A stretch of DNA of 64,000 nucleotides from an uncultured Pelagibacteraceae bacterium (GTDB taxonomy: Bacteria > Pseudomonadota > Alphaproteobacteria > Pelagibacterales > Pelagibacteraceae), in the NCBI GenBank assembly GCA_902545405.1, contig CACCFT010000004.1, positions 1 through 64,000 on the forward strand, written 5' to 3'. Under the pieces are notes generated by a model, which had not been told where the DNA came from, searched no databases, and saw only the letters and a program-made list of their open reading frames with translations. Position numbers and translations under genes: made by a program. Of this stretch, positions 1 through 64,000 are shown in pieces (position 1 is the first letter of the stretch; every line of letters starts with the position of its first letter).

Positions 1-217
1 CAATTTTTTTTTTTAGTTTCTTTATTAATTTATTGCAGGCTAAGATTTCTTTTGAGGTTAGATCAAAATAATTTTTAACACACCGCTTTGGAATTATAAG
101 TGAATGAAATTTTGATACAGGGTAAGTGTCAGTAGTTGCATAAGCTAGTTCGTTTTCAAAAAGATATTCCTTTTTCTTTGTAAAACAGAATATGCAAGGG
201 TTATTAGGATTTCTCAT
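1..217 (-). CDS. HIT (histidine triad) family protein, N-terminal part, truncated by window edge
   Basis: Hand translation of minus strand: MRNPNNPCIFCFTKKKEYLFENELAYATTDTYPVSKFHSLIIPKRCVKNYFDLTSKEILACNKL...; CIFC plus SKFHSLIIPKR is typical of HIT proteins; ATGA overlap with the pabC-like stop. Confidence 0.75.
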   Translation of the reverse strand, partial: MRNPNNPCIFCFTKKKEYLFENELAYATTDTYPVSKFHSLIIPKRCVKNYFDLTSKEILACNKLIKKLKKKI

Positions 218-990
218 AAATAATTACTCAATTTTTTTTGTTTTAGTATTTTAGTTTGATATTTGCTTACAAAAGTTTCATAGGATTTATATTTTTTTCT
301 ATTCCAGTTTTTCTCTTTTATAGATGAAACAGTAGAAACTCCCTTTCCAGATCCGATTAGAAGAATCTCCTCGTATTGATTTAATTTATTTATATTAATA
401 TTGGTTTTTTTTATCTTAAATTGCTTTTCAAAAAACTTTAGATTAACTCCTCGATAAAATTTTCTTATAGGTGAATAGTATTTATTATCTTTTATAAAAA
501 TAATATTTGAAGTTCCTGTTTCTAAAATTTTTCCATTTGAGCAAAGAGCAATATCAGATTTTGTGTTATCCATTTTAGATAAACTTTTTAAAATAAATTT
601 ATACTTCAGATTTTTATGCTCAGGCTTAATTCTATTGTAATTGACTAACTTTAACTGAAGATTTTTTTTAATTTTTAATTTATCTCTCAAAGAAATAGAA
701 ATTAAACTTTTGGTAACAGCAATTCTCAATAAATGATTATAATTTTTTTGTTTATTTAAATTCGATTTAATTATTTTAAATATATTTCTTTTTAAATTTC
801 GATCATAAATTTTATAATTTTTAGTAGACTTAATAAGATTTGTTATGTGTTCTTTAAAAAATAAAATCTTTTGAGGCTTTCCATAGATCCACATAGTTGT
901 GAAAACCCCATGGGCATTCCATAGATCTTTAAATTCTTTTTCTTTAAGATCTTTTCGACTGTAAGATTTTTTTAATAAGAATTTTACCAT
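214..990 (-). CDS. pabC: Class IV aminotransferase, 4-amino-4-deoxychorismate lyase-like (PabC)
   Basis: ORF; NAHGVFTT, ILETGTSNIIF motifs; adjacent to pabA and pabB. Confidence 0.7.
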   Translation of the reverse strand: MVKFLLKKSYSRKDLKEKEFKDLWNAHGVFTTMWIYGKPQKILFFKEHITNLIKSTKNYKIYDRNLKRNIFKIIKSNLNKQKNYNHLLRIAVTKSLISISLRDKLKIKKNLQLKLVNYNRIKPEHKNLKYKFILKSLSKMDNTKSDIALCSNGKILETGTSNIIFIKDNKYYSPIRKFYRGVNLKFFEKQFKIKKTNININKLNQYEEILLIGSGKGVSTVSSIKEKNWNRKKYKSYETFVSKYQTKILKQKKLSNYL

Positions 991-1510
991 TTGTTGTTAA
1001 AAAAGATTCTGGATGAAATTGAAAACCATATACATCATCTCTTTTGTTTTCGAAAGCCATAGCAATATTAGTTTTAGCGCATCTCATAGTAATATCAAAA
1101 TTTTCTTTAATAAATGGCTCTTGAAGCTTAAGTGAATGATATCTTCCAACTTTAAATTTAGAATTCTTTCTAAAGATGGATTTATTCGAAACAACTTTTA
1201 CTTCAGATTGATAACCATGGAATATTCTCCTTTGTTGAATAATTTTGGCATTTTCACAATGTAATATTTGCTGGTACCCTAAGCAAATTCCTATAATTTT
1301 TTTTCTTCCTTTAAATTTATTATAAATTTTTGAAGTATTTGGATAATCTTTGGGTGAACCGGGTCCAGGCGATAATACAATCGTATTAGATTTATTTAAT
1401 AAACTGTTATTTATTTCAAAATAATTTGAACAATAAACTTTATCAAACTGAGAGAATTGATGAACTACATTCCATGTGAATGAATCCTGGTGATCTATTA
1501 TATAAATCAT
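944..1510 (-). CDS. pabA: Glutamine amidotransferase component of aminodeoxychorismate/anthranilate synthase
   Basis: DHQDSFTWNVVHQ, LSPGPGSP, GICLGYQQ, FHPES motifs. Confidence 0.85.
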   Translation of the reverse strand: MIYIIDHQDSFTWNVVHQFSQFDKVYCSNYFEINNSLLNKSNTIVLSPGPGSPKDYPNTSKIYNKFKGRKKIIGICLGYQQILHCENAKIIQQRRIFHGYQSEVKVVSNKSIFRKNSKFKVGRYHSLKLQEPFIKENFDITMRCAKTNIAMAFENKRDDVYGFQFHPESFLTTNGKILIKKILQSKRS

Positions 1511-2721
1511 TTAAATAATTCTAATAATGATTTTGCTTTGATAAAATTTTCATTAAATTCTTTTTTTGCTGCACTATCTAATACAACACCAGATGCTGCA
1601 GATATTTCAGATGTATTTTTATAATTTAGTATAGATCTTATAATTATGTTAAATCTCATATCTTTATTAAATTTTATATAGCCAAAACTACCTGTAAAAA
1701 TATTTCTATTCTCTTTTTCTTGTTGATTTAATAATTCCAAAGTTCGTACTTTTGGACAGCCTATAACTGACCCCCCAGGCATCATAGATTGGATAATATT
1801 TTTTATAGTCATACCTTTTAATAGGCTTCCAGATATGGTTGTAACATAATGAAATAAGTGTCTGTATTCCTCAACATACTTTTCTTTATCAATTTTTACT
1901 GTTCCTGGAATACAAACTCTGGATAAATCACTTCTTTCCATATCAACAATCATATTATGTTCTTTAGTCTCTTTAATGTTATTTCTAAAAAACTTTAAGG
2001 CACTGGATCTGTTAGATTTTTTACTTTTTCTTAATGTGCCAGCAATAGGCTTGGTAATGATTTTGCTACCTTTTTTTAATAATAAAGTTTCAGGTGAGCA
2101 GCTTACAATAGAATAATTTTTATCTCTTATCATAAAAGATTCTGGTGAAGCATTTGACTTCATTAATCTCCAGAAAAAATTAATTGGATTTATTGAAGAT
2201 TTATTACGATATTTTGTACAAATTTTTATTTGATATGTTTCTCCTTGTCTTATTTTTTTTGAAAAAATATCAAATATTTTTTTGTATTTTTGATATTTAA
2301 TATTTAATTTAAAAGGTGATAAAATTTTAGTTGGTTTAAAATAATTATTAAATTCGTGCTTTTTTTTATTTGAAAATATTGAAATATTATCTCTAATTTT
2401 AATAATTGTTTCTGGTTTGTAAAAAACTCCTTTATAAAAACTATTTTTAGACTGTTTGCTAATTTTAATACCAAGTAAATAATTTAAAATTTCATATCCA
2501 AAAAAACCAACATATTGATCAGTTTCTTTTTTATATTTCATTCTTTCAAAAGAATTTAAAAATTTATGTATATTTTTTTTTGTTAAATTAATTTTTTTAG
2601 AAAAATCTGTATAAATGTCATAACCATTATCAACTTTGTAGATTATCAGTGGCTTATCCGACTGATAAAGTTTTTCTAAATACGGGTTAAATTTAAGTTT
2701 ATGCGATTTGCGGTCTTTCAA
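1507..2721 (-). CDS. pabB: Aminodeoxychorismate/anthranilate synthase component I
   Basis: ITKPIAGTLRKSK, MIVDMERSDLSRV, MMPGGSVIGCPK, TGSFGYI motifs of chorismate-binding enzymes. Confidence 0.85.
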   Translation of the reverse strand: MKDRKSHKLKFNPYLEKLYQSDKPLIIYKVDNGYDIYTDFSKKINLTKKNIHKFLNSFERMKYKKETDQYVGFFGYEILNYLLGIKISKQSKNSFYKGVFYKPETIIKIRDNISIFSNKKKHEFNNYFKPTKILSPFKLNIKYQKYKKIFDIFSKKIRQGETYQIKICTKYRNKSSINPINFFWRLMKSNASPESFMIRDKNYSIVSCSPETLLLKKGSKIITKPIAGTLRKSKKSNRSSALKFFRNNIKETKEHNMIVDMERSDLSRVCIPGTVKIDKEKYVEEYRHLFHYVTTISGSLLKGMTIKNIIQSMMPGGSVIGCPKVRTLELLNQQEKENRNIFTGSFGYIKFNKDMRFNIIIRSILNYKNTSEISAASGVVLDSAAKKEFNENFIKAKSLLELFK

Positions 2722-3919
2722 TTGGCTTCTCTTTTATAGGTAAATGTATCAAACCAGCAAAAATAGATAATGCGATAGATATGTACCAAGCATAATCAAA
2801 ATTGCCGTTAAGTTCGTAGAAAACTCCACTCAAATAAGCTCCTAAAAAAGATCCAATTTGATGACTTACAAAAACAATTCCATATAATAATCCGATATAC
2901 TTAGTTCCAAATACCTTGCCTATTATTCCATTTGTTGGTGGAACTGTTGATAGCCACAACATTCCAAATGTTATTCCAAAGATTACTGAATTAAAAACAC
3001 TTGGTGGTAGGAATATGAAATAAATAATTGATACTCCTCTTAGTAGATAAATTGCACTTAATAAAATTTTTTGACTGTATCTAGTTGCAAGATATCCACT
3101 TGTAATTGTTCCAACCATATTAAAAAGTCCAATTAACGCCAAAACCATTGCTGCACACCAATCTGGTAATCCTTTATCAATCATGTAAGTGGGTATATGA
3201 GTTGCGACCAAAGCAATGTGCCAACCGCATACAAAGAAACCTAAAGTAAGATAGATGTAACTTTTATTTGAAAAAGCCTCTTTTAAAGCTTCTCTAGCTG
3301 TTTGATTGTTATTTTGATTTGTACCGACAGGTATTTTTGGTGTTGAAACAAATAATGCTACTATTAATCCTAGACCTAAAAAGAAACAGAAAAATAACAT
3401 TGTATTTTCCCACCCATGTTCAACAAGTGAATATCTTGTGATTAGTGGTGATATAAAATATCCAAAAGATCCTGCTGATGTTACTATGCCTGTTGCTATT
3501 GTTCTGCTTGATACTGGAAAATGTTTTGCAACAACTGAAACAGGTATACTGATTGCTGTGGATCCCAGTCCAACTCCAACTAATATTCCAATTGTTATAG
3601 TAAAATAATAACCAGTATTAAAACCTGAATAAAACAATAAAATTGCTAACAAATAAAAAACAAATCCAATAAAAATTGCAATATTGCCACCATACTTGTC
3701 CGTAATAATTCCAAACATAGGACTGAAAACACCCCACAATAAGAGCTGTAATCCCATTGTAAAACCGAACTGTGTTATGGTGATATCTAAATCAGTTGCA
3801 AAATCAAAATAAAACATTCCAAAAGTTTGTCTTATTCCTAATGCAATAATAACAACAACAGATGCAGCTATTACAGTAACTAATGCTTTTTTTGTTGGAA
3901 AAAATTTGGTGTCATTCAT
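2699..3919 (-). CDS. MFS transporter
   Basis: 12-TM-like hydrophobic ORF with MFS-type loops (FGIITDKYGGN). Confidence 0.8.
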   Translation of the reverse strand: MNDTKFFPTKKALVTVIAASVVVIIALGIRQTFGMFYFDFATDLDITITQFGFTMGLQLLLWGVFSPMFGIITDKYGGNIAIFIGFVFYLLAILLFYSGFNTGYYFTITIGILVGVGLGSTAISIPVSVVAKHFPVSSRTIATGIVTSAGSFGYFISPLITRYSLVEHGWENTMLFFCFFLGLGLIVALFVSTPKIPVGTNQNNNQTAREALKEAFSNKSYIYLTLGFFVCGWHIALVATHIPTYMIDKGLPDWCAAMVLALIGLFNMVGTITSGYLATRYSQKILLSAIYLLRGVSIIYFIFLPPSVFNSVIFGITFGMLWLSTVPPTNGIIGKVFGTKYIGLLYGIVFVSHQIGSFLGAYLSGVFYELNGNFDYAWYISIALSIFAGLIHLPIKEKPIERPQIA

Positions 3920-5094
3920 CTTATAGATTTAATAGCCTGTTTAATGTCAGCAATCAAATCATTTGGGTCTTCTAAACCAATATGTAATCTTATAATATGT
4001 TCGTTATTACTCAGCTTTGTGTAGCTCCTGTTGCCCAGTGCCAATTTGTCTTGATATAAAGCAAGACTTTCAAATCCTCCCCAACTGTAACCATGGGCAA
4101 ATAATTTTAATTTATTCAAAAATTTTATTACAGAGTTTTTATTTTTAGAAATAATTTTTACACCCATTAACCCAGATGATCCTGAATAATACTTTTTCCA
4201 CATTTTGTATTGTTTAATATTTTTTTTAATTGGGTAAAAAACCTCTTTAACTTTTTTTTGTTTGCTTAAAAAATTAGCTACCTTGATGGTATTTTCTTGA
4301 TGTTTGTCTAACCTAATATCCAACGTTCTTAGTCCTCTCATAATTAAGTAGGCATCATCAGGGCTTAGTCTTAAACCAACTGCTTTTTGACTTAATTCCA
4401 CTTGCTTAAAAAGTCTTTTTTTAATAGCTAAACTGCCACCCATGACATCTGAATGACCAGAGTAATATTTTGTCGCTGAAACTATAGACATATCAAAACC
4501 TAAGTCTAAAGGCTTGATTAAATAAGGTGTTCCCCAAGTGTTATCAATAGCTGTGTAAATATTCTTATTCTTGGCAAAAGATAATATTTTTTTTAAATCT
4601 TGAAATTCAAATGTGTTACTTCCTGGGTTTTCAACAAAAATAAGTTTTGTCTTATTTGTAATTTTTTTTTTTAGATCATCCAAGTTTTTTGGATCATAAA
4701 AAACTGCTTTAATATTAAATTTTTTTAAATAGTCTTCGGTTAAAAATCTTGTGGGAGAGTAGACTGAGTCCGTTATAATTATTTCATCACCAGGTCTTAC
4801 AACACTAATCACTCCAAGAAAAACTGCACCAAATCCTGTTGGTGTTAAATAAACTTGATAAGCATTTTCAATTTTTCTTAATAGTTCTTGTAGTGCAAAA
4901 GTTGTTGATGTTCCTTTTCTACCATAATCAAAATTTTTGCTTAAGGGATTTTTTTTATAATTACTTTGTGTTTTCTTTATATCTTGAAGAGTTTTAAATA
5001 TTATTGTTGAAGCTCTTACTACTGGCGGATTAACTGACTGATTTTGATAATCTTTTCCTACTTGTTTTAAAAAAGTTTTAACTGAATTAACCAT
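3916..5094 (-). CDS. metC: Trans-sulfuration PLP enzyme, cystathionine beta-lyase-like
   Basis: SATKYYSGHSDVMGG PLP-lysine motif; Cys/Met metabolism PLP family. Confidence 0.8.
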   Translation of the reverse strand: MVNSVKTFLKQVGKDYQNQSVNPPVVRASTIIFKTLQDIKKTQSNYKKNPLSKNFDYGRKGTSTTFALQELLRKIENAYQVYLTPTGFGAVFLGVISVVRPGDEIIITDSVYSPTRFLTEDYLKKFNIKAVFYDPKNLDDLKKKITNKTKLIFVENPGSNTFEFQDLKKILSFAKNKNIYTAIDNTWGTPYLIKPLDLGFDMSIVSATKYYSGHSDVMGGSLAIKKRLFKQVELSQKAVGLRLSPDDAYLIMRGLRTLDIRLDKHQENTIKVANFLSKQKKVKEVFYPIKKNIKQYKMWKKYYSGSSGLMGVKIISKNKNSVIKFLNKLKLFAHGYSWGGFESLALYQDKLALGNRSYTKLSNNEHIIRLHIGLEDPNDLIADIKQAIKSIR

Positions 5095-5169
5095 AAAAAA
5101 ATTGATTAGTTATATTGACAATGCTATATCCCTCAAATAAGTCAATAAAATTGTAAAACTAAGGAGATT

Positions 5170-5253
5170 ATGGGATACCCTAAAAAGCATAGAGGCCGAA
5201 GAAAAATGGGCTCTAAAAAAAGAAGAGCAAGAAAAAAGAATAAGAAAAAGTAA
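5170..5253 (+). CDS. 27-aa highly basic mini-protein, bTHX / AURKAIP1-COX24-like small ribosomal protein candidate
   Basis: Not in ORF track. ATG 5170 preceded by AAGGAGA SD; MGYPKKHRGRRKMGSKKRRARKKNKKK (16 of 27 residues K/R). Confidence 0.65.
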   Translation: MGYPKKHRGRRKMGSKKRRARKKNKKK

Positions 5254-5259
5254 AATTAA

Positions 5260-6378
5260 TTATTCTTTAATCCAACCACCACCAAGAACTTTGTGACCAT
5301 ATTGGTCTTTTTTATAAAAGACACATGCTTGTCCAGGTGAAATACCATCTTCAGAATTATCTAAATTTACCTCAGCATCATTCTCGTTTATAAAATTTAC
5401 ATTGGCGCTTAATAACTTTCCTGTAGACCTAACTTTGACTAATATATTTTCATTTAATTCGTTTTTATCGGATAATAGATTAATATTTTTTAAATTAATT
5501 TTTTTTTTACCTAGATGTTCTCTACCTCCAACAATTATCTCATTATTTTCTGCATCAATTTTAATTACATATAATGCCTCTTTGTCAGATACTTTAATTC
5601 CTTTTCTTTGACCAATAGTAAAATTTATAATTCCATCATGAACGCCTATTACTTCACCATTTAGATTTTTAATATTACCTTTTTTTAAGGAATCTGGCTT
5701 AAACTTTTTTATTACTGATGAATAGTCTCCGTTAGGAACAAAACATATATCTTGACTATCTGGCTTATCTGCAACATTTAAATTTAGTTTTTTAGCAATT
5801 TCTCTAGTTTCATTTTTTAACATTCCACCTAATGGAAATCGTAAATAATTTAATTGCTCTCTTGTAGTATTAAATAGAAAATAACTTTGATCTCTATTTT
5901 CATCTACTGCTCTATACATATTATTTTTTTCATTTATTGTTATATTTTTTACATAATGACCTGTGATCAAAGCATCAGCATTTAAATCTTTAGCAACTTC
6001 ATACAAATCTTTAAATTTGACAGTTTGATTACACTGTACGCATGGTATTGGAGTTTCTCCTTTTAAGTAACTTTCTACAAAATTATCAATAACACCTTGC
6101 TTAAATTTATCTTGGTAATAAAGAATTTTATGATCAATATCTAATTTATGAGCAACTCTTTTAGCATCTATAACATCTTGGCCTGAGCAACATACTTTTG
6201 ATTTAACAACTTCTTTACTATCGTTGTATAGTTTTAACGTTATGCCAGTAACATTATATCCTTGCATTTTCATCAAACCTGCAACTGTAGATGAGTCTAC
6301 ACCACCAGACATAGCTACAATTACTTTTGTATCAGACGGTTTCTTATCTAATCCAATTGAGTTTAACTCTAAATTCAT
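5260..6378 (-). CDS. mnmA: tRNA 2-thiouridine(34) synthase MnmA
   Basis: [37 protein letters not shown] motifs. Confidence 0.95.
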
Positions 6379-6419
6379 GTGGTGGTATTTATACTCATTT
6401 CTATTATAAGTAAAATCAA

Positions 6420-6587
6420 ATGATTTTAGATTTTGAACCAGGTGATAAAGTTATAAATCCTAATAATAAAGATTGGGGAATAGGACAAGTACAGTCAATT
6501 ATTAAAGAAAAAGTAACTGTGAATTTCGAAAATGTAGGAAAAAAAGTTATCAATGCTAAAAATATCGAATTAGAAAAGTTAGAATAA
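6420..6587 (+). CDS. DUF3553 family small protein
   Basis: Not in ORF track. [55 protein letters not shown]; ends directly before the next ATG. Confidence 0.75.
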
Positions 6588-7358
6588 ATGAAACAAATCG
6601 AAATAAAGGCAGCTATTGAAAAATTGATTGACACTTTTTTATACGCAGGAAAAGTTTCAATAGAATTAAGAGAAAAAGGATTAAAAAAAGAAATTAAGGA
6701 AGATAACACACCTGTTAGCAATGGTGATCTTGAAGTTAATAGAATTTTAACTGAAAAAATAATTGACTTAACTCCTCAAATACCGATTGTATCAGAAGAA
6801 ACTAGTCATAATAAATCCAAGAAAGATTTAAAAAATTTTTGGCTAATAGATCCAATTGATGGTACTTATGATTATATTAATGATCTTGACGAATTTACTC
6901 TAAATGCTGGTTTAATAATTAACAATCGAGCAGTAGCAGGTATAATATATGCACCCGCTAAAAATAGATTATTTTATTCTTATGATAAAGGTTGTTCATT
7001 TGAAATAATTAATGGTAAACATGTAAAATTAGACTGTTCAAAAATTTCAAATAATAAACTTAAATTTGTATCTTATTCAAATAAACTAAAACCTGAAATT
7101 AACAAAATATATCAAACAATGAATGTTAGTGAATTTAAAAGGATGAAAAGTTCTTTAAAATTTTGTGTAATAGCTTCAAATGAATACGACGGATATGTTG
7201 CAGAGCCTAGAGCATGTGAATGGGATATAGCAGCTGGGCATGCTATTCTTGAAAATGCAGGAGGTATAGTTGCAGATTTTGAGGGAAATGAAATACTTTA
7301 CGGAAAAGAAAATTTTAAAAATCCTAGTATAATTTTGAAAAGAAATAAAAATATATAA
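6588..7358 (+). CDS. cysQ: Inositol monophosphatase family / 3'(2'),5'-bisphosphate nucleotidase CysQ-like
   Basis: FWLIDPIDGTYDYIN and EWDIAAGHAILENAGG motifs. Confidence 0.8.
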   Translation: MKQIEIKAAIEKLIDTFLYAGKVSIELREKGLKKEIKEDNTPVSNGDLEVNRILTEKIIDLTPQIPIVSEETSHNKSKKDLKNFWLIDPIDGTYDYINDLDEFTLNAGLIINNRAVAGIIYAPAKNRLFYSYDKGCSFEIINGKHVKLDCSKISNNKLKFVSYSNKLKPEINKIYQTMNVSEFKRMKSSLKFCVIASNEYDGYVAEPRACEWDIAAGHAILENAGGIVADFEGNEILYGKENFKNPSIILKRNKNI

Positions 7359-7507
7359 TGAGTGAGCAATTAAGAATAATATTAATAATAATAGTTTCTG
7401 TATCAATTTTTGGATTGATAGTATTTGTGATGGTAAAAAACTATATCAAAAGCAAAATTCAGTATTATTTAGAGGAAAAGAATAAAAAGTCTAAAGAAGA
7501 TTTATAA
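7358..7507 (+). CDS. 49-aa single-TM small protein
   Basis: Not in ORF track. TAATG overlap with upstream gene; MSEQLRIILIIIVSVSIFGLIVFVMVKNYIKSKIQYYLEEKNKKSKEDL. Confidence 0.5.
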   Translation: MSEQLRIILIIIVSVSIFGLIVFVMVKNYIKSKIQYYLEEKNKKSKEDL

Positions 7508-8054
7508 TTTTCAAATATTCCTCTTTATCTAATTCCATTACTCTTCTGGAAACTTCAAAATCAAATCCAGATCTTGCTAATATACCAATATCTTTTTTAT
7601 AGAATAAAGGTCTATTATCTTCAGTTCTTGAAGGACCAATTCTTTTTTTTTTACAAACTTTTATGGCTGAAAAAAAATCTTGATCTTCATTATTTTCATT
7701 AATTTGTTCAATTGTATTTTTAATATATTTTTCTCCAACTCCTTTACTTATTAAATAATTTCTAATCTTATTTATTGATGAACCTCTTTGGATTAGACTT
7801 TTTGCTTTTGTTTCTGAATAAAATTTATCATTTATAAATTTAGATTTTTCTAAATCTTCAGCTACAATCTCGATTAGATCTGAAATATTGCTTCTTTTAA
7901 CGTTATCAACTTTAGATCTTAAATATTTCTTTAAAAGATATGTTTTTAGCTGTTGTTTTGATGGTGCAAATTTTTCTACATAATTAAGTGCAAAGTTGCG
8001 CATTTCATCAATTGTCGCTTCTAAGTTTTTTTTTTTATTTTTTATAGGAATCAT
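7491..8054 (-). CDS. recX: RecX-like regulatory protein
   Basis: Three-helix repeat pattern (LKKYLRSKV.., LIQRGSSINKIRNYLISKGV); internal ATG at 8054 preferred over 8093. Confidence 0.7.
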   Translation of the reverse strand: MIPIKNKKKNLEATIDEMRNFALNYVEKFAPSKQQLKTYLLKKYLRSKVDNVKRSNISDLIEIVAEDLEKSKFINDKFYSETKAKSLIQRGSSINKIRNYLISKGVGEKYIKNTIEQINENNEDQDFFSAIKVCKKKRIGPSRTEDNRPLFYKKDIGILARSGFDFEVSRRVMELDKEEYLKIINLL

Positions 8055-8081
8055 TATTGCATTTAATATAATATAACCCTG

Positions 8082-8555
8082 ATGATTGAACAAATATCTG
8101 CATTTTTTACAGTAGAAATGATCTATATGTGGTTGAATATAGGTGTAATACCTTTTTGGTTAATGCTTATTATTTTTCCACAAACTAAAATTTGTGGTTT
8201 ATTTGTTACATCAATAATTCCAACATTTATTTTGGCAAGTGTTTATGTTTATCTATTATATTTATTCTTTTTTGCAGGATATGATTTTGATAAAAACTTT
8301 ATTTTATATTTAAGTTTTTATGATCTTGCTGAGCTTTTTGAGAATAATGAGTTTTTAATTTTATTTTGGACGCACTTCTTAGCTATAAATTTGTTTTGTG
8401 GATCTTGGATTGTTAGAGATAGCCAGAGGTTTTACATGTCAAAAATTCTAGTCTTTTTTCCTTTAATAATCACATATTTTATTGGTCCTTTAGGATTATT
8501 TATATACTGGGTGATAAGAATTTTTTTCGCAAAGAGAATAAGTTTATTTGATTAA
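8082..8555 (+). CDS. ABA4-like (DUF4281) membrane protein
   Basis: Multi-TM ORF with P..W..L...P pattern and FSFYDLAELFEN / WTHFLAINLFCGSWIVRDSQR region. Confidence 0.65.
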   Translation: MIEQISAFFTVEMIYMWLNIGVIPFWLMLIIFPQTKICGLFVTSIIPTFILASVYVYLLYLFFFAGYDFDKNFILYLSFYDLAELFENNEFLILFWTHFLAINLFCGSWIVRDSQRFYMSKILVFFPLIITYFIGPLGLFIYWVIRIFFAKRISLFD

Positions 8556-8558
8556 TTT

Positions 8559-8945
8559 TTATTTCTCTACTTTAAAGCCACTGCTCTTCATTTGAGAAAA
8601 GCCACCATCTATATGTGAAATTTTTTCAAACCCCATATCTTTCAATGATTTTGTGGCTAGTGCAGATCTTAGTCCACCTGCACAAAATAAAACCATTTCT
8701 TTGTTCATATCTATCTTGCCTTCTTTAAAGTAAGGACTATCTGGATCCATCCAAAACTCTAACATTCCTCTAGGAATGTGATGAGAATTTTCTATTCTTC
8801 CCATTTTCTCAAGTTCTCGAATATCTCTTATATCAATTAAATTGCATTTATCACTGTTTACCATCTCTAATGCTTCCGCAGGGGAAAGTGTCTTGATTTC
8901 TGTCAAAGCTTCTGCGACTAATGTTTGTGCTGATTTAATGCTCAT
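8559..8945 (-). CDS. Rhodanese-like domain protein
   Basis: LIDIRDIRE and FCAGGLRSALA active-site loop. Confidence 0.85.
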   Translation of the reverse strand: MSIKSAQTLVAEALTEIKTLSPAEALEMVNSDKCNLIDIRDIRELEKMGRIENSHHIPRGMLEFWMDPDSPYFKEGKIDMNKEMVLFCAGGLRSALATKSLKDMGFEKISHIDGGFSQMKSSGFKVEK

Positions 8946-8988
8946 AAAGGTTTAATACATCATTATAAATTTTAATCTACGAAAAAAT

Positions 8989-9438
8989 ATGCCAAATAAA
9001 GCTCCTAATTTTAAAATCCCATCAACCAATTCAAAACTTTTAGAGCTAAAGAAAATCAAAAGTAAATATAAAGTTTTATATTTCTATCCAAAAGATAATA
9101 CACCAGGCTGCACAGTTGAAACAAAAGACTTCAATTCTCTACTTTCACAATTTAAAAAATTAGACTGTGAAGTTATTGGTATTTCTAAAGATAGTATGGA
9201 AAGTCATGAAAAATTTAGAGATAAATTTAAAATTAAGTTTGATTTGGTAGCAGACGTAAAAAAAGAGGCGATTAAAGCATACAAAGTTTGGGGTAAAAAA
9301 AAATTCATGGGTAGAGAATTTATGGGATTAATAAGAAGTACATTTTTATTAAAAGATGACAAAATTATTAAAGAGTGGCGTTCAGTAAAAGTTAAAGACC
9401 ACGCAAAAGAAGTGTTAGAATTTTTAAAAACAGTTTAA
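8989..9438 (+). CDS. bcp: Peroxiredoxin Bcp/PrxQ-like
   Basis: YFYPKDNTPGCTVETKDF motif. Confidence 0.85.
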   Translation: MPNKAPNFKIPSTNSKLLELKKIKSKYKVLYFYPKDNTPGCTVETKDFNSLLSQFKKLDCEVIGISKDSMESHEKFRDKFKIKFDLVADVKKEAIKAYKVWGKKKFMGREFMGLIRSTFLLKDDKIIKEWRSVKVKDHAKEVLEFLKTV

Positions 9439-9440
9439 TA

Positions 9441-9469
9441 AAAAAAGGCCCCATTTACGGGGCCTTTTT
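9441..9469. terminator. Bidirectional intrinsic terminator between convergent bcp and amtB
   Basis: AAAAAAGGCCCCatttacGGGGCCTTTTT, perfect stem with A/T tracts on both sides. Confidence 0.9.
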
Positions 9470-9496
9470 AGTTTAACTTAAGGGAGGGAGTTAAAT

Positions 9497-10798
9497 TTAG
9501 TCTCTTATAGCGTAAGCTATTACACCAGTTTCAGTTACATCTGTACCTTTCAGTTCAGCCTCTTTACTTAATCTGATACCCATAGTGTTTTTCATAATTG
9601 CCCATACAATGTATGATACTACAAAAACAAATGCGTTGATCGAGATTACACCGATTAACTGTGCACTAAAATTTGCGTCAGAGTTTGTTAGTGGAACAGC
9701 TAATGTTCCCCAAACTCCAGCAAATAAGTGAGCTGGTATTGCACCAACAACATCATCAATCTTAAATGAGAATAATAGTTTTGTTCCAAACACTACTATT
9801 AATCCACCGATTGCACCGATGAATATTGCTGCTATAGGTGCTGGGGCTAATGGTTCAGCTGTTATTGCAACTAATCCACCAATTGCACCGTTAAGCATTT
9901 GAACTACATCAGTTTTACCATACATTAATCTAGTAATTACTGCTGCTGCTAAAACACCACCACACGCTGCTAAGTTTGTATTAATAAATATGTTTGATAC
10001 AGCTACTGCATCATCGAAAGTTCCCATAGCAAGCTGTGAACCTCCGTTGAAACCGAACCAACCTAACCATAAAATAAATACTCCAACTGTTACCAAAGGT
10101 ATAGAAGAAGCTGCAAATGGTCTCATTGGCTTAGCTGCACCTGATTTATCAAATCTTCCTGTTCTTGCACCTAACAACATAGCACCTGCTAAAGCTGCAG
10201 CACCACCAGTTGAGTGTACAAGAGTTGAACCAGCAAAATCAGAGAAACCTAAAGCGGCTAACCAGCCACCACCCCACTGCCATCCCATGACAATTGGATA
10301 AATGATTCCTGATAAAATTGCTGCAAATAAGAAGAAAGGCCATAATTTAATTCTTTCTGCTAACGTACCAGATACAATTGATACTGTTGTTGCACAGAAC
10401 ACCATTTGGAAATACCAATCCGAACCATCTGCATATCCTGTATCAACTGCACTTGCATCAGACCACGGTGTGAATGTTCCTATATAGCCACCTTCTGGAA
10501 TTCCATATGCTAGATTATAACCAACCATCCAGAACATAATTCCAGCGATAGAAAATAATCCTATATTTTTTGCACAAATTACAGATACACTTTTTGAAGT
10601 TACCATTCCTGATTCTAGCATCGCAAATCCGCAAGCCATAAACATGACAAGAAAACCACAAACTAAAAATAGAAATGTATTAAAAATAAATCCAACTTCT
10701 GCAGAGACTGTAGATTCGGCATAACCTACACTTGTCATGTTAAGTAAGAAAAACAAACTTACTAAAGGACCGACAAGTTTTTTTAAATGTTTAGTCAT
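9497..10798 (-). CDS. amtB: Ammonium transporter
   Basis: Amt signature region (HSTGGAAALAGAMLLG, VGVFILWLGWFGFNGGS, GGLVAITA); strong GGAGG SD. Confidence 0.95.
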   Translation of the reverse strand: MTKHLKKLVGPLVSLFFLLNMTSVGYAESTVSAEVGFIFNTFLFLVCGFLVMFMACGFAMLESGMVTSKSVSVICAKNIGLFSIAGIMFWMVGYNLAYGIPEGGYIGTFTPWSDASAVDTGYADGSDWYFQMVFCATTVSIVSGTLAERIKLWPFFLFAAILSGIIYPIVMGWQWGGGWLAALGFSDFAGSTLVHSTGGAAALAGAMLLGARTGRFDKSGAAKPMRPFAASSIPLVTVGVFILWLGWFGFNGGSQLAMGTFDDAVAVSNIFINTNLAACGGVLAAAVITRLMYGKTDVVQMLNGAIGGLVAITAEPLAPAPIAAIFIGAIGGLIVVFGTKLLFSFKIDDVVGAIPAHLFAGVWGTLAVPLTNSDANFSAQLIGVISINAFVFVVSYIVWAIMKNTMGIRLSKEAELKGTDVTETGVIAYAIRD

Positions 10799-10894
10799 TT
10801 AACCTCCATTGTTAAAAAGAGGTTCTTATAATTTTAAAAAAAATAAAAACTAATGATTGTTGTTAAAAATAGATATGCAGTTTTTGCATGTGGA

Positions 10895-10938
10895 AACAGC
10901 CTTTATTAAGAATTTTACCATTCCTAATAAAGGCTGTT
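10895..10938. other. Long inverted repeat between hupB and amtB (14-bp perfect arms)
   Basis: AACAGCCTTTATTA (10895-10908) / TAATAAAGGCTGTT (10925-10938), 16-nt loop; second small IR ATGCAgttttTGCAT nearby. Confidence 0.8.
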
Positions 10939-10947
10939 AAATGAAAT

Positions 10948-11223
10948 TTACTTGTTAAATACTTCTTTAAGTGCTTTAGCAGGTAAAAACTTTACCTTTT
11001 GAGAAGCAGCGATTTGGATTTGCTCTCCAGTTCTTGGATTACGTCCAATTCGGGCTTTTCTTTTAGCCACTTTATATGTACCAAAACCTGCAATCTTTAC
11101 AGAGTCGTCGTTTTTCAACGCATCTAGTATAGTATTCGTAATAGTATCAAAAGTACGCTCTGCATCAGCTTTACTTTGATTTAACGAACCAGCTAGCTTT
11201 GCTACTAATTGTTTTTTGTTCAT
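10948..11223 (-). CDS. hupB: HU family DNA-binding protein
   Basis: GFGTYKVAKRKARIGRNPRTGEQIQI signature. Confidence 0.95.
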   Translation of the reverse strand: MNKKQLVAKLAGSLNQSKADAERTFDTITNTILDALKNDDSVKIAGFGTYKVAKRKARIGRNPRTGEQIQIAASQKVKFLPAKALKEVFNK

Positions 11224-11375
11224 TTTAGCTCCGGTTTTAAAGGTTTATGAAACTATACTTAACAAAATCATTGATAATTCAAGCTTTTTTTTAGTATATA
11301 TTTTTTTTTGAACAACAATATATAGTGGTAAAAAAAGTCAATAAATACAATGTTTTTTTAGCTATTAAAAAAGCC

Positions 11376-12485
11376 TTAAAATAAGCCTAAATCTTTAAGG
11401 TCGTTAAATGTTGCGAAAAACATCAAAGATAACAACAAAAACATTCCGATTCGAAAAAAACCTTCCTGTGTTTTTTGACTTAAAGGACGACCTAAAACTT
11501 TTTCAAATGCATAAAACATCAGATGTCCTCCATCTAATAAAGGTATAGGAAATAAGTTAATTAGTCCTAAACTTATAGAAATATATGCCATCATACTGAC
11601 AAAAGGTATAATTCCAAATTCTGCAACTTGACCAGAAATTTTAGCAATTCTAATTGGACCACCCAATTGAGAACTGTCCCCTGCTCCTGTAAACATTGAT
11701 CCAAGATATTTAAGTGATGAAGTTGTTACAAAATAAACCTCATTAAATGATTGAAGCAAAGCTTGCGCAGGTCCAAGTTTTTTGTGTGTTATTTGATTAT
11801 TATAAGGACTAAGTTTAATACCTACCATCCTTTTCTTTAATTTGTTTCCTAATTCATCAACGCTATCAACAAAATTTGGCTTAACTTTTAAAATTATCTC
11901 CTGGTCATATCTTGAAACTTTAAAATCAATAAATTCTGATGTTGACATTGCTATTAATTTAGAAACATCAAGAATACTCTCTACTTTTGTATTATCTATT
12001 TCAATAATAACATCATTTTTTTGCATACCAGCAACTTCTGCTGGACTATCTTTTAATACTTCATCAATTACAGCTGGCGTAAAATCTTTACCCGCAAACA
12101 TGTATATGAAAGTAAAAATGACTAAAGCTAATATAAAATTAGCCAATGGTCCTCCAGCAACAATTAATGCTCTTTGATAAAGAGGTTTTGTTACAAACAA
12201 TTTATGTTGGTCTTCTTTGCTATATTTTTTTAGTAGCTCCTCTTGATCTGCTTGTGAAAATACATTTCTATCTCCGAAAAATTTTACATAACCACCTAGT
12301 GGTATCCAACAAACTTTCCATCTTGTCCCTGATTTATCATTCCATCCAAATAATTCTCGACCAAAACCTATCGAAAAATCTGTTACACCAACACCATATC
12401 TTTTTGCAAAATAATAGTGTCCATATTCATGAATAAAAACAACAACAACGATTAATACAATAAATGGTAATATAAAATTGAGCAT
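11376..12485 (-). CDS. rseP: RseP-type site-2 protease (M50)
   Basis: HEYGHYYFAKRYGV, PDZ region, NLFPIPLLDGGHL. Confidence 0.92.
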   Translation of the reverse strand: MLNFILPFIVLIVVVVFIHEYGHYYFAKRYGVGVTDFSIGFGRELFGWNDKSGTRWKVCWIPLGGYVKFFGDRNVFSQADQEELLKKYSKEDQHKLFVTKPLYQRALIVAGGPLANFILALVIFTFIYMFAGKDFTPAVIDEVLKDSPAEVAGMQKNDVIIEIDNTKVESILDVSKLIAMSTSEFIDFKVSRYDQEIILKVKPNFVDSVDELGNKLKKRMVGIKLSPYNNQITHKKLGPAQALLQSFNEVYFVTTSSLKYLGSMFTGAGDSSQLGGPIRIAKISGQVAEFGIIPFVSMMAYISISLGLINLFPIPLLDGGHLMFYAFEKVLGRPLSQKTQEGFFRIGMFLLLSLMFFATFNDLKDLGLF

Positions 12486-12525
12486 TTGTTTAATTATACA
12501 ATAATTAAGTTTTAATAAACATCAA

Positions 12526-13956
12526 TTATTTCAATTTCCATGCAATTATTGGTGATAAAGTTGCCGCAATAAATGAACAAAATAAAAGAGATTGAGAAAT
12601 ATACGATGGTGCTAAATCCACAGGCAAAATTACGCCAAATAGTATTGATTTAGAAAAATCTGGACTTGGGAATAATAATAGTCCTGCAATTAATCCTATT
12701 AATATAGAAACATATGCATTTTTTTCATCATAAGATTTAGAATAAAAAGTATAAAAAACACTTAGAACAGCTGCACAACAAAATAAATCTGCTATTAGGA
12801 ATAAATAAAGAATACTAAATCCTTTTGATGCAACAAAAAAAGCTATGACCGAAAGAAAAATAACAAATTGTTTTGAGATATTTAAATGATTATTTTTTAA
12901 ATTTAACACCTTATCTACATCTACTATTACCAAACTTGAAATAGCATTTATTAAAGTATCAATACTGCTTATTGTTAAAGAGATAGCTAAAATTATTACA
13001 ATGACTGAAAATATAATTAAATTTTCTTTTAATAAAATTGAGAAAAATGCAAGATCAGGTATGATATTAGTATCTTGAGAGACAGCCACTAAACCACTAA
13101 ATCCCATAAAAAAGACTATTGGTAATATTATTAAAAATGAAAATATTAAACTTTTTTTTAAAACCTCATAATTTTTTGCAGCATAAACTCTCTGCCAATT
13201 ACCTTGATGAAAGAGATTAGTTGCAGCAACAGCTATAAAGAAAGTTAAACCGGCAGTATAATTTGGAAGATAACTAAAACTTAACAAATGCGGATTATTA
13301 TTTTTAATAATTTCAAAATTAAATTCGTTTGTTTCAATTGAGGTAATAAAAATTAAACTAATTATTAAAAGAGCTGTAAATACAAAAAATTGAATATTAT
13401 CTGTGATTAAGGATGCTCTTAACCCTCCATATAATGTGTAAAGTAAAGAACATGATATTACTATTAAAGAGGTAATCCACAATTCAGTACCAGATAAGTA
13501 ATTAATTAAAAAAGCTACAGCAGTAACTTCAGCAATTAAAAAGATTGTCATATAAAAAATGGAAAAAACTAAAATAAGTTTATAAAGATTTGGTCCAAAT
13601 CTTAATCTTATAATTTCAATAATACTTTTGCCTTGCGGATAACTAGTTCTAAATTTTTTACCAAGATAAATTAAAATAAAGAGTGGAAATGCAGTTCCTA
13701 GTGAATAACCAATCACTGCACCAATTCCTCCCCATGTTGCTGCTGATGCGGGTCCAAATAAAATCCAAGCACCAAGTGCTGAAGCAACAAGACTTGTTGT
13801 TAAGGATAAAGTTCCAATCGAACGGTTTGCAACTAAATAATTATTAAGTCCTTTAAATTTTTTTGAAAAATAAATTCCAACAAAAACAAATATTAAAGAA
13901 ATTGAAATAATTAATATTATTGCTGATGATTGATTGATTATATTTAAATTATTCAT
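12526..13956 (-). CDS. thiV: Sodium:solute symporter; thiamin-pyrimidine (HMP) transporter candidate ThiV
   Basis: SSS-family multi-TM ORF directly downstream of a TPP riboswitch; this arrangement is described for SAR11 thiV. Confidence 0.75.
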   Translation of the reverse strand: MNNLNIINQSSAIILIISISLIFVFVGIYFSKKFKGLNNYLVANRSIGTLSLTTSLVASALGAWILFGPASAATWGGIGAVIGYSLGTAFPLFILIYLGKKFRTSYPQGKSIIEIIRLRFGPNLYKLILVFSIFYMTIFLIAEVTAVAFLINYLSGTELWITSLIVISCSLLYTLYGGLRASLITDNIQFFVFTALLIISLIFITSIETNEFNFEIIKNNNPHLLSFSYLPNYTAGLTFFIAVAATNLFHQGNWQRVYAAKNYEVLKKSLIFSFLIILPIVFFMGFSGLVAVSQDTNIIPDLAFFSILLKENLIIFSVIVIILAISLTISSIDTLINAISSLVIVDVDKVLNLKNNHLNISKQFVIFLSVIAFFVASKGFSILYLFLIADLFCCAAVLSVFYTFYSKSYDEKNAYVSILIGLIAGLLLFPSPDFSKSILFGVILPVDLAPSYISQSLLFCSFIAATLSPIIAWKLK

Positions 13957-13957
13957 T

Positions 13958-14022
13958 TTCCCTTTCTGAATTACCGGACAGGTTCTAAGGGTATTTCTCA
14001 GCCTTCTGGCACCCCATTTACA
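13958..14022 (-). promoter_or_regulatory. TPP (THI-box) riboswitch in the thiV leader
   Basis: Minus strand: AAATGGGGTGCCAGAAGGCTGAGAAATACCCTTAGAACCTGTCCGGTAATTCAGAAAGGGAAAATG; matches THI-box elements GGGGUGC, GGCUGAGA, ACCC, GAACCUG. Confidence 0.92.
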
Positions 14023-14036
14023 ACTTATTTCAAAGA

Positions 14037-14780
14037 TTAAATGAAATCAATTATTAACTTAGCACTACTAAGAAGAATTAAAGCGTAAATGATATTATAA
14101 AATAAATTTTCCTCAATTATTTTAAGTAATTTATAACCTATAAATATTCCAATAAGCGCTAAGGGAAAGAGAGTAACTGATTGATATAAAGTATCAAAAT
14201 TCATCATAGATAAATAAACATACAGAGGAAGCTTAATTAGATTTACACAACTAAAAAAAATAATTCTTGTACCAACATAAATTTCTTTTTTCATTCTTAG
14301 TGGAAGCAAATAAAGACTGGTTGGAGTTCCTCCCGCATGAACACAAAAACTTGAAAAACCAGCAATGGATGAACAAATAGCACCTTTAAAAAAGTTTTTT
14401 TTTGCCGGTATAGTTTTTTCTTTTTTAAATAAAAAATAATGACCAGAAAATAAAAAACCCATTATTCCAACTATTAACTTAAGCAAATCCTCAGAAAAAT
14501 AAGTAAATGTAAATGAGCCAATTATTATTCCAATAGCTGCAAACGGAACTATTAATTTAAGTGTTCCAAAATCAAACTCTCTTCTAAATCTATAAACTGC
14601 AATAATGTCTGAAAAAATTAATATTGGTAAAATAATTGCAAGTGCTTGATTTAATGGCATTACTACTGTCATTAATGGAACTGAAATTAATGATATTGAT
14701 CCACCTAAACCTGACTTAGCAATTCCATATAATACGATAGCTGGAACAACGCTAACAAAGAATAATAAATTTATCTCCAT
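14037..14780 (-). CDS. TauE/SafE family sulfite exporter-like permease
   Basis: Multi-TM ORF, GSLGG-like N-terminus, GGTPTSLYLLPLR..Y.GTR motif. Confidence 0.75.
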   Translation of the reverse strand: MEINLLFFVSVVPAIVLYGIAKSGLGGSISLISVPLMTVVMPLNQALAIILPILIFSDIIAVYRFRREFDFGTLKLIVPFAAIGIIIGSFTFTYFSEDLLKLIVGIMGFLFSGHYFLFKKEKTIPAKKNFFKGAICSSIAGFSSFCVHAGGTPTSLYLLPLRMKKEIYVGTRIIFFSCVNLIKLPLYVYLSMMNFDTLYQSVTLFPLALIGIFIGYKLLKIIEENLFYNIIYALILLSSAKLIIDFI

Positions 14781-14786
14781 TATAAA

Positions 14787-14951
14787 TTAGAAATATAGTA
14801 ATAAAGATAAAACCACTAATATTAAAACTAATATGATGACAGCTATGTAATTGAGTTTAATTTTAAATTTGCTTAATAAAAATTCATTAATTTTTTCCCA
14901 GAAAATAATAATTAAAATTAATAGTACTGCTGGAAGAATAAACTTAATCAT
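14787..14951 (-). CDS. 54-aa two-TM small protein
   Basis: Internal ATG of ORF 14787..15011: MIKFILPAVLLILIIIFWEKINEFLLSKFKIKLNYIAVIILVLILVVLSLLLYF. Confidence 0.5.
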   Translation of the reverse strand: MIKFILPAVLLILIIIFWEKINEFLLSKFKIKLNYIAVIILVLILVVLSLLLYF

Positions 14952-14959
14952 AAATCTAT

Positions 14960-15127
14960 TTACATCAAAAAATACATCAATCCAAATATAACAAGTATAA
15001 TTATTATCCAAATTGAAAAATTAGATATCAATTGTTTAATATTTGAGTTTGATCTGAGAAAATTAGGTAGAACTAATAATAAGACTAATATTAAAAATAT
15101 TGCAGGAATTATCTGGTCAACAGTCAA
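14960..15127 (-). CDS. 55-aa two-TM small protein, TTG start
   Basis: Not in ORF track. (M)TVDQIIPAIFLILVLLLVLPNFLRSNSNIKQLISNFSIWIIIILVIFGLMYFLM; follows the ABC permease stop directly. Confidence 0.4.
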   Translation of the reverse strand: MTVDQIIPAIFLILVLLLVLPNFLRSNSNIKQLISNFSIWIIIILVIFGLMYFLM

Positions 15128-15128
15128 A

Positions 15129-15896
15129 TTAATTTTTTATATTATAACCTTTTTTAAGTATAATTGAGACAATAGTTACACATACAATTAAAAATATAAA
15201 CATTGTTGAAATACTTATCCAAATATCAAAATCAGAAACTCCATAAAATGCAAACCTCAACCCATTAATTAAATATACAACAGGATTAAAATAAGTGACT
15301 GTTTGCCAGAAACTTGGGAGCATATCTAGCGAATACAAACTTCCACCTAAGAACACCATTGGTGTTATGACAATTGTTGGTATTATAGACATTTGCTCGA
15401 AATTTTTACTAAGAAGTCCAATTAAAAACCCAAACAAAGCAAAAGTAAAAGCAACTAGAATTAATAAGAAAATCATTAGTAAAGGAAACTTTACATTTAC
15501 TTCTGCAAAGAAAAGTGAAGTGCAGAAAATTACTGCAGCAACAATTAAGGTTTTAGTTGCACCTGCACCAACATAAGCAATTACAATTTCTACAGTAGAA
15601 ATTGGAGCTGCTAAAATTTCATAAATTGTTCCATTAAATTTAGGAAAAAAAATTCCAAAAGAAGTGTTACTGATAGATTGCGTTAATAATGTTAACATCA
15701 ATAATCCTGGAACTATATAAGAGCCATAACTAATGCCATCAATTTTTTGTACATAATCCCCGATTACCGAGCCGAATACTATAAAGTATAATGAAGTAGA
15801 TAAAACTGGAGAAAGAAGAGATTGTATTAATGTTCTTCTAAATCTATCCATTTCATGAAAATAAATTGCTCTTAATGCGTAAAAATTAATCCTCAT
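15129..15896 (-). CDS. ABC-2 type permease
   Basis: ABC-2 membrane domain ORF, paired with upstream ATPase. Confidence 0.85.
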   Translation of the reverse strand: MRINFYALRAIYFHEMDRFRRTLIQSLLSPVLSTSLYFIVFGSVIGDYVQKIDGISYGSYIVPGLLMLTLLTQSISNTSFGIFFPKFNGTIYEILAAPISTVEIVIAYVGAGATKTLIVAAVIFCTSLFFAEVNVKFPLLMIFLLILVAFTFALFGFLIGLLSKNFEQMSIIPTIVITPMVFLGGSLYSLDMLPSFWQTVTYFNPVVYLINGLRFAFYGVSDFDIWISISTMFIFLIVCVTIVSIILKKGYNIKN

Positions 15897-16821
15897 TATT
15901 TTCCTTTACCAATGTCACAAAAATCTTTTCAAGATTATTTTGCTCTGTTTTTAAATCTCTCATCCTCAAACCTGCATTTTTTAAATCTTGAAGCATCTTT
16001 GTGATGCCTGTTCTTTCAGCATGTAAGTTATAGTTGTAAATTAATGAATAATTATCATTAGATATTGATAGATTATATTCATTAAGTTCTGCTGGAATTT
16101 TTTTGACTTTATCTTGTAATTCAATAGTTAATTTTTTATGACCCATCTTTTTTAATAAATCTATTTTATTATCAACAACAATGATTTCTCCTTGGTTAAT
16201 TACAGCAACTCGGTCTGCGATTGCCTCTGCTTCTTCAATATAGTGTGTTGTTAATATTATAGTTACTCCTGTTTTCCTTAATCCCTCTACAACTTTCCAC
16301 ATATCTTTTCTCAATTCCACATCAACGCCTGCTGTTGGTTCATCAAGAAATAATATCGAAGGTTCATGTGATAATGCTTTTGCTATCATTACACGTCTTT
16401 TCATTCCTCCTGAAAGCTGATTTAACCTTAAATCTTTTTTATCCCATAAACTAAAATCTTTTAGAACTTTTTCTATATGTTGGGGGTTTGGCTTTTTTCC
16501 ATATAAGCCTCTTGAATATGAAACATTGTTAAACACTGTTTCAAATTGTTCTAGTGAAATTTCTTGGGGGACCAGTCCTATTCTTGATCTTGTTTCTCTA
16601 TAATCTTTTATAATATCAAAACCATCTACTGTAATTACTCCAGAAGTTGGTTTAACTATACCACATACAATACTTATCAGTGTAGTTTTGCCAGCTCCAT
16701 TTGGTCCAAGCATAGCAATAATTTCACCTTGCTTTATATTTAAATTAACAGTTTTTAAAGCGTTAAATCCATTGTCGTATACCTTTGAAAGGCCATCAAT
16801 TGTTATTAAATCTTTAGTCAT
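15886..16821 (-). CDS. ABC transporter ATPase (ABC-2 exporter)
   Basis: GPNGAGKTT Walker A, LSGGMKRRV, LFLDEPTAGVD. Confidence 0.92.
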   Translation of the reverse strand: MTKDLITIDGLSKVYDNGFNALKTVNLNIKQGEIIAMLGPNGAGKTTLISIVCGIVKPTSGVITVDGFDIIKDYRETRSRIGLVPQEISLEQFETVFNNVSYSRGLYGKKPNPQHIEKVLKDFSLWDKKDLRLNQLSGGMKRRVMIAKALSHEPSILFLDEPTAGVDVELRKDMWKVVEGLRKTGVTIILTTHYIEEAEAIADRVAVINQGEIIVVDNKIDLLKKMGHKKLTIELQDKVKKIPAELNEYNLSISNDNYSLIYNYNLHAERTGITKMLQDLKNAGLRMRDLKTEQNNLEKIFVTLVKENNED

Positions 16822-16854
16822 TATCTGAGGTCTTAATTTGATATAGAGATGTTT

Positions 16855-17298
16855 TTAGTGACAAGCAATATTATATTTTTTTAATCTCCAATAATTGTAT
16901 GGCCATGGAGTTAAAAATCCAACTAAAAGCATTATTGGTACCACCCACCAATTTAAAATAGCTCCACCTGTTAAAATTACATCTGTGAGGTTCATGGCTA
17001 TTTCCATACTGACCATTGATATGAAGCTCATACCAAGCGCAGTCTTTAATGCTTTGGAAAAATCAAGTTTTTGTCTTATTAAAATTATAGTTTCTAAAAT
17101 AATACTTGTAATCAAACCATTTATAATTGCTAAAGTCATGATGGCTAAAACAGGCCAGGGAATTCCTGTTATCTGAAAATACAATATGGTTCCAAAGTCA
17201 CCAATTGCACAGCCTAGTAAACACCAAGCAGTATTTTTTGCGCTTCTTTTCCAAGTATGTTTGCATGACCAATTAAAATTAACTGCTTCTGAACTCAT
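16855..17298 (-). CDS. DUF4396 domain membrane protein
   Basis: NTAWCLLGCAIGDFGTILYFQ ... SMEIAMNLTD ... PWPYNYWRLKKY. Confidence 0.7.
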   Translation of the reverse strand: MSSEAVNFNWSCKHTWKRSAKNTAWCLLGCAIGDFGTILYFQITGIPWPVLAIMTLAIINGLITSIILETIILIRQKLDFSKALKTALGMSFISMVSMEIAMNLTDVILTGGAILNWWVVPIMLLVGFLTPWPYNYWRLKKYNIACH

Positions 17299-17723
17299 TG
17301 TTTGCTCATTTCTAAATGATATTCATAAATATCATCTTTCCAATAAGATTTAATGTACGAAAGAATGTTATCAATACCTTCATCACTTATTTTATCACCA
17401 AAACCCATCATCTTGCCTTCATAATTTTTTATCAATTTAGCAAATCCATACTTTATCATTCTATGTAGTAACTCATCTGTATGATGCCAAGTATGACCTG
17501 TTCCATTTAAAGGCGGTGCTTTTCTATGCCCATCCTCATCTAAACCTTGCCAATTTGTAGCTCCAGCTAAATTTGCTTGGTGACAAGAAACACAATATTG
17601 ATTGTATAATATCTTGCCATTTTTAATTGCTTCTAATGAATCTCTAGTTATGGGGTAGTGCGAATGAGAGAAAGCAGTATCTGCATAAAATAAAACAATA
17701 AAAATAAAAAAATACTTTTTCAT
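17295..17723 (-). CDS. Secreted c-type cytochrome
   Basis: Signal peptide plus YCVSCHQANL heme motif and KMMGFGDKI axial Met region. Confidence 0.85.
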   Translation of the reverse strand: MKKYFFIFIVLFYADTAFSHSHYPITRDSLEAIKNGKILYNQYCVSCHQANLAGATNWQGLDEDGHRKAPPLNGTGHTWHHTDELLHRMIKYGFAKLIKNYEGKMMGFGDKISDEGIDNILSYIKSYWKDDIYEYHLEMSKQ

Positions 17724-18187
17724 TAGTGTGGAGCCCTATATCTGCTATGACAAGCTTTGCAGCTCGACCACATATATTGTTTCAAAGCTGCTCTAAAATC
17801 ATCTTGGTCTTCGATAATTGAAGCTAGCTTTATCATTTGATCAGAAGATTTTTTCATTAGAGCATTAAATTCATCTTTTTCTTCCCAAATAATTGGTAAA
17901 GCCTCTGTTCCGTGTCCCTCTTTTGTATTTTCTGGAAATAAATTTAGTAATTCTAAATAATTATCACTCATTCTAATCATCAGTTTTTTTGAGTCCTCAA
18001 TTTCAACTTCGTTAAGTAAAATACTAATTCTTTTTGCTAGTTTATAATTTTGACTGAATAAAGATTTTCTTTTCTTTATAATGTCTTTTGCGCTTTCTTC
18101 TGATAAAACATTAGAGTTAAATGAAAAAGAAAGTGCTACAATAAACATTATTTTGAAAATATTATTTATTTTTATAAAATAGCTCAT
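17723..18187 (-). CDS. Cytochrome c' / class II c-type cytochrome
   Basis: C-terminal SSCKACHSRYR; start at ATG 18187 gives a signal peptide. Confidence 0.75.
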   Translation of the reverse strand: MSYFIKINNIFKIMFIVALSFSFNSNVLSEESAKDIIKKRKSLFSQNYKLAKRISILLNEVEIEDSKKLMIRMSDNYLELLNLFPENTKEGHGTEALPIIWEEKDEFNALMKKSSDQMIKLASIIEDQDDFRAALKQYMWSSCKACHSRYRAPH

Positions 18188-18713
18188 GACGAATAGTATA
18201 GCATTACAATATAGTTGGTTAGCTAAATTTTTCCATTGGTTCACTTTGCTCCTTTTAATTGCTCAGATACCAATGGGGTTTATTTTAGTCAGATTGGATT
18301 TTTCGGATTTAAGAATAACTATAGAAAATGTGCACGTAATTGTTGGGATATCTATATTTTATATAACTTTATTTAGGTTAATTTATAAATTTTTTAGCAA
18401 GTCCCCAAAACTAATGCCTGAGGCATTCTTTGGACAAAACTTGATTGCGAAATTGAATCATTTCGCTCTTTATGTCGCACTTTTAACAATAACAACATCA
18501 GGAATTTTAAAAAAGCTATTTAATGGTGAAAAACTAAATTTTTTTATTTTTAAATTAAGGATTGAAGATAACTTTGATTTAGCAGATCAATTTTACAATG
18601 TTCACGTTATATCAAATTATACATTAATAGTTTTAATCTCATTGCATATTTCAGCAGTTTTGTTTCATCAAATATTTTTGAAAGAAAACATCTTGAAAAG
18701 AATGACCAGATAA
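18186..18713 (+). CDS. Cytochrome b561
   Basis: LAKFFHWFTLLLL, multi-TM with conserved His residues (VHVISNYTLIVLISLHISA). Confidence 0.85.
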   Translation: MTNSIALQYSWLAKFFHWFTLLLLIAQIPMGFILVRLDFSDLRITIENVHVIVGISIFYITLFRLIYKFFSKSPKLMPEAFFGQNLIAKLNHFALYVALLTITTSGILKKLFNGEKLNFFIFKLRIEDNFDLADQFYNVHVISNYTLIVLISLHISAVLFHQIFLKENILKRMTR

Positions 18714-18726
18714 TTAAATAGAACCT

Positions 18727-19101
18727 ATGAAAAAATATTTTGTCTTTCTTATTTTATTCTTGATACCAAATATCTCATTTGGTTTTGAAAAAACTACAAA
18801 TTTTGATCTGAAAAAATTATTAGAAATTCAAAAATCTGGTAAAACAATTGTTATTAATTCTTGGAACGAATATTGTTCAACATGTGCAGCACAAACAAAA
18901 GTTTTCGATCAAGCAATGAAAGACTTTAAGGATGTTGAGTTTTTATTCTATGAGCAAACAGAACATGAAGATATTGCTAAAGCTTTAGGTGTAAATTATT
19001 GGACTACAATAGTAGTTTTTAAAGGTGAAAGTGAAGTAGCAAGAGAAATTGGTTTGACTGATAAAGACCAAATATATAATTTAATAAGCAAAGGGATATA
19101 A
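18727..19101 (+). CDS. Secreted thioredoxin-fold protein (CSTC)
   Basis: Signal peptide; INSWNEYCSTCAAQTKVF; GVNYWTTIVVFKG. Confidence 0.75.
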   Translation: MKKYFVFLILFLIPNISFGFEKTTNFDLKKLLEIQKSGKTIVINSWNEYCSTCAAQTKVFDQAMKDFKDVEFLFYEQTEHEDIAKALGVNYWTTIVVFKGESEVAREIGLTDKDQIYNLISKGI

Positions 19102-19107
19102 TTCCTT

Positions 19108-19133
19108 TTTACCTCCCCTTTCGAGGAGGTGAA
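19108..19133. other. Hairpin with SD/anti-SD-like arms downstream of the thioredoxin gene
   Basis: TTTACCTCCcctttcgaGGAGGTGAA (one G-U pair); no clear T tract. Confidence 0.5.
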
Positions 19134-19257
19134 TTCAACAAAAAAGAGAGAAATAAATGAATGTTAAATTCAGGAATAATTTTTTAAATTATGACTGCTA
19201 TATAGAATTAATTTTTTTTTTGTCAATTTATAAAAAAAGCAAGAAAAATTAGGGATT

Positions 19258-20385
19258 TTAATTAAGCAATGCTTTTTGAGCTGGCAAATAATCATGACCA
19301 AATACATCAGCTACAGCTTTATGAGTAACACCTCCTTTAAATATATTTAATCCTGCTTGAAAATTTTGATCATCATTTAAAGCTTTTAAGTACCCATCTT
19401 TTGCTAATTTAGATAAAAAAGGAAGTGTTGCTTTATTCAATGCAATTGTTGATGTTCTTGGAACGCCACCGGGCATATTTGCAACGCAATAATGAATTAT
19501 ATCATCTATTATAAAAGTTGGTTCTGCAAAAGTAGTCGGTTTACTAGTTTCAACACATCCTCCTTGATCAATTGCAACATCTACAATTACTGATCCTCTT
19601 TTCATTTTTTTTAACATATTCTTTGTAACTAATTTTGGCGCCTCAGCACCTGGTATCAAAACTCCACCTACTAACAAGTCACATTCAGAAATTAATTTTT
19701 CTAAATCAGTTTTATCACTCAAGTTGGGAATTATTTTGTCTCCAAATATTTGGGAAAGTTCGTTTAATCTTTTTTCAGATTTATCTACAATATTAACTTT
19801 GGCTTTCATGCCAGTTGCAATTATAGCAGCATTTTCTCCTACTACTCCACCTCCAAGTATAACTACATTTCCAGGATCAACACCAGGAGCTCCTCCTAAC
19901 AAAAGACCACGACCTTTTTGATTTTTTTCTAAACAATGTGCACCTGCTTGAACTGACATTCTTCCGGCTACTGCACTCATTGGTGCTAACAAAGGAAGTC
20001 TTCCATTATTATCTGTAACTGTTTCATAAGCGATACATATTGATTTGCTGTCTATTAAACCTTGCGTCAGTTTCTTAGCTGCAGCAAGATGAAGATACGT
20101 AAAGACAACTTGATTTTCTCTTATCATTTTTACTTCGCTAGATTGTGGCTCTTTAACTTTAACAATGATGTCAGAGTCATTAAATATATCTTCAGCTGTA
20201 TTAACTATTTTTGCTCCACTTGATACGTAATGATCGTTTTCAAATCCTGCTTCAAAACCTCCATTGTTTTCAATTAAAACTTCGTGGCCATTAGAAGTTA
20301 ATGTCTTTACACTTTCGGGAGTGAGTCCAATTCTATTTTCCTGAGGCTTTATTTCTTTTGGAACCCCTATTTTCATAGAATTCAA
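19258..20385 (-). CDS. ald: Alanine dehydrogenase
   Basis: MKIGVPKEIKPQENRIGLTPESV; GGGVVGENAA; VDVAIDQGGC. Confidence 0.92.
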   Translation of the reverse strand: MNSMKIGVPKEIKPQENRIGLTPESVKTLTSNGHEVLIENNGGFEAGFENDHYVSSGAKIVNTAEDIFNDSDIIVKVKEPQSSEVKMIRENQVVFTYLHLAAAKKLTQGLIDSKSICIAYETVTDNNGRLPLLAPMSAVAGRMSVQAGAHCLEKNQKGRGLLLGGAPGVDPGNVVILGGGVVGENAAIIATGMKAKVNIVDKSEKRLNELSQIFGDKIIPNLSDKTDLEKLISECDLLVGGVLIPGAEAPKLVTKNMLKKMKRGSVIVDVAIDQGGCVETSKPTTFAEPTFIIDDIIHYCVANMPGGVPRTSTIALNKATLPFLSKLAKDGYLKALNDDQNFQAGLNIFKGGVTHKAVADVFGHDYLPAQKALLN

Positions 20386-21729
20386 TTAATTTTTTTTGCT
20401 TTTTGAATAGTTGGTTATACCAGTTCTTAGTTTTTCGATTATTTCATCAATATGTTTTTTTTCACAGATAAACATTGGAGCAATAATTAAACAATCTCCA
20501 GTCGCTTTAAAGTTAACTCCTGCATCATAACAGTGTTTGAAACATGTAAACCCTGCTGCGCCAGGTTTTTTATGCATTTTAATATCAATACCACCCATCA
20601 TTCCATATCCTCTAATGTTATCAACGACATCAATATCTTTTAAAGACATTAAACCTTCTTGGAAATATGGAGATAAATTTTTTGCTCTATTAAAGATATC
20701 ATCTTTTTCAAAAATATCTTGAACCGCTAAGCCTGCAGCTACAGACACTGGAATTCCTGAGTAAGTATAACCATGAAACAGTTCAATTGTTCCTTTTGGA
20801 GATCCGTCCATAACCGTATCGTAAATTTCTTCTTTACACGCTACTGCACCTAAGGGACTTATTCCATTTGTTGTAGCTTTAGCCATTGTTATAATATCAG
20901 GTGTAACTCCGTATTCTTGAGATGCAAAAGGCGAACCTGTTCTTCCCCAACCTGTAATAACTTCGTCAAAAACTAATAAAATACCATGCTTATCGCAAAT
21001 TTCTCTTAGTCTTTGTAAATATCCTTTTGGTGGAACTAAAGTTCCTGTTGATCCAGCAATTGGTTCAACAATGCAAGCTGCAATATTTTCTGAACCAAAA
21101 TTTGTACAAATTCTCTCAAGATCTTCTGCCATCTCTGCGCCAGTTTCAGGTTGACCTGAAACAAATTTATGTTCTGGTAAATGTGTATGTCTCATGTGAA
21201 GAACACCTGGCATCAAAACATTGGCAAATGTTTTCACGTTGTTAATCATTCCGCCAACAGAAGTAGCTCCGATATTCATTCCATGATAGCCTCTTTCTCT
21301 TCCAACAAACCTAAATCTATGTCCTTCACCTCTTGCTTTATGATATGCAACTGCAATTTTAATTGCAGTCTCAACAGCAGTTGATCCACATATTGTATAA
21401 AAAATTCTATTTAAATTTCCTGGTGTATGTTTTGAAATTTTTGTTGCAAGTTCAAATGAACCTCCAAAACCTTGTTGAAATGGTTGAGCATAGTCTAGTT
21501 TTTTTAATTGATTTGTAATTGCATTAATAATTTCTTCTCTTCCATGACCTAAAGGATTACAAAATAATCCCGAGCTTGCATCTATCTGAGTTTGACCTTG
21601 ATGATTTTTTAAATAAACACCTTTTGCTTCTACAATTAATCTTGGAGACTCTTTAAAATCTCTATTAGATGTAAATGGCATCCAATGTTCATTCAAAGAA
21701 TTTGGTATTTGAGGTTTTTCTGAACTCAT
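20386..21729 (-). CDS. Class III aminotransferase, omega-amino acid/taurine:pyruvate type
   Basis: GSTAVETAIKIA, VFDEVITGWGRTG, TMAKATTNG PLP motifs; between ald and divergent tauABC. Confidence 0.8.
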   Translation of the reverse strand: MSSEKPQIPNSLNEHWMPFTSNRDFKESPRLIVEAKGVYLKNHQGQTQIDASSGLFCNPLGHGREEIINAITNQLKKLDYAQPFQQGFGGSFELATKISKHTPGNLNRIFYTICGSTAVETAIKIAVAYHKARGEGHRFRFVGRERGYHGMNIGATSVGGMINNVKTFANVLMPGVLHMRHTHLPEHKFVSGQPETGAEMAEDLERICTNFGSENIAACIVEPIAGSTGTLVPPKGYLQRLREICDKHGILLVFDEVITGWGRTGSPFASQEYGVTPDIITMAKATTNGISPLGAVACKEEIYDTVMDGSPKGTIELFHGYTYSGIPVSVAAGLAVQDIFEKDDIFNRAKNLSPYFQEGLMSLKDIDVVDNIRGYGMMGGIDIKMHKKPGAAGFTCFKHCYDAGVNFKATGDCLIIAPMFICEKKHIDEIIEKLRTGITNYSKSKKN

Positions 21730-21919
21730 AATTATGACCGATTCATAGACTAATTATATAAATTAACCAGTAAATTTTAGTCATACTTGCTATGTTAAAT
21801 GACCGCAACTATAGGTTGTAACTTGTGACTTTTGTAGCCTGTGTAATTTATTCATCATTTACTTAAAAGAAAATTTAAACTTAAATATCGATAATTAAAT
21901 TTAATTAACAGGAGATGAA

Positions 21920-22861
21920 ATGAAAAAAATAGTTAGTTTCATTTTAGGAAGTTTATTTGCTCTAAACTTAACAATCACAGCAGCAAACTCTGCTGCGAAC
22001 GAAGTTAGAGTTGCATACTTTCTAGATTGGCCAAGTCCAAATTTAGAGGACATGATGAAAAAAAATTACGCAAAAGCTTTGGGTGTTCCAGTTAAATGGA
22101 CTAGCTTCAATACTGGTGTAGAAATGACAGAAGCCATGTTAGCAGGAGATATTGATATTTCTTACTCACAAGGTTTAGCACCATTTATTAATGCTGTAAA
22201 AAAGAATGCGCCTATAAAACTAATTGATGTTGCAATGGAATACGGAATGGGTAACACAACTTGTGTAGTATCAAATGCGTCAGGAATTACAAAAGCAAAC
22301 GCTTCTGAATTAGAAGGTAAAAAAGTTGCAGTGCCTTTAGGTACTATGGCTGATTATGTATTTGCTAAAAGTATGGAAATTGTTGGTGTTGATGCAAGTA
22401 AAGTAAATGTTATTGATATGGTCCCAGAAGATGGAACTGCGGCTTTATTAAGCGGTGATGTTACAATGGCATGTATATTTGGTGGTGGTTCAGTGCAATC
22501 AGCTACAGAAGTTGGTTCTAGATTAATTTCACAAGAAGAGGCTGAAGCTGCAGGTATTCTAGGTATAGATATTACTTCTGTAACTAATAAGTTTATGAAA
22601 GAAAATCCAGGTATGGTAAGGACTTTCGTTGAAGTTACTCATGAAGCTAATACAAGATATAATTCTGGTAAGAGTGACTTGAATTCTATGTCTAAAGCAT
22701 CTGGAATGGAAATGTCAAAAATGAAAAAAACTTTAGATGGTTTTAAATTCTTAAATGCAGAAGAGACGAAGCAATCTATGGAAAATGGTAATCTAAGTGG
22801 TTTCCTAGATGGAATGGGAACTCCAAAAGGAAACGTAGATACAAGTTTCTTACCTTTGTAA
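21920..22861 (+). CDS. tauA: Taurine ABC transporter substrate-binding protein
   Basis: Signal peptide, SsuA/TauA-type SBP ORF; GGAG SD; followed by NitT/TauT-family ATPase and permease. Confidence 0.8.
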   Translation: MKKIVSFILGSLFALNLTITAANSAANEVRVAYFLDWPSPNLEDMMKKNYAKALGVPVKWTSFNTGVEMTEAMLAGDIDISYSQGLAPFINAVKKNAPIKLIDVAMEYGMGNTTCVVSNASGITKANASELEGKKVAVPLGTMADYVFAKSMEIVGVDASKVNVIDMVPEDGTAALLSGDVTMACIFGGGSVQSATEVGSRLISQEEAEAAGILGIDITSVTNKFMKENPGMVRTFVEVTHEANTRYNSGKSDLNSMSKASGMEMSKMKKTLDGFKFLNAEETKQSMENGNLSGFLDGMGTPKGNVDTSFLPL

Positions 22862-22885
22862 TTTTAAAGGTTTAAAACTTTTTAA

Positions 22886-22921
22886 TAGGCACTAATTTTT
22901 AAATTAGTGCCTATTTTTTTT
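22886..22921 (+). terminator. Strong intrinsic terminator between tauA and tauB
   Basis: TAGGCACTAATTT-tt-AAATTAGTGCCTA then T8; 13-bp perfect arms. Confidence 0.9.
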
Positions 22922-22945
22922 AAAAATTACTAATATAAAAGCGCT

Positions 22946-23743
22946 ATGAGTGATCTTGTTTCTCAAAATTTAAATATGATTTTTAAAACTCCAAAAGGAG
23001 AAACAGTTCATGCATTAAAAGACGTCAGCTTCACCTTAAAAAAAGGTGAATTACTTACAGTTCTTGGTCCGTCTGGTTGTGGAAAAACAACTTTACTTAA
23101 TATTACTGCTGGATTTTTAAGACCAACTTCAGGAAAAATTACCTTAAATAATAATGAAATAGACGGACCTGGTGTTGAAAGAGGAATGGTTTTTCAACAA
23201 GGTGCATTGTTTGAGTGGTTAACTGTTGCTGAAAATGTGAACTTTGGTCTTAGGATGAAAAAAGAAGATCCTGAGATTACAGCAAAAAGAGTTGAGGAAT
23301 GGTTAGATATAGTTGGACTGAAAGGTTTTGGTAATACACCAACATATCAGTTATCTGGCGGTATGCAGCAAAGAGTTGCTCTAGCAAGATGTTTAATAAA
23401 TGATCCTGATCTTATTCTAATGGATGAACCATTAGGTGCATTAGATGCATTAACTAGAGAGAAAATGCAGTCATTAGTTTTAAAAATTTGGAAAGAGACA
23501 GGAAAAACAATTATCTTAATTACTCACTCTGTAGAAGAAGCTCTTTTACTTGGTGAAAGGTTATACGTAATGGCACCAAGACCGGGTCGTATACATAAAG
23601 AGTATAATCTTCCTTTTGCAGAAATGGGACTTACTCAAGATTTGAGAGAAATTAAAAAAAATAAAGAATTTTCATCTACAAGAGAAGAAATTTTATCCAT
23701 GATTTGGAATATGGAGGAAGAAATAATGGGGAAAGAAAATTAA
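22946..23743 (+). CDS. tauB: Taurine ABC transporter ATPase
   Basis: GPSGCGKTT, QLSGGMQQRVALAR, LMDEPLGALD. Confidence 0.88.
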   Translation: MSDLVSQNLNMIFKTPKGETVHALKDVSFTLKKGELLTVLGPSGCGKTTLLNITAGFLRPTSGKITLNNNEIDGPGVERGMVFQQGALFEWLTVAENVNFGLRMKKEDPEITAKRVEEWLDIVGLKGFGNTPTYQLSGGMQQRVALARCLINDPDLILMDEPLGALDALTREKMQSLVLKIWKETGKTIILITHSVEEALLLGERLYVMAPRPGRIHKEYNLPFAEMGLTQDLREIKKNKEFSSTREEILSMIWNMEEEIMGKEN

Positions 23744-25668
23744 TGTTAACACAAGTTGTAACAATATTAATTATCGCAACTGTTATTGGATGTATTCTTT
23801 ATGGAATAAGATTAATAAAAACTGAAAGAGTTGATACTGTATTTGGTAATCCAGAAAGAGCTAGAGGTGGAACACACTGGGTAATTGTTGGTAGTAGTGT
23901 AATATTAATGCTTTGGCTTTATTATTCATGGGATATTGCAAAAGGTTTTTATCCAAAATCAGCAAATGAATTATGCCAGGTTGCTAAAATTAATGAGTCA
24001 TTATTAGGTTTGAAATATCAATTTCCTATTGAAGAGAGAGAGTTCAAAAGCACATCAATTATTAAAATTGAAAATAAAAATCTTGTAAAGATTAAAAATG
24101 AAATAAAAGTATCTCAAGATCTAAATGATCAACAAAAAACAATTCTTGTAAGTTACATTGATAGAACCTCTAAATTAATTCCATTCTTAACTAGTGAAGA
24201 ATTAATAGAAATAGATACCAAAATAAAAATTCAAGAAATGACTGAACAAATAAAGCAACTCAGTATTAATTTTCAAAAGGAGGATTATCCTTTTGAGACA
24301 GATGCTCAAAAAATTGAAAGACAAAAACTTATTGATGAACAAGGAGGTTGGGGAATTGTCACAATAGACTCTGGAAGTGGAACAACAGAAAATATTATTG
24401 AGATACCAACTGCTCCTCAGACTAAAAAAGGGTTAAAATTTCATGCAGCAGCAAAAGAACTAAGTTCAATAAATGACAAGTTTTTTAAATTAAGAAATCA
24501 CAATCCATTATTCAAAAGCTCAATAAAACAATTAAAAGATGATATTAAAGCTTATAGAAAAAGTTTAAATGATAGTGAAGAGATAGCGTCTGACTATGCA
24601 AAAAATATTGTTAAAATTGCAAGAAGAATAGAATTTGCAAGTATTTATCCTCCTAATGCATTAAACTACATGCAAGAAGCAATCTTAGAATTTGATGATT
24701 TACAAAATAAAGAACAAGGTGGACTAAGATTAATTGATATCCTTTTGTTTCCTTCAGGAACAATTGTAGCTAGTGGAGCAACTTGCTCAGAACAAGGTTC
24801 AGGTAGATGGTTGCCAAAACCATCTGACACTTTTAATAAGTTTGTGTTGCTGTCAAAACCAAGTGTTGGATATAAAAATGTTCCTCTTTTGTGGATTGAA
24901 ATGGTTGATGTCAGTAAAATGATAGGATTCTTTTTACCAGATTGGATAGCAGATATATTGCCTGGTGAATATCCAGTACATACAAAAGAAGGGATAGTTA
25001 AAGAGAATTTTAAAAGTAATGTTTTAAAGGTTGTAACAGGTGACTTTAATTTACTGAAAGTTCCAGTTCCATACGGACATATCTGGGACTCTTTTATGAG
25101 AGTATTTTTAGGATTAGTGTTTGGAATTATAATTGGTGTTCCTTTAGGATTGTTTATGGGTCTAAATAGATTTGCAAGAGGTTTCTTTGATCCTTTAATT
25201 GAGCTTTACAGACCAGTCCCTCCTCTTGCATGGGCACCTTTAATTATTTCTGTGCTTGGAATTGATGACTCTGGAAAAGTATTTTTGTTATTTATGGTCT
25301 CGTTATCTATTATGATTATTTCTGCAAGAGCTGGCGCATCAGGAACACAGCTTTCAAAAATTCATGCTGCCCACTCTTTAGGGGCTACTAAAAAACAAAT
25401 TTTAAGATATGTGATTTTCCCTAATTCACTTCCTGAAATTCTTACAGGAATTAGAGTTGCTGTTGGTATGTGCTGGGGAACACTTGTTGCTGCAGAGTTT
25501 CTAGCAGGTACAACAGGTATTGGTTTTGTTGAAAACGTTGCGAAAAAATACTTCCAGTGGGAGGTTATTTGGATAACAATAATTATAATGGGTCTTCTTG
25601 GTCTTCTATTTGATATAACTTTAAGAAAAATTATAGATAAGACAATTCCTTGGAGAGGAAAAGGTTAA
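23743..25668 (+). CDS. tauC: Taurine ABC transporter permease with large internal insertion (about 640 aa)
   Basis: C-terminal TauC-type permease (SFMRVFLGLVFGIIIGVPLG...PPLAWAPLIISVLG, EAA loop AHSLGATKKQILRYVIFP); long hydrophilic insert after N-terminal TM helices; TAATG overlap start. Confidence 0.8.
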   Translation: MLTQVVTILIIATVIGCILYGIRLIKTERVDTVFGNPERARGGTHWVIVGSSVILMLWLYYSWDIAKGFYPKSANELCQVAKINESLLGLKYQFPIEEREFKSTSIIKIENKNLVKIKNEIKVSQDLNDQQKTILVSYIDRTSKLIPFLTSEELIEIDTKIKIQEMTEQIKQLSINFQKEDYPFETDAQKIERQKLIDEQGGWGIVTIDSGSGTTENIIEIPTAPQTKKGLKFHAAAKELSSINDKFFKLRNHNPLFKSSIKQLKDDIKAYRKSLNDSEEIASDYAKNIVKIARRIEFASIYPPNALNYMQEAILEFDDLQNKEQGGLRLIDILLFPSGTIVASGATCSEQGSGRWLPKPSDTFNKFVLLSKPSVGYKNVPLLWIEMVDVSKMIGFFLPDWIADILPGEYPVHTKEGIVKENFKSNVLKVVTGDFNLLKVPVPYGHIWDSFMRVFLGLVFGIIIGVPLGLFMGLNRFARGFFDPLIELYRPVPPLAWAPLIISVLGIDDSGKVFLLFMVSLSIMIISARAGASGTQLSKIHAAHSLGATKKQILRYVIFPNSLPEILTGIRVAVGMCWGTLVAAEFLAGTTGIGFVENVAKKYFQWEVIWITIIIMGLLGLLFDITLRKIIDKTIPWRGKG

Positions 25669-25671
25669 TCC

Positions 25672-26727
25672 TTAATCATTAAGCAACCGTAATTCATTTT
25701 CGTCGAATTTTAAATAAACGTTTTCTCCAACATTAAATATTTCATTTGTATTGCTAGAAACTACGTAAATTTTACCGACTTTGGAATTAACTATATACTG
25801 ATAACTATTTCCAACGAATGACGCATTATTAACAGATGCATGTATTGAGTTTTCTTCAGGACTTTTTGAAATAGTTATTTTTTCCGGTCTTAAAGAGACG
25901 GAAACTGAACTTTCTAATTTTTGATCACTTTCTATTTTAATTTTCATTTCTGCTAATTGAATCTCATAAATATTATTATTTTGATTAATGATTTCAGCTT
26001 TAACAACATTTGCGTCTCCTATAAAGTTAGCTACAAATTTAGTTTTAGGAAAGTTATACAATTCTTTTGGACTACCTTGTTGAGCAATAATAGCATTGTT
26101 CATCACAATTACTTTGTCAGAAATTGCTAATGCTTCCTCTTGATCATGAGTTACATAAATTGTGGTTACTCCAAGTTTCTGTTGAATTTCTCTAATATCC
26201 TCTCTTACTTGTCTTCTTAATTTTGCATCTAAATTAGATAAAGGCTCATCAAAAAGTAGAACCTTTGGTTTCAGCACAATTGCTCTTGCAACAGCTACCC
26301 TTTGTTGCTGACCTCCGGATAGCTCTGAGGGCATCCTATTTTCATAACCTTCTAAATTAACTAACTTAAGAGTTTCTAAAGACTTTTCTGTAAATTCTTC
26401 TTTTGGAACATTTATCATCTTTAAACCATACGATACATTTTCAAGTACACTCATATGTGGAAACAAAGCATAAGATTGAAATACCATAGATACATCTCTA
26501 TCTGTCGCTGGTAATAATGTTACATCTTCATTTTCTACTAAAATTTTACCACTAGTAGCTCTTTCTAGACCAGCAATAATTCTTAAAGAAGTAGTTTTTC
26601 CGCATCCAGAGGGGCCTAGCAATGTAGTTAGTGTTCCTGCTTCAAAAGTACAACTCACATTATCAACAGCAACAGTCTGATTAAATTTTTTTGTAATATT
26701 TTCAAATTTTACTTCTGCTTTTTTCAT
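25672..26727 (-). CDS. Fbp/Pot-type ABC transporter ATPase
   Basis: GPSGCGKTT, ELSGGQQQRVAVARA, LFDEPLSNLDAKLR. Confidence 0.9.
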   Translation of the reverse strand: MKKAEVKFENITKKFNQTVAVDNVSCTFEAGTLTTLLGPSGCGKTTSLRIIAGLERATSGKILVENEDVTLLPATDRDVSMVFQSYALFPHMSVLENVSYGLKMINVPKEEFTEKSLETLKLVNLEGYENRMPSELSGGQQQRVAVARAIVLKPKVLLFDEPLSNLDAKLRRQVREDIREIQQKLGVTTIYVTHDQEEALAISDKVIVMNNAIIAQQGSPKELYNFPKTKFVANFIGDANVVKAEIINQNNNIYEIQLAEMKIKIESDQKLESSVSVSLRPEKITISKSPEENSIHASVNNASFVGNSYQYIVNSKVGKIYVVSSNTNEIFNVGENVYLKFDENELRLLND

Positions 26728-28925
26728 TATCCAAAATTTCCTTGTAATATTCCTTCTGTTTGCTCTCTTCTCCCTAATTTACGTTTACCTATTATTAATT
26801 GCATTAAAGTTATTGTAAATAACATAACAACAATTAATGCAGACGAATAAACAATTGCTAGACCATAATCATTGTTTTCTAATCTTCCTAATATATATGA
26901 GACAGCTAAATCATAATTAGCACTAACAAGGAATATAACAGCACTAATTGCCGTCATTGCTCTAACAAAACTAAAAACTAAAGAAGCAGTAATTGCAGGT
27001 TTAAGCAATGGAAGAATTACATTCCTAAATGTTTGAGAACTAGATGCATTCAATGTTGATGAGGCTTCATCTAAGTGAGGATCTAATTGATTCATCGAAG
27101 CTATACCTGCCCTAACCCCAACAGGCATATTTCTAAATACAAAAGCGATTACCAAAATAATTCCTGTTCCTGTAAGTTCAAGTGGCGGAACATTAAATGC
27201 AAAAACGTAACTCACACCAATAACACTTCCAGGTATTGCAAAACTTAACATTGTGCCGAATTCAAAAGCATTTTTTCCTTTAAACTTATGTCTTGTAAGA
27301 AGATATGCTGTTAAAATACCTATTGCAGCAGTAGGAAATGATGAAATTAATGCTATCGCAAAAGTAGTGTTAAAAGAATTCCACGCGGTACCAGTCCACA
27401 AAATTCCTCTTTCTTTAACCCATTCAACACTAAATGCTTCAACATAATGTCTTAACGTAAAACTGTGATCGACACCCCACATCTCTACAAATCCACCAAA
27501 CATAATCATAATATAAATTATAAATGTAAGGAGCGCCCATGGTAAAACAGTTGAGTAAATTATCCACTTAGTATTATTTGGTAATTCAGGATGTACTCCA
27601 CTATCACCTTTCCCAGAAATTGAAATATAGGATTTTTTCCCCAACCATTGGTTCTGAAGATAAAACACTACCAGAACAACGGTTAATAATATCATTGCTA
27701 ATATTGCAGCTTTAGTTTCATCATACTGTGCACCCACAATTGCAAAGAATATTTCTGTAGATAAAACATCATATTCGGCACCTAGCACTAGTGGATTTCC
27801 AAAATCAGCTAAGCTTTCGATAAAGCCAAGCAAAAATGCATTCGCAATTCCAGGTCTCATTAAAGGCAATGTAACAGTTTTAAAAACTTGCCATTTTGAA
27901 GCTCTCAATGTTTGTGAAGCCTCTTCCATTGCAGGACTTACACTTTCAACAACTCCAATTAAAACTAAAAAAGCAATAGGTGTAAAAGCAAGAGTTTGTG
28001 CAAACCATATTCCTGGCAAACCATAAATCCATCTCGAGGGCTCAATCTCAAATGCCCACTCCAAAAAAGAACTTACAACTCCCGTTCTACCGAATAATAT
28101 TATTATTGCTAAACCGATTACAAATGGAGGTGTTATGATTGGTAAAACAGATAAAATTCTAATCGTTTTTTTAAATTTAAAACTTGTTCTTGCAATTAAT
28201 AAAGCAAAACCTAAACCCAAAATTGTTGATGAGAAAGCTGTAAGTGTTCCCATAGTAACAGTGTTCCAAAAAACACCACATGCATAATCACTATATAGAC
28301 AATCAAGACCCCAAATTCCTTTATTAAATATTTTGGTTGAAAAATTACTAATTTCATATCCACCTTCTGTGCCTTTAAAGGCAACAGCAAACATTCTAAA
28401 AATAGGAAAAAAAACGAAAGTTGAAACTAGAATAATTATGCTTCCTATACTTCCTACAATAAAATTATCTCCATTCAACCACCCACGCGAGGATAGCCCA
28501 TGTGTAATATAAAAAATAAATGTAGAGCATAAAAGAACTGCGCCAGACCCTACTCCAAATTGATTTTCTACATCGCCAAAAATCGATTGAAAGATTTCAA
28601 AATTCCACCCTCTTATGCCAATTGAAAACCCCTGAAGGATAAAATAAAAAATACCAAACAATCCTGAGTACAAGAAAATTTTGGAATAAATAGGATTATT
28701 CTGATTTAATTTTAAGGTTGATAATGGAAAAAATAAAGGAACAATTAAAGGAAGAAGCCAATATTTTTTATTTATAAATACCTGTGGTAATACAGAACCG
28801 TAATCTTCTAAAGAATATTCTAATATCCAGTTTATTGAGAAAAACCCGTCACCTGTTACATACCATGGAAATATTAGGAAACCCAATACTCCAACGAGCA
28901 TCCAACAGATAACGAGCCCTCTCAT
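26727..28925 (-). CDS. Fbp-type iron(III) ABC permease, fused two-domain
   Basis: Two BPD_transp_1-like modules (EEASQTLRASKWQVFKTVTLPLMRPGI; DEASSTLNASSSQTFRNVILPLLKPAI). Confidence 0.85.
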   Translation of the reverse strand: MRGLVICWMLVGVLGFLIFPWYVTGDGFFSINWILEYSLEDYGSVLPQVFINKKYWLLPLIVPLFFPLSTLKLNQNNPIYSKIFLYSGLFGIFYFILQGFSIGIRGWNFEIFQSIFGDVENQFGVGSGAVLLCSTFIFYITHGLSSRGWLNGDNFIVGSIGSIIILVSTFVFFPIFRMFAVAFKGTEGGYEISNFSTKIFNKGIWGLDCLYSDYACGVFWNTVTMGTLTAFSSTILGLGFALLIARTSFKFKKTIRILSVLPIITPPFVIGLAIIILFGRTGVVSSFLEWAFEIEPSRWIYGLPGIWFAQTLAFTPIAFLVLIGVVESVSPAMEEASQTLRASKWQVFKTVTLPLMRPGIANAFLLGFIESLADFGNPLVLGAEYDVLSTEIFFAIVGAQYDETKAAILAMILLTVVLVVFYLQNQWLGKKSYISISGKGDSGVHPELPNNTKWIIYSTVLPWALLTFIIYIMIMFGGFVEMWGVDHSFTLRHYVEAFSVEWVKERGILWTGTAWNSFNTTFAIALISSFPTAAIGILTAYLLTRHKFKGKNAFEFGTMLSFAIPGSVIGVSYVFAFNVPPLELTGTGIILVIAFVFRNMPVGVRAGIASMNQLDPHLDEASSTLNASSSQTFRNVILPLLKPAITASLVFSFVRAMTAISAVIFLVSANYDLAVSYILGRLENNDYGLAIVYSSALIVVMLFTITLMQLIIGKRKLGRREQTEGILQGNFG

Positions 28926-28933
28926 TTAATTCC

Positions 28934-29971
28934 TTATCTAGGAATTACAGAAACATCGTTATCCCATTTGGATAACAAACTCGCTCTAGTACTTTTATCT
29001 CCATAAACTTTAAAATTATAATCAATTAAGTTTATTGTTGATAAGTCTGGAGCATCAGGATCAGCTTTTGCTTTAGTATTAGATGGCACTTGCAAAGATT
29101 TTCCTGAAGTGAAAACCATAGTTTGAATAGCAGGACTTAAAGCCCAGTCATAAAACTTTTTAGCTTCCTTCATATTTCTTGCACCTGCAATAATACTCAT
29201 AGATCCAACTTCATATCCAGTTCCTTCAGCTGGTGAGACCGTAACAACCGGCAAACCTTTTTTTGTTTGTTTCACACCATCATGTTGGAAACAAATACCG
29301 ATTAAGTTTTCACCTCTACCAGTTGCTTTAATTGGTGCAGAACCAGATTTAGTATATGTATTTATGTTTGCATGAAGTTTTTTCATGTAATCCCAACCTT
29401 TATCTTCTCCAAATATTTGAAGAATAGTAGCTAAGGTTGTGTAAGCAGTTCCAGATGAGTTTGGATTTGCTACTTGTATTTCACCTTTATATATTGGTTT
29501 TGTTAAATCCATCCATGATTTTGGAGCTGGAAGACCTTTTTTTGCTAAAAGATCTTTGTTGTATCCAAAACCTAATGCACCAACATAAATTCCTACTGAT
29601 TTAAAATCAGCATTTTTTGCTTGGTTCTGAGCTGCAGGTAATAAATCATTAAAATGAACAGATTTATATTTCTCAGTTAAATTTTCTTGTGCTGCAGTTA
29701 AATGTGGATCGCCTGTTCCACCAAACCAAACATCTCCTTTTGGATTTGATGCTTCTGCTTTTATTTTTGCAAAAGTTTCACCACTACTTGCTCTTGTCAT
29801 AGCAACTTTTGTTCCAGTTTCTTTTTCATAAGCTTGTTCAAGCATTTCACAAACGTCTATTTCAACACTGCAATATAAAGTTAGTTTTGCAGCTGAAGCT
29901 TTATTTGTGATACCGAAAAGTGTTAATGAAAGAACTAGAGCCATAGAAGCTACTTTAAGTATATTTTTCAT
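28934..29971 (-). CDS. Fbp/Fut-type iron(III) substrate-binding protein
   Basis: Signal peptide; LYCSVEIDVCEMLEQAYEKETG; DVWFGGTGDPHL; operon with permease and ATPase. Confidence 0.8.
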   Translation of the reverse strand: MKNILKVASMALVLSLTLFGITNKASAAKLTLYCSVEIDVCEMLEQAYEKETGTKVAMTRASSGETFAKIKAEASNPKGDVWFGGTGDPHLTAAQENLTEKYKSVHFNDLLPAAQNQAKNADFKSVGIYVGALGFGYNKDLLAKKGLPAPKSWMDLTKPIYKGEIQVANPNSSGTAYTTLATILQIFGEDKGWDYMKKLHANINTYTKSGSAPIKATGRGENLIGICFQHDGVKQTKKGLPVVTVSPAEGTGYEVGSMSIIAGARNMKEAKKFYDWALSPAIQTMVFTSGKSLQVPSNTKAKADPDAPDLSTINLIDYNFKVYGDKSTRASLLSKWDNDVSVIPR

Positions 29972-30121
29972 ATATCCCTCACTTTTTTATTAGTTAATGA
30001 TAATAAATTTACACGATTAATGTTAATCTTTTGTTATTTTAAATTTAAAGATAATTTTAATAAATAAAAAAAATATTCAATTTATAGTTTAATTTTGAAA
30101 TCAATTATGTTTACATAAATT

Positions 30122-31126
30122 ATGAATGAAAAAGAGCTTAAAAATCTAATAATTAAAATTTTTATTAATTTTAAATTAAGCAGAAAACATTCAGAAGTTT
30201 GTGCAAATGCAATTATCAATGCGGAACTTGTAGGTGCGCCTTCACATGGATTGTCTCGTTTAAAAATGTATTGTGAAAGAATCTCAAAAAAAGTCATTAA
30301 TCCGAGACCTAAAATTACTGTAAAAAATATATCAAAATCTATATCAATAATTGATGCTGATAATTCTATAGGTTTTGTTGCAGCAGATGAGGCTATTAAA
30401 AAAACTATACAAAATGCAAAAAAAACAGGGATTGGGTTAGTTGCTGTAAAAAACAGCGGACATTATGGATTATCAGGGTATTACGTTGAGCAAGCGGTTA
30501 AAAAAAATTTAATAACATTCGCATTTACAAATGCTCCTCCAGCTATTGCGCCTTTTGGTGGAAAAAAATCAGTCTTTGGAACTAATCCAATATGTTTTGG
30601 AACTCAAACAAATAGTAAGGTTCCGTTTATACTAGATACATCAATGTCTATGATTAATAGAGGTAAAATTAGGATTGCAGAAAAGTTAGGAAAAAAAATA
30701 CCATATGGCGTTGCTTTAAACAAATTTGGTAAACCAACTACAAATGCAAAAGAAGCTCTTGCTGGGGTACAACTTCCAATAGCTGGATTTAGAGGATCTG
30801 GATTAGCCTGGATGGTAGATATTTTAACTGGAGTATTTGTTGGAAGTAATCATGGTGGCAAAGTAAAAGACCCATTTGATGATTTCTCTGGGCCACAAAA
30901 TATCGGTCACTTATTTTTAGCATTTAAAGACAATCTATTTGTTAAAGATTATAAAAAAGAGATAAAAAAAAATATTAAAAGAATAAAAAAAATACCTAAT
31001 TTAAAAGGACAAAAAATATTTTATCCCGGGGAGCAAAAGTATTTAAGAACAAAAACAAACTCCAAAAAATCTATAAAAATTCCAAAAAATATTAAAAAGG
31101 ATTTAGATATTCTCTTAACTAGTTAA
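30122..31126 (+). CDS. LDH2/MDH2 family oxidoreductase
   Basis: SHGLSRLKMYCERI, SGHYGLSGYYVEQA, APFGGKKSVFGTNPI motifs. Confidence 0.85.
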   Translation: MNEKELKNLIIKIFINFKLSRKHSEVCANAIINAELVGAPSHGLSRLKMYCERISKKVINPRPKITVKNISKSISIIDADNSIGFVAADEAIKKTIQNAKKTGIGLVAVKNSGHYGLSGYYVEQAVKKNLITFAFTNAPPAIAPFGGKKSVFGTNPICFGTQTNSKVPFILDTSMSMINRGKIRIAEKLGKKIPYGVALNKFGKPTTNAKEALAGVQLPIAGFRGSGLAWMVDILTGVFVGSNHGGKVKDPFDDFSGPQNIGHLFLAFKDNLFVKDYKKEIKKNIKRIKKIPNLKGQKIFYPGEQKYLRTKTNSKKSIKIPKNIKKDLDILLTS

Positions 31127-31329
31127 CCTGCAAAATAACCTAGTATTCCAATAGATAAACAGACTGAAAGTATTATTATTTTTGACTGAAGTGCCTCTTT
31201 TTTCTTTTCAGTGATTACTCGTTTCTTTAGAACATCTATATTTACTTTACGAGGGGACATTCGAATTACTCTTCGTTTTTTTTCAGGTATTTCAATATTA
31301 GATGTTCTATTTAAGCTTTCAGTACTCAT
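31123..31329 (-). CDS. Small basic protein with C-terminal TM helix
   Basis: 68-aa ORF; basic N-terminus, hydrophobic tail IIILSVCLSIGILGYFAG. Confidence 0.5.
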   Translation of the reverse strand: MSTESLNRTSNIEIPEKKRRVIRMSPRKVNIDVLKKRVITEKKKEALQSKIIILSVCLSIGILGYFAG

Positions 31330-31373
31330 TAAATTATTAAAACATAAAGTAAAAAATTTTACAGATTTTAACT

Positions 31374-31419
31374 GTTCAAAATGGGTTGACTCAAGTTTTA
31401 AAATTGTTCAAATTGGGTT
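31374..31419. repeat. Tandem 14-bp direct repeat, candidate operator
   Basis: GTTCAAAATGGGTT (31374-31387) and GTTCAAATTGGGTT (31406-31419), 13/14 identical, 32-bp period. Confidence 0.75.
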
Positions 31420-31429
31420 TTGATACATT

Positions 31430-32392
31430 ATGAAGCAGCTACCAAGTGTAAATTCAGAACTAGATGATGAACTGATCGATAAAATTTTCAAAAATCATTT
31501 TGATATTTTAAGTCCTTTTTTTTTAAAACTTATGTCTGAATGGACAATCGGTGCTTATAAAGTGTTTAAAGATATAGATACTTACACGATTTTAATTTAT
31601 TTGATTAGTAAGCAGTTTGATTTTTACAGACGTAATAATTTAAATATTACTTTCAATGATTTTTATAAGGATAAATCATTAGAGATTGAGAAAATTAACC
31701 TTATAAGAATATCAAAGGATCTTAAAATACCAAAAGAAAGTGTCAGAAGAAAAATTATATCCCTGGAAAAAAGGGGAATAATTAAAAAAAAGGGCAAGAA
31801 GATTACAATAGATAGAAGTGCTTACAATTCAACACAGCCAAATGATACATTAAAAAATATATGCACACTTTTATCTGTTTTTAGTCAAATTTTAAAAGAA
31901 GAAAAAGTTGTAAAAAACGAAATGTCCAGTAATGAAATTAACAATTTAATAAAACATAATTTCTCATTTTGCTGGTATCAATTTTATAAATTTTTATTCC
32001 CTTACTGCTTAAGATGGAAAAATTATTTTGGTGATATGGAAATATTTACTATTTTAGCAACTATAATTTTGAATAATAATTCAAAAATTGGAAGGCAACT
32101 TAAAGGAGTTGATAGTTATTTAGATAAATGGAGAGATAAAATTATTAATAAAAAAATAAAAGGAATTAATGCAATGTCTATTTCTGAAATAACAGGAATA
32201 CCAAGACCAACAGTAGTAAGAAAAATCAAGAAATTAATTAAAAGTAAATTTATTTCTTTAGACAAAAATAAATTGATAAATTTTGATGTCAGCAAACAAA
32301 ATTTTAAAGATATGTCGATAATCCAAGACGAAAATTTAAAATCAATAAATGTTTTTATAAAAAGAACCTACAATCAAATAAATCTTAATTAG
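31430..32392 (+). CDS. Transcriptional regulator with two internally duplicated winged-helix modules
   Basis: Halves align: ISKDLKIPKESVRRKIISLEKRGIIKKKGKKITID vs ISEITGIPRPTVVRKIKKLIKSKFISLDKNKLINFD. Confidence 0.75.
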   Translation: MKQLPSVNSELDDELIDKIFKNHFDILSPFFLKLMSEWTIGAYKVFKDIDTYTILIYLISKQFDFYRRNNLNITFNDFYKDKSLEIEKINLIRISKDLKIPKESVRRKIISLEKRGIIKKKGKKITIDRSAYNSTQPNDTLKNICTLLSVFSQILKEEKVVKNEMSSNEINNLIKHNFSFCWYQFYKFLFPYCLRWKNYFGDMEIFTILATIILNNNSKIGRQLKGVDSYLDKWRDKIINKKIKGINAMSISEITGIPRPTVVRKIKKLIKSKFISLDKNKLINFDVSKQNFKDMSIIQDENLKSINVFIKRTYNQINLN

Positions 32393-33233
32393 AATTTTTA
32401 AGAATATATATAAATATAAATCCAGTTATATACATTACTAATGCATAAGCAGCGGTGGGAACCATGTAAGCGACATCATTGAAAATTTGTGTTGCTACAA
32501 ATACAGCTAAAGTTCCATTTTGTAATCCACATTCTAAAGAAATACATTTTCTCTGTGGTATTCCAGTTGCAAAGCCTTTTGCAATGTAAAATGCCAAAGT
32601 CATCATGACTACGTTTAATATTAAAACAGCTAAACCCGCTTGACCTAAGTATGATATTATATTTTCTCTTTCCTCAATCCATATTGCTGCAAATACAACA
32701 ATAAACAAAATACCTGTAATTCTATTTACAATATTAATATTAGAAGAAATAAAGTTTTCAGCAAATCTTCTAATTATCATTCCTAGAATTACTGGCACAG
32801 TTACAACTAGTGCCATTTTAAGAGCAATACCAGTCATCGTAATATCTGAGGATAAATCAGTTACACCTAATAATTTTGCTGAAGAAAAAACAATAAATGG
32901 AACAGAAAAAATACTAATTAAACTACCTACTGCTGTTAACGAAATAGATAATGCAACATCTCCATTCGCAAATTTTGTTAAAACATTTGATGTTACTCCT
33001 CCAGGAGCTGCAGCAATAATCATTAATCCTAATGCTAATTCAACTGGTAATCTTAATATTAAAAGTAAAATATAAGCGACGATTGGGAGAAGGATTAATT
33101 GACAAATTATTCCGACTGTAAAATCTTTTGGATTATTTATAACTCTTAAAAAATCTCTAGTTGATAAGCCCAATCCAAGACCTAACATTATAAGGGCTAA
33201 CGCTATAGGTGCAATTATTGTAACTATCTCCAT
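32385..33233 (-). CDS. BASS family (bile acid:Na+ symporter-like) transporter
   Basis: Multi-TM; IAAAPGGVTSNVLT; ECGLQNGTLAVFVA. Confidence 0.88.
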   Translation of the reverse strand: MEIVTIIAPIALALIMLGLGLGLSTRDFLRVINNPKDFTVGIICQLILLPIVAYILLLILRLPVELALGLMIIAAAPGGVTSNVLTKFANGDVALSISLTAVGSLISIFSVPFIVFSSAKLLGVTDLSSDITMTGIALKMALVVTVPVILGMIIRRFAENFISSNINIVNRITGILFIVVFAAIWIEERENIISYLGQAGLAVLILNVVMMTLAFYIAKGFATGIPQRKCISLECGLQNGTLAVFVATQIFNDVAYMVPTAAYALVMYITGFIFIYILKNSN

Positions 33234-33317
33234 CGTTTGTTCAATTTTAAACTATTTTTATATCGAACGTAATAAAAAATATTGATATTTAGAACCATAA
33301 CAAATATTTAAACTCAT

Positions 33318-34229
33318 ATGTTATCTGATAAATCCACAGTTTGTCCTGTAAATCTACTTAATATAGCTCATCAAAAAAGAGGTGTAAAAGCAGCCATTGT
33401 AAATGCAGGTAAAAAATTACCAATGATGTCAGTAATGGATGCTGTCTCTGAAAAATTGATCACCCCAATATTAATAGGTGATAAACAAAAAATACAAGAA
33501 TGCGCAGATGAACTTAAATTTGATATATCAAATTTTGAAATAATTAATGAGCCAGTTGAAAATAATACAGCTGGAATTGCAACCAAACTTGCATCGGAAG
33601 ATAAAGTAAAAATTATAGTAAAAGGACATATTCATACTGATATATTGATGAAAGAAGTTCTTAGAAGAGAATATAAATTAATTGGAAAAACAAGACTAAG
33701 TCATATTTGGCATATGACATTACAAAAAGATGATAAACCATTAATCATAACTGATGGAGCATTGAATGTTTCTCCTAACCTAAAAACTAAAATGCATATT
33801 TTAAAAAATGTTATAGATTTTAGTCATAGAATTAATATTCCAAGACCAAAAATTTCTATCCTTTCAGCGACAGAAGAAGTTATTGATAGTGTACAGAGTT
33901 CGGTTGAAGCTAAAGAATTAACTGAATTGGCAAGTAAAGAAAATTTTAATGCTGATATTTTTGGACCCTTAGCATTTGACAATAGTATTTCAAAAAAATC
34001 TGCTTCTATTAAGGGAATTGAGAATATAGTTGCTGGGGAAGCTGATGTATTATTAGTTCCAAATGTCGAAACTGGAAATGCGCTTGTAAAAATGATGATT
34101 TATTTTATGGGAGCATGTGCAGCAGGCGTAGTTGTTGGAGGTAAAGTACCTGTTGTTATAACAAGTAGATCAGATGATGCGACAGCAAGACTTGCTTCTA
34201 TAGCTGCAGCCGTTGTTGCTTTAGATTAA
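33318..34229 (+). CDS. Phosphate acetyl/butyryltransferase family (short Pta/Ptb)
   Basis: VKGHIHTDILMKEVL, ITDGALNVSP, ADVLLVPNVETGNALVK motifs. Confidence 0.82.
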   Translation: MLSDKSTVCPVNLLNIAHQKRGVKAAIVNAGKKLPMMSVMDAVSEKLITPILIGDKQKIQECADELKFDISNFEIINEPVENNTAGIATKLASEDKVKIIVKGHIHTDILMKEVLRREYKLIGKTRLSHIWHMTLQKDDKPLIITDGALNVSPNLKTKMHILKNVIDFSHRINIPRPKISILSATEEVIDSVQSSVEAKELTELASKENFNADIFGPLAFDNSISKKSASIKGIENIVAGEADVLLVPNVETGNALVKMMIYFMGACAAGVVVGGKVPVVITSRSDDATARLASIAAAVVALD

Positions 34230-34288
34230 ACTTCTATTGAATAAACATCTTATATAATTTAAACATTTATAAAATTAGAGAAAAAATA

Positions 34289-35575
34289 ATGGCAATTACT
34301 TATATAAAAAAAGCTGAAAAAACTGCATTTACAGGTGAAGATGAAACAAGAACTAAGGTAAGTTCTATTTTAAAAGATTTAGAAAAAACTAAAGACCAAG
34401 GGGTTAAAGATATTTTAAAAAAATTTGATAATTATGAAGGTGATATAATTGTTAGCAAAGAAAAAATTGAGGAAATAAATAAAACTTTAGATCAGAAGAT
34501 TAAAGACGATATTCAGTTCTCTCATGAAAGAGTAAGGAAGTTTGCAGAACACCAGCTTGAAAATCTTGGAAAAGACTCAGAAGTTGAATTATCGCCTGGT
34601 TTAATAGCAGGGCAAAAATTAATACCTGTAAATACCGTTGGGTGTTACGTGCCCGGTGGAAGATATAACAATATCGCCTCTGCTATAATGAGTGTGACAA
34701 CTGCAAAAGTTGCTGGAGTAAAAAATGTAATTGCAACAAGTCCGCCGAAAGATTCAAATGGTGCTAACCCAATTATAATTTATACAGCTAACCTTTGTGG
34801 TGCAGATGTAATTATGAACATTGGCGGTATAGGAGCAATTGGTGCGCTTGCATATGGTTGCTTTGGTAATCCAGAAGTAGATATGATTGTTGGACCTGGA
34901 AATAAATTTGTAGCAGAGTCTAAAAGGATTTTATTTGGAAAAGTTGGAATTGATTTATTTGCAGGACCAACCGAAATAGGCATTATTGCAGATCATACAG
35001 CTGACAAAGAAATAATCGCTTATGATTTAGTTGGACAGGCTGAACATGGTCCTGACTCTCCAGCTTGGCTTTACACTACTGATAAATCTTTATGTGATTA
35101 TGTTATGAAAAGAGTTCCAGAAATTATTCAAGAACTACCTGAACATAACAGAAATAATGCTGATGCTGCATGGAGAGATTATGGAGAAGTAATTATGTGT
35201 GATACCAAAGAAGAAATGATGAAAGTGAGTGATGAATATGCACCAGAACATTTAGAGGTTCAAGCTGAAGACTTAGACTGGTATTTAAAAAATCTTAAAA
35301 ATTATGGTTCTTTATTTTTAGGTGAGGAAACAACAGTTGCGTATGGAGATAAATGCTCTGGACCAAATCATATTCTACCAACAAAAGGTGCAGGAAAATA
35401 TACTGGAGGCTTATACGTTGGAAAATTTATAAAAACAGTCACTTACCAAAAAATGAATAAAGAATCTAACAAAGAAGTTGGTGCTGCAGCGGCTAGAATT
35501 TCTAGATATGAAGGTATGGAAGCTCATGCTAGAACTGGTGATGTAAGACTTCGAAAATATGGTTTTTCAAATTAG
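34289..35575 (+). CDS. Histidinol dehydrogenase superfamily, HpsN-type (sulfopropanediol 3-dehydrogenase-like)
   Basis: PVNTVGCYVPGGRYNNIASAIMSVTTAKVAGVK; YAPEHLEVQ; GDKCSGPNHILPTKGAGKYTGGLYVGKFIKTVTYQ resembles HpsN rather than HisD. Confidence 0.7.
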   Translation: MAITYIKKAEKTAFTGEDETRTKVSSILKDLEKTKDQGVKDILKKFDNYEGDIIVSKEKIEEINKTLDQKIKDDIQFSHERVRKFAEHQLENLGKDSEVELSPGLIAGQKLIPVNTVGCYVPGGRYNNIASAIMSVTTAKVAGVKNVIATSPPKDSNGANPIIIYTANLCGADVIMNIGGIGAIGALAYGCFGNPEVDMIVGPGNKFVAESKRILFGKVGIDLFAGPTEIGIIADHTADKEIIAYDLVGQAEHGPDSPAWLYTTDKSLCDYVMKRVPEIIQELPEHNRNNADAAWRDYGEVIMCDTKEEMMKVSDEYAPEHLEVQAEDLDWYLKNLKNYGSLFLGEETTVAYGDKCSGPNHILPTKGAGKYTGGLYVGKFIKTVTYQKMNKESNKEVGAAAARISRYEGMEAHARTGDVRLRKYGFSN

Positions 35576-35588
35576 AGAACTTTAGTTT

Positions 35589-36665
35589 TCAAGATTTAAA
35601 AATATCAATTCCGATCTGACTTAATATATGCGCTAGATCTATCGGTACCCAATTTTCTCTGATTTTTCCCTCATCATGATGATAAAAATCCATAACTCTC
35701 ATAGTTACTTTATTTTTATTTGAATTATATCCTAGCCAATCATTTGAATCATACACTGCTTGTATACTGTGCCATCCAGCAGTAAGTGAAAATTTACCAT
35801 CTCCTAATTCACAATAATGTCCTAATTCCCAGTAATTTCTTTCTTTAAATGTTTTTCTAAAAGGAAGTTGATGATGATCAATAAAACCTTCCAAAGAGCG
35901 TGCTGTTCCTATACCGCTAGGTCCATACCAAATCATTTTTTCATGCCAAAAATCTTTTTGTGGGTGATTAATAAGTTTTTCTTTTAAATCAGAGTCAGAT
36001 GATGCTTCTAATTCTGGTTTAATATTTAAACTTCTTTGCATAGTAAGAGATTGATCTAGAGTGGCTTTTGAAACATCTAAATTGTTTTCGTAAAAATTTA
36101 CACCATCTGTATTTATTGGTGTCATCCAAATGCCCTCATACCCTCTTGAAGGATTTATTGGAAACTTCCCTACTTGATTTAGAAAATTTATTGTGTCGAT
36201 TAAAATGTGACTTTCAATAATTTTATTGTTTTTTAATTCGTGTATCTCACAGCATCTTAAATTTACCATTTTAAAATTTGGCTCTACATTTAGCCATTTC
36301 TTTTTAAAAATTCCTGATAAGGTAGATATTGTTCCAACTTGAAATTTATCTCTAAAGGCTCCGCCTATAACGAGTTGTTCTCTTCTCTCTAAATCAGGAA
36401 ACGCATCAAAAAGTGGGGTCCAAAATTTATCCCTAAAATTAGACAAACCTTTAAATTCATTTAATGGAAAAAAACATTTAATATTTACATCTTCGCTAAA
36501 ATATTTGCTTAAATTTTCTTCTATTTTAGATGGTCCAAGATTGTAAATATTGTTCAAATAATTTCTAACTATTTGTTTATTTTGTTTATTTTCTTCAGCT
36601 GTGATTTTTAATTCTTGAAAATTATTTTGATTTTTAAGTCCTGTATCAAATTGTTCTATTTGCAT
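35589..36665 (-). CDS. Double SnoaL/NTF2-like domain protein
   Basis: Two SnoaL-like segments (FRDKFWTPLFDAFPDLERR; VMDFYHHDEGKIRENWVPIDLAHILSQIG); ATG 36665 preferred over 36725. Confidence 0.65.
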   Translation of the reverse strand: MQIEQFDTGLKNQNNFQELKITAEENKQNKQIVRNYLNNIYNLGPSKIEENLSKYFSEDVNIKCFFPLNEFKGLSNFRDKFWTPLFDAFPDLERREQLVIGGAFRDKFQVGTISTLSGIFKKKWLNVEPNFKMVNLRCCEIHELKNNKIIESHILIDTINFLNQVGKFPINPSRGYEGIWMTPINTDGVNFYENNLDVSKATLDQSLTMQRSLNIKPELEASSDSDLKEKLINHPQKDFWHEKMIWYGPSGIGTARSLEGFIDHHQLPFRKTFKERNYWELGHYCELGDGKFSLTAGWHSIQAVYDSNDWLGYNSNKNKVTMRVMDFYHHDEGKIRENWVPIDLAHILSQIGIDIFKS

Positions 36666-36706
36666 AAATTGCAATTTATATTTAAATAGAGATAAATAAC
36701 AAGAAT

Positions 36707-37645
36707 ATGATTGATAGATTAGCAAAATTTAATGAGCTCGTTCCAAGTAGCCTTCCTTTTGTAGAGGGTAGATTAGAAGGTCATAAAGAAAGAAAAAATT
36801 ATACAATTATTGGACGTGGTGTCGCTGAAGACACCAAACAGCTAATAAAAATACAGTCTTTACATGGGTATAATTTAGGAGCAGTGAGTGCTATGCCAAA
36901 AAATGGATCTGGTCTTCATAGTCATACTACGGCTGAAGTATTTGTAATTTACTCAGGTAAATGGAGATTTTATTGGGGTGCTGATGGAAAACAAGAAACA
37001 ATATTAGAAGCTGGCGATATAATTTCAATGCCTACAAATATGTTCAGAGCATTTGAAAATGTTGGAGATAAAGAAAGTTTGATGTTTGTTGTATTAGGCG
37101 GAGATGATCCTGGTATAATAACATGGGTTCCAGAAATTTTAAAAAAGGCAAAAGAGACTGGTATGGCATTGCTTGATGATAATTCGTTAATAGATTTAAA
37201 AAAGGTTGAAGTGCCTAACGGTAGAAAGATGATAGAGCCTATCACTCAAGATGAATTAGAAAGATTTGATAATTATTTGCCAGAAGAATTAGAAAAAAAT
37301 ATTTATAGAAATAAACAAAACAATATCAGCGATGAAGTTAATGGTATTAAATTATATCAAGTATTAGGAAACAAATTTAATAAAAAAAATTATGAACCTT
37401 CAATCAAACAAGATACTGGATTTAATTTAACAACATTAAATTCTATATCTGGTGAAATTAAAGGTATTGAATGTATAAAGCCTACCGTTCTTTTTGCTCA
37501 AGAAGGTAATTGGAAAATAGCAATAAGAAACTCAAATATAAAATTAGAAAAAGGAGACACTTTTTCAGTTCCTTTGAGTAGCAAAATAGATATCTCGTGT
37601 AATAATTCAGAAAATAGTATTTTAAATTTTGTTAGTCAGATCTAA
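36707..37645 (+). CDS. Cupin domain protein
   Basis: SGLHSHTTAEVFVIYSGKWRFYWGADGKQETILEAGDIISMPTNMFRAFENVG. Confidence 0.85.
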   Translation: MIDRLAKFNELVPSSLPFVEGRLEGHKERKNYTIIGRGVAEDTKQLIKIQSLHGYNLGAVSAMPKNGSGLHSHTTAEVFVIYSGKWRFYWGADGKQETILEAGDIISMPTNMFRAFENVGDKESLMFVVLGGDDPGIITWVPEILKKAKETGMALLDDNSLIDLKKVEVPNGRKMIEPITQDELERFDNYLPEELEKNIYRNKQNNISDEVNGIKLYQVLGNKFNKKNYEPSIKQDTGFNLTTLNSISGEIKGIECIKPTVLFAQEGNWKIAIRNSNIKLEKGDTFSVPLSSKIDISCNNSENSILNFVSQI

Positions 37646-38604
37646 TGAAAGGATTTGATAGTAATTATAAAAATTTAACTGATTACATTTTAAAAATTAC
37701 TAAACAAATTTGGGAAGGGAAAGATGTCGAGTCGATATCTAAATATTATTCAGAGAATATACCTGTAAGATCACCCTTTGGGATAACCTATGGTTTTAAA
37801 CCTGTTATTGATGCAACTTATAAAACTTTAGACGAATTTCCAGACAGACAATTATTAGGTGAGGATGTAATTTGGAGTGGAAATGATGATGAAGGATATC
37901 ATTCATCTCACAGAATTCTGAGCAAAGCTACACATTTAAATGACGGGTATTATGGAAAAAAAACAGGAAACAAAATTGTTTATAGAGTTATAGCTGACTG
38001 TGCATGTAAAAATAATCAGGTTTATGATGAGTGGATTGTGAGAGATCAAGGTGCAATGGTTCGACAGCTAGGTTATACACCTGAGCAATTTGCAAGGCAT
38101 TTAATTGATAAAGAAGGTGGGGTATCTAAAGCTATCAAAGTTTTTAATAGATCTTCTGATAAAAAGTCAGATTATACTCCAGTAAAAGTAAATGAAGTTT
38201 CATCAGGTTATATATATTCCAATATTTTAAAGAAAATATTTAATAATGATTATGATTTTGAAGATTATGATAGAGCAGCCAGTCTATTTTGGCCAAGTAA
38301 TAAAGTTGGAAATGGCAGTGAAGATATAATTAAATATTGGAGCTCTTTAAAAAATATATTTTCTGAAATAAAGTTTACAATCGAACATGTTGCATCATTG
38401 GATGAAAAAAATAACAATCAAAAAGCTACAATCAGATGGTTTTTAAGTGGTAAGCACTCTAAAGACAGTGAAGAATTTGGGAAAAAGACTGACAAAGATT
38501 TATTTATAATGGGTATAAATCATGCAGAATTAAGAGATTATAAAATAATAAGAGAATGGGTATTGTTTGATGAAGTGGCTATTTGGAAACAAATATTAAT
38601 GTAA
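37645..38604 (+). CDS. Double SnoaL/NTF2-like domain protein
   Basis: Two NTF2-like segments (DVESISKYYSENIPVRSPFGI...DEWIVRDQGAMVRQLG; DRAASLFWPSNKVGNGSEDIIKYWSSLKNIFSEIKFTIE...). Confidence 0.65.
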   Translation: MKGFDSNYKNLTDYILKITKQIWEGKDVESISKYYSENIPVRSPFGITYGFKPVIDATYKTLDEFPDRQLLGEDVIWSGNDDEGYHSSHRILSKATHLNDGYYGKKTGNKIVYRVIADCACKNNQVYDEWIVRDQGAMVRQLGYTPEQFARHLIDKEGGVSKAIKVFNRSSDKKSDYTPVKVNEVSSGYIYSNILKKIFNNDYDFEDYDRAASLFWPSNKVGNGSEDIIKYWSSLKNIFSEIKFTIEHVASLDEKNNNQKATIRWFLSGKHSKDSEEFGKKTDKDLFIMGINHAELRDYKIIREWVLFDEVAIWKQILM

Positions 38605-38609
38605 AAACA

Positions 38610-39737
38610 ATGGATAAAATTAAAACCACACATGTTGGAAGTCTGCCAAGATCAAAAAAGTTATCTGAAATACTTTTTAAAAAAGATAAAAATGAATTAT
38701 TTGATCAAGGAGAACTTGATGAGATTATTGAAGAAGATGTAAACAAAATTGTAAAAAAACAAATTGATATCGGGATTGATATTATAAGTGATGGTGAAAT
38801 GTCAAAAATAAGTTATGCTACCTACGTCAAGGATCGATTACATGGCTTTAGTGGCGAAAGTGAGAGAAGAGCTCCTAAAGACTTAGATGATTTTCCATCA
38901 TATAAAGAAAAAATTGCAAAATCAGGAGGTACACCTACTTATACAAGACCATGTTGTACTGCTGATTTAAAAATTAAAGATACTAAGTCTCTAACTAAAG
39001 ATATCAGTAATTTAAAATCTGCATTAAAAAAAAATAATCATTCTCAAGGATTTATTAACTCTGCATCACCAGGAGTAATTTCAAATTTCCTTCCAAACAA
39101 ATTTTATAAAAATGACGATGATTATTTGGTGGCATTATCAAAAATGATGAAAACTGAATATGATGAAATAACAAATAATGATTTATTATTGCAAATTGAT
39201 TGTCCAGATCTTGCGCTTGCAAGACATATGACTTTTAAAAATGTATCAGATGAAGAATTTTTAGTAAGAGCTGAAAAACAAATCGAATGTCTTAATGAAG
39301 CAATCAAAGATATCGATGCCTCTAAGTTGAGAATGCATATCTGCTGGGGAAATTATGAAGGACCACATATTCACGATATTGGATTAGAAAAAATATTACC
39401 TATTGCTTTAAAAGCAAATATCCAAACTTATTTAATTGAATCCTCGAACCCAAGACATGCTCATGAATGGCAGGTTTTTGAAAATATAAAACTTCCTAAT
39501 GATAAAGTAATAGTTCCTGGTGTAATAGACTCAACCTCAAACTTTATAGAGCATGAAGAGTTAGTAAAAAATAGAATAATTCAGTATTCAAAAGTAATTG
39601 ATAAAAATCAACTAATGGCTGGAAGTGATTGTGGATTTAGTACTTTTGCTGGTTTTGGAAATGTGGATGAAAATATTGTTTACAAAAAATTTGAATCTTT
39701 GGTCGCAGGTGCAGAGCTTGCGTCAAATGCGATTTAA
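38610..39737 (+). CDS. MetE-C/UROD-like zinc methyltransferase family protein, stand-alone
   Basis: TTHVGSLPRSKKL; putative Zn ligands MHICWGN, YLIESSNPRH, GSDCGFSTF; ATG 38610 chosen. Confidence 0.75.
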   Translation: MDKIKTTHVGSLPRSKKLSEILFKKDKNELFDQGELDEIIEEDVNKIVKKQIDIGIDIISDGEMSKISYATYVKDRLHGFSGESERRAPKDLDDFPSYKEKIAKSGGTPTYTRPCCTADLKIKDTKSLTKDISNLKSALKKNNHSQGFINSASPGVISNFLPNKFYKNDDDYLVALSKMMKTEYDEITNNDLLLQIDCPDLALARHMTFKNVSDEEFLVRAEKQIECLNEAIKDIDASKLRMHICWGNYEGPHIHDIGLEKILPIALKANIQTYLIESSNPRHAHEWQVFENIKLPNDKVIVPGVIDSTSNFIEHEELVKNRIIQYSKVIDKNQLMAGSDCGFSTFAGFGNVDENIVYKKFESLVAGAELASNAI

Positions 39738-39810
39738 AAACTACTTTTAAATTCCCTAAGGAATATATATCCTTTCATACATAAATTTAAATTTAATGAG
39801 GGAAACAAAT

Positions 39811-41031
39811 ATGAAAAAAATATTAATATCTTTATTGTTTCTTCTTTTTGGAACTTCTGCTTACGCAGATTGTAACATTAAGAGTGGATCAATAAATATT
39901 TTAGCTAATGATTTTCCAGCTTTAAGAACTTTCGTGGAAACTGCTAAAGGATGTAAAGGAAGTGCGGATTTTAAAGTCACACACTCATCTGAGCACAATA
40001 AAATTGCTGTGCCAGCTCTAACTGCAAATCCATCAGAGTTTTCTGCAAGAATTGCAGCAAATAGCTCTATAGTTCCTTTGATGAACCAAGACTTAATTAG
40101 ACCACTTGATGATCTTGTTAAGAAATATGGAAAAGGAATACAAGACTCTCAATTGATAACAATTGATGGAAAAATAATGGCAGTTGCTTTTATGGCAAAC
40201 ACTCAGCACTTATATTACAGAGAAGATGTTTTAAAAGAATTGGGTATAGCTGTTCCTAAAACATATGAGGAAGTAGTTGCGGCATCAGAAAAAATAAGAG
40301 CATCTGGTAAAATGCAATATCCTTACGCAGCAGCATACAAAGCTGGTTGGAATTTAGCAGAAGAATTCGTTAACATGTACATTGGACATGGAGGAGAATT
40401 CTTTAAAGCAGGAACTGCTCAGCCAAGCATTAACAATGCAAAAGGTGTAGCAACATTAAATATGCTAAAAAAATTAGCAGGTTTAAGTAACCCAGATTAT
40501 TTAACTCACGATAGTGAAGCTATTAAAGTTGAATGGGAATCTGGAAATGTTGCATTAATGACTCTTTGGGCATCAAGATCAGGAACATTGCTTGATGATG
40601 ATGGTGATGCAAAAATTACAGCAGCAACTAAATTAACTGGACCAGCAACAGTTGCTGGAGGAAACATACCAGCAGCGACTTTATGGTGGGACGGTTTCAC
40701 ATTAGCAAAAAATAGATCTGACGCTGATGCTGAAGCAACATTTAGAGCTTTGGCACACGCAGCTGCTAACAAAAAGATGGTTGCAGATGCAGCGGATCAA
40801 GCTGTTTGGTTAATTGAAGGTTTCAAGCCTGGACCAAAATCAATTGGAGTTATCGAAGCTGTTAAAATGAAAGCTAAACCATATCCAATGTTACCACAAA
40901 TGGGTTTAATGCATGGTGCATTAGGAAGTGAGATTGTTGAATTTTTACAAGGTAAAGAGTCAGCAGAACAAGCTTTAAAAGATGTGGAAGCAGCTTACAT
41001 GAGTAAAGCAAAAGAACAAGGCTTTCTATAA
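39811..41031 (+). CDS. Sugar-type ABC transporter substrate-binding protein
   Basis: Signal peptide MKKILISLLFLLFGTSAYA; extracellular SBP family 1-like; followed by two MalFG-type permeases. Confidence 0.82.
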   Translation: MKKILISLLFLLFGTSAYADCNIKSGSINILANDFPALRTFVETAKGCKGSADFKVTHSSEHNKIAVPALTANPSEFSARIAANSSIVPLMNQDLIRPLDDLVKKYGKGIQDSQLITIDGKIMAVAFMANTQHLYYREDVLKELGIAVPKTYEEVVAASEKIRASGKMQYPYAAAYKAGWNLAEEFVNMYIGHGGEFFKAGTAQPSINNAKGVATLNMLKKLAGLSNPDYLTHDSEAIKVEWESGNVALMTLWASRSGTLLDDDGDAKITAATKLTGPATVAGGNIPAATLWWDGFTLAKNRSDADAEATFRALAHAAANKKMVADAADQAVWLIEGFKPGPKSIGVIEAVKMKAKPYPMLPQMGLMHGALGSEIVEFLQGKESAEQALKDVEAAYMSKAKEQGFL

Positions 41032-41043
41032 TCAATAAATTTT

Positions 41044-41067
41044 AGGTGGGGATGAAAATCCCCACTT
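41044..41067 (+). other. Hairpin between SBP and permease genes
   Basis: AGGTGGGGAtgaaaaTCCCCACTT (9 pairs including one G-U). Confidence 0.7.
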
Positions 41068-41076
41068 ATTACATTA

Positions 41077-42105
41077 ATGCCTAACAAAACTTTTTTTTGG
41101 TTTTTCTTGCCAACTGGATTGGCAATGATTTTATTTATAGGTCTTCCTATTATTTCAACAGGTATACAATCATTTTATGCGCAGCACGACCAAGTTGTTA
41201 AGGAAGTAAAAAAATGTGATCCTTTTGGGTGTACAGTTTCAATAGTTGTTGACCAAGAAAAAACCTCTAAAATTCGAGAAGAAAAACCTTTAGGAAAATT
41301 CAATGGGTTTGGGACTTATGTAGATAGAAATCATCTTGCAATAGAAGAAATTGGAAAATTTTGGAGCGAAACAAATAGTTTTGGGGAATTTGTAGATCAA
41401 GTTACCAACCTACCCTTTTACAAGGCTCTAATATTTACTTTAACTTATTGCTTGTTTGTAACACCTAACGTTTTACTTTTGGGCTTTATAATTGCTTTAA
41501 GTCTTAATGCAGTAACTAGAAGAATTAGAGGACCATTAATATTTGGAACCATATTGCCGATGATTGTTACTCCATTGGTAGGTTCTTTAGTTTTATTTTG
41601 GATGATAGATGCAGAAGGAATTATTGGCGCGAATTTGCAAATGTTAATGGATGACCCTTATTTATCGTTAAAATCCTCAAAAACTCTTACTTGGATAACT
41701 ATAATAATTTATGGAATTTGGCACCATTCACCATTTGCTTTTGTAGTATTTTACGCAGCTTTACAAACTGTTCCCCAAGAACCTGTTGAAGCAGCTATTA
41801 TTGATGGAGCATCAAGATGGCAGAGAGTAAGACATATTGTTTTGCCTCATATTTATCCTGTAGTTACATTTGTTGCTCTCATATCCTTGATGGATAATTT
41901 TAGAGTTTTTGAGCCTATAATTGGTTTTAGTGCTGAAGGAAGTGCTCAATCTTTATCATGGTTAATTTATGATAACCTCGTTAATGAGGAAGTAATATTA
42001 TTTGGTTCGGCTGCAGCCACCTCAATGATGACGATTGTTGGGATAGCCATACTTTTAGCACCAGTTTTAATAAGAACATGGAAGGAATTTAGGACAGCGA
42101 GATAA
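41077..42105 (+). CDS. MalF/UgpA-type ABC permease
   Basis: EAAIIDGASRWQRVRHIVLPHIYP EAA loop. Confidence 0.88.
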   Translation: MPNKTFFWFFLPTGLAMILFIGLPIISTGIQSFYAQHDQVVKEVKKCDPFGCTVSIVVDQEKTSKIREEKPLGKFNGFGTYVDRNHLAIEEIGKFWSETNSFGEFVDQVTNLPFYKALIFTLTYCLFVTPNVLLLGFIIALSLNAVTRRIRGPLIFGTILPMIVTPLVGSLVLFWMIDAEGIIGANLQMLMDDPYLSLKSSKTLTWITIIIYGIWHHSPFAFVVFYAALQTVPQEPVEAAIIDGASRWQRVRHIVLPHIYPVVTFVALISLMDNFRVFEPIIGFSAEGSAQSLSWLIYDNLVNEEVILFGSAAATSMMTIVGIAILLAPVLIRTWKEFRTAR

Positions 42106-42987
42106 ATGGAATACGGACTTGATAAAAGATCAAATGCTTTAAAAATTTTTAATACAACCTTTATAATAGTATGGCTTTTGGTTGCATGCTTTCCTTTTAT
42201 TTGGACTTTCTGGGGGTCATTTAAAGTAAGAGCTGACTTTTTTTCAAGAGCTGACTGGTGGTATGCTATCACAGCATTCAATACATTGTTAGAAACTGGA
42301 GGAAAGTTTACAACAGATGCTTATAGTCAAGCTTGGACTGAAGGAGAGTTTTGGAAGGCATCTAGGAATACAGTTATAGTTACATTTTTTGTTGTAACCA
42401 TTTCTCTGTTCCTCGGGACCTTAGGAGCTTATGCTTTATCTAGATCTACAAGAAATTATGCATTTTGGATTTTAATTGCAGCATTAATTTTTAGAGCAAT
42501 GCCACACATTACTCTAGTCTCTGGTTATTTATTTCCCTTTTTTCAATTACAAATTTGGGGAATACTACCTACGACCATAGTTGTTCTTGTAGCAATAAAT
42601 CAACCATTTACTTTGTGGTTATTGTATTCATTTTTTAAAACTGTTCCTAAAGAACTTGATGAAAGTGCTTTAATTGATGGCTGTTCTTATTTTCAAGCAT
42701 TTAGACATATCATTATGCCAGTTATGTGGCCTGGAGTAATAACAGCTGGATTATTTAGTTTAATGCTTGCGTATAACGATTTTACAGTGACTGCTCTTTT
42801 ATTGAATCAGGAAAATCATACTATGGTTCCTAAAATACAAAGTTATCTTGGAACAAATCAACATGAAGGTAATTTGATGTGGGCTGTTTCTGCAGTTGTT
42901 TCGGCTACTGCTCCTTTATTTATGTTAGTTATGTTTTTCCAAAGACAAGTAATCAGTGGATTAACAGCTGGTGCTGTGAAGGGATAA
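42106..42987 (+). CDS. MalG/UgpE-type ABC permease
   Basis: DESALIDGCSYFQAFRHIIMPVMWPGV EAA loop. Confidence 0.88.
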   Translation: MEYGLDKRSNALKIFNTTFIIVWLLVACFPFIWTFWGSFKVRADFFSRADWWYAITAFNTLLETGGKFTTDAYSQAWTEGEFWKASRNTVIVTFFVVTISLFLGTLGAYALSRSTRNYAFWILIAALIFRAMPHITLVSGYLFPFFQLQIWGILPTTIVVLVAINQPFTLWLLYSFFKTVPKELDESALIDGCSYFQAFRHIIMPVMWPGVITAGLFSLMLAYNDFTVTALLLNQENHTMVPKIQSYLGTNQHEGNLMWAVSAVVSATAPLFMLVMFFQRQVISGLTAGAVKG

Positions 42988-43646
42988 TGAGTTACAAAGC
43001 TGTTTTATTTGGTTCTATTGGAACTTTAGCTGAGACTTCAGATCTTCAAAGAGATGCATTTAATGAAGCTTTTAAAATAAGTGGATTAGACTGGTTTTGG
43101 GATGAAGATATTTACAGAAAACTATTGTCAAAATCAGGTGGAACTACGAGAATTAATGATTACGCAAAAGATACTAGTGTTGAAATAGACGGAAAAAAAA
43201 TAAGAAATTTAAAAACCAAAATTTTTAATGAATATTTAAACAAACACAAAGTTGAGCCTAGAGACGGTGTAAAAGAAATAATTCAATTTTGCAAAAAGAA
43301 CAAAATAAAAATTGGGCTTGCTAGCTCAACAACAAGTAACAATATCAATTCTATATTTAACTCGTTAAGAGGAAGAATTGAAAAAAAAGATTTTGATTTT
43401 ATCGGCAATAATGAATTCATATTAAGAGAAAAACCATATCCTGATATTTATAATTATGCTTTAAAATACTTAAATATTAACTCAGACGAATGTGTGGCAA
43501 TTGAAGATACAGAAGAAAGTTTAAATTCTGCTTTAAGTGCAGACATAAAATGTGTTGCATTTCCTGGAAAATATCACACTCAATACGGATTTGATGGGAA
43601 CCATTTAAAGGTTAATAAATTATCAAAAAAAATCTTTAATAAATAA
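42987..43646 (+). CDS. CbbY-like HAD superfamily protein with degenerate catalytic motif I
   Basis: MSYKAVLFGSIGTLAETSDLQRDAFNEAF...; expected DxDGT replaced by GSIGT; later motifs (LASSTTSN, REKPYPDIY, AIEDTEESLNSA) intact; TAATG overlap start. Confidence 0.8.
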   Translation: MSYKAVLFGSIGTLAETSDLQRDAFNEAFKISGLDWFWDEDIYRKLLSKSGGTTRINDYAKDTSVEIDGKKIRNLKTKIFNEYLNKHKVEPRDGVKEIIQFCKKNKIKIGLASSTTSNNINSIFNSLRGRIEKKDFDFIGNNEFILREKPYPDIYNYALKYLNINSDECVAIEDTEESLNSALSADIKCVAFPGKYHTQYGFDGNHLKVNKLSKKIFNK

Positions 43647-44250
43647 TATCTCTAATAATGTAAAAAACTATAACTGACATAAATATTATAATAAAAATAT
43701 TTATATATTTCCAAAAGCTTCTATTATTTAATTTGTTTGAAAAAATCTTAGATAAGTATCCTAAAGAAAAGAAAAATAAAAAAGAAGCTATAGAAGCACC
43801 TATTCCAAAGTAAATTTTGTTTTCAATATTAAAGGATTTTGAAAAATTTCCTAAAAAAAATACTGTATCAGAATATACGTGAGGATTTAAATATGTAAAA
43901 CCTAAGGTCTTAATAAAGATATTAAATGAGCTCTGTGCTATGACATTATTTTTAAATTCTAAAGATCTAAATTTAAATATTTCTTTAATTTTTCCATAAA
44001 TAAAAAAAGATAAAAAAATAATTAAAAGGATATTTAAAATCAGCTCCACTATATTATTAAAATAATAAGAAAAATAATTAAATAAAAAGATACCTAAGAA
44101 AATTAAAATCAAATCAGATAATGCACAGACTAAGCAAACTAAAAATATGTATTGTTTTTTTAGTCCTTGCTCTATTACAAAAACATTTTGTGGTCCTATT
44201 GCAAAAATTAATGTTAAGCCCGTCAAAAAACCTAAAAAAAGAAAAGACAT
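43636..44250 (-). CDS. LysE/ArgO-type amino acid exporter
   Basis: TLIFAIGPQNVFVIEQGLKK signature. Confidence 0.88.
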   Translation of the reverse strand: MSFLFLGFLTGLTLIFAIGPQNVFVIEQGLKKQYIFLVCLVCALSDLILIFLGIFLFNYFSYYFNNIVELILNILLIIFLSFFIYGKIKEIFKFRSLEFKNNVIAQSSFNIFIKTLGFTYLNPHVYSDTVFFLGNFSKSFNIENKIYFGIGASIASFLFFFSLGYLSKIFSNKLNNRSFWKYINIFIIIFMSVIVFYIIRDIIY

Positions 44251-44252
44251 GT

Positions 44253-45434
44253 TTAAGAAACTGATTTTTTATCGGCCATATAACTTACAAAAATAATTAA
44301 TACTAAAAAAGGTATGCAAATAAGATTCATCATTTTCCATCCAATAGAATTTAGTAAAATTCCAGCAGATAAACTGGCCAAAGCCATAGTTGAAAAAACA
44401 ATTAAATCATTTATCCCTTGTACTTTAAATTTTTCTTCTTTGTTATAAGTCAAAACTACTAAGCTGGTACCTGATATAAACAAAAAATTCCAACCGAGAC
44501 CTAAAAAAATTAATGAGAGCATATAATTAAGATATGTCTGTTCAAATAAACTTAAAAGAACTGTAATAAAAAAAAATAAAACTCCACCATAAATTATTGC
44601 ACTGTGTCCATATTTTTTTATTAAATTACCTGTTATTAGCGAAGGTAAAAACATTGCAACCACATGAAATTGTAATACTAACCCAGTTTCTTTTAAGCTC
44701 ATATTTTCCATAACATGCATACTTAAAGGAGTTGCTGTCATTAGAAATGACATTACTGCGTAAGCAAAAGCTGCTGCAGTAATTGCTTGTAAAAACCTTG
44801 GTTGTAATACGATAGATTTTAGATTTCTTATATTTCCTTCCTTTAGACTATCCTTCTGAATATTTTCTACATTTTTAAAAAAAAATAAAAAAACCCCAGG
44901 CATGAAAGATAGGAAAGATAATAAAAGATAAGAACCAACATACAATTGATCTTGGATTAAATCTTTAGTGTAATTTGCAAGACTTATGCCTAAAAATGCT
45001 GAAACAATCCCTGCCAATAGAAGAGTAGAAATTGCTTTTGGTATTTTGTCTTTTTCAACACTTTCAGCTGCTGCAAATCTATATTGATGATTAAATGCAG
45101 CTCCCATTCCAAGAATTAAGCAAGATAGACAAAATAAATTAAAACTTTTCTGACTGATTGCAAAAGCAGCAAGTAGTGCAGAACATGAACTTCCTATAGC
45201 CGCAAATACAAAACCATTTCTCCTTCCAATTTTACTCATAATATTTGCCGCTAAGACAGTAAAACTTGCAGTTCCAACTACAAATAAAGCAGTTGGCAAA
45301 GTTGATAAAGATTGATTTGAGCTAATTTGGGAACCAACAATTCCACTGAGAAATACTGTTATTGTTGCTGTGGTAAAACCAAATATCTGACTTAACGTAA
45401 GTAAGGATAAATTTCTATTCATAATTAGCGTCAA
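44253..45434 (-). CDS. MFS transporter
   Basis: 12-TM-like ORF with MFS motif ANIMSKIGRRNGF. Confidence 0.82.
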   Translation of the reverse strand: MTLIMNRNLSLLTLSQIFGFTTATITVFLSGIVGSQISSNQSLSTLPTALFVVGTASFTVLAANIMSKIGRRNGFVFAAIGSSCSALLAAFAISQKSFNLFCLSCLILGMGAAFNHQYRFAAAESVEKDKIPKAISTLLLAGIVSAFLGISLANYTKDLIQDQLYVGSYLLLSFLSFMPGVFLFFFKNVENIQKDSLKEGNIRNLKSIVLQPRFLQAITAAAFAYAVMSFLMTATPLSMHVMENMSLKETGLVLQFHVVAMFLPSLITGNLIKKYGHSAIIYGGVLFFFITVLLSLFEQTYLNYMLSLIFLGLGWNFLFISGTSLVVLTYNKEEKFKVQGINDLIVFSTMALASLSAGILLNSIGWKMMNLICIPFLVLIIFVSYMADKKSVS

Positions 45435-45505
45435 TATATTTTTGCTGTTATTTAAATATCTATATAGTTGTTTTGAATTTTAATATAGAAGATATTATTT
45501 AAATT

Positions 45506-46207
45506 ATGATTGGTATATTAGGAGGTATGGGAACTCAAGCGGGCTTAGACTTTTGTGATAAGCTTGCAAAATTAAACAGAGGAAAATTAGATCAAAAATA
45601 TCCAATGTTTGTCCTCTATAATAAATCAAATACACCACGAAGAGAAGAGAATTTAAAGCAATACAAAAATGTTTTAAAAGAATTAATTGCTGGTTGTCGA
45701 ATGCTGGAAAAAAATAAATGCAAGTTTATTGTAATGCCTTGTAACACAGCACATTACTGGCATGAAGATATTCAAAAAAAAATATCAGTGCCATTTCTTA
45801 GTATGCCAAAAGAGGTATATTTAAACACACAAAAAAAATTTAAGAAAAATTCAACTATAGGATTATTATGTACTGAAGCTACTTTAGACACAAAAATCTA
45901 CCATAAATATTTTGAAAAAAATTATAATTTGATAAGTCCTAGTGAAAGATTACAAAAGAGTTCAGTAAATACTGCTATTAAATATGTGAAAAAAGGTAAA
46001 GTAAAAGATGCTGAAAAAGCTTTAAGACCAGCAGTAAAATTTTTAATGAAAAAAAAATGTAAAAAAATAATTCTTGGTTGTACAGAACTACCAATAGCTA
46101 TTTTTTCATACAAATCTTTTAAAAAAGCAAAAGACTCTAAAATATTTGTTGATCCAAATCTTTTGTTAGCTCAAGTGTGTATGAAAAAATATAAAAATTT
46201 AAAGTAA
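45506..46207 (+). CDS. Aspartate/glutamate racemase family protein
   Basis: MIGILGGMGTQAG; VMPCNTAHYW and LGCTELP catalytic Cys motifs. Confidence 0.88.
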   Translation: MIGILGGMGTQAGLDFCDKLAKLNRGKLDQKYPMFVLYNKSNTPRREENLKQYKNVLKELIAGCRMLEKNKCKFIVMPCNTAHYWHEDIQKKISVPFLSMPKEVYLNTQKKFKKNSTIGLLCTEATLDTKIYHKYFEKNYNLISPSERLQKSSVNTAIKYVKKGKVKDAEKALRPAVKFLMKKKCKKIILGCTELPIAIFSYKSFKKAKDSKIFVDPNLLLAQVCMKKYKNLK

Positions 46208-46209
46208 AT

Positions 46210-46863
46210 TTAATTTTTTTTATTACAAATAAAGTATAATTTTCTCGGAAATGATCCTTCTTCAAAATACTCAATAATTAAGTTTTTAAATCCATTTGTT
46301 AAATTCAGTATTTTATCTTTAGAAAAAAAATGAATAATAAAACCATCTATTTCGTATAGATCTTCTCCTCTATGAATTCCTTTTTTATAGTCTCCGTCAT
46401 TAGTATTTCTGACTGTGTAAATATTTAATCCTCCAGGTTTTAAAATTCTATGAATCTCACTATTAAGTTTGTCCAAATCTTTCAGGGTTAAAGCCATGCA
46501 ATAAAGCATATGTGAATAACAAGCATCAACTGAATTAGTTTCAAATGGTAAGTCTTCTCTTATGTCAAATTTTAATGTTGAAATTGAAGATGTTAAATTT
46601 TCTTTTTTTATCTTTTCATTGATAATTTTAATTCCATTTTCACTATAGTCTAATGCTGTTACATTTATCGAATTCTTTGCAAAGTAAATGCTATCTCTTC
46701 CTAGACCTGCTCCTAGCTCAACAATTTTAGAATAATTGTTTTCTTTGAAAATATTTAAAGCTTTTTTTGCAGGTAAACTTGGTTCTAAACCAAACATCTC
46801 AGGCTTATTTGAGAAATTAGTTTCCCAATGCTGAGATTGTCGGTTTAAAATATTTTTATCCAA
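46210..46863 (-). CDS. SAM-dependent methyltransferase (class I)
   Basis: IVELGAGLGRDSIYFAKN motif I. Confidence 0.8.
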   Translation of the reverse strand: MDKNILNRQSQHWETNFSNKPEMFGLEPSLPAKKALNIFKENNYSKIVELGAGLGRDSIYFAKNSINVTALDYSENGIKIINEKIKKENLTSSISTLKFDIREDLPFETNSVDACYSHMLYCMALTLKDLDKLNSEIHRILKPGGLNIYTVRNTNDGDYKKGIHRGEDLYEIDGFIIHFFSKDKILNLTNGFKNLIIEYFEEGSFPRKLYFICNKKN

Positions 46864-46864
46864 T

Positions 46865-47524
46865 TTACTTAGAAGGATCTGGAACCTTTCTTAGATAAGG
46901 TTTTACAGTTTCCCATCCATCTGGATATATTTTTTTAGCTTCGTCATCTTTAATCGCTGGCAAAATAACAACATCCTCTCCCTTTTTCCAATTAGCAGGA
47001 GTAGCTACTTTATGTTTAGCTGTTAGCTGCATAGAGTCTATTGCACGCAAAATCTCTAAAAAGTTTCTTCCAGTTGCCATAGGATATGTAAGATATAATC
47101 CAATTCTCTTATCAGGTCTGATTACAAAAATAGTTCTTACAGTTTCATTATCAACTGCAGTTCTACCCATTGAGGTTGTTCCAGCATCTGCTTCCAACAT
47201 ATTAAACAATTTTGCTACTTTTAAATCTTCATCAGCAATAATTGGATAATTTGGTTTTGTACCAGATACATCTTTAATATCATCTAACCATTTTTTATGA
47301 TCCTCTACTCCATCAACACTTAAACCAATCACTTTTACATTTCTTTTATCAAATTCATCTTTCATTAATCCTAAAGCACCAAGTTCTGTAGTACAAACTG
47401 GTGTAAAATCTTTAGGGTGTGAAAAAATAACTCCCCAACTATCACCTAACCATTCGTGAAAAGAAATATCTCCTTCAGTTGTTTTAGCTTGAAAATCAGG
47501 ACACATACTATTTATTTTTAACAT
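46865..47524 (-). CDS. 1-Cys peroxiredoxin (Prx6-like)
   Basis: HPKDFTPVCTTELGAL; GVEDHKKWLDDIKD; YPMATGRNFLEILRAIDSMQL. Confidence 0.9.
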   Translation of the reverse strand: MLKINSMCPDFQAKTTEGDISFHEWLGDSWGVIFSHPKDFTPVCTTELGALGLMKDEFDKRNVKVIGLSVDGVEDHKKWLDDIKDVSGTKPNYPIIADEDLKVAKLFNMLEADAGTTSMGRTAVDNETVRTIFVIRPDKRIGLYLTYPMATGRNFLEILRAIDSMQLTAKHKVATPANWKKGEDVVILPAIKDDEAKKIYPDGWETVKPYLRKVPDPSK

Positions 47525-47598
47525 TGTCTCCTCCTTATAAAAAAAATATTATATGAAAGATTGTTTTACTAAGCAAACTTTTATAAAGTTAGGTATTT

Positions 47599-48294
47599 AT
47601 GATATTTGAACAACTTTTCGATCAAAAATCTTCTACATACACTTATATAATTGCAAGTGGTGAAGGTAGAGAAGCATTAATAATTGATCCAGTCATTGAA
47701 CATTCTGATGAGTATTCAACTATTTTGAATAATTTAGATCTTAAACTTGTAAAAGTAATTGATACTCACATTCATGCTGATCATATCTCAGCATTAAATG
47801 AATTAAATAAAAGAACAAACTGTATAAGAGTTATGGGAGAAAAATCTAAATCAGAAGTGATAGATCTAAGAATTAAAGATGGTGAAAAAATTAAAGTTGA
47901 AGAAGTTGAACTTCAAGCAATTTATACTCCTGGTCATACTGACTGCTCTTATAGTTTTTTGATGAATGATAGAGTTTTTACTGGAGATACACTTTTAATA
48001 AATGGAAGTGGTAGAACAGATTTTCAAAATGGTAATGCTTACGATGCTTATGATTCTATATTTAATAAATTATTAAAATTACCCGAAAAAACTCTCGTAT
48101 TTCCAGCTCATGATTATAATGGCAAGAAATTTTCCACTATTGAAAATGAAAAAAATAATAATCCAAGATTACAAGTAAGCTCAAAGGAAGAATATGCGGA
48201 CATAATGAATAATCTAAATCTTGCAAATCCAAAAATGATGGATGTCGCAGTACCTGCTAATGTAAAAGGGCTTACTTTAGACAATATTAATTAA
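47599..48294 (+). CDS. Metallo-beta-lactamase fold hydrolase, persulfide dioxygenase/ETHE1-like
   Basis: DTHIHADHISALNEL; TPGHTDCSYSF; TGDTLLINGSGRTDFQNG. Confidence 0.8.
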   Translation: MIFEQLFDQKSSTYTYIIASGEGREALIIDPVIEHSDEYSTILNNLDLKLVKVIDTHIHADHISALNELNKRTNCIRVMGEKSKSEVIDLRIKDGEKIKVEEVELQAIYTPGHTDCSYSFLMNDRVFTGDTLLINGSGRTDFQNGNAYDAYDSIFNKLLKLPEKTLVFPAHDYNGKKFSTIENEKNNNPRLQVSSKEEYADIMNNLNLANPKMMDVAVPANVKGLTLDNIN

Positions 48295-48331
48295 CTTTAA
48301 ATTCCAACATTAATAACTATATAGGCAGTCT

Positions 48332-48907
48332 ATGAATGACTATTTGCAATCAATTATTGATAGGGATCCAGCAGCAAGATCTAAGTTAAGTGTAATATTA
48401 ACGTACCCTGGCGTTAAGGCTGTATTTTTTCACAGAATTGCAAATTTTTTTGCTACTGCAAAATTTGATCTTATCGCAAGAATAATTTCTCAATTTTCGA
48501 GATTTTTAACTGGTATTGAAATTCATCCAAGAGCTAAGATAGGTAAAAATTTATTTATTGATCACGGTATGGGCGTTGTTATAGGTGAAACTTCTGACAT
48601 TGCAGATAACGTAACAATTTATCATATGGTTACTTTAGGTGGAATATCTCCAAGCATAAATTCCAATGATCAAAGAGAAATTAAAAGACACCCTACTCTT
48701 CATGATAATGTAGTCGTTGGTTCGGGTGCACAGATTTTGGGGCCTGTAGTTGTAGGGAAAAATGCAAGAATTGGAGCTAATGCAGTTGTAACAAAAAATG
48801 TTCCTGAAAATGCTGTTATGGTAGGAATACCTGCTAAGAATGTTGGAACAGCAACTGAAGAATTTAAACCTTATGCTGTTACAAATGGTAATGAGGAAAA
48901 AGAATAA
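48332..48907 (+). CDS. cysE: Serine O-acetyltransferase
   Basis: Left-handed beta-helix repeats; [29 protein letters not shown]. Confidence 0.9.
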
Positions 48908-49908
48908 TGAAAAATTACAAGGATGATTTTATCCAATCAATTGGAAATACTCCTTTAATAAAACTAAAAGCTGCATCTGAAATAACTGGCTGTAACATTT
49001 ATGGTAAAGCCGAATATTTAAATCCAGGAGGATCTGTAAAAGACAGAGCAGCACTTGCTTTAATAAGGGATGCTGAACAAAAAAAATTAATATCTAAAGG
49101 TGGAATAATTGTAGAAGGAACTGCAGGAAACACTGGCATAGGTTTATGCCTTATTGGAAATTCACTTGGTTATAAAACGATTATTGTAATGAATGATAAT
49201 CAAACTCAAGAAAAAAAAGATACATTAAGAAATATTGGTGCAGATTTAAAATTAGTTCCACCAAAACCTTATAAAGATGAAAATAACTTTGTTAAGGTTG
49301 CTGCCAGAATGGCTGAAGAGCTAAAAAGTTCAAATAATCACGGAGTTGTTTGGGCTAACCAATTTGATAATACCGCAAACTCTAAAGGTCACTACCATAC
49401 AACGGGTCCTGAGATATGGGAGCAAACGGAGGGAAAAGTTGATGGATTTGTATGTTCTTCTGGAACTGGTGGAACTATTGGTGGAGTAAGTAGTTTTTTA
49501 AAAGAAAAAAATAAAGATATAAAAATTTATCTATCAGATCCAAAGGGATCATCTCTTTACAATCACATTGAAAACGGCGAGTTAAAAGCTGAAGGTGGAT
49601 CAATAACTGAGGGCATTGGATCCAGCAGAGTAACTGCTAATTTTGCAGAAGCAAAAATAGATGGAGCCTTTTCAATTGAAGATAAAGAGTCTTTGCCAAT
49701 ACTATATGATTTAATCAAAAATGAAGGTTTAAGTCTTGGAACAAGTTGTGGAGTAAATATTGCAGGCGCAATAAGATTGGGTAAAAAATTAGGACCAGGA
49801 AAAACTATTGTCACTATTCTTTGCGACAAATCAGACAGATACAACTCAAAGATGTTTAATAAACCTTTTTTAATTGAAAAAGGTTTGCCTTATCCCGACT
49901 GGATATAA
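48907..49908 (+). CDS. cysK: Cysteine synthase A
   Basis: IGNTPLIKLKAASE; NPGGSVKDRAAL; EGTAGNTGIGL; start overlaps cysE stop by one base. Confidence 0.9.
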   Translation: MKNYKDDFIQSIGNTPLIKLKAASEITGCNIYGKAEYLNPGGSVKDRAALALIRDAEQKKLISKGGIIVEGTAGNTGIGLCLIGNSLGYKTIIVMNDNQTQEKKDTLRNIGADLKLVPPKPYKDENNFVKVAARMAEELKSSNNHGVVWANQFDNTANSKGHYHTTGPEIWEQTEGKVDGFVCSSGTGGTIGGVSSFLKEKNKDIKIYLSDPKGSSLYNHIENGELKAEGGSITEGIGSSRVTANFAEAKIDGAFSIEDKESLPILYDLIKNEGLSLGTSCGVNIAGAIRLGKKLGPGKTIVTILCDKSDRYNSKMFNKPFLIEKGLPYPDWI

Positions 49909-49924
49909 TCACGCATACCAGCAC

Positions 49925-49947
49925 TGTAATAAAACCATTACATTTTT
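49925..49947 (+). terminator. Weak putative terminator after cysK
   Basis: TGTAATaaaaccATTACATTTTT. Confidence 0.5.
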
Positions 49948-49990
49948 AATTTAGAATGAATAATAATTATCTAATAATTAAAGGAATTTT

Positions 49991-50365
49991 ATGAACGCAA
50001 AAGAAGTAGTAAAAAAAGGATATGAACTTTTTGGCAAAGGAGATATGGAGGGATTTATGGAAATGGTACATGATGATATCACTTGGATTTATCCTGGAGA
50101 TAAGCATCCAATGTCAGGAACTCATAAAGGCAAAGAAGCATATATGAAAACCATGATGCAAGTTCCAGATCTATGGAGTAATTTTTCAGTAACCCCTGAT
50201 ATGATGATAAGTGAGGGGAATAAAGTGTTTGTTAAAGCAATTGCTAAGGCAGATGGCATGGATACTATTTTTGGTCATTATTTTGAAGTAAGCGATGATC
50301 GTAAACTGACATTGTTTATTGCGTTTGACGACACACTAAGCATGTTCAATGCAATGAAAAAGTAA
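49991..50365 (+). CDS. SnoaL/NTF2-like ketosteroid isomerase-related protein
   Basis: VVKKGYELFGKGDMEGFMEMVHDDITWIYPG... pattern. Confidence 0.75.
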   Translation: MNAKEVVKKGYELFGKGDMEGFMEMVHDDITWIYPGDKHPMSGTHKGKEAYMKTMMQVPDLWSNFSVTPDMMISEGNKVFVKAIAKADGMDTIFGHYFEVSDDRKLTLFIAFDDTLSMFNAMKK

Positions 50366-50371
50366 TAGTTT

Positions 50372-50478
50372 ATGAAAAAATTATATTTTTTTTAATTATC
50401 ATATTTATGTCGAGCACAGTTTTTGCTGAACAAGGACAAGTTAAACTAATTAGTATTTGTTCAGATTTAAATAATTGA
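50372..50478 (+). pseudogene. Frameshifted short secreted-peptide ORF
   Basis: ATGAAAAAATTATATTTTTTTTAATT...; a T8 run gives MKKLYFF*, adding one T restores MKKLYFFLIIIFMSSTVFAEQGQVKLISICSDLNN*. Confidence 0.45.
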
Positions 50479-50487
50479 AAGGAAAAA

Positions 50488-50886
50488 ATGAAAAAAACAA
50501 TTTTAGTATTAATATTAAGTTTATTTACAGCTAATGTTTACGCAGATAGCCATGTAAAGAGAATTTTATCAACAAGTCAAACAGGAATGGGAAATGATAT
50601 TGTATACCCTACAGGAAAAGCAAAAATAACAGCTTTTGAATTTACTGTACCTGTAGGAGCTCCAGTAACTCCTCATACGCACTCATTTCCAGTTCTAATT
50701 ATGATTCAGCAAGGTGAAATTGAATTAATTCATGAAGGAAAAACCCAAGTATTCAAAGCTGGCGATGCATTTGTTGAAGATGTTGGAATTGTACACGAGT
50801 CGAAAAATATTGGAAATGTTCCAGTTAAAGCGATTGTAGTTGCAATTGGTGTCGAAGGACAGAAAATTATGACACCGGTAAAATAA
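50488..50886 (+). CDS. Secreted cupin-domain protein
   Basis: Signal peptide MKKTILVLILSLFTANVYA; TPHTHSFPVLIMIQQGEIELIHEGKTQVFKAGDAFVE. Confidence 0.85.
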   Translation: MKKTILVLILSLFTANVYADSHVKRILSTSQTGMGNDIVYPTGKAKITAFEFTVPVGAPVTPHTHSFPVLIMIQQGEIELIHEGKTQVFKAGDAFVEDVGIVHESKNIGNVPVKAIVVAIGVEGQKIMTPVK

Positions 50887-50899
50887 AAAGGAAAAAGAA

Positions 50900-51190
50900 A
50901 TGATCATAAAAATAGAAGAAAATATAAAATCATTTTCATCTTGGATGAATATGGTAAAGGCGAATGCTGAAAAAATTAAAGGATTTGGTGCTACGATTAT
51001 TTTTGCAGGTGTATCAAAAGAAGACCCTACAAAATTTACTGTAATCGTTAAGTATGCAACCATGGAAGGTTTTGAAGCATTTAAAAATGACAAAGAACTT
51101 CATGCAGCAAGAGCTGAAGCAGGCGTGGATTTAGATTCAGCAAAGGTTACACCGATGCATGAAGATTTTATGGAAAATTTTAGTGGATAA
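50900..51190 (+). CDS. ABM-like alpha+beta barrel small protein (96 aa)
   Basis: Small ORF, SD GGAAAAAG; KFTVIVKYATMEGFEAFKNDKELHAAR pattern. Confidence 0.55.
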   Translation: MIIKIEENIKSFSSWMNMVKANAEKIKGFGATIIFAGVSKEDPTKFTVIVKYATMEGFEAFKNDKELHAARAEAGVDLDSAKVTPMHEDFMENFSG

Positions 51191-51217
51191 ACAATCAATA
51201 TAAAGAAAGGATAAAAT

Positions 51218-51508
51218 ATGGAAACAGAAACACTAGTAGTAGCTCATTTAAAAGAAGGTATGTTAGAAAAATTTATGGGCTTTATGCAATCAGATGCTGG
51301 TATGGCAGAAAGATCGAAAGTTGCAAATGTATCAAAAACAATTGGAACAGTTGCACCTGACAAAAAAACAGTAATGTTTAAAATTTTTGTGACTGATAAA
51401 GCTGCTCTTAAAGCTTTTATAGATGGAAGCAATCCAGTATCAGCTCCAGTTATGAAAGAAGTTATGGAAAGTTATAGTGTCTACGAATTAAATAAAGTAG
51501 ATATGTAA
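51218..51508 (+). CDS. ABM-like alpha+beta barrel small protein (96 aa)
   Basis: Small ORF, SD AAAGGAT; ETLVVAHLKEGMLEKFMGFMQSDAG, MFKIFVTDKAALKAFI pattern. Confidence 0.5.
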   Translation: METETLVVAHLKEGMLEKFMGFMQSDAGMAERSKVANVSKTIGTVAPDKKTVMFKIFVTDKAALKAFIDGSNPVSAPVMKEVMESYSVYELNKVDM

Positions 51509-51531
51509 TAATTTTTGTAATAAGGTTTGTA

Positions 51532-51822
51532 ATGCCTTCAGGATATATCATATTAAATATTAATGTGTTAAATCCTGAAAATTACAAAGAGTATTTGGAA
51601 AAAGCTCCTCCAACTGCTCAAATGTTTGGTGGCGAGTACATAATAAGAGGTGGCGAAAATGAAGTCATTGAAGGTGAGTGGAAATATCCAAGAACTGTTG
51701 TAATTAAATTCCCATCTTATGAAAAAGTTTTTGAGTGGTACAATTCAGAAATATATAAACCTATCAGACAAATTAGATTAGATAATACAGTATCAAATAC
51801 ATTAATAATTAAAGGAGCATAA
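51532..51822 (+). CDS. DUF1330 family protein (96 aa)
   Basis: GYIILNINVLNPENYKEYLEKAPPTAQMFGGEYIIRGGENEVIEGEW...TVVIKFPSYEKVFEWYNSEIYKPIRQIR. Confidence 0.85.
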   Translation: MPSGYIILNINVLNPENYKEYLEKAPPTAQMFGGEYIIRGGENEVIEGEWKYPRTVVIKFPSYEKVFEWYNSEIYKPIRQIRLDNTVSNTLIIKGA

Positions 51823-51833
51823 AGGAGAAAAAA

Positions 51834-52154
51834 ATGTCAATATTAGAAAAATATAGTGCTGCAATTAAAAATAAAGATGAAGCAGCAATGAACGAACTTT
51901 TGCATGATGATTTTAAATTCACAATGCATAAATCAGGGAGTGTTTTAACTAAAGGTGATGTTATCAAATGGGCAATGAGTGGTGATATCAAGCAAGATAA
52001 AACTAGAATTGTTTATGAAAATGATGAAGTTGGTGTTCACCATGCGTTCGTAACATTTGATGATGGTAATGTAGAAGCAGTTATGGCAGTCTACAAATAC
52101 AAAGATGGCAAAATGATTAGTTTAGAAACTGGCGCAACGCCAATGCCAAAATAA
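51834..52154 (+). CDS. SnoaL/NTF2-like protein
   Basis: ILEKYSAAIKNKDEAAMNELLHDDFKFTMHKSG pattern; SD AAAGGAG. Confidence 0.75.
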   Translation: MSILEKYSAAIKNKDEAAMNELLHDDFKFTMHKSGSVLTKGDVIKWAMSGDIKQDKTRIVYENDEVGVHHAFVTFDDGNVEAVMAVYKYKDGKMISLETGATPMPK

Positions 52155-52751
52155 GTGAACAACATAGATTTTTATTTTTCTATTGGAAGTACTTATACTT
52201 ATCTTTCGGTTACTCGAGCACTAGAAGCAGAAAAACAACATCAAATTAAGTTTAACTGGACTCCTTTTAGTGTGAGAGCAATAATGAAAGAAATGAACAA
52301 TGTTCCGTTTCCTAAAGAAAAAAAAAATAAAGTAGATTACATGTGGAGGGACATAGAAAGACGAGCAAAAAATTATGGATTTTTTGCTAAAACACCAGTC
52401 CCTTACCCTTTAACAGAATTTGATTTAGCTAATAAAATTGCAATATTAGGCTTAAAAAATAACTGGGGTGTAGATTACGTTCAGCTTACGTATAAACGAT
52501 GGTTTCAAGAAGGAAAAGAGCCTGCTGTTGAACCCAACTTGAGTGAAATCTGCGAAAAACTAAACTTAGATAAAGAAAAGATTGTTTCAGAGGCAAGCTC
52601 TGAGGAAATTAATAATATTTATTTATCAAATACAGAAAAAGCTAGAAAAAATAAAATATTTGGAAGTCCGTCATTTGTTGTAAAAAATGAAATATTCTGG
52701 GGAGATGATAGAATGGAAGATGCAATCAAATGGTCGAAGGCAAATGAATAA
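52155..52751 (+). CDS. DsbA/Kappa-GST fold, 2-hydroxychromene-2-carboxylate isomerase-like
   Basis: GTG start; IDFYFSIGSTYTYLS...FNWTPFSVRAI; FGSPSFVVKNEIFWGDDRMED. Confidence 0.8.
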   Translation: MNNIDFYFSIGSTYTYLSVTRALEAEKQHQIKFNWTPFSVRAIMKEMNNVPFPKEKKNKVDYMWRDIERRAKNYGFFAKTPVPYPLTEFDLANKIAILGLKNNWGVDYVQLTYKRWFQEGKEPAVEPNLSEICEKLNLDKEKIVSEASSEEINNIYLSNTEKARKNKIFGSPSFVVKNEIFWGDDRMEDAIKWSKANE

Positions 52752-53079
52752 TATAACTGCTTATATAATTTTATTAATCGCAGTAATTCTTGGAACAGCA
52801 TCTAACAGTTTTGCTAAAAGTGCTCAAGGTTTTACATTATTAATACCTAGCATAATCACAGCAGTAACAATTGTTGGATGCATGTATACTTTGTCTTTAG
52901 TTATGAAAAGTATACCAGTTGGAATAACATATGCCTCTTTTGCAGGCTTATGTATAATTGCAACAGCTGCTGTTGGTGTTATAAAATTTAATCAAGTACC
53001 AAATTTTTATACAATAATTGGATTGATTTTAATTATATCGGGTGTCTTAATAGTTAACTTATTAGGAACAAATAAATGA
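52744..53079 (+). CDS. SMR-like four-TM protein lacking the conserved TM1 Glu
   Basis: NITAYIILLIAVILGTASNSFAKSAQGF; GITYASFAGL; ATG 52744 chosen. Confidence 0.75.
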   Translation: MNNITAYIILLIAVILGTASNSFAKSAQGFTLLIPSIITAVTIVGCMYTLSLVMKSIPVGITYASFAGLCIIATAAVGVIKFNQVPNFYTIIGLILIISGVLIVNLLGTNK

Positions 53080-53411
53080 AACCATTATCTGGTTATATTT
53101 ATTTAGTATTAGCTATATCAACAGGAATAGCTGCAAATAGTTTTGCTAAAATTTCAGATGGATTTTCAAAATTAACTCCAACGATATTATCAATAGCTTT
53201 TATGTGTATAACTATGTATGGACTTGCAAAAGCTATGTCTATGATACCAGTAGGTTTTACTTATGCTACTTATAGTGGGATAACAGTGGCTGCTATTTTA
53301 GTTTTCGGAATGATTAAATATAACCAGATACCAAATATATATGGTTTAATTGGGATTTTTTTAATTATTATTGGCGTTGTAATGGTTAATTATCTTGGAA
53401 GAATTAATTAG
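53076..53411 (+). CDS. SMR-like four-TM protein lacking the conserved TM1 Glu (paired paralog)
   Basis: YIYLVLAISTGIAANSFAKISDGFSKL; VGFTYATYSGI. Confidence 0.75.
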   Translation: MKPLSGYIYLVLAISTGIAANSFAKISDGFSKLTPTILSIAFMCITMYGLAKAMSMIPVGFTYATYSGITVAAILVFGMIKYNQIPNIYGLIGIFLIIIGVVMVNYLGRIN

Positions 53412-54307
53412 CTCTTATTAAGTAATAAAATTAGTACACCTACTACAAATATAATTATCCCTAAAATTTCTGTAATTTTGACTTTTTCTTTAAACATATA
53501 CTTTGAAGACACATAACTAAATAATAATTCTATTTGGCCGATAGCTCTAACAAATGAAGACTGTATTAACGTAAAAGCATAAAACCAAGATAATGTTGCA
53601 AGAAATCCAGCTAACCCTGCTGTCAAACATTCATACTTGTTCTCATATAATTTTTTAAACTGCGACTTTTCAAATATAATTAAATAAATAGTAACTAATG
53701 TTGTTTGTATAACTAGACCAAAAAATAGTGTTGCTATAGCTTTTTCAAAGTTATTACTAAAATTTTCCAATGTTAATGCTGCTGCTCTAAAATATACAAC
53801 ACTTAAACCTAAGAATAGTCCTGCGGATAAACCAATTAAAGTTGTTTTTGAAAATAAGTTTTTTAGAAATAAACTTAAATCTTTAATCGATAATATAATT
53901 ACTCCAATTGTAGATACAATAATTCCTGTTATTCCAAATTTATTTAATTTATCCCCTATTATTAAATATTCAAAAATTGCGACTTGAATAACTTCAGTCT
54001 TGCTCAATGAAGTTCCAACTACAAAATTAGCAAATCTAAATAAATAGAGTAAAACAAATGTAAAAATTATTTGGAAAATTGAACCTAATAATACGTTAAA
54101 TATAAATTTTTTTTGACTTAGGATTTCAGGAATTACATTTAAATCTTGGAAATACAAAAAAAATAAAATAGTCCCGAATGGTAACGCAAAAGCAAATCTT
54201 ACATAAGTTGATGCAATAGTAGATACTTTTTGATTAAGTTTTTTCTGTAAAGTTGATCTAAGATTTTGAAAAAAAGCCCCAGAAATAGCTACAATTATCC
54301 AATTCAT
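53408..54307 (-). CDS. EamA/DMT superfamily transporter
   Basis: 10-TM-like ORF, two DMT repeats. Confidence 0.78.
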   Translation of the reverse strand: MNWIIVAISGAFFQNLRSTLQKKLNQKVSTIASTYVRFAFALPFGTILFFLYFQDLNVIPEILSQKKFIFNVLLGSIFQIIFTFVLLYLFRFANFVVGTSLSKTEVIQVAIFEYLIIGDKLNKFGITGIIVSTIGVIILSIKDLSLFLKNLFSKTTLIGLSAGLFLGLSVVYFRAAALTLENFSNNFEKAIATLFFGLVIQTTLVTIYLIIFEKSQFKKLYENKYECLTAGLAGFLATLSWFYAFTLIQSSFVRAIGQIELLFSYVSSKYMFKEKVKITEILGIIIFVVGVLILLLNKS

Positions 54308-54334
54308 TGATGATTATTAATATTGTATTTAATT

Positions 54335-54350
54335 TTAAAGTCGACTTAAA
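54335..54350. promoter_or_regulatory. Near-perfect palindrome upstream of the TRAP operon, candidate operator
   Basis: TTAAAGTC|GACTTAAA (7 of 8 pairs), 32 nt before dctP ATG. Confidence 0.45.
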
Positions 54351-54382
54351 TAGTCTCATTTAACAAAAAAGAGGGAAATAAC

Positions 54383-55372
54383 ATGAAAATCTTTAAAAGA
54401 ATAATATTTTCTCTAATTTTCGTTTCTTTTGCCAGTGCAAGTTTGGCGGAAACAAAAATGAGAATTACACTTCAATTACCATTAAAGGCTCACTTAGGTC
54501 AGAACCTTTTGGTATTTAAAAAAGAATTAGAATCAAGATCAGACATTAAAGTAGAGATTTACGACTCCGCACAACTTTACAAAGATAAAGAGGTTCCGCA
54601 AGCTGTAGGTTCAGGAGCGATCGAAGCTGGTGTTGCATCTATAACAAGATTTGCAGGAACTAATCCTGAAGTTGATGTTTTCTATCTTCCATTCTTATTT
54701 GACTCAGAACAAAAAGTAAGAAAAGCAACTCAAGCTGGATCTGAGATAAGAGCTATCCTTGATCCTGCAATAGCAAAGACTGGAGCAGTTCCACTTTATT
54801 ATCAAGCTTATGGATCAGCAATAATGTTATCTAATGGTGGTCCGATGAAAACTCCGGCTGACTTTAAAGATAAAAAAATTAGAGTATTTGGAAAAACACT
54901 TGGAGCTTTTGTGAGTTCTTTAGGTGGTAAACCAGCATTAATATCTGGATCTGAGCAATATTTAGCTTACCAAAGAAATACAGTTGATGCAGGTATGACT
55001 GGTGTATCTGGTGTAAAATCTAGAAAATTATATCAAGTAATGGATACTTTAACAGTTACAAATCATGGCGATATCGAATTCGTTGTTGTTGCTAATGATA
55101 AATGGCTAAGCTCATTAACTCAAAAACAAAGAGACGCTATAGCTGAAGCATCAAAAGTAGCTGAAAAAGCTGTTAGAGATGACATGGCTAACATCGAAGC
55201 TGGCGCTTACAAAGAAGCAAAAGCAAATGGAATGAACATTGTAAACCTAAGTAGTTCTGAAGTTTCTGCTCTTAAAAAAGCATCGTCATCTGTTATTGAT
55301 GATTACATTTCTAGAACAGGTGGAGCTGGTGGAGTTGGTGATCAACTTGTAAAAGCTGCAAACAAACTTTAA
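54383..55372 (+). CDS. TRAP transporter substrate-binding protein DctP-type
   Basis: Signal peptide; DctP family pattern (AVGSGAIEAGV, MKTPADFKDKKIRVFG). Confidence 0.88.
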   Translation: MKIFKRIIFSLIFVSFASASLAETKMRITLQLPLKAHLGQNLLVFKKELESRSDIKVEIYDSAQLYKDKEVPQAVGSGAIEAGVASITRFAGTNPEVDVFYLPFLFDSEQKVRKATQAGSEIRAILDPAIAKTGAVPLYYQAYGSAIMLSNGGPMKTPADFKDKKIRVFGKTLGAFVSSLGGKPALISGSEQYLAYQRNTVDAGMTGVSGVKSRKLYQVMDTLTVTNHGDIEFVVVANDKWLSSLTQKQRDAIAEASKVAEKAVRDDMANIEAGAYKEAKANGMNIVNLSSSEVSALKKASSSVIDDYISRTGGAGGVGDQLVKAANKL

Positions 55373-55384
55373 ATCGTATAAATA

Positions 55385-55408
55385 CCCCGCACTTAAGTGC
55401 GGGGTTTT
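55385..55408 (+). terminator. GC-rich hairpin between dctP and dctQ
   Basis: CCCCGCACTTAAGTGCGGGG perfect palindrome followed by TTTT. Confidence 0.8.
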
Positions 55409-55411
55409 CAA

Positions 55412-55888
55412 ATGAATACCTACGACAAAATTGTAAAATATTCTGGCTATTTAGCTTCAGCATTATTTATTATGATAGGCTTTATAGTTTCTTATGAAGT
55501 TATCATGAGATACATATTTAATTCACCTACTATTTGGGTAAACGAAATTTCTCGATTTTTACAAATTTGGGCTACTTATTTAGCTTTAACTTATACTTTT
55601 CATAAAAATGATTTTATCAGAATAACAGTTATATATGACAAAGTAGGAGATAAAGGAAAAAAGATATTAGATTTAATAAGTGCAATATTCATTTTAATCT
55701 TTAGTGGATTTGTACTTTATTATGGATGGTTAATTGCTTACGACTCTCTTAAAGTTGGAAGAACAAGCTCTACAATTTTAGATGTTCCATCCTTTCTTAC
55801 AGAATTTGCGATACCATTATGTTTTGCATTTTTGGTATTAAGAGTGCTTTTCGAAGTACCTAAATACATCAAAGATATAATTAAATGA
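55412..55888 (+). CDS. TRAP transporter small permease (DctQ)
   Basis: SYEVIMRYIFNSPTIWVNEISRFL; ATG 55412 chosen because the upstream ATG lies inside the hairpin. Confidence 0.85.
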   Translation: MNTYDKIVKYSGYLASALFIMIGFIVSYEVIMRYIFNSPTIWVNEISRFLQIWATYLALTYTFHKNDFIRITVIYDKVGDKGKKILDLISAIFILIFSGFVLYYGWLIAYDSLKVGRTSSTILDVPSFLTEFAIPLCFAFLVLRVLFEVPKYIKDIIK

Positions 55889-57156
55889 CAGTAGCAATAA
55901 TCTTATTTTTGTTATTTTTTGTGCTTTTTTTAGGAGTGCCAATAGCATTTGGTTTAGGTTCTATAGGATTGGGTTTAATGTTATTTGGAGATATTTCTCC
56001 TTTAATGATCCCGCAAACTTTTTACAGTGTGGCAGATAACTTTATTTTATTAGCTGTTCCGATGTTTTTGATGATGTCTAATATATTATTAAAAGCAGGT
56101 GTTGGAGAAGATCTTTTTAATTTTGCTCAAAGCTGGGTTGGAAATTTTCCAGGCGGTTTAGCTATAGCAACTATAGTTTCTTGCAGTATTTTTGCTGCTA
56201 TATCTGGATCATCAGTGGCAACTGCAGCAACAATCTCAACTGTAGCATTTCCTGCAATGATTAATAGAGGTTATCACAGAAACTTTACTTTAGGTATTTT
56301 GGCAGCGGGTGGAACTTTAGGGATTTTAATTCCTCCATCAATTCCAATGATTGTTTATGCATTTGTTGTTGAAGAGTCTGTACTAAGTATGTTTCTTGCA
56401 GGAATTGGGCCAGGAATAGTTTTAGCATTATTTTTTATTATCTTTTCAGTTTTTTACGTGAAATTTTTTAATAAAGAAGTTCAAAATGTATCCAGTACTT
56501 TGGAAGAAAAAATTAAATACACAAAAAGAGGTTTGCCAATATTATTAATGGCCTTCATCATGCTAGGTGGAATTTATGCTGGAATTTACACACCAACAGA
56601 AGCAGGTGGTATTGGTTTTTTAATATCATTTATCTATGTTGTGGCTAAAAAAAGATTAGATTTTAAAGGTTTTATCGAAGCTGGTTTGGAGACAATGAAA
56701 ACTACAGTTACTATATTTATAATTATAGCAGGAGCTAAAGTTTTTGGTAAAGCAATTTCTCTTTATAGAATTCCTCAAGATTTATCATCTTTCATAGTTA
56801 CTAATATTAATGAGACTGGTTTATTTATACTTGTTGTTTGTATTACTTTGTTAATCTTAGGATTTATAATGGAAACCCTGTCATTAATTTTAATCATGAT
56901 GCCTATATTTTCGATTTCAATTGCTGCAATGAATATTGATTTAATTTGGTTTGGAATAATTTTTACGTTAATGATTGAGTGCGCATTAATTACACCACCC
57001 GTTGGACTAAATATTTATGTTCTCCAAGCAATTGGTAAAGCAAAAATGTCAGAAATAGCTAAAGGTGTGATACCTTTTGTCATCATAATGTTATTTACAG
57101 TATTTGTTATTTACTTATTCCCTGACCTAGCATTATATATACCTTTTAAATTATAA
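55885..57156 (+). CDS. TRAP transporter large permease (DctM)
   Basis: DctM family (GLGLMLFGD..., AISGSSVATAATISTVAFPAM, PPSIPMIVYA). Confidence 0.93.
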   Translation: MTVAIILFLLFFVLFLGVPIAFGLGSIGLGLMLFGDISPLMIPQTFYSVADNFILLAVPMFLMMSNILLKAGVGEDLFNFAQSWVGNFPGGLAIATIVSCSIFAAISGSSVATAATISTVAFPAMINRGYHRNFTLGILAAGGTLGILIPPSIPMIVYAFVVEESVLSMFLAGIGPGIVLALFFIIFSVFYVKFFNKEVQNVSSTLEEKIKYTKRGLPILLMAFIMLGGIYAGIYTPTEAGGIGFLISFIYVVAKKRLDFKGFIEAGLETMKTTVTIFIIIAGAKVFGKAISLYRIPQDLSSFIVTNINETGLFILVVCITLLILGFIMETLSLILIMMPIFSISIAAMNIDLIWFGIIFTLMIECALITPPVGLNIYVLQAIGKAKMSEIAKGVIPFVIIMLFTVFVIYLFPDLALYIPFKL

Positions 57157-57158
57157 AT

Positions 57159-58034
57159 ATGTTTTCAAAAATAAAATCAAAAGATAAAGCAGAACAATTA
57201 AGACAACTATTAAATGGACCAGAAATAATTGTAATGCCTGGATGCTTTGATGCATTATCAGCAAAATTAATTGAAAGAGAAGGTTTGAAAGTTGGGTTTA
57301 TGTCTGGCTTCAGTGTTTCATCAACAAAACTTGGTATGCCGGACACAGGTTTAATTTCTTTTTCTGAAATGGCAGAACAAGTAAGAAATATATGTAATGC
57401 TACATCAATTCCAATAATATTTGATGGGGATACTGGATATGGAAATTCAGTGAACGTATTTAGAACTGTAAGAGGATATGCAGATGCAGGAGCAGCTGGA
57501 GTGATGATTGAAGACCAAAAGTGGCCAAAAAAATGTGGTCACACAAAGGGCAAAGATGTTGTCGAACTTGATGAAGCTAACTCAAGAATTAAAGCTGCGG
57601 TGGATGCAAGAGAATATGGAAATAAAGATATCTTAATAATGGCAAGAACTGATGCCATAGCAACTAGAGGATTAGATGATGCAATTAAAAGAATGCAATC
57701 TTTTTCAAAACTTGGTGTTGATATTTTATTTATTGAAGCTGTTAAAAATAAAGAAGATATGAAAAGAATTATTAAAGAAGTTCCAGGTCATCATATGTTA
57801 AATTTGATCGAAGATGGCGAAACCCCATTATTGGAAATTAATGAAATAGAGGAAATTGGTTATAAAATTGCTGTAATGCCTCTAACCCTAATGAGTGCAT
57901 CAGTAAAAACGATGCAAGAATGTTTGAATAATATGAAAAATAAAGTTTATAATAAAAATGTTTCTAAATTTTCAGAATTAAGAGATATAGTTGGCTTCAA
58001 CGAATATTACGATATTGAAGACAAATATAAATAA
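57159..58034 (+). CDS. ICL/PEP mutase superfamily lyase (2-methylisocitrate/dimethylmalate lyase or oxaloacetate decarboxylase-like)
   Basis: FDGDTGYGNSVNVFRTVRGYADAGAAGVMIEDQKWPKKCGH motif. Confidence 0.85.
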   Translation: MFSKIKSKDKAEQLRQLLNGPEIIVMPGCFDALSAKLIEREGLKVGFMSGFSVSSTKLGMPDTGLISFSEMAEQVRNICNATSIPIIFDGDTGYGNSVNVFRTVRGYADAGAAGVMIEDQKWPKKCGHTKGKDVVELDEANSRIKAAVDAREYGNKDILIMARTDAIATRGLDDAIKRMQSFSKLGVDILFIEAVKNKEDMKRIIKEVPGHHMLNLIEDGETPLLEINEIEEIGYKIAVMPLTLMSASVKTMQECLNNMKNKVYNKNVSKFSELRDIVGFNEYYDIEDKYK

Positions 58035-58255
58035 TGTTTCCAAAAAAATTCTCTAAAATTCTTTTCGTTTTTTTTATGGGTTTAGGAATGAGTTTGTTAA
58101 TGACCCTAATTATTACATTTATAAATACAGGTTATGATGAATTTTATTATAAAAGATTTTTCAAAGCTTGGTCTATTAGTTTGCCAGTTGCATTAGTTGC
58201 AACAACTTTTGTTGCACCGTTGGTTAATAAATTAGTGGAAAAAATTACTAAATAG
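58034..58255 (+). CDS. DUF2798 small membrane protein
   Basis: GMGLSLLMTLIITFINTGYDEFYYKRFFKAWSISLPVALV... Confidence 0.7.
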   Translation: MFPKKFSKILFVFFMGLGMSLLMTLIITFINTGYDEFYYKRFFKAWSISLPVALVATTFVAPLVNKLVEKITK

Positions 58256-58267
58256 AGAGGATGTCAT

Positions 58268-59182
58268 ATGAGTGAAAATATAGCTTTTATAGGAGTTGGT
58301 AATATGGGAAACCCAATGGCCTGTAATTTAAAGAATGCTGGTAAAAAAGTTAAGGTTTTTGATGTTTCTAAAGAAATGATTGATAAAGCAGTTGAAAATA
58401 ATCTTGATGTTGAGAAGGATTTTGGAAAACTAATCAATAGTGAAACGTCTGTAGTAATCACTATGTTACCCGAGGGAAAACATTCAAAAGAAGTTTATTT
58501 AAAAGAAAATGGCGTTCTAGATAAAGTTTCTAAAAATTGTCTACTAATAGATTGTTCAACAATCGATATAGATACCTCTAAAGAAATAGGAAAGAAAGCA
58601 AATGAAAAAGGTATTAAGATGATTGATGCACCAGTAAGTGGTGGAGTGATGGGTGCACAAAAAGCAACTTTAAATATTATGGTCGGTGGATCAAATGATG
58701 CATTTAATCAAGCTTTACCTATTTTAAAATTAATGGGTAAAAATATATACCATGCAGGAGAGATAGGAAGCGGAAACGGTGCAAAGATTTGTAACAACAT
58801 GTCTCTTGGAATAACAATGATTGCTGCTTCAGAGTCGTTAATGTTAGCAAGAAGATTGAATATAGATATAAAGAAAGTTCATGAAATTATGAAAAATGCC
58901 TCTGGAAATAGCTGGCCTATTTCAGTTTATCCACCCTTGCCTGGATTAATTGAAGGAACTCCATCTAACAACAAATATAAGCCTGGCTTTTCTGCAGGTA
59001 TGATGAACAAAGATTTAAAACTTGCAAATGAATGTGCTAAAAATGCAAATGCATCTACTCCATTAGGAGAGATGGCATTAGAAATATATTCAAAGTTTTG
59101 TGAAGATGGAAATGGTTCGAAAGATTTTTCCGCTATATCAAAAGTTATTGGTGGAGATGCTTGGGATTATCCAATAGAATAA
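58268..59182 (+). CDS. 3-hydroxyisobutyrate dehydrogenase family (beta-hydroxyacid dehydrogenase)
   Basis: FIGVGNMGNPMACNLKNAG; DAPVSGGVMGAQKATLNIMVGG. Confidence 0.9.
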   Translation: MSENIAFIGVGNMGNPMACNLKNAGKKVKVFDVSKEMIDKAVENNLDVEKDFGKLINSETSVVITMLPEGKHSKEVYLKENGVLDKVSKNCLLIDCSTIDIDTSKEIGKKANEKGIKMIDAPVSGGVMGAQKATLNIMVGGSNDAFNQALPILKLMGKNIYHAGEIGSGNGAKICNNMSLGITMIAASESLMLARRLNIDIKKVHEIMKNASGNSWPISVYPPLPGLIEGTPSNNKYKPGFSAGMMNKDLKLANECAKNANASTPLGEMALEIYSKFCEDGNGSKDFSAISKVIGGDAWDYPIE

Positions 59183-59755
59183 TTACCAAGAGGAATTTGG
59201 ACTCTCCAAAAATTTTAACTCATCTGGTGTAGATTTTCTCCCCATAACTTTATTTCGATGAGGATATCTATGAAATCGTTTAATTGCAGCGGTATGATCT
59301 TTCCAAAATTTTTTTATCTCATTATAGTTTGGATGATTAGATAAATAGTTATCCAACAATTTATATGCTCTATCATGATCTATAACTTCTTCACTGTGAA
59401 TGTATGGCAATAGCATGAAAAAACGTTGATATTCATCCATTTGATCAAGATACCCGTTATAGACCGCATCATTTACAATCAGTCTTGCTTTATGATCAAA
59501 CTCAAAAGCTTTTTTATCATCTCTATATAAATTTCTTGAAAATTGATCCAATAAAATAACTAAAGCTAGAGTACTTAATGGTTCATCTTGCCAATCATCA
59601 TATTCATTCAAAGTAGCTTTTTCATGATCATCTTTGAATTTGTCTCTAATCAATTGATCAAAATTATCATCTCTTTTAAATCGCTTTTCAACGACCATAT
59701 CATCAAACCAAAAATCTAATATTGCTTTGGCTCTGTCATTCATAAACTTTGTCAA
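59183..59755 (-). CDS. DUF924 family protein
   Basis: ILDFWFDD; VILLDQFSRNLYRDDKKAFEFD. Confidence 0.88.
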   Translation of the reverse strand: MTKFMNDRAKAILDFWFDDMVVEKRFKRDDNFDQLIRDKFKDDHEKATLNEYDDWQDEPLSTLALVILLDQFSRNLYRDDKKAFEFDHKARLIVNDAVYNGYLDQMDEYQRFFMLLPYIHSEEVIDHDRAYKLLDNYLSNHPNYNEIKKFWKDHTAAIKRFHRYPHRNKVMGRKSTPDELKFLESPNSSW

Positions 59756-60128
59756 CTTTTACCTGATATGACTCAACAAGTCTGTTGGTTTCATTTGCCA
59801 TTGCAACGACTGCAATAAGTTCACTTAACATCTCAGTAGTAGCACCTTTAGATTTAGCAGCGATACTGTGAGATTTAATACAATACTCACAACTATTTGT
59901 CATTGAAACTGCTACATAAATAAGCTCTTTTGTCATTTCATCTAAAGCGCCTTTTTTCATCACTTGCTGTATAGAAGTCCATGTTCTCTCTAAAGTTTCT
60001 GGGTTGTTGGCTAACATTTTCCAAAAATTGTTTATGTAGTCTGTATTTCTCTTTTTTTTTATATCTTCAAATACTTCTCTCACCTTTCCTGTAGCATCAG
60101 CTTCTTCAATCATATTAAAAACTGCCAT
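59736..60128 (-). CDS. Carboxymuconolactone decarboxylase/AhpD-like protein
   Basis: VAVSMTNSCEYCIKSHSIAAKSKG. Confidence 0.88.
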   Translation of the reverse strand: MAVFNMIEEADATGKVREVFEDIKKKRNTDYINNFWKMLANNPETLERTWTSIQQVMKKGALDEMTKELIYVAVSMTNSCEYCIKSHSIAAKSKGATTEMLSELIAVVAMANETNRLVESYQVKVDKVYE

Positions 60129-60137
60129 TTCACCTCC

Positions 60138-61820
60138 TTAATTGTAAATTGTTTCTATTTTAGGCATTAATCTTAATAATTCCTTAGTATATTCATGATT
60201 TGGATTTTTAAACAACTCTTCTGTCTCAGACACCTCGCATAGTTTTCCATTCCTTAAAACTCCAATGTCATCACACATTTGTCTTACAACTGGTAGATCA
60301 TGACTTATAAAAAGTATAGTTAAATTAAGTTGTTCCTGTAAATCTTTAAGTAAATTTAGTATTTGGGCCTGAATACTCACATCCAAAGCAGATGTTGGCT
60401 CATCACAAACTAATAATCTTGGTTTTGTTGCTAATGCTCTTGCAATAGAAATTCTTTGTCTCTGTCCTCCTGAAAACTCATGAGGATATCTTTCGGCTGA
60501 AGACTTGGATAACTCCACAGAATCTAAGAGATCATTTATATACTCATTTAATTCATTAGAGCTAATATTTGCATCATGTAACTTTATAGGTTCAGCAATG
60601 ATATCTTTAACCTTAAGCCTACCATTCAACGAAGAGTACGGATCTTGAAATATCATTTGAATTTGTTTTCTAAATTTAAGTAATTCTTTGTTACTTTTTA
60701 TATTATTAATACATACATCATCAAAATAAATTTCACCTGAGGTGGGTTTAAATAAATTAACAATCATTTTTGCAATTGTAGTCTTTCCACTGCCACTTTC
60801 ACCAACAAGTCCAAAAGATTTTCCTTCTTGTATATTAAATGAAACAGTATCAACTGCTAATACATTATTTTGAGATTTTTCCGTAAAAAAACCTTCATTA
60901 AAAGTTTTAGAAAGATTTTTTATTTGAACTAAATCTTTTTTTGAAATTTCTCTTTTATTCCATCTGTTTAAAATTTTTAAATTAATATTTTCCTGGTTAT
61001 TATTTTCTTTCTCTATAATTTTAAATCTGGATATCTTTTTATTTGTGGGTGGAACAGAACTAACTAAACTTTTTGTATAAGTTTCTTTTGGTTCTGTTAA
61101 TATTTGCTTTGTTGTTCCCAATTCTACCAAATTACCATTTTTCATGACAGCAACTCTATTGGTAGTCTCTGCTATAACTCCCATATCATGTGTAATTAAT
61201 ATAACTGCTAAATTTCTTTCTTTAGTCAGTTTTTTGATAAGTTCTAATATTTGTGATTGTATTGATACATCAAGTGCAGTTGTGGGCTCATCTGCAATTA
61301 ACAACTCTGGTTCACAACACAGAGAAAGAGATATAACCACTCTTTGTCTCATACCTCCTGAAAATTGATGAGGATAATCATTAAATCTTTTTTCAGCATC
61401 TTTTATGCCTACTTCTTTTAAAAGATTTATTGATTTTTCTTTTGCTTCTGAGTTACTGAGGTTTAGATGAGTCTGGATTGTTTCAATAAGTTGTTGTCCA
61501 ATTGTTAAGATAGGATTTAAAGATGTCTGAGGATCTTGAAAAATAAATCCAATTTTTTTTCCTCTTAAACTTAGAATATTTTTTTTATTTTCATGAATAT
61601 TTATGTCGCTTAAATAAATTGATCCTTCAGATACTTTCCCTGGTTCGTCAATTAAATCAATTATTGCATTTGCTACAGTACTTTTTCCAGACCCAGATTC
61701 CCCAACTAATCCTACAATTTCTCCTCTTTTTATCTCAATATTAATATCTTTTGCAGCATGAACTGTCTCTTTTCTCAATTTATAATCTACACTTAAATTT
61801 TGTATTTTTAAAAAACTCAT
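60138..61820 (-). CDS. Fused dual-ATPase of Dpp/Opp-type ABC transporter
   Basis: Two Walker A (GESGSGKSTVAN, GESGSGKTTIAK) and two SGG motifs in one ORF. Confidence 0.93.
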   Translation of the reverse strand: MSFLKIQNLSVDYKLRKETVHAAKDINIEIKRGEIVGLVGESGSGKSTVANAIIDLIDEPGKVSEGSIYLSDINIHENKKNILSLRGKKIGFIFQDPQTSLNPILTIGQQLIETIQTHLNLSNSEAKEKSINLLKEVGIKDAEKRFNDYPHQFSGGMRQRVVISLSLCCEPELLIADEPTTALDVSIQSQILELIKKLTKERNLAVILITHDMGVIAETTNRVAVMKNGNLVELGTTKQILTEPKETYTKSLVSSVPPTNKKISRFKIIEKENNNQENINLKILNRWNKREISKKDLVQIKNLSKTFNEGFFTEKSQNNVLAVDTVSFNIQEGKSFGLVGESGSGKTTIAKMIVNLFKPTSGEIYFDDVCINNIKSNKELLKFRKQIQMIFQDPYSSLNGRLKVKDIIAEPIKLHDANISSNELNEYINDLLDSVELSKSSAERYPHEFSGGQRQRISIARALATKPRLLVCDEPTSALDVSIQAQILNLLKDLQEQLNLTILFISHDLPVVRQMCDDIGVLRNGKLCEVSETEELFKNPNHEYTKELLRLMPKIETIYN

Positions 61821-62746
61821 TTTTTCAATTTAGGATTAAGAGTGTCTCTCATCCAGTCTCCTAATAGATTAATGGAAAAAGCCAAAACAACTAAGAATAT
61901 TGCTGGAAAAAAAGTTATCCACCATTCACCAGAAAATAAAAAGTCATTTCCAAGTCTTATTAATGTTCCTAAAGAAGGAGTAGTTGGAGGAACGCCAACA
62001 CCTAGAAAACTCAATGTGGCTTCTGCAATTATTGCTAATGCAAGACCTATAGTTCCTATAACAAGTACTGGTCTCATAATATTTGGAAGAATATGTTTAA
62101 ACATTACTATAAAATTAGAAACTCCAATAATTGTTGATGCAGAGACATAATCTTTATTTTTTTCAACTAAAGTTGCTGCTCTTGATACTCTTGCAAACTG
62201 TGGCCACTCTGAAATACCAATTGCAAAAATTAAAACATATATTGCCATTTCGTCATGAAGTTCACGTGAAATAATACCTCGCGCAATACCATCAACAAGA
62301 AGTGCCATCAAAATACTTGGAACTGTTAACTGAACATCTGTTAATCTCATAACAATCATTTCATACTTGCCACCAAAAAAACCAGCTGTAAGACCTAATC
62401 CAACTCCTAAAATTAAACTAAATAAAATTGCTGAGAAACCAACTATTAAAGATATTCTAGATCCATAAAGAATAGTAGATAACATATCTCTTCCTTGTCC
62501 ATCAGTACCAAGTAAAAATTCTACTTTTCCTTCGCTAGTCCAAGATGGTGGGGTGAATGCGTCCATTAAAGATAAAGATGATGGATCGAATGGATTATAA
62601 GGTGTAATAAATTCTACAAAAAATGAACAAAAAAATATTATTGCTAATAAAATCGATGAAACTATTGCTGTAGGAGATTTTATAAAACTGAAATAAATTT
62701 CACTATCTTTTATTTTATTCCAAGTTGTTAAAGCTTTATTATCCAC
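61817..62746 (-). CDS. Dpp/Opp-type ABC permease (DppC)
   Basis: LGTDGQGRDMLSTILYGSRISLIVG. Confidence 0.92.
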   Translation of the reverse strand: MDNKALTTWNKIKDSEIYFSFIKSPTAIVSSILLAIIFFCSFFVEFITPYNPFDPSSLSLMDAFTPPSWTSEGKVEFLLGTDGQGRDMLSTILYGSRISLIVGFSAILFSLILGVGLGLTAGFFGGKYEMIVMRLTDVQLTVPSILMALLVDGIARGIISRELHDEMAIYVLIFAIGISEWPQFARVSRAATLVEKNKDYVSASTIIGVSNFIVMFKHILPNIMRPVLVIGTIGLALAIIAEATLSFLGVGVPPTTPSLGTLIRLGNDFLFSGEWWITFFPAIFLVVLAFSINLLGDWMRDTLNPKLKK

Positions 62747-63722
62747 TAGCTGAATCTCCTTTAACTCTAATTCTTGGATCTATAAAGTAATACAAGATAT
62801 CGACTATAAAATTTATCATTACAAAAACGAATGCTATAAATACTAAATATGCTGACATAATTGGAATATCTACAAACTGAACAGCTTGAATGAAAAGAAA
62901 TCCCATACCTGGCCATTGAAATACTGTTTCCGTAATAATTGAAAATGCAATTAATGTTCCAATATTTATACCAGCAATAGTTATTACTGGAATTAGTCCA
63001 TTTTTAAGTGCGTGCTTATAATTAATGCTTTTTTCATTAATGCCTCTGGCTCTTGCAAACTTTATGTAATCAGTCTGAAGTATTTCCATCATTTCAGCTC
63101 TGACGAGTCTTATTATATATGTCATTTGAAAAAGACTTAAAGTAACTGATGGTAATATAATTGCTTTTAAACCTGATATGGTTAAAAAGCCTGTCGACCA
63201 AAATCCTAGATCTACCACCTCACCTCTTCCAAACGATGGTAGAACGCCTAATAAAACTGCAAAAAGATAAATAAATAAAATACCAATTACAAAGGTTGGA
63301 AGAGAAACACCTAATAAAGAAACTGCTAAGATAAAATCACTCAAAAAACCTTTTCTTTTTATGCCTGTATATACTCCCAATAAAGTACCAGAAACCAATG
63401 CAATTAGAGCAGATATTAAAACTAATTCAATTGTTGCAGGTAATCTTTCAATGATTAATTCTGATACAGGTCTTCTTAATTGATAAGATATTCCAAATTC
63501 TCCTTTAGAGGCATTAATTATAAACCTAGTAAATTGTACATGAATTGGGTCCATTAAACCCAAGGTTTCTCTTAACTCAGCTCTTTCTTCATCTGATGTT
63601 TCCTCACCCACCATGTTATTTATTGGGTCTCCTACAAAATTAAAAAGAGAAAAAGATACAAAAGCTACGACAAGCATAACCATTGCAGATTGAAACAATC
63701 GTTTAAAAAAATACTTTATCAA
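62739..63722 (-). CDS. Dpp/Opp-type ABC permease (DppB)
   Basis: LGLMDPIHVQFTRFI; DYIKFARARGINEKSINYKHALKNGLIPVIT. Confidence 0.92.
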   Translation of the reverse strand: MIKYFFKRLFQSAMVMLVVAFVSFSLFNFVGDPINNMVGEETSDEERAELRETLGLMDPIHVQFTRFIINASKGEFGISYQLRRPVSELIIERLPATIELVLISALIALVSGTLLGVYTGIKRKGFLSDFILAVSLLGVSLPTFVIGILFIYLFAVLLGVLPSFGRGEVVDLGFWSTGFLTISGLKAIILPSVTLSLFQMTYIIRLVRAEMMEILQTDYIKFARARGINEKSINYKHALKNGLIPVITIAGINIGTLIAFSIITETVFQWPGMGFLFIQAVQFVDIPIMSAYLVFIAFVFVMINFIVDILYYFIDPRIRVKGDSASG

Positions 63723-63742
63723 TTTATGAAATTTTATTTTTA

Positions 63743-63772
63743 TACAAGCCCTTTAATTAAAAAGGGCTTGTA
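63743..63772 (-). other. Hairpin between Dpp-type SBP and permease genes
   Basis: TACAAGCCCTTT-aattaa-AAAGGGCTTGTA, 12-bp perfect arms. Confidence 0.8.
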
Positions 63773-63781
63773 ATAAATTAT

Positions 63782-64000
63782 TTAGTCAAAGCTCGCAAAA
63801 CGGAATAACGGCTCGTTATTCGGTCTTATCGGAACATTAACATCTTTTTTTGCAGCCCAAGATATAACTTGGTGATGTAAAGGAAGATAAGAAATATCAT
63901 CTTTTACTATTTTCCAAGCTTTAGCTATCGCAGCATTTCTCTTATCTAGGTTAACTTCACCTTCCATAACTCTTATCGCAGCATCTACATCAGAGTTACT
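63782..64000 (-). CDS. Dpp-type substrate-binding protein, C-terminal end (truncated by window edge)
   Basis: Frame open to the edge: SNSDVDAAIRVMEGEVNLDKRNAAIAKAWKIVKDDISYLPLHHQVISWAAKKDVNV...; upstream of DppB. Confidence 0.8.
   Translation of the reverse strand, partial: SNSDVDAAIRVMEGEVNLDKRNAAIAKAWKIVKDDISYLPLHHQVISWAAKKDVNVPIRPNNEPLFRFASFD

Follow-up and report, generated by a model that had tools for sequence, protein, structure and literature searches.

The locus lies on contig C4 of a 984-kb, 70%-complete genome of the Pelagibacteraceae (SAR11), and single-cell genomes of the same family hold near-identical loci. Within the window, by which we mean the whole 64,000-nt stretch of this contig that was analyzed, eight genes form a compact block (35589–43646) in which a divergent SnoaL gene (Sno1) is followed by genes for a bicupin, a second SnoaL protein (Sno2), a MetE-like protein, an SBP, two permeases and a HAD-like protein (Table 1). 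A profile search shows that all eight open frames are real, each with a Pfam match above cut-off, and this bears out the gene list and order given in the initial annotation, along with the short spacing it had reported: the cupin and Sno2 genes overlap by 1 nt, Sno2 is 5 nt from the MetE-like gene, the permease genes abut, and permease B and the HAD-like gene overlap by 1 nt. A start at TTG 36725 had been proposed for Sno1, which is unlikely; since the homologues begin at ATG 36665, we place the start there. The starts of the SBP (39811) and the HAD-like gene (42987, a correction) were also set here. An Rfam search of positions 30000–48000 returned no RNA family, neither a riboswitch nor another RNA element. 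Inverted repeats in the 5' regions were dismissed as A+T noise, and a phage origin of the block was dropped, as a search of phage records yielded nothing matching Sno2.

Table 1 Features of the block and its HisD-like neighbor, with positions in the window.
Feature	Position	Strand	Basis
HisD-like dehydrogenase, neighbor outside the block	34289–35575	+	SAR11 core gene
Sno1, two-domain SnoaL/NTF2-fold protein, divergent	35589–36665	-	PF07366, E 2e-18
Divergent intergenic region, 41 nt, presumed two-way promoter region	36666–36706		Sequence
Bicupin	36707–37645	+	PF07883 (Cupin_2), E 9e-11
Sno2, second two-domain SnoaL protein	37645–38604	+	PF07366, E 2e-12
Stand-alone MetE catalytic-domain protein, core-MetE type	38610–39737	+	PF01717 (Meth_synt_2), E 3e-16
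SBP, sugar-type (CUT1), signal-like N-terminal segment	39811–41031	+	PF01547 (SBP_bac_1), E 1e-15
Permease A, UgpA/MalF-like	41077–42105	+	PF00528 (BPD_transp_1); best NCBIfam UgpA, under cut-off
Permease B, MalG/GlcU-like	42106–42987	+	PF00528 (BPD_transp_1); best NCBIfam GlcU/MalG, under cut-off
HAD-like pseudoenzyme, beta-phosphoglucomutase-like fold	42987–43646	+	PF13419 (HAD_2), E 4e-22

Sno1 and Sno2 belong to the SnoaL family (PF07366), with profile matches above the curated cut-off and an NTF2-like fold, and an AF2 model of Sno2 (pTM 0.72) matches the folds of IdmH, AclR, SnoaL2 and AknH in a structure search. In both proteins, each domain keeps an acidic residue at the ExW...D-type position: D157 of Sno1 is nearly invariant and D343 invariant, and in Sno2 E129, W130 and D134 are invariant and D309 nearly so. 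The fold and the acidic residue are shared with the SnoaL, SnoaL2, AknH and IdmH polyketide cyclases and hydroxylases; however, the Sno proteins consist of two fused domains, occur as several paralogues per operon, and sit in a presumably catabolic neighborhood with no polyketide synthase nearby. The N-terminal cupin of the bicupin keeps H71-x-H73-x3-E77, with Arg114 in place of the His that is the usual fourth ligand (invariant columns, 23 sequences). A structural model of the cupin (pLDDT 57) was too poor for a structure search, and a DddK-type DMSP lyase was rejected as its identity, the protein being a 312-aa bicupin rather than a single domain of ~130 aa and the match having an E of ~2e-4 over 76 residues.

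The HAD-like protein shares the HAD_2 / PGMB-YQAB fold and the ED of motif IV with beta-phosphoglucomutase-like HAD hydrolases, but it lacks the DxD of a catalytic HAD hydrolase. Motif I, FDxDG, reads FGSIG, so that both aspartates are lost, the nucleophile to Gly and the acid/base to Ile. As GSI is common to the window protein and all 18 other homologues compared, including two from outside SAR11 (L127 and L131), the gene encodes a conserved pseudoenzyme rather than being in decay, and its earlier designation as a pseudo-HAD holds.

The MetE-like protein comprises only the catalytic domain and has no folate domain. E. coli MetE binds zinc through H641, C643, E665 and C726 and homocysteine through S433, E484 and D599 (PMC7857596); the counterparts here are H243, C245, E277 and C341, and S11, E63 and D197. 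All seven are invariant in 16 homologues, so the complete residue set of a core methionine synthase (Zn H, C, E, C; homocysteine S, E, D) is in place. The score, by contrast, places the protein in no named methionine synthase family (107 bits, against 406 for the best NCBIfam cut-off), and since it is far under every methionine synthase model we have filed it in no curated family; the MesD structure 3rpd is a weak match. Like the core folate-independent methionine synthases MesA–MesD (PMC7857596), it consists of the MetE catalytic domain by itself and keeps each zinc and homocysteine residue, but unlike them it sits in a presumed catabolic cluster and scores ~107 bits or less with any curated MetE-like model. 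Neither MesX nor the corrinoid proteins linked to MesA–D were seen beside it. Judging from these residues, the protein looks equipped to act like a homocysteine-methylating enzyme. Another MetE-like enzyme, epoxyalkane:CoM transferase, has CoM-binding residues and carries out epoxide chemistry; we favor homocysteine over CoM because the homocysteine-binding E63 and D197 are kept. The intact active site lends indirect support to the earlier idea of a methylated substrate, whose demethylation we infer.

It is possible to read this protein as a plain core methionine synthase of the MesA–D kind, which would serve methionine biosynthesis with an unspecified methyl donor and owe its position in the block to co-regulation rather than catabolism. 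The retention of all zinc and homocysteine residues favors this, as does the lack of a second close MetE-like protein in the 70%-complete window genome. The MetE-like gene is, however, linked to SnoaL, cupin and importer genes in 17 of 20 alphaproteobacterial neighborhoods and lies between cupin and hydrolase genes in annotated operons, and its score falls far short of all curated methionine synthase cut-offs, so we regard a purely biosynthetic role as unlikely.

Conservation of the block was followed with the cupin in 297 genomes of the order. A match, full or cut by a contig end, was found in 52 of them, all in the window's genus-level group, and in about 32 of the 150 genomes with a completeness of 90% or more (about a fifth). 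Three weak matches in block-free SAR11 genomes (G011, G174, G254) are short, unrelated cupins. The named collection holds 188 relatives, 80 of which were examined, and in the 80 SAR11 loci the order from Sno1 to the HAD-like gene is kept as far as the contigs reach, except in L086, where the HAD-like gene was not recognized. By identity to the window cupin these loci fall into two lineages (95–100% and 61–65%). The flanks of the block differ between the lineages and some loci carry other importers between HisD and Sno1, and for these reasons we take Sno1 to HAD as the conserved unit. Thus, the cluster is intact in the SAR11 loci that are long enough, which exceeds what chance would give, and has relatives in Rhodobacterales, the two groups in which its conservation was to be checked. 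About 12 lineage-1 loci have a glycine-betaine-type permease and an OpuAC binding protein between HisD and Sno1 (L039:6261–8831). Sno1 itself exists in two forms, 97–99% and ~64% identical to the window's (L034 8889, L036, L039, L070 and other lineage-1 loci), and was probably swapped by recombination, since the neighboring genes are ~98% identical between loci with either form.

The HisD-like dehydrogenase next to Sno1 has a different history. Among 37 SAR11 genomes tested, 35 have a close orthologue (at least 72%), whether or not they carry the block; in the remaining two (G056 and G058), only a HisD of the biosynthetic type was seen. Relatives whose MetE shares 66–69% identity with that of the window have a HisD only 45–48% identical to this protein, which falls outside the relatives' HisD in a tree. 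As a core SAR11 gene whose lineage is discordant with that of the block genes, it was rejected as a member of the inherited block, though it may be a pathway partner that is not co-inherited. The window genome encodes a separate, biosynthetic HisD on contig C24; the HisD-like gene beside Sno1 ends a row of three genes (32385–35575) that begins with a bile-acid-symporter-like gene and a phosphate acetyl/butyryl transferase.

The SBP_bac_1-type SBP and two BPD_transp_1 permeases in one operon constitute a CUT1-type importer, an assignment made by remote similarity, as none of the CUT1 equivalogs in NCBIfam reaches its cut-off. The UgpBAEC, MalEFG-MalK and SmoF-type importers are alike in these components and in the MalK/UgpC-type ATPase found in the block's relatives; the window importer differs from them in being tied to SnoaL, cupin and MetE-like genes, and in having no ATPase encoded alongside in this strain. 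The block indeed contains no ABC ATPase, as was first annotated. A MalK-type ATPase adjoins Sno1 in about 25 of 33 lineage-2 loci (in L079 it shares 1 nt with the Sno1 end, in L088 it lies 1 nt away), and an ATPase is also part of the operon in many other Alphaproteobacteria. The genome search for a MalK/UgpC-type ATPase that had been called for found two close ones, each in another importer operon: the one at C6 (55%) lies next to a CUT1 importer, the one at C13 (53%) next to a Ugp-like importer. A MalK-type ATPase, with ABC and MalK-like C-terminal domains, is therefore available, linked in relatives and in trans in the window genome. Supply in trans, as originally proposed, is plausible for the window strain because the block lacks an ATPase here, a single-contig genome with the block (G020) likewise has no linked orthologue of the lineage-2 ATPase, and two ATPases are present elsewhere in the window genome. 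As a general arrangement the proposal does not hold, since most lineage-2 loci encode the ATPase behind Sno1. In about 14 lineage-2 loci (L078:2564–7644), a second CUT1 importer and an MGH1-like (mannosylglycerate hydrolase-like) glycoside hydrolase lie behind the Sno1-linked ATPase, which suggests that one ATPase serves two importers there.

Between the two SAR11 lineages the SBP and permeases are 87–95% identical at the protein level, compared with 51–77% for the HAD-like, cupin, SnoaL and MetE-like proteins. Despite this, 44–65% of fourfold-degenerate sites in the transporter genes differ, similar to the other block genes. Silent sites are thus saturated, which rules out recent transfer as the cause of the near-identical transporter. 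Because protein identity is high at saturated silent sites, we conclude that the importer is under strong purifying selection. Uptake is the most constrained part of the system, and the selection on the importer suggests that the ligand is identical in both lineages.

An importer for an ordinary sugar, with the SnoaL, cupin and MetE-like genes as unrelated passengers, would fit the resemblance of the SBP and permeases to general CUT1 sugar systems, as well as a transporter that is much more conserved than the enzymes. Yet an SBP orthologue (at least 89%), found in 26 of 147 SAR11 genomes counting the window's own, occurs without the cupin only in G056 and G058, whose contigs (4.2 and 4.7 kb) stop at this point, so that contig-end cases aside the SBP is never without the enzymes in SAR11. 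Across many families of Alphaproteobacteria, and in Vibrio too, orthologous enzyme genes also adjoin those of the orthologous SBP and permeases. In most relatives the SnoaL, cupin and MetE-like genes do lie beside the transporter; we find the passenger scenario, which the initial annotation had itself named as the case against its reading, distinctly unlikely.

Outside SAR11, relatives of Sno2 are present in 28 of 384 other alphaproteobacterial genomes (~7%), spread over many families. The cupin family is found in all 20 alphaproteobacterial neighborhoods compared, a HisD-like gene in 18, the MetE-like gene in 17 and the SBP in 16, and several of the absences fall at contig or region ends. By annotation and Pfam, plasmid operons of Ruegeria conchae, Octadecabacter arcticus and Paracoccus alcaliphilus further contain a MalK ATPase, LacI, SDR, HisD, an alpha/beta hydrolase and an RraA-family protein; the HisD, SDR, LacI, hydrolase and RraA genes of the relatives had gone unnoticed in the first reading. 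The Roseobacter 'ester cyclase'/HisD/RraA plasmid operons, known from database annotation only, share orthologous SnoaL, cupin, SBP and permease genes with the block, and a MetE-like gene in two of three. SAR11, in contrast, has no linked LacI, SDR, alpha/beta hydrolase or RraA, and its HisD is of a different lineage. More remote versions are seen in Vibrio, where only the importer and SnoaLs are present, in Ensifer, where a 3-oxo-tetronate kinase and aldolases join the set, and in Deinococcus and Priestia. The MetE-like gene is missing from the Vibrio, Paracoccus and Ensifer plasmid loci and from L143 and L144, so either it is inessential to the core chemistry or the clusters without it act on non-methylated relatives of the compound.

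The LacI regulator, aldolases and importer in the relatives' operons argue for catabolism of the imported compound. SnoaL proteins are familiar chiefly as polyketide cyclases and hydroxylases, and the SnoaL profile and fold match antibiotic-pathway proteins (AclR, SnoaL2, IdmH, ChaU, AknH), as would be the case if these genes made, modified or detoxified a natural product rather than fed on one. The operons examined, though, contain no synthase, carrier protein or exporter and have an importer, LacI and aldolase instead, which makes a natural-product role highly improbable. The compound was at first thought to be an organic osmolyte, possibly sulfur-containing. SAR11 generally live on such osmolytes and sulfur compounds, and in some loci a glycine-betaine-type importer has indeed been inserted next to the block, but this insertion varies between loci and the window lacks it, and no sulfur enzyme was recognized inside the operons examined. 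A sugar-type SBP with a LacI regulator is also atypical of betaine or DMSP uptake; the CUT1-type transporter and LacI point to a sugar- or polyol-like ligand rather than to an osmolyte or sulfur compound, and we consider the osmolyte reading, sulfur-containing or not, very unlikely.

We therefore lean, with moderate confidence, towards the block being one unit, in which a CUT1-type importer feeds a short catabolic route whose substrate is a small and polar metabolite, polyol-like and probably methylated. The initial annotation had likewise joined uptake and catabolism in one system, and conservation over SAR11 and Rhodobacterales supports this. The SBP and two permeases would bring in the compound, with an ATPase borrowed from another CUT1 importer in the window strain. 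The two-domain SnoaLs and the cupin could then isomerize, dehydrate or open it by acid-base and metal chemistry, and the MetE-type enzyme would bind homocysteine as a zinc thiolate and take a methyl group from the compound or an intermediate to form methionine. In other Alphaproteobacteria, the HisD-like and SDR dehydrogenases, alpha/beta hydrolase and RraA-type aldolase may complete the route to central metabolites. That LacI, SDR, hydrolase and aldolase genes are not linked to the block in the window strain counts against our reading, and in SAR11 the neighboring core HisD-like protein and unlinked enzymes would have to substitute.

A more specific and tentative possibility is that the zinc MetE-type enzyme transfers a methyl group directly from the imported polyol-like metabolite to homocysteine, without folate or cobalamin, while the SnoaL and cupin proteins open the carbon skeleton, which would be an undescribed pathway in abundant marine Alphaproteobacteria. 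One speculative but chemically neat candidate substrate is a methoxy-cyclohexenone of the mycosporine/gadusol type, for which hydroxymethyl oxidation, demethylation and ring cleavage would lead to 4-carboxy-4-hydroxy-2-oxoadipate, an RraA-family aldolase substrate; methylated inositols and keto-sugar acids are equally possible.

SAR11 bacteria are among the most abundant ocean heterotrophs, and many of their growth substrates have yet to be identified. A strongly constrained importer that is always tied to the same uncharacterized enzymes, and that roughly one in five of the group's sampled genomes carries, points to a common, as yet unnamed metabolite of the surface ocean. Related operons, or the importer together with SnoaL genes, are present in Roseobacteraceae and Vibrio that can be grown in culture, which brings identification of the compound within reach of direct experiment. 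Should the proposed MetE-like step be correct, use of the compound would also be tied to the supply of methionine in organisms whose methionine and sulfur pathways are reduced. No description of this gene set was found in the literature searched, which did not include the 2024 Nature paper on SAR11 binding proteins (cited in PMC12636525). In a small-genome alphaproteobacterium (L126:9229–12807), the cluster is followed by an APS kinase-GTPase fusion and a PAPS reductase, both of sulfate activation, and by a gene of the inositol-phosphatase family.
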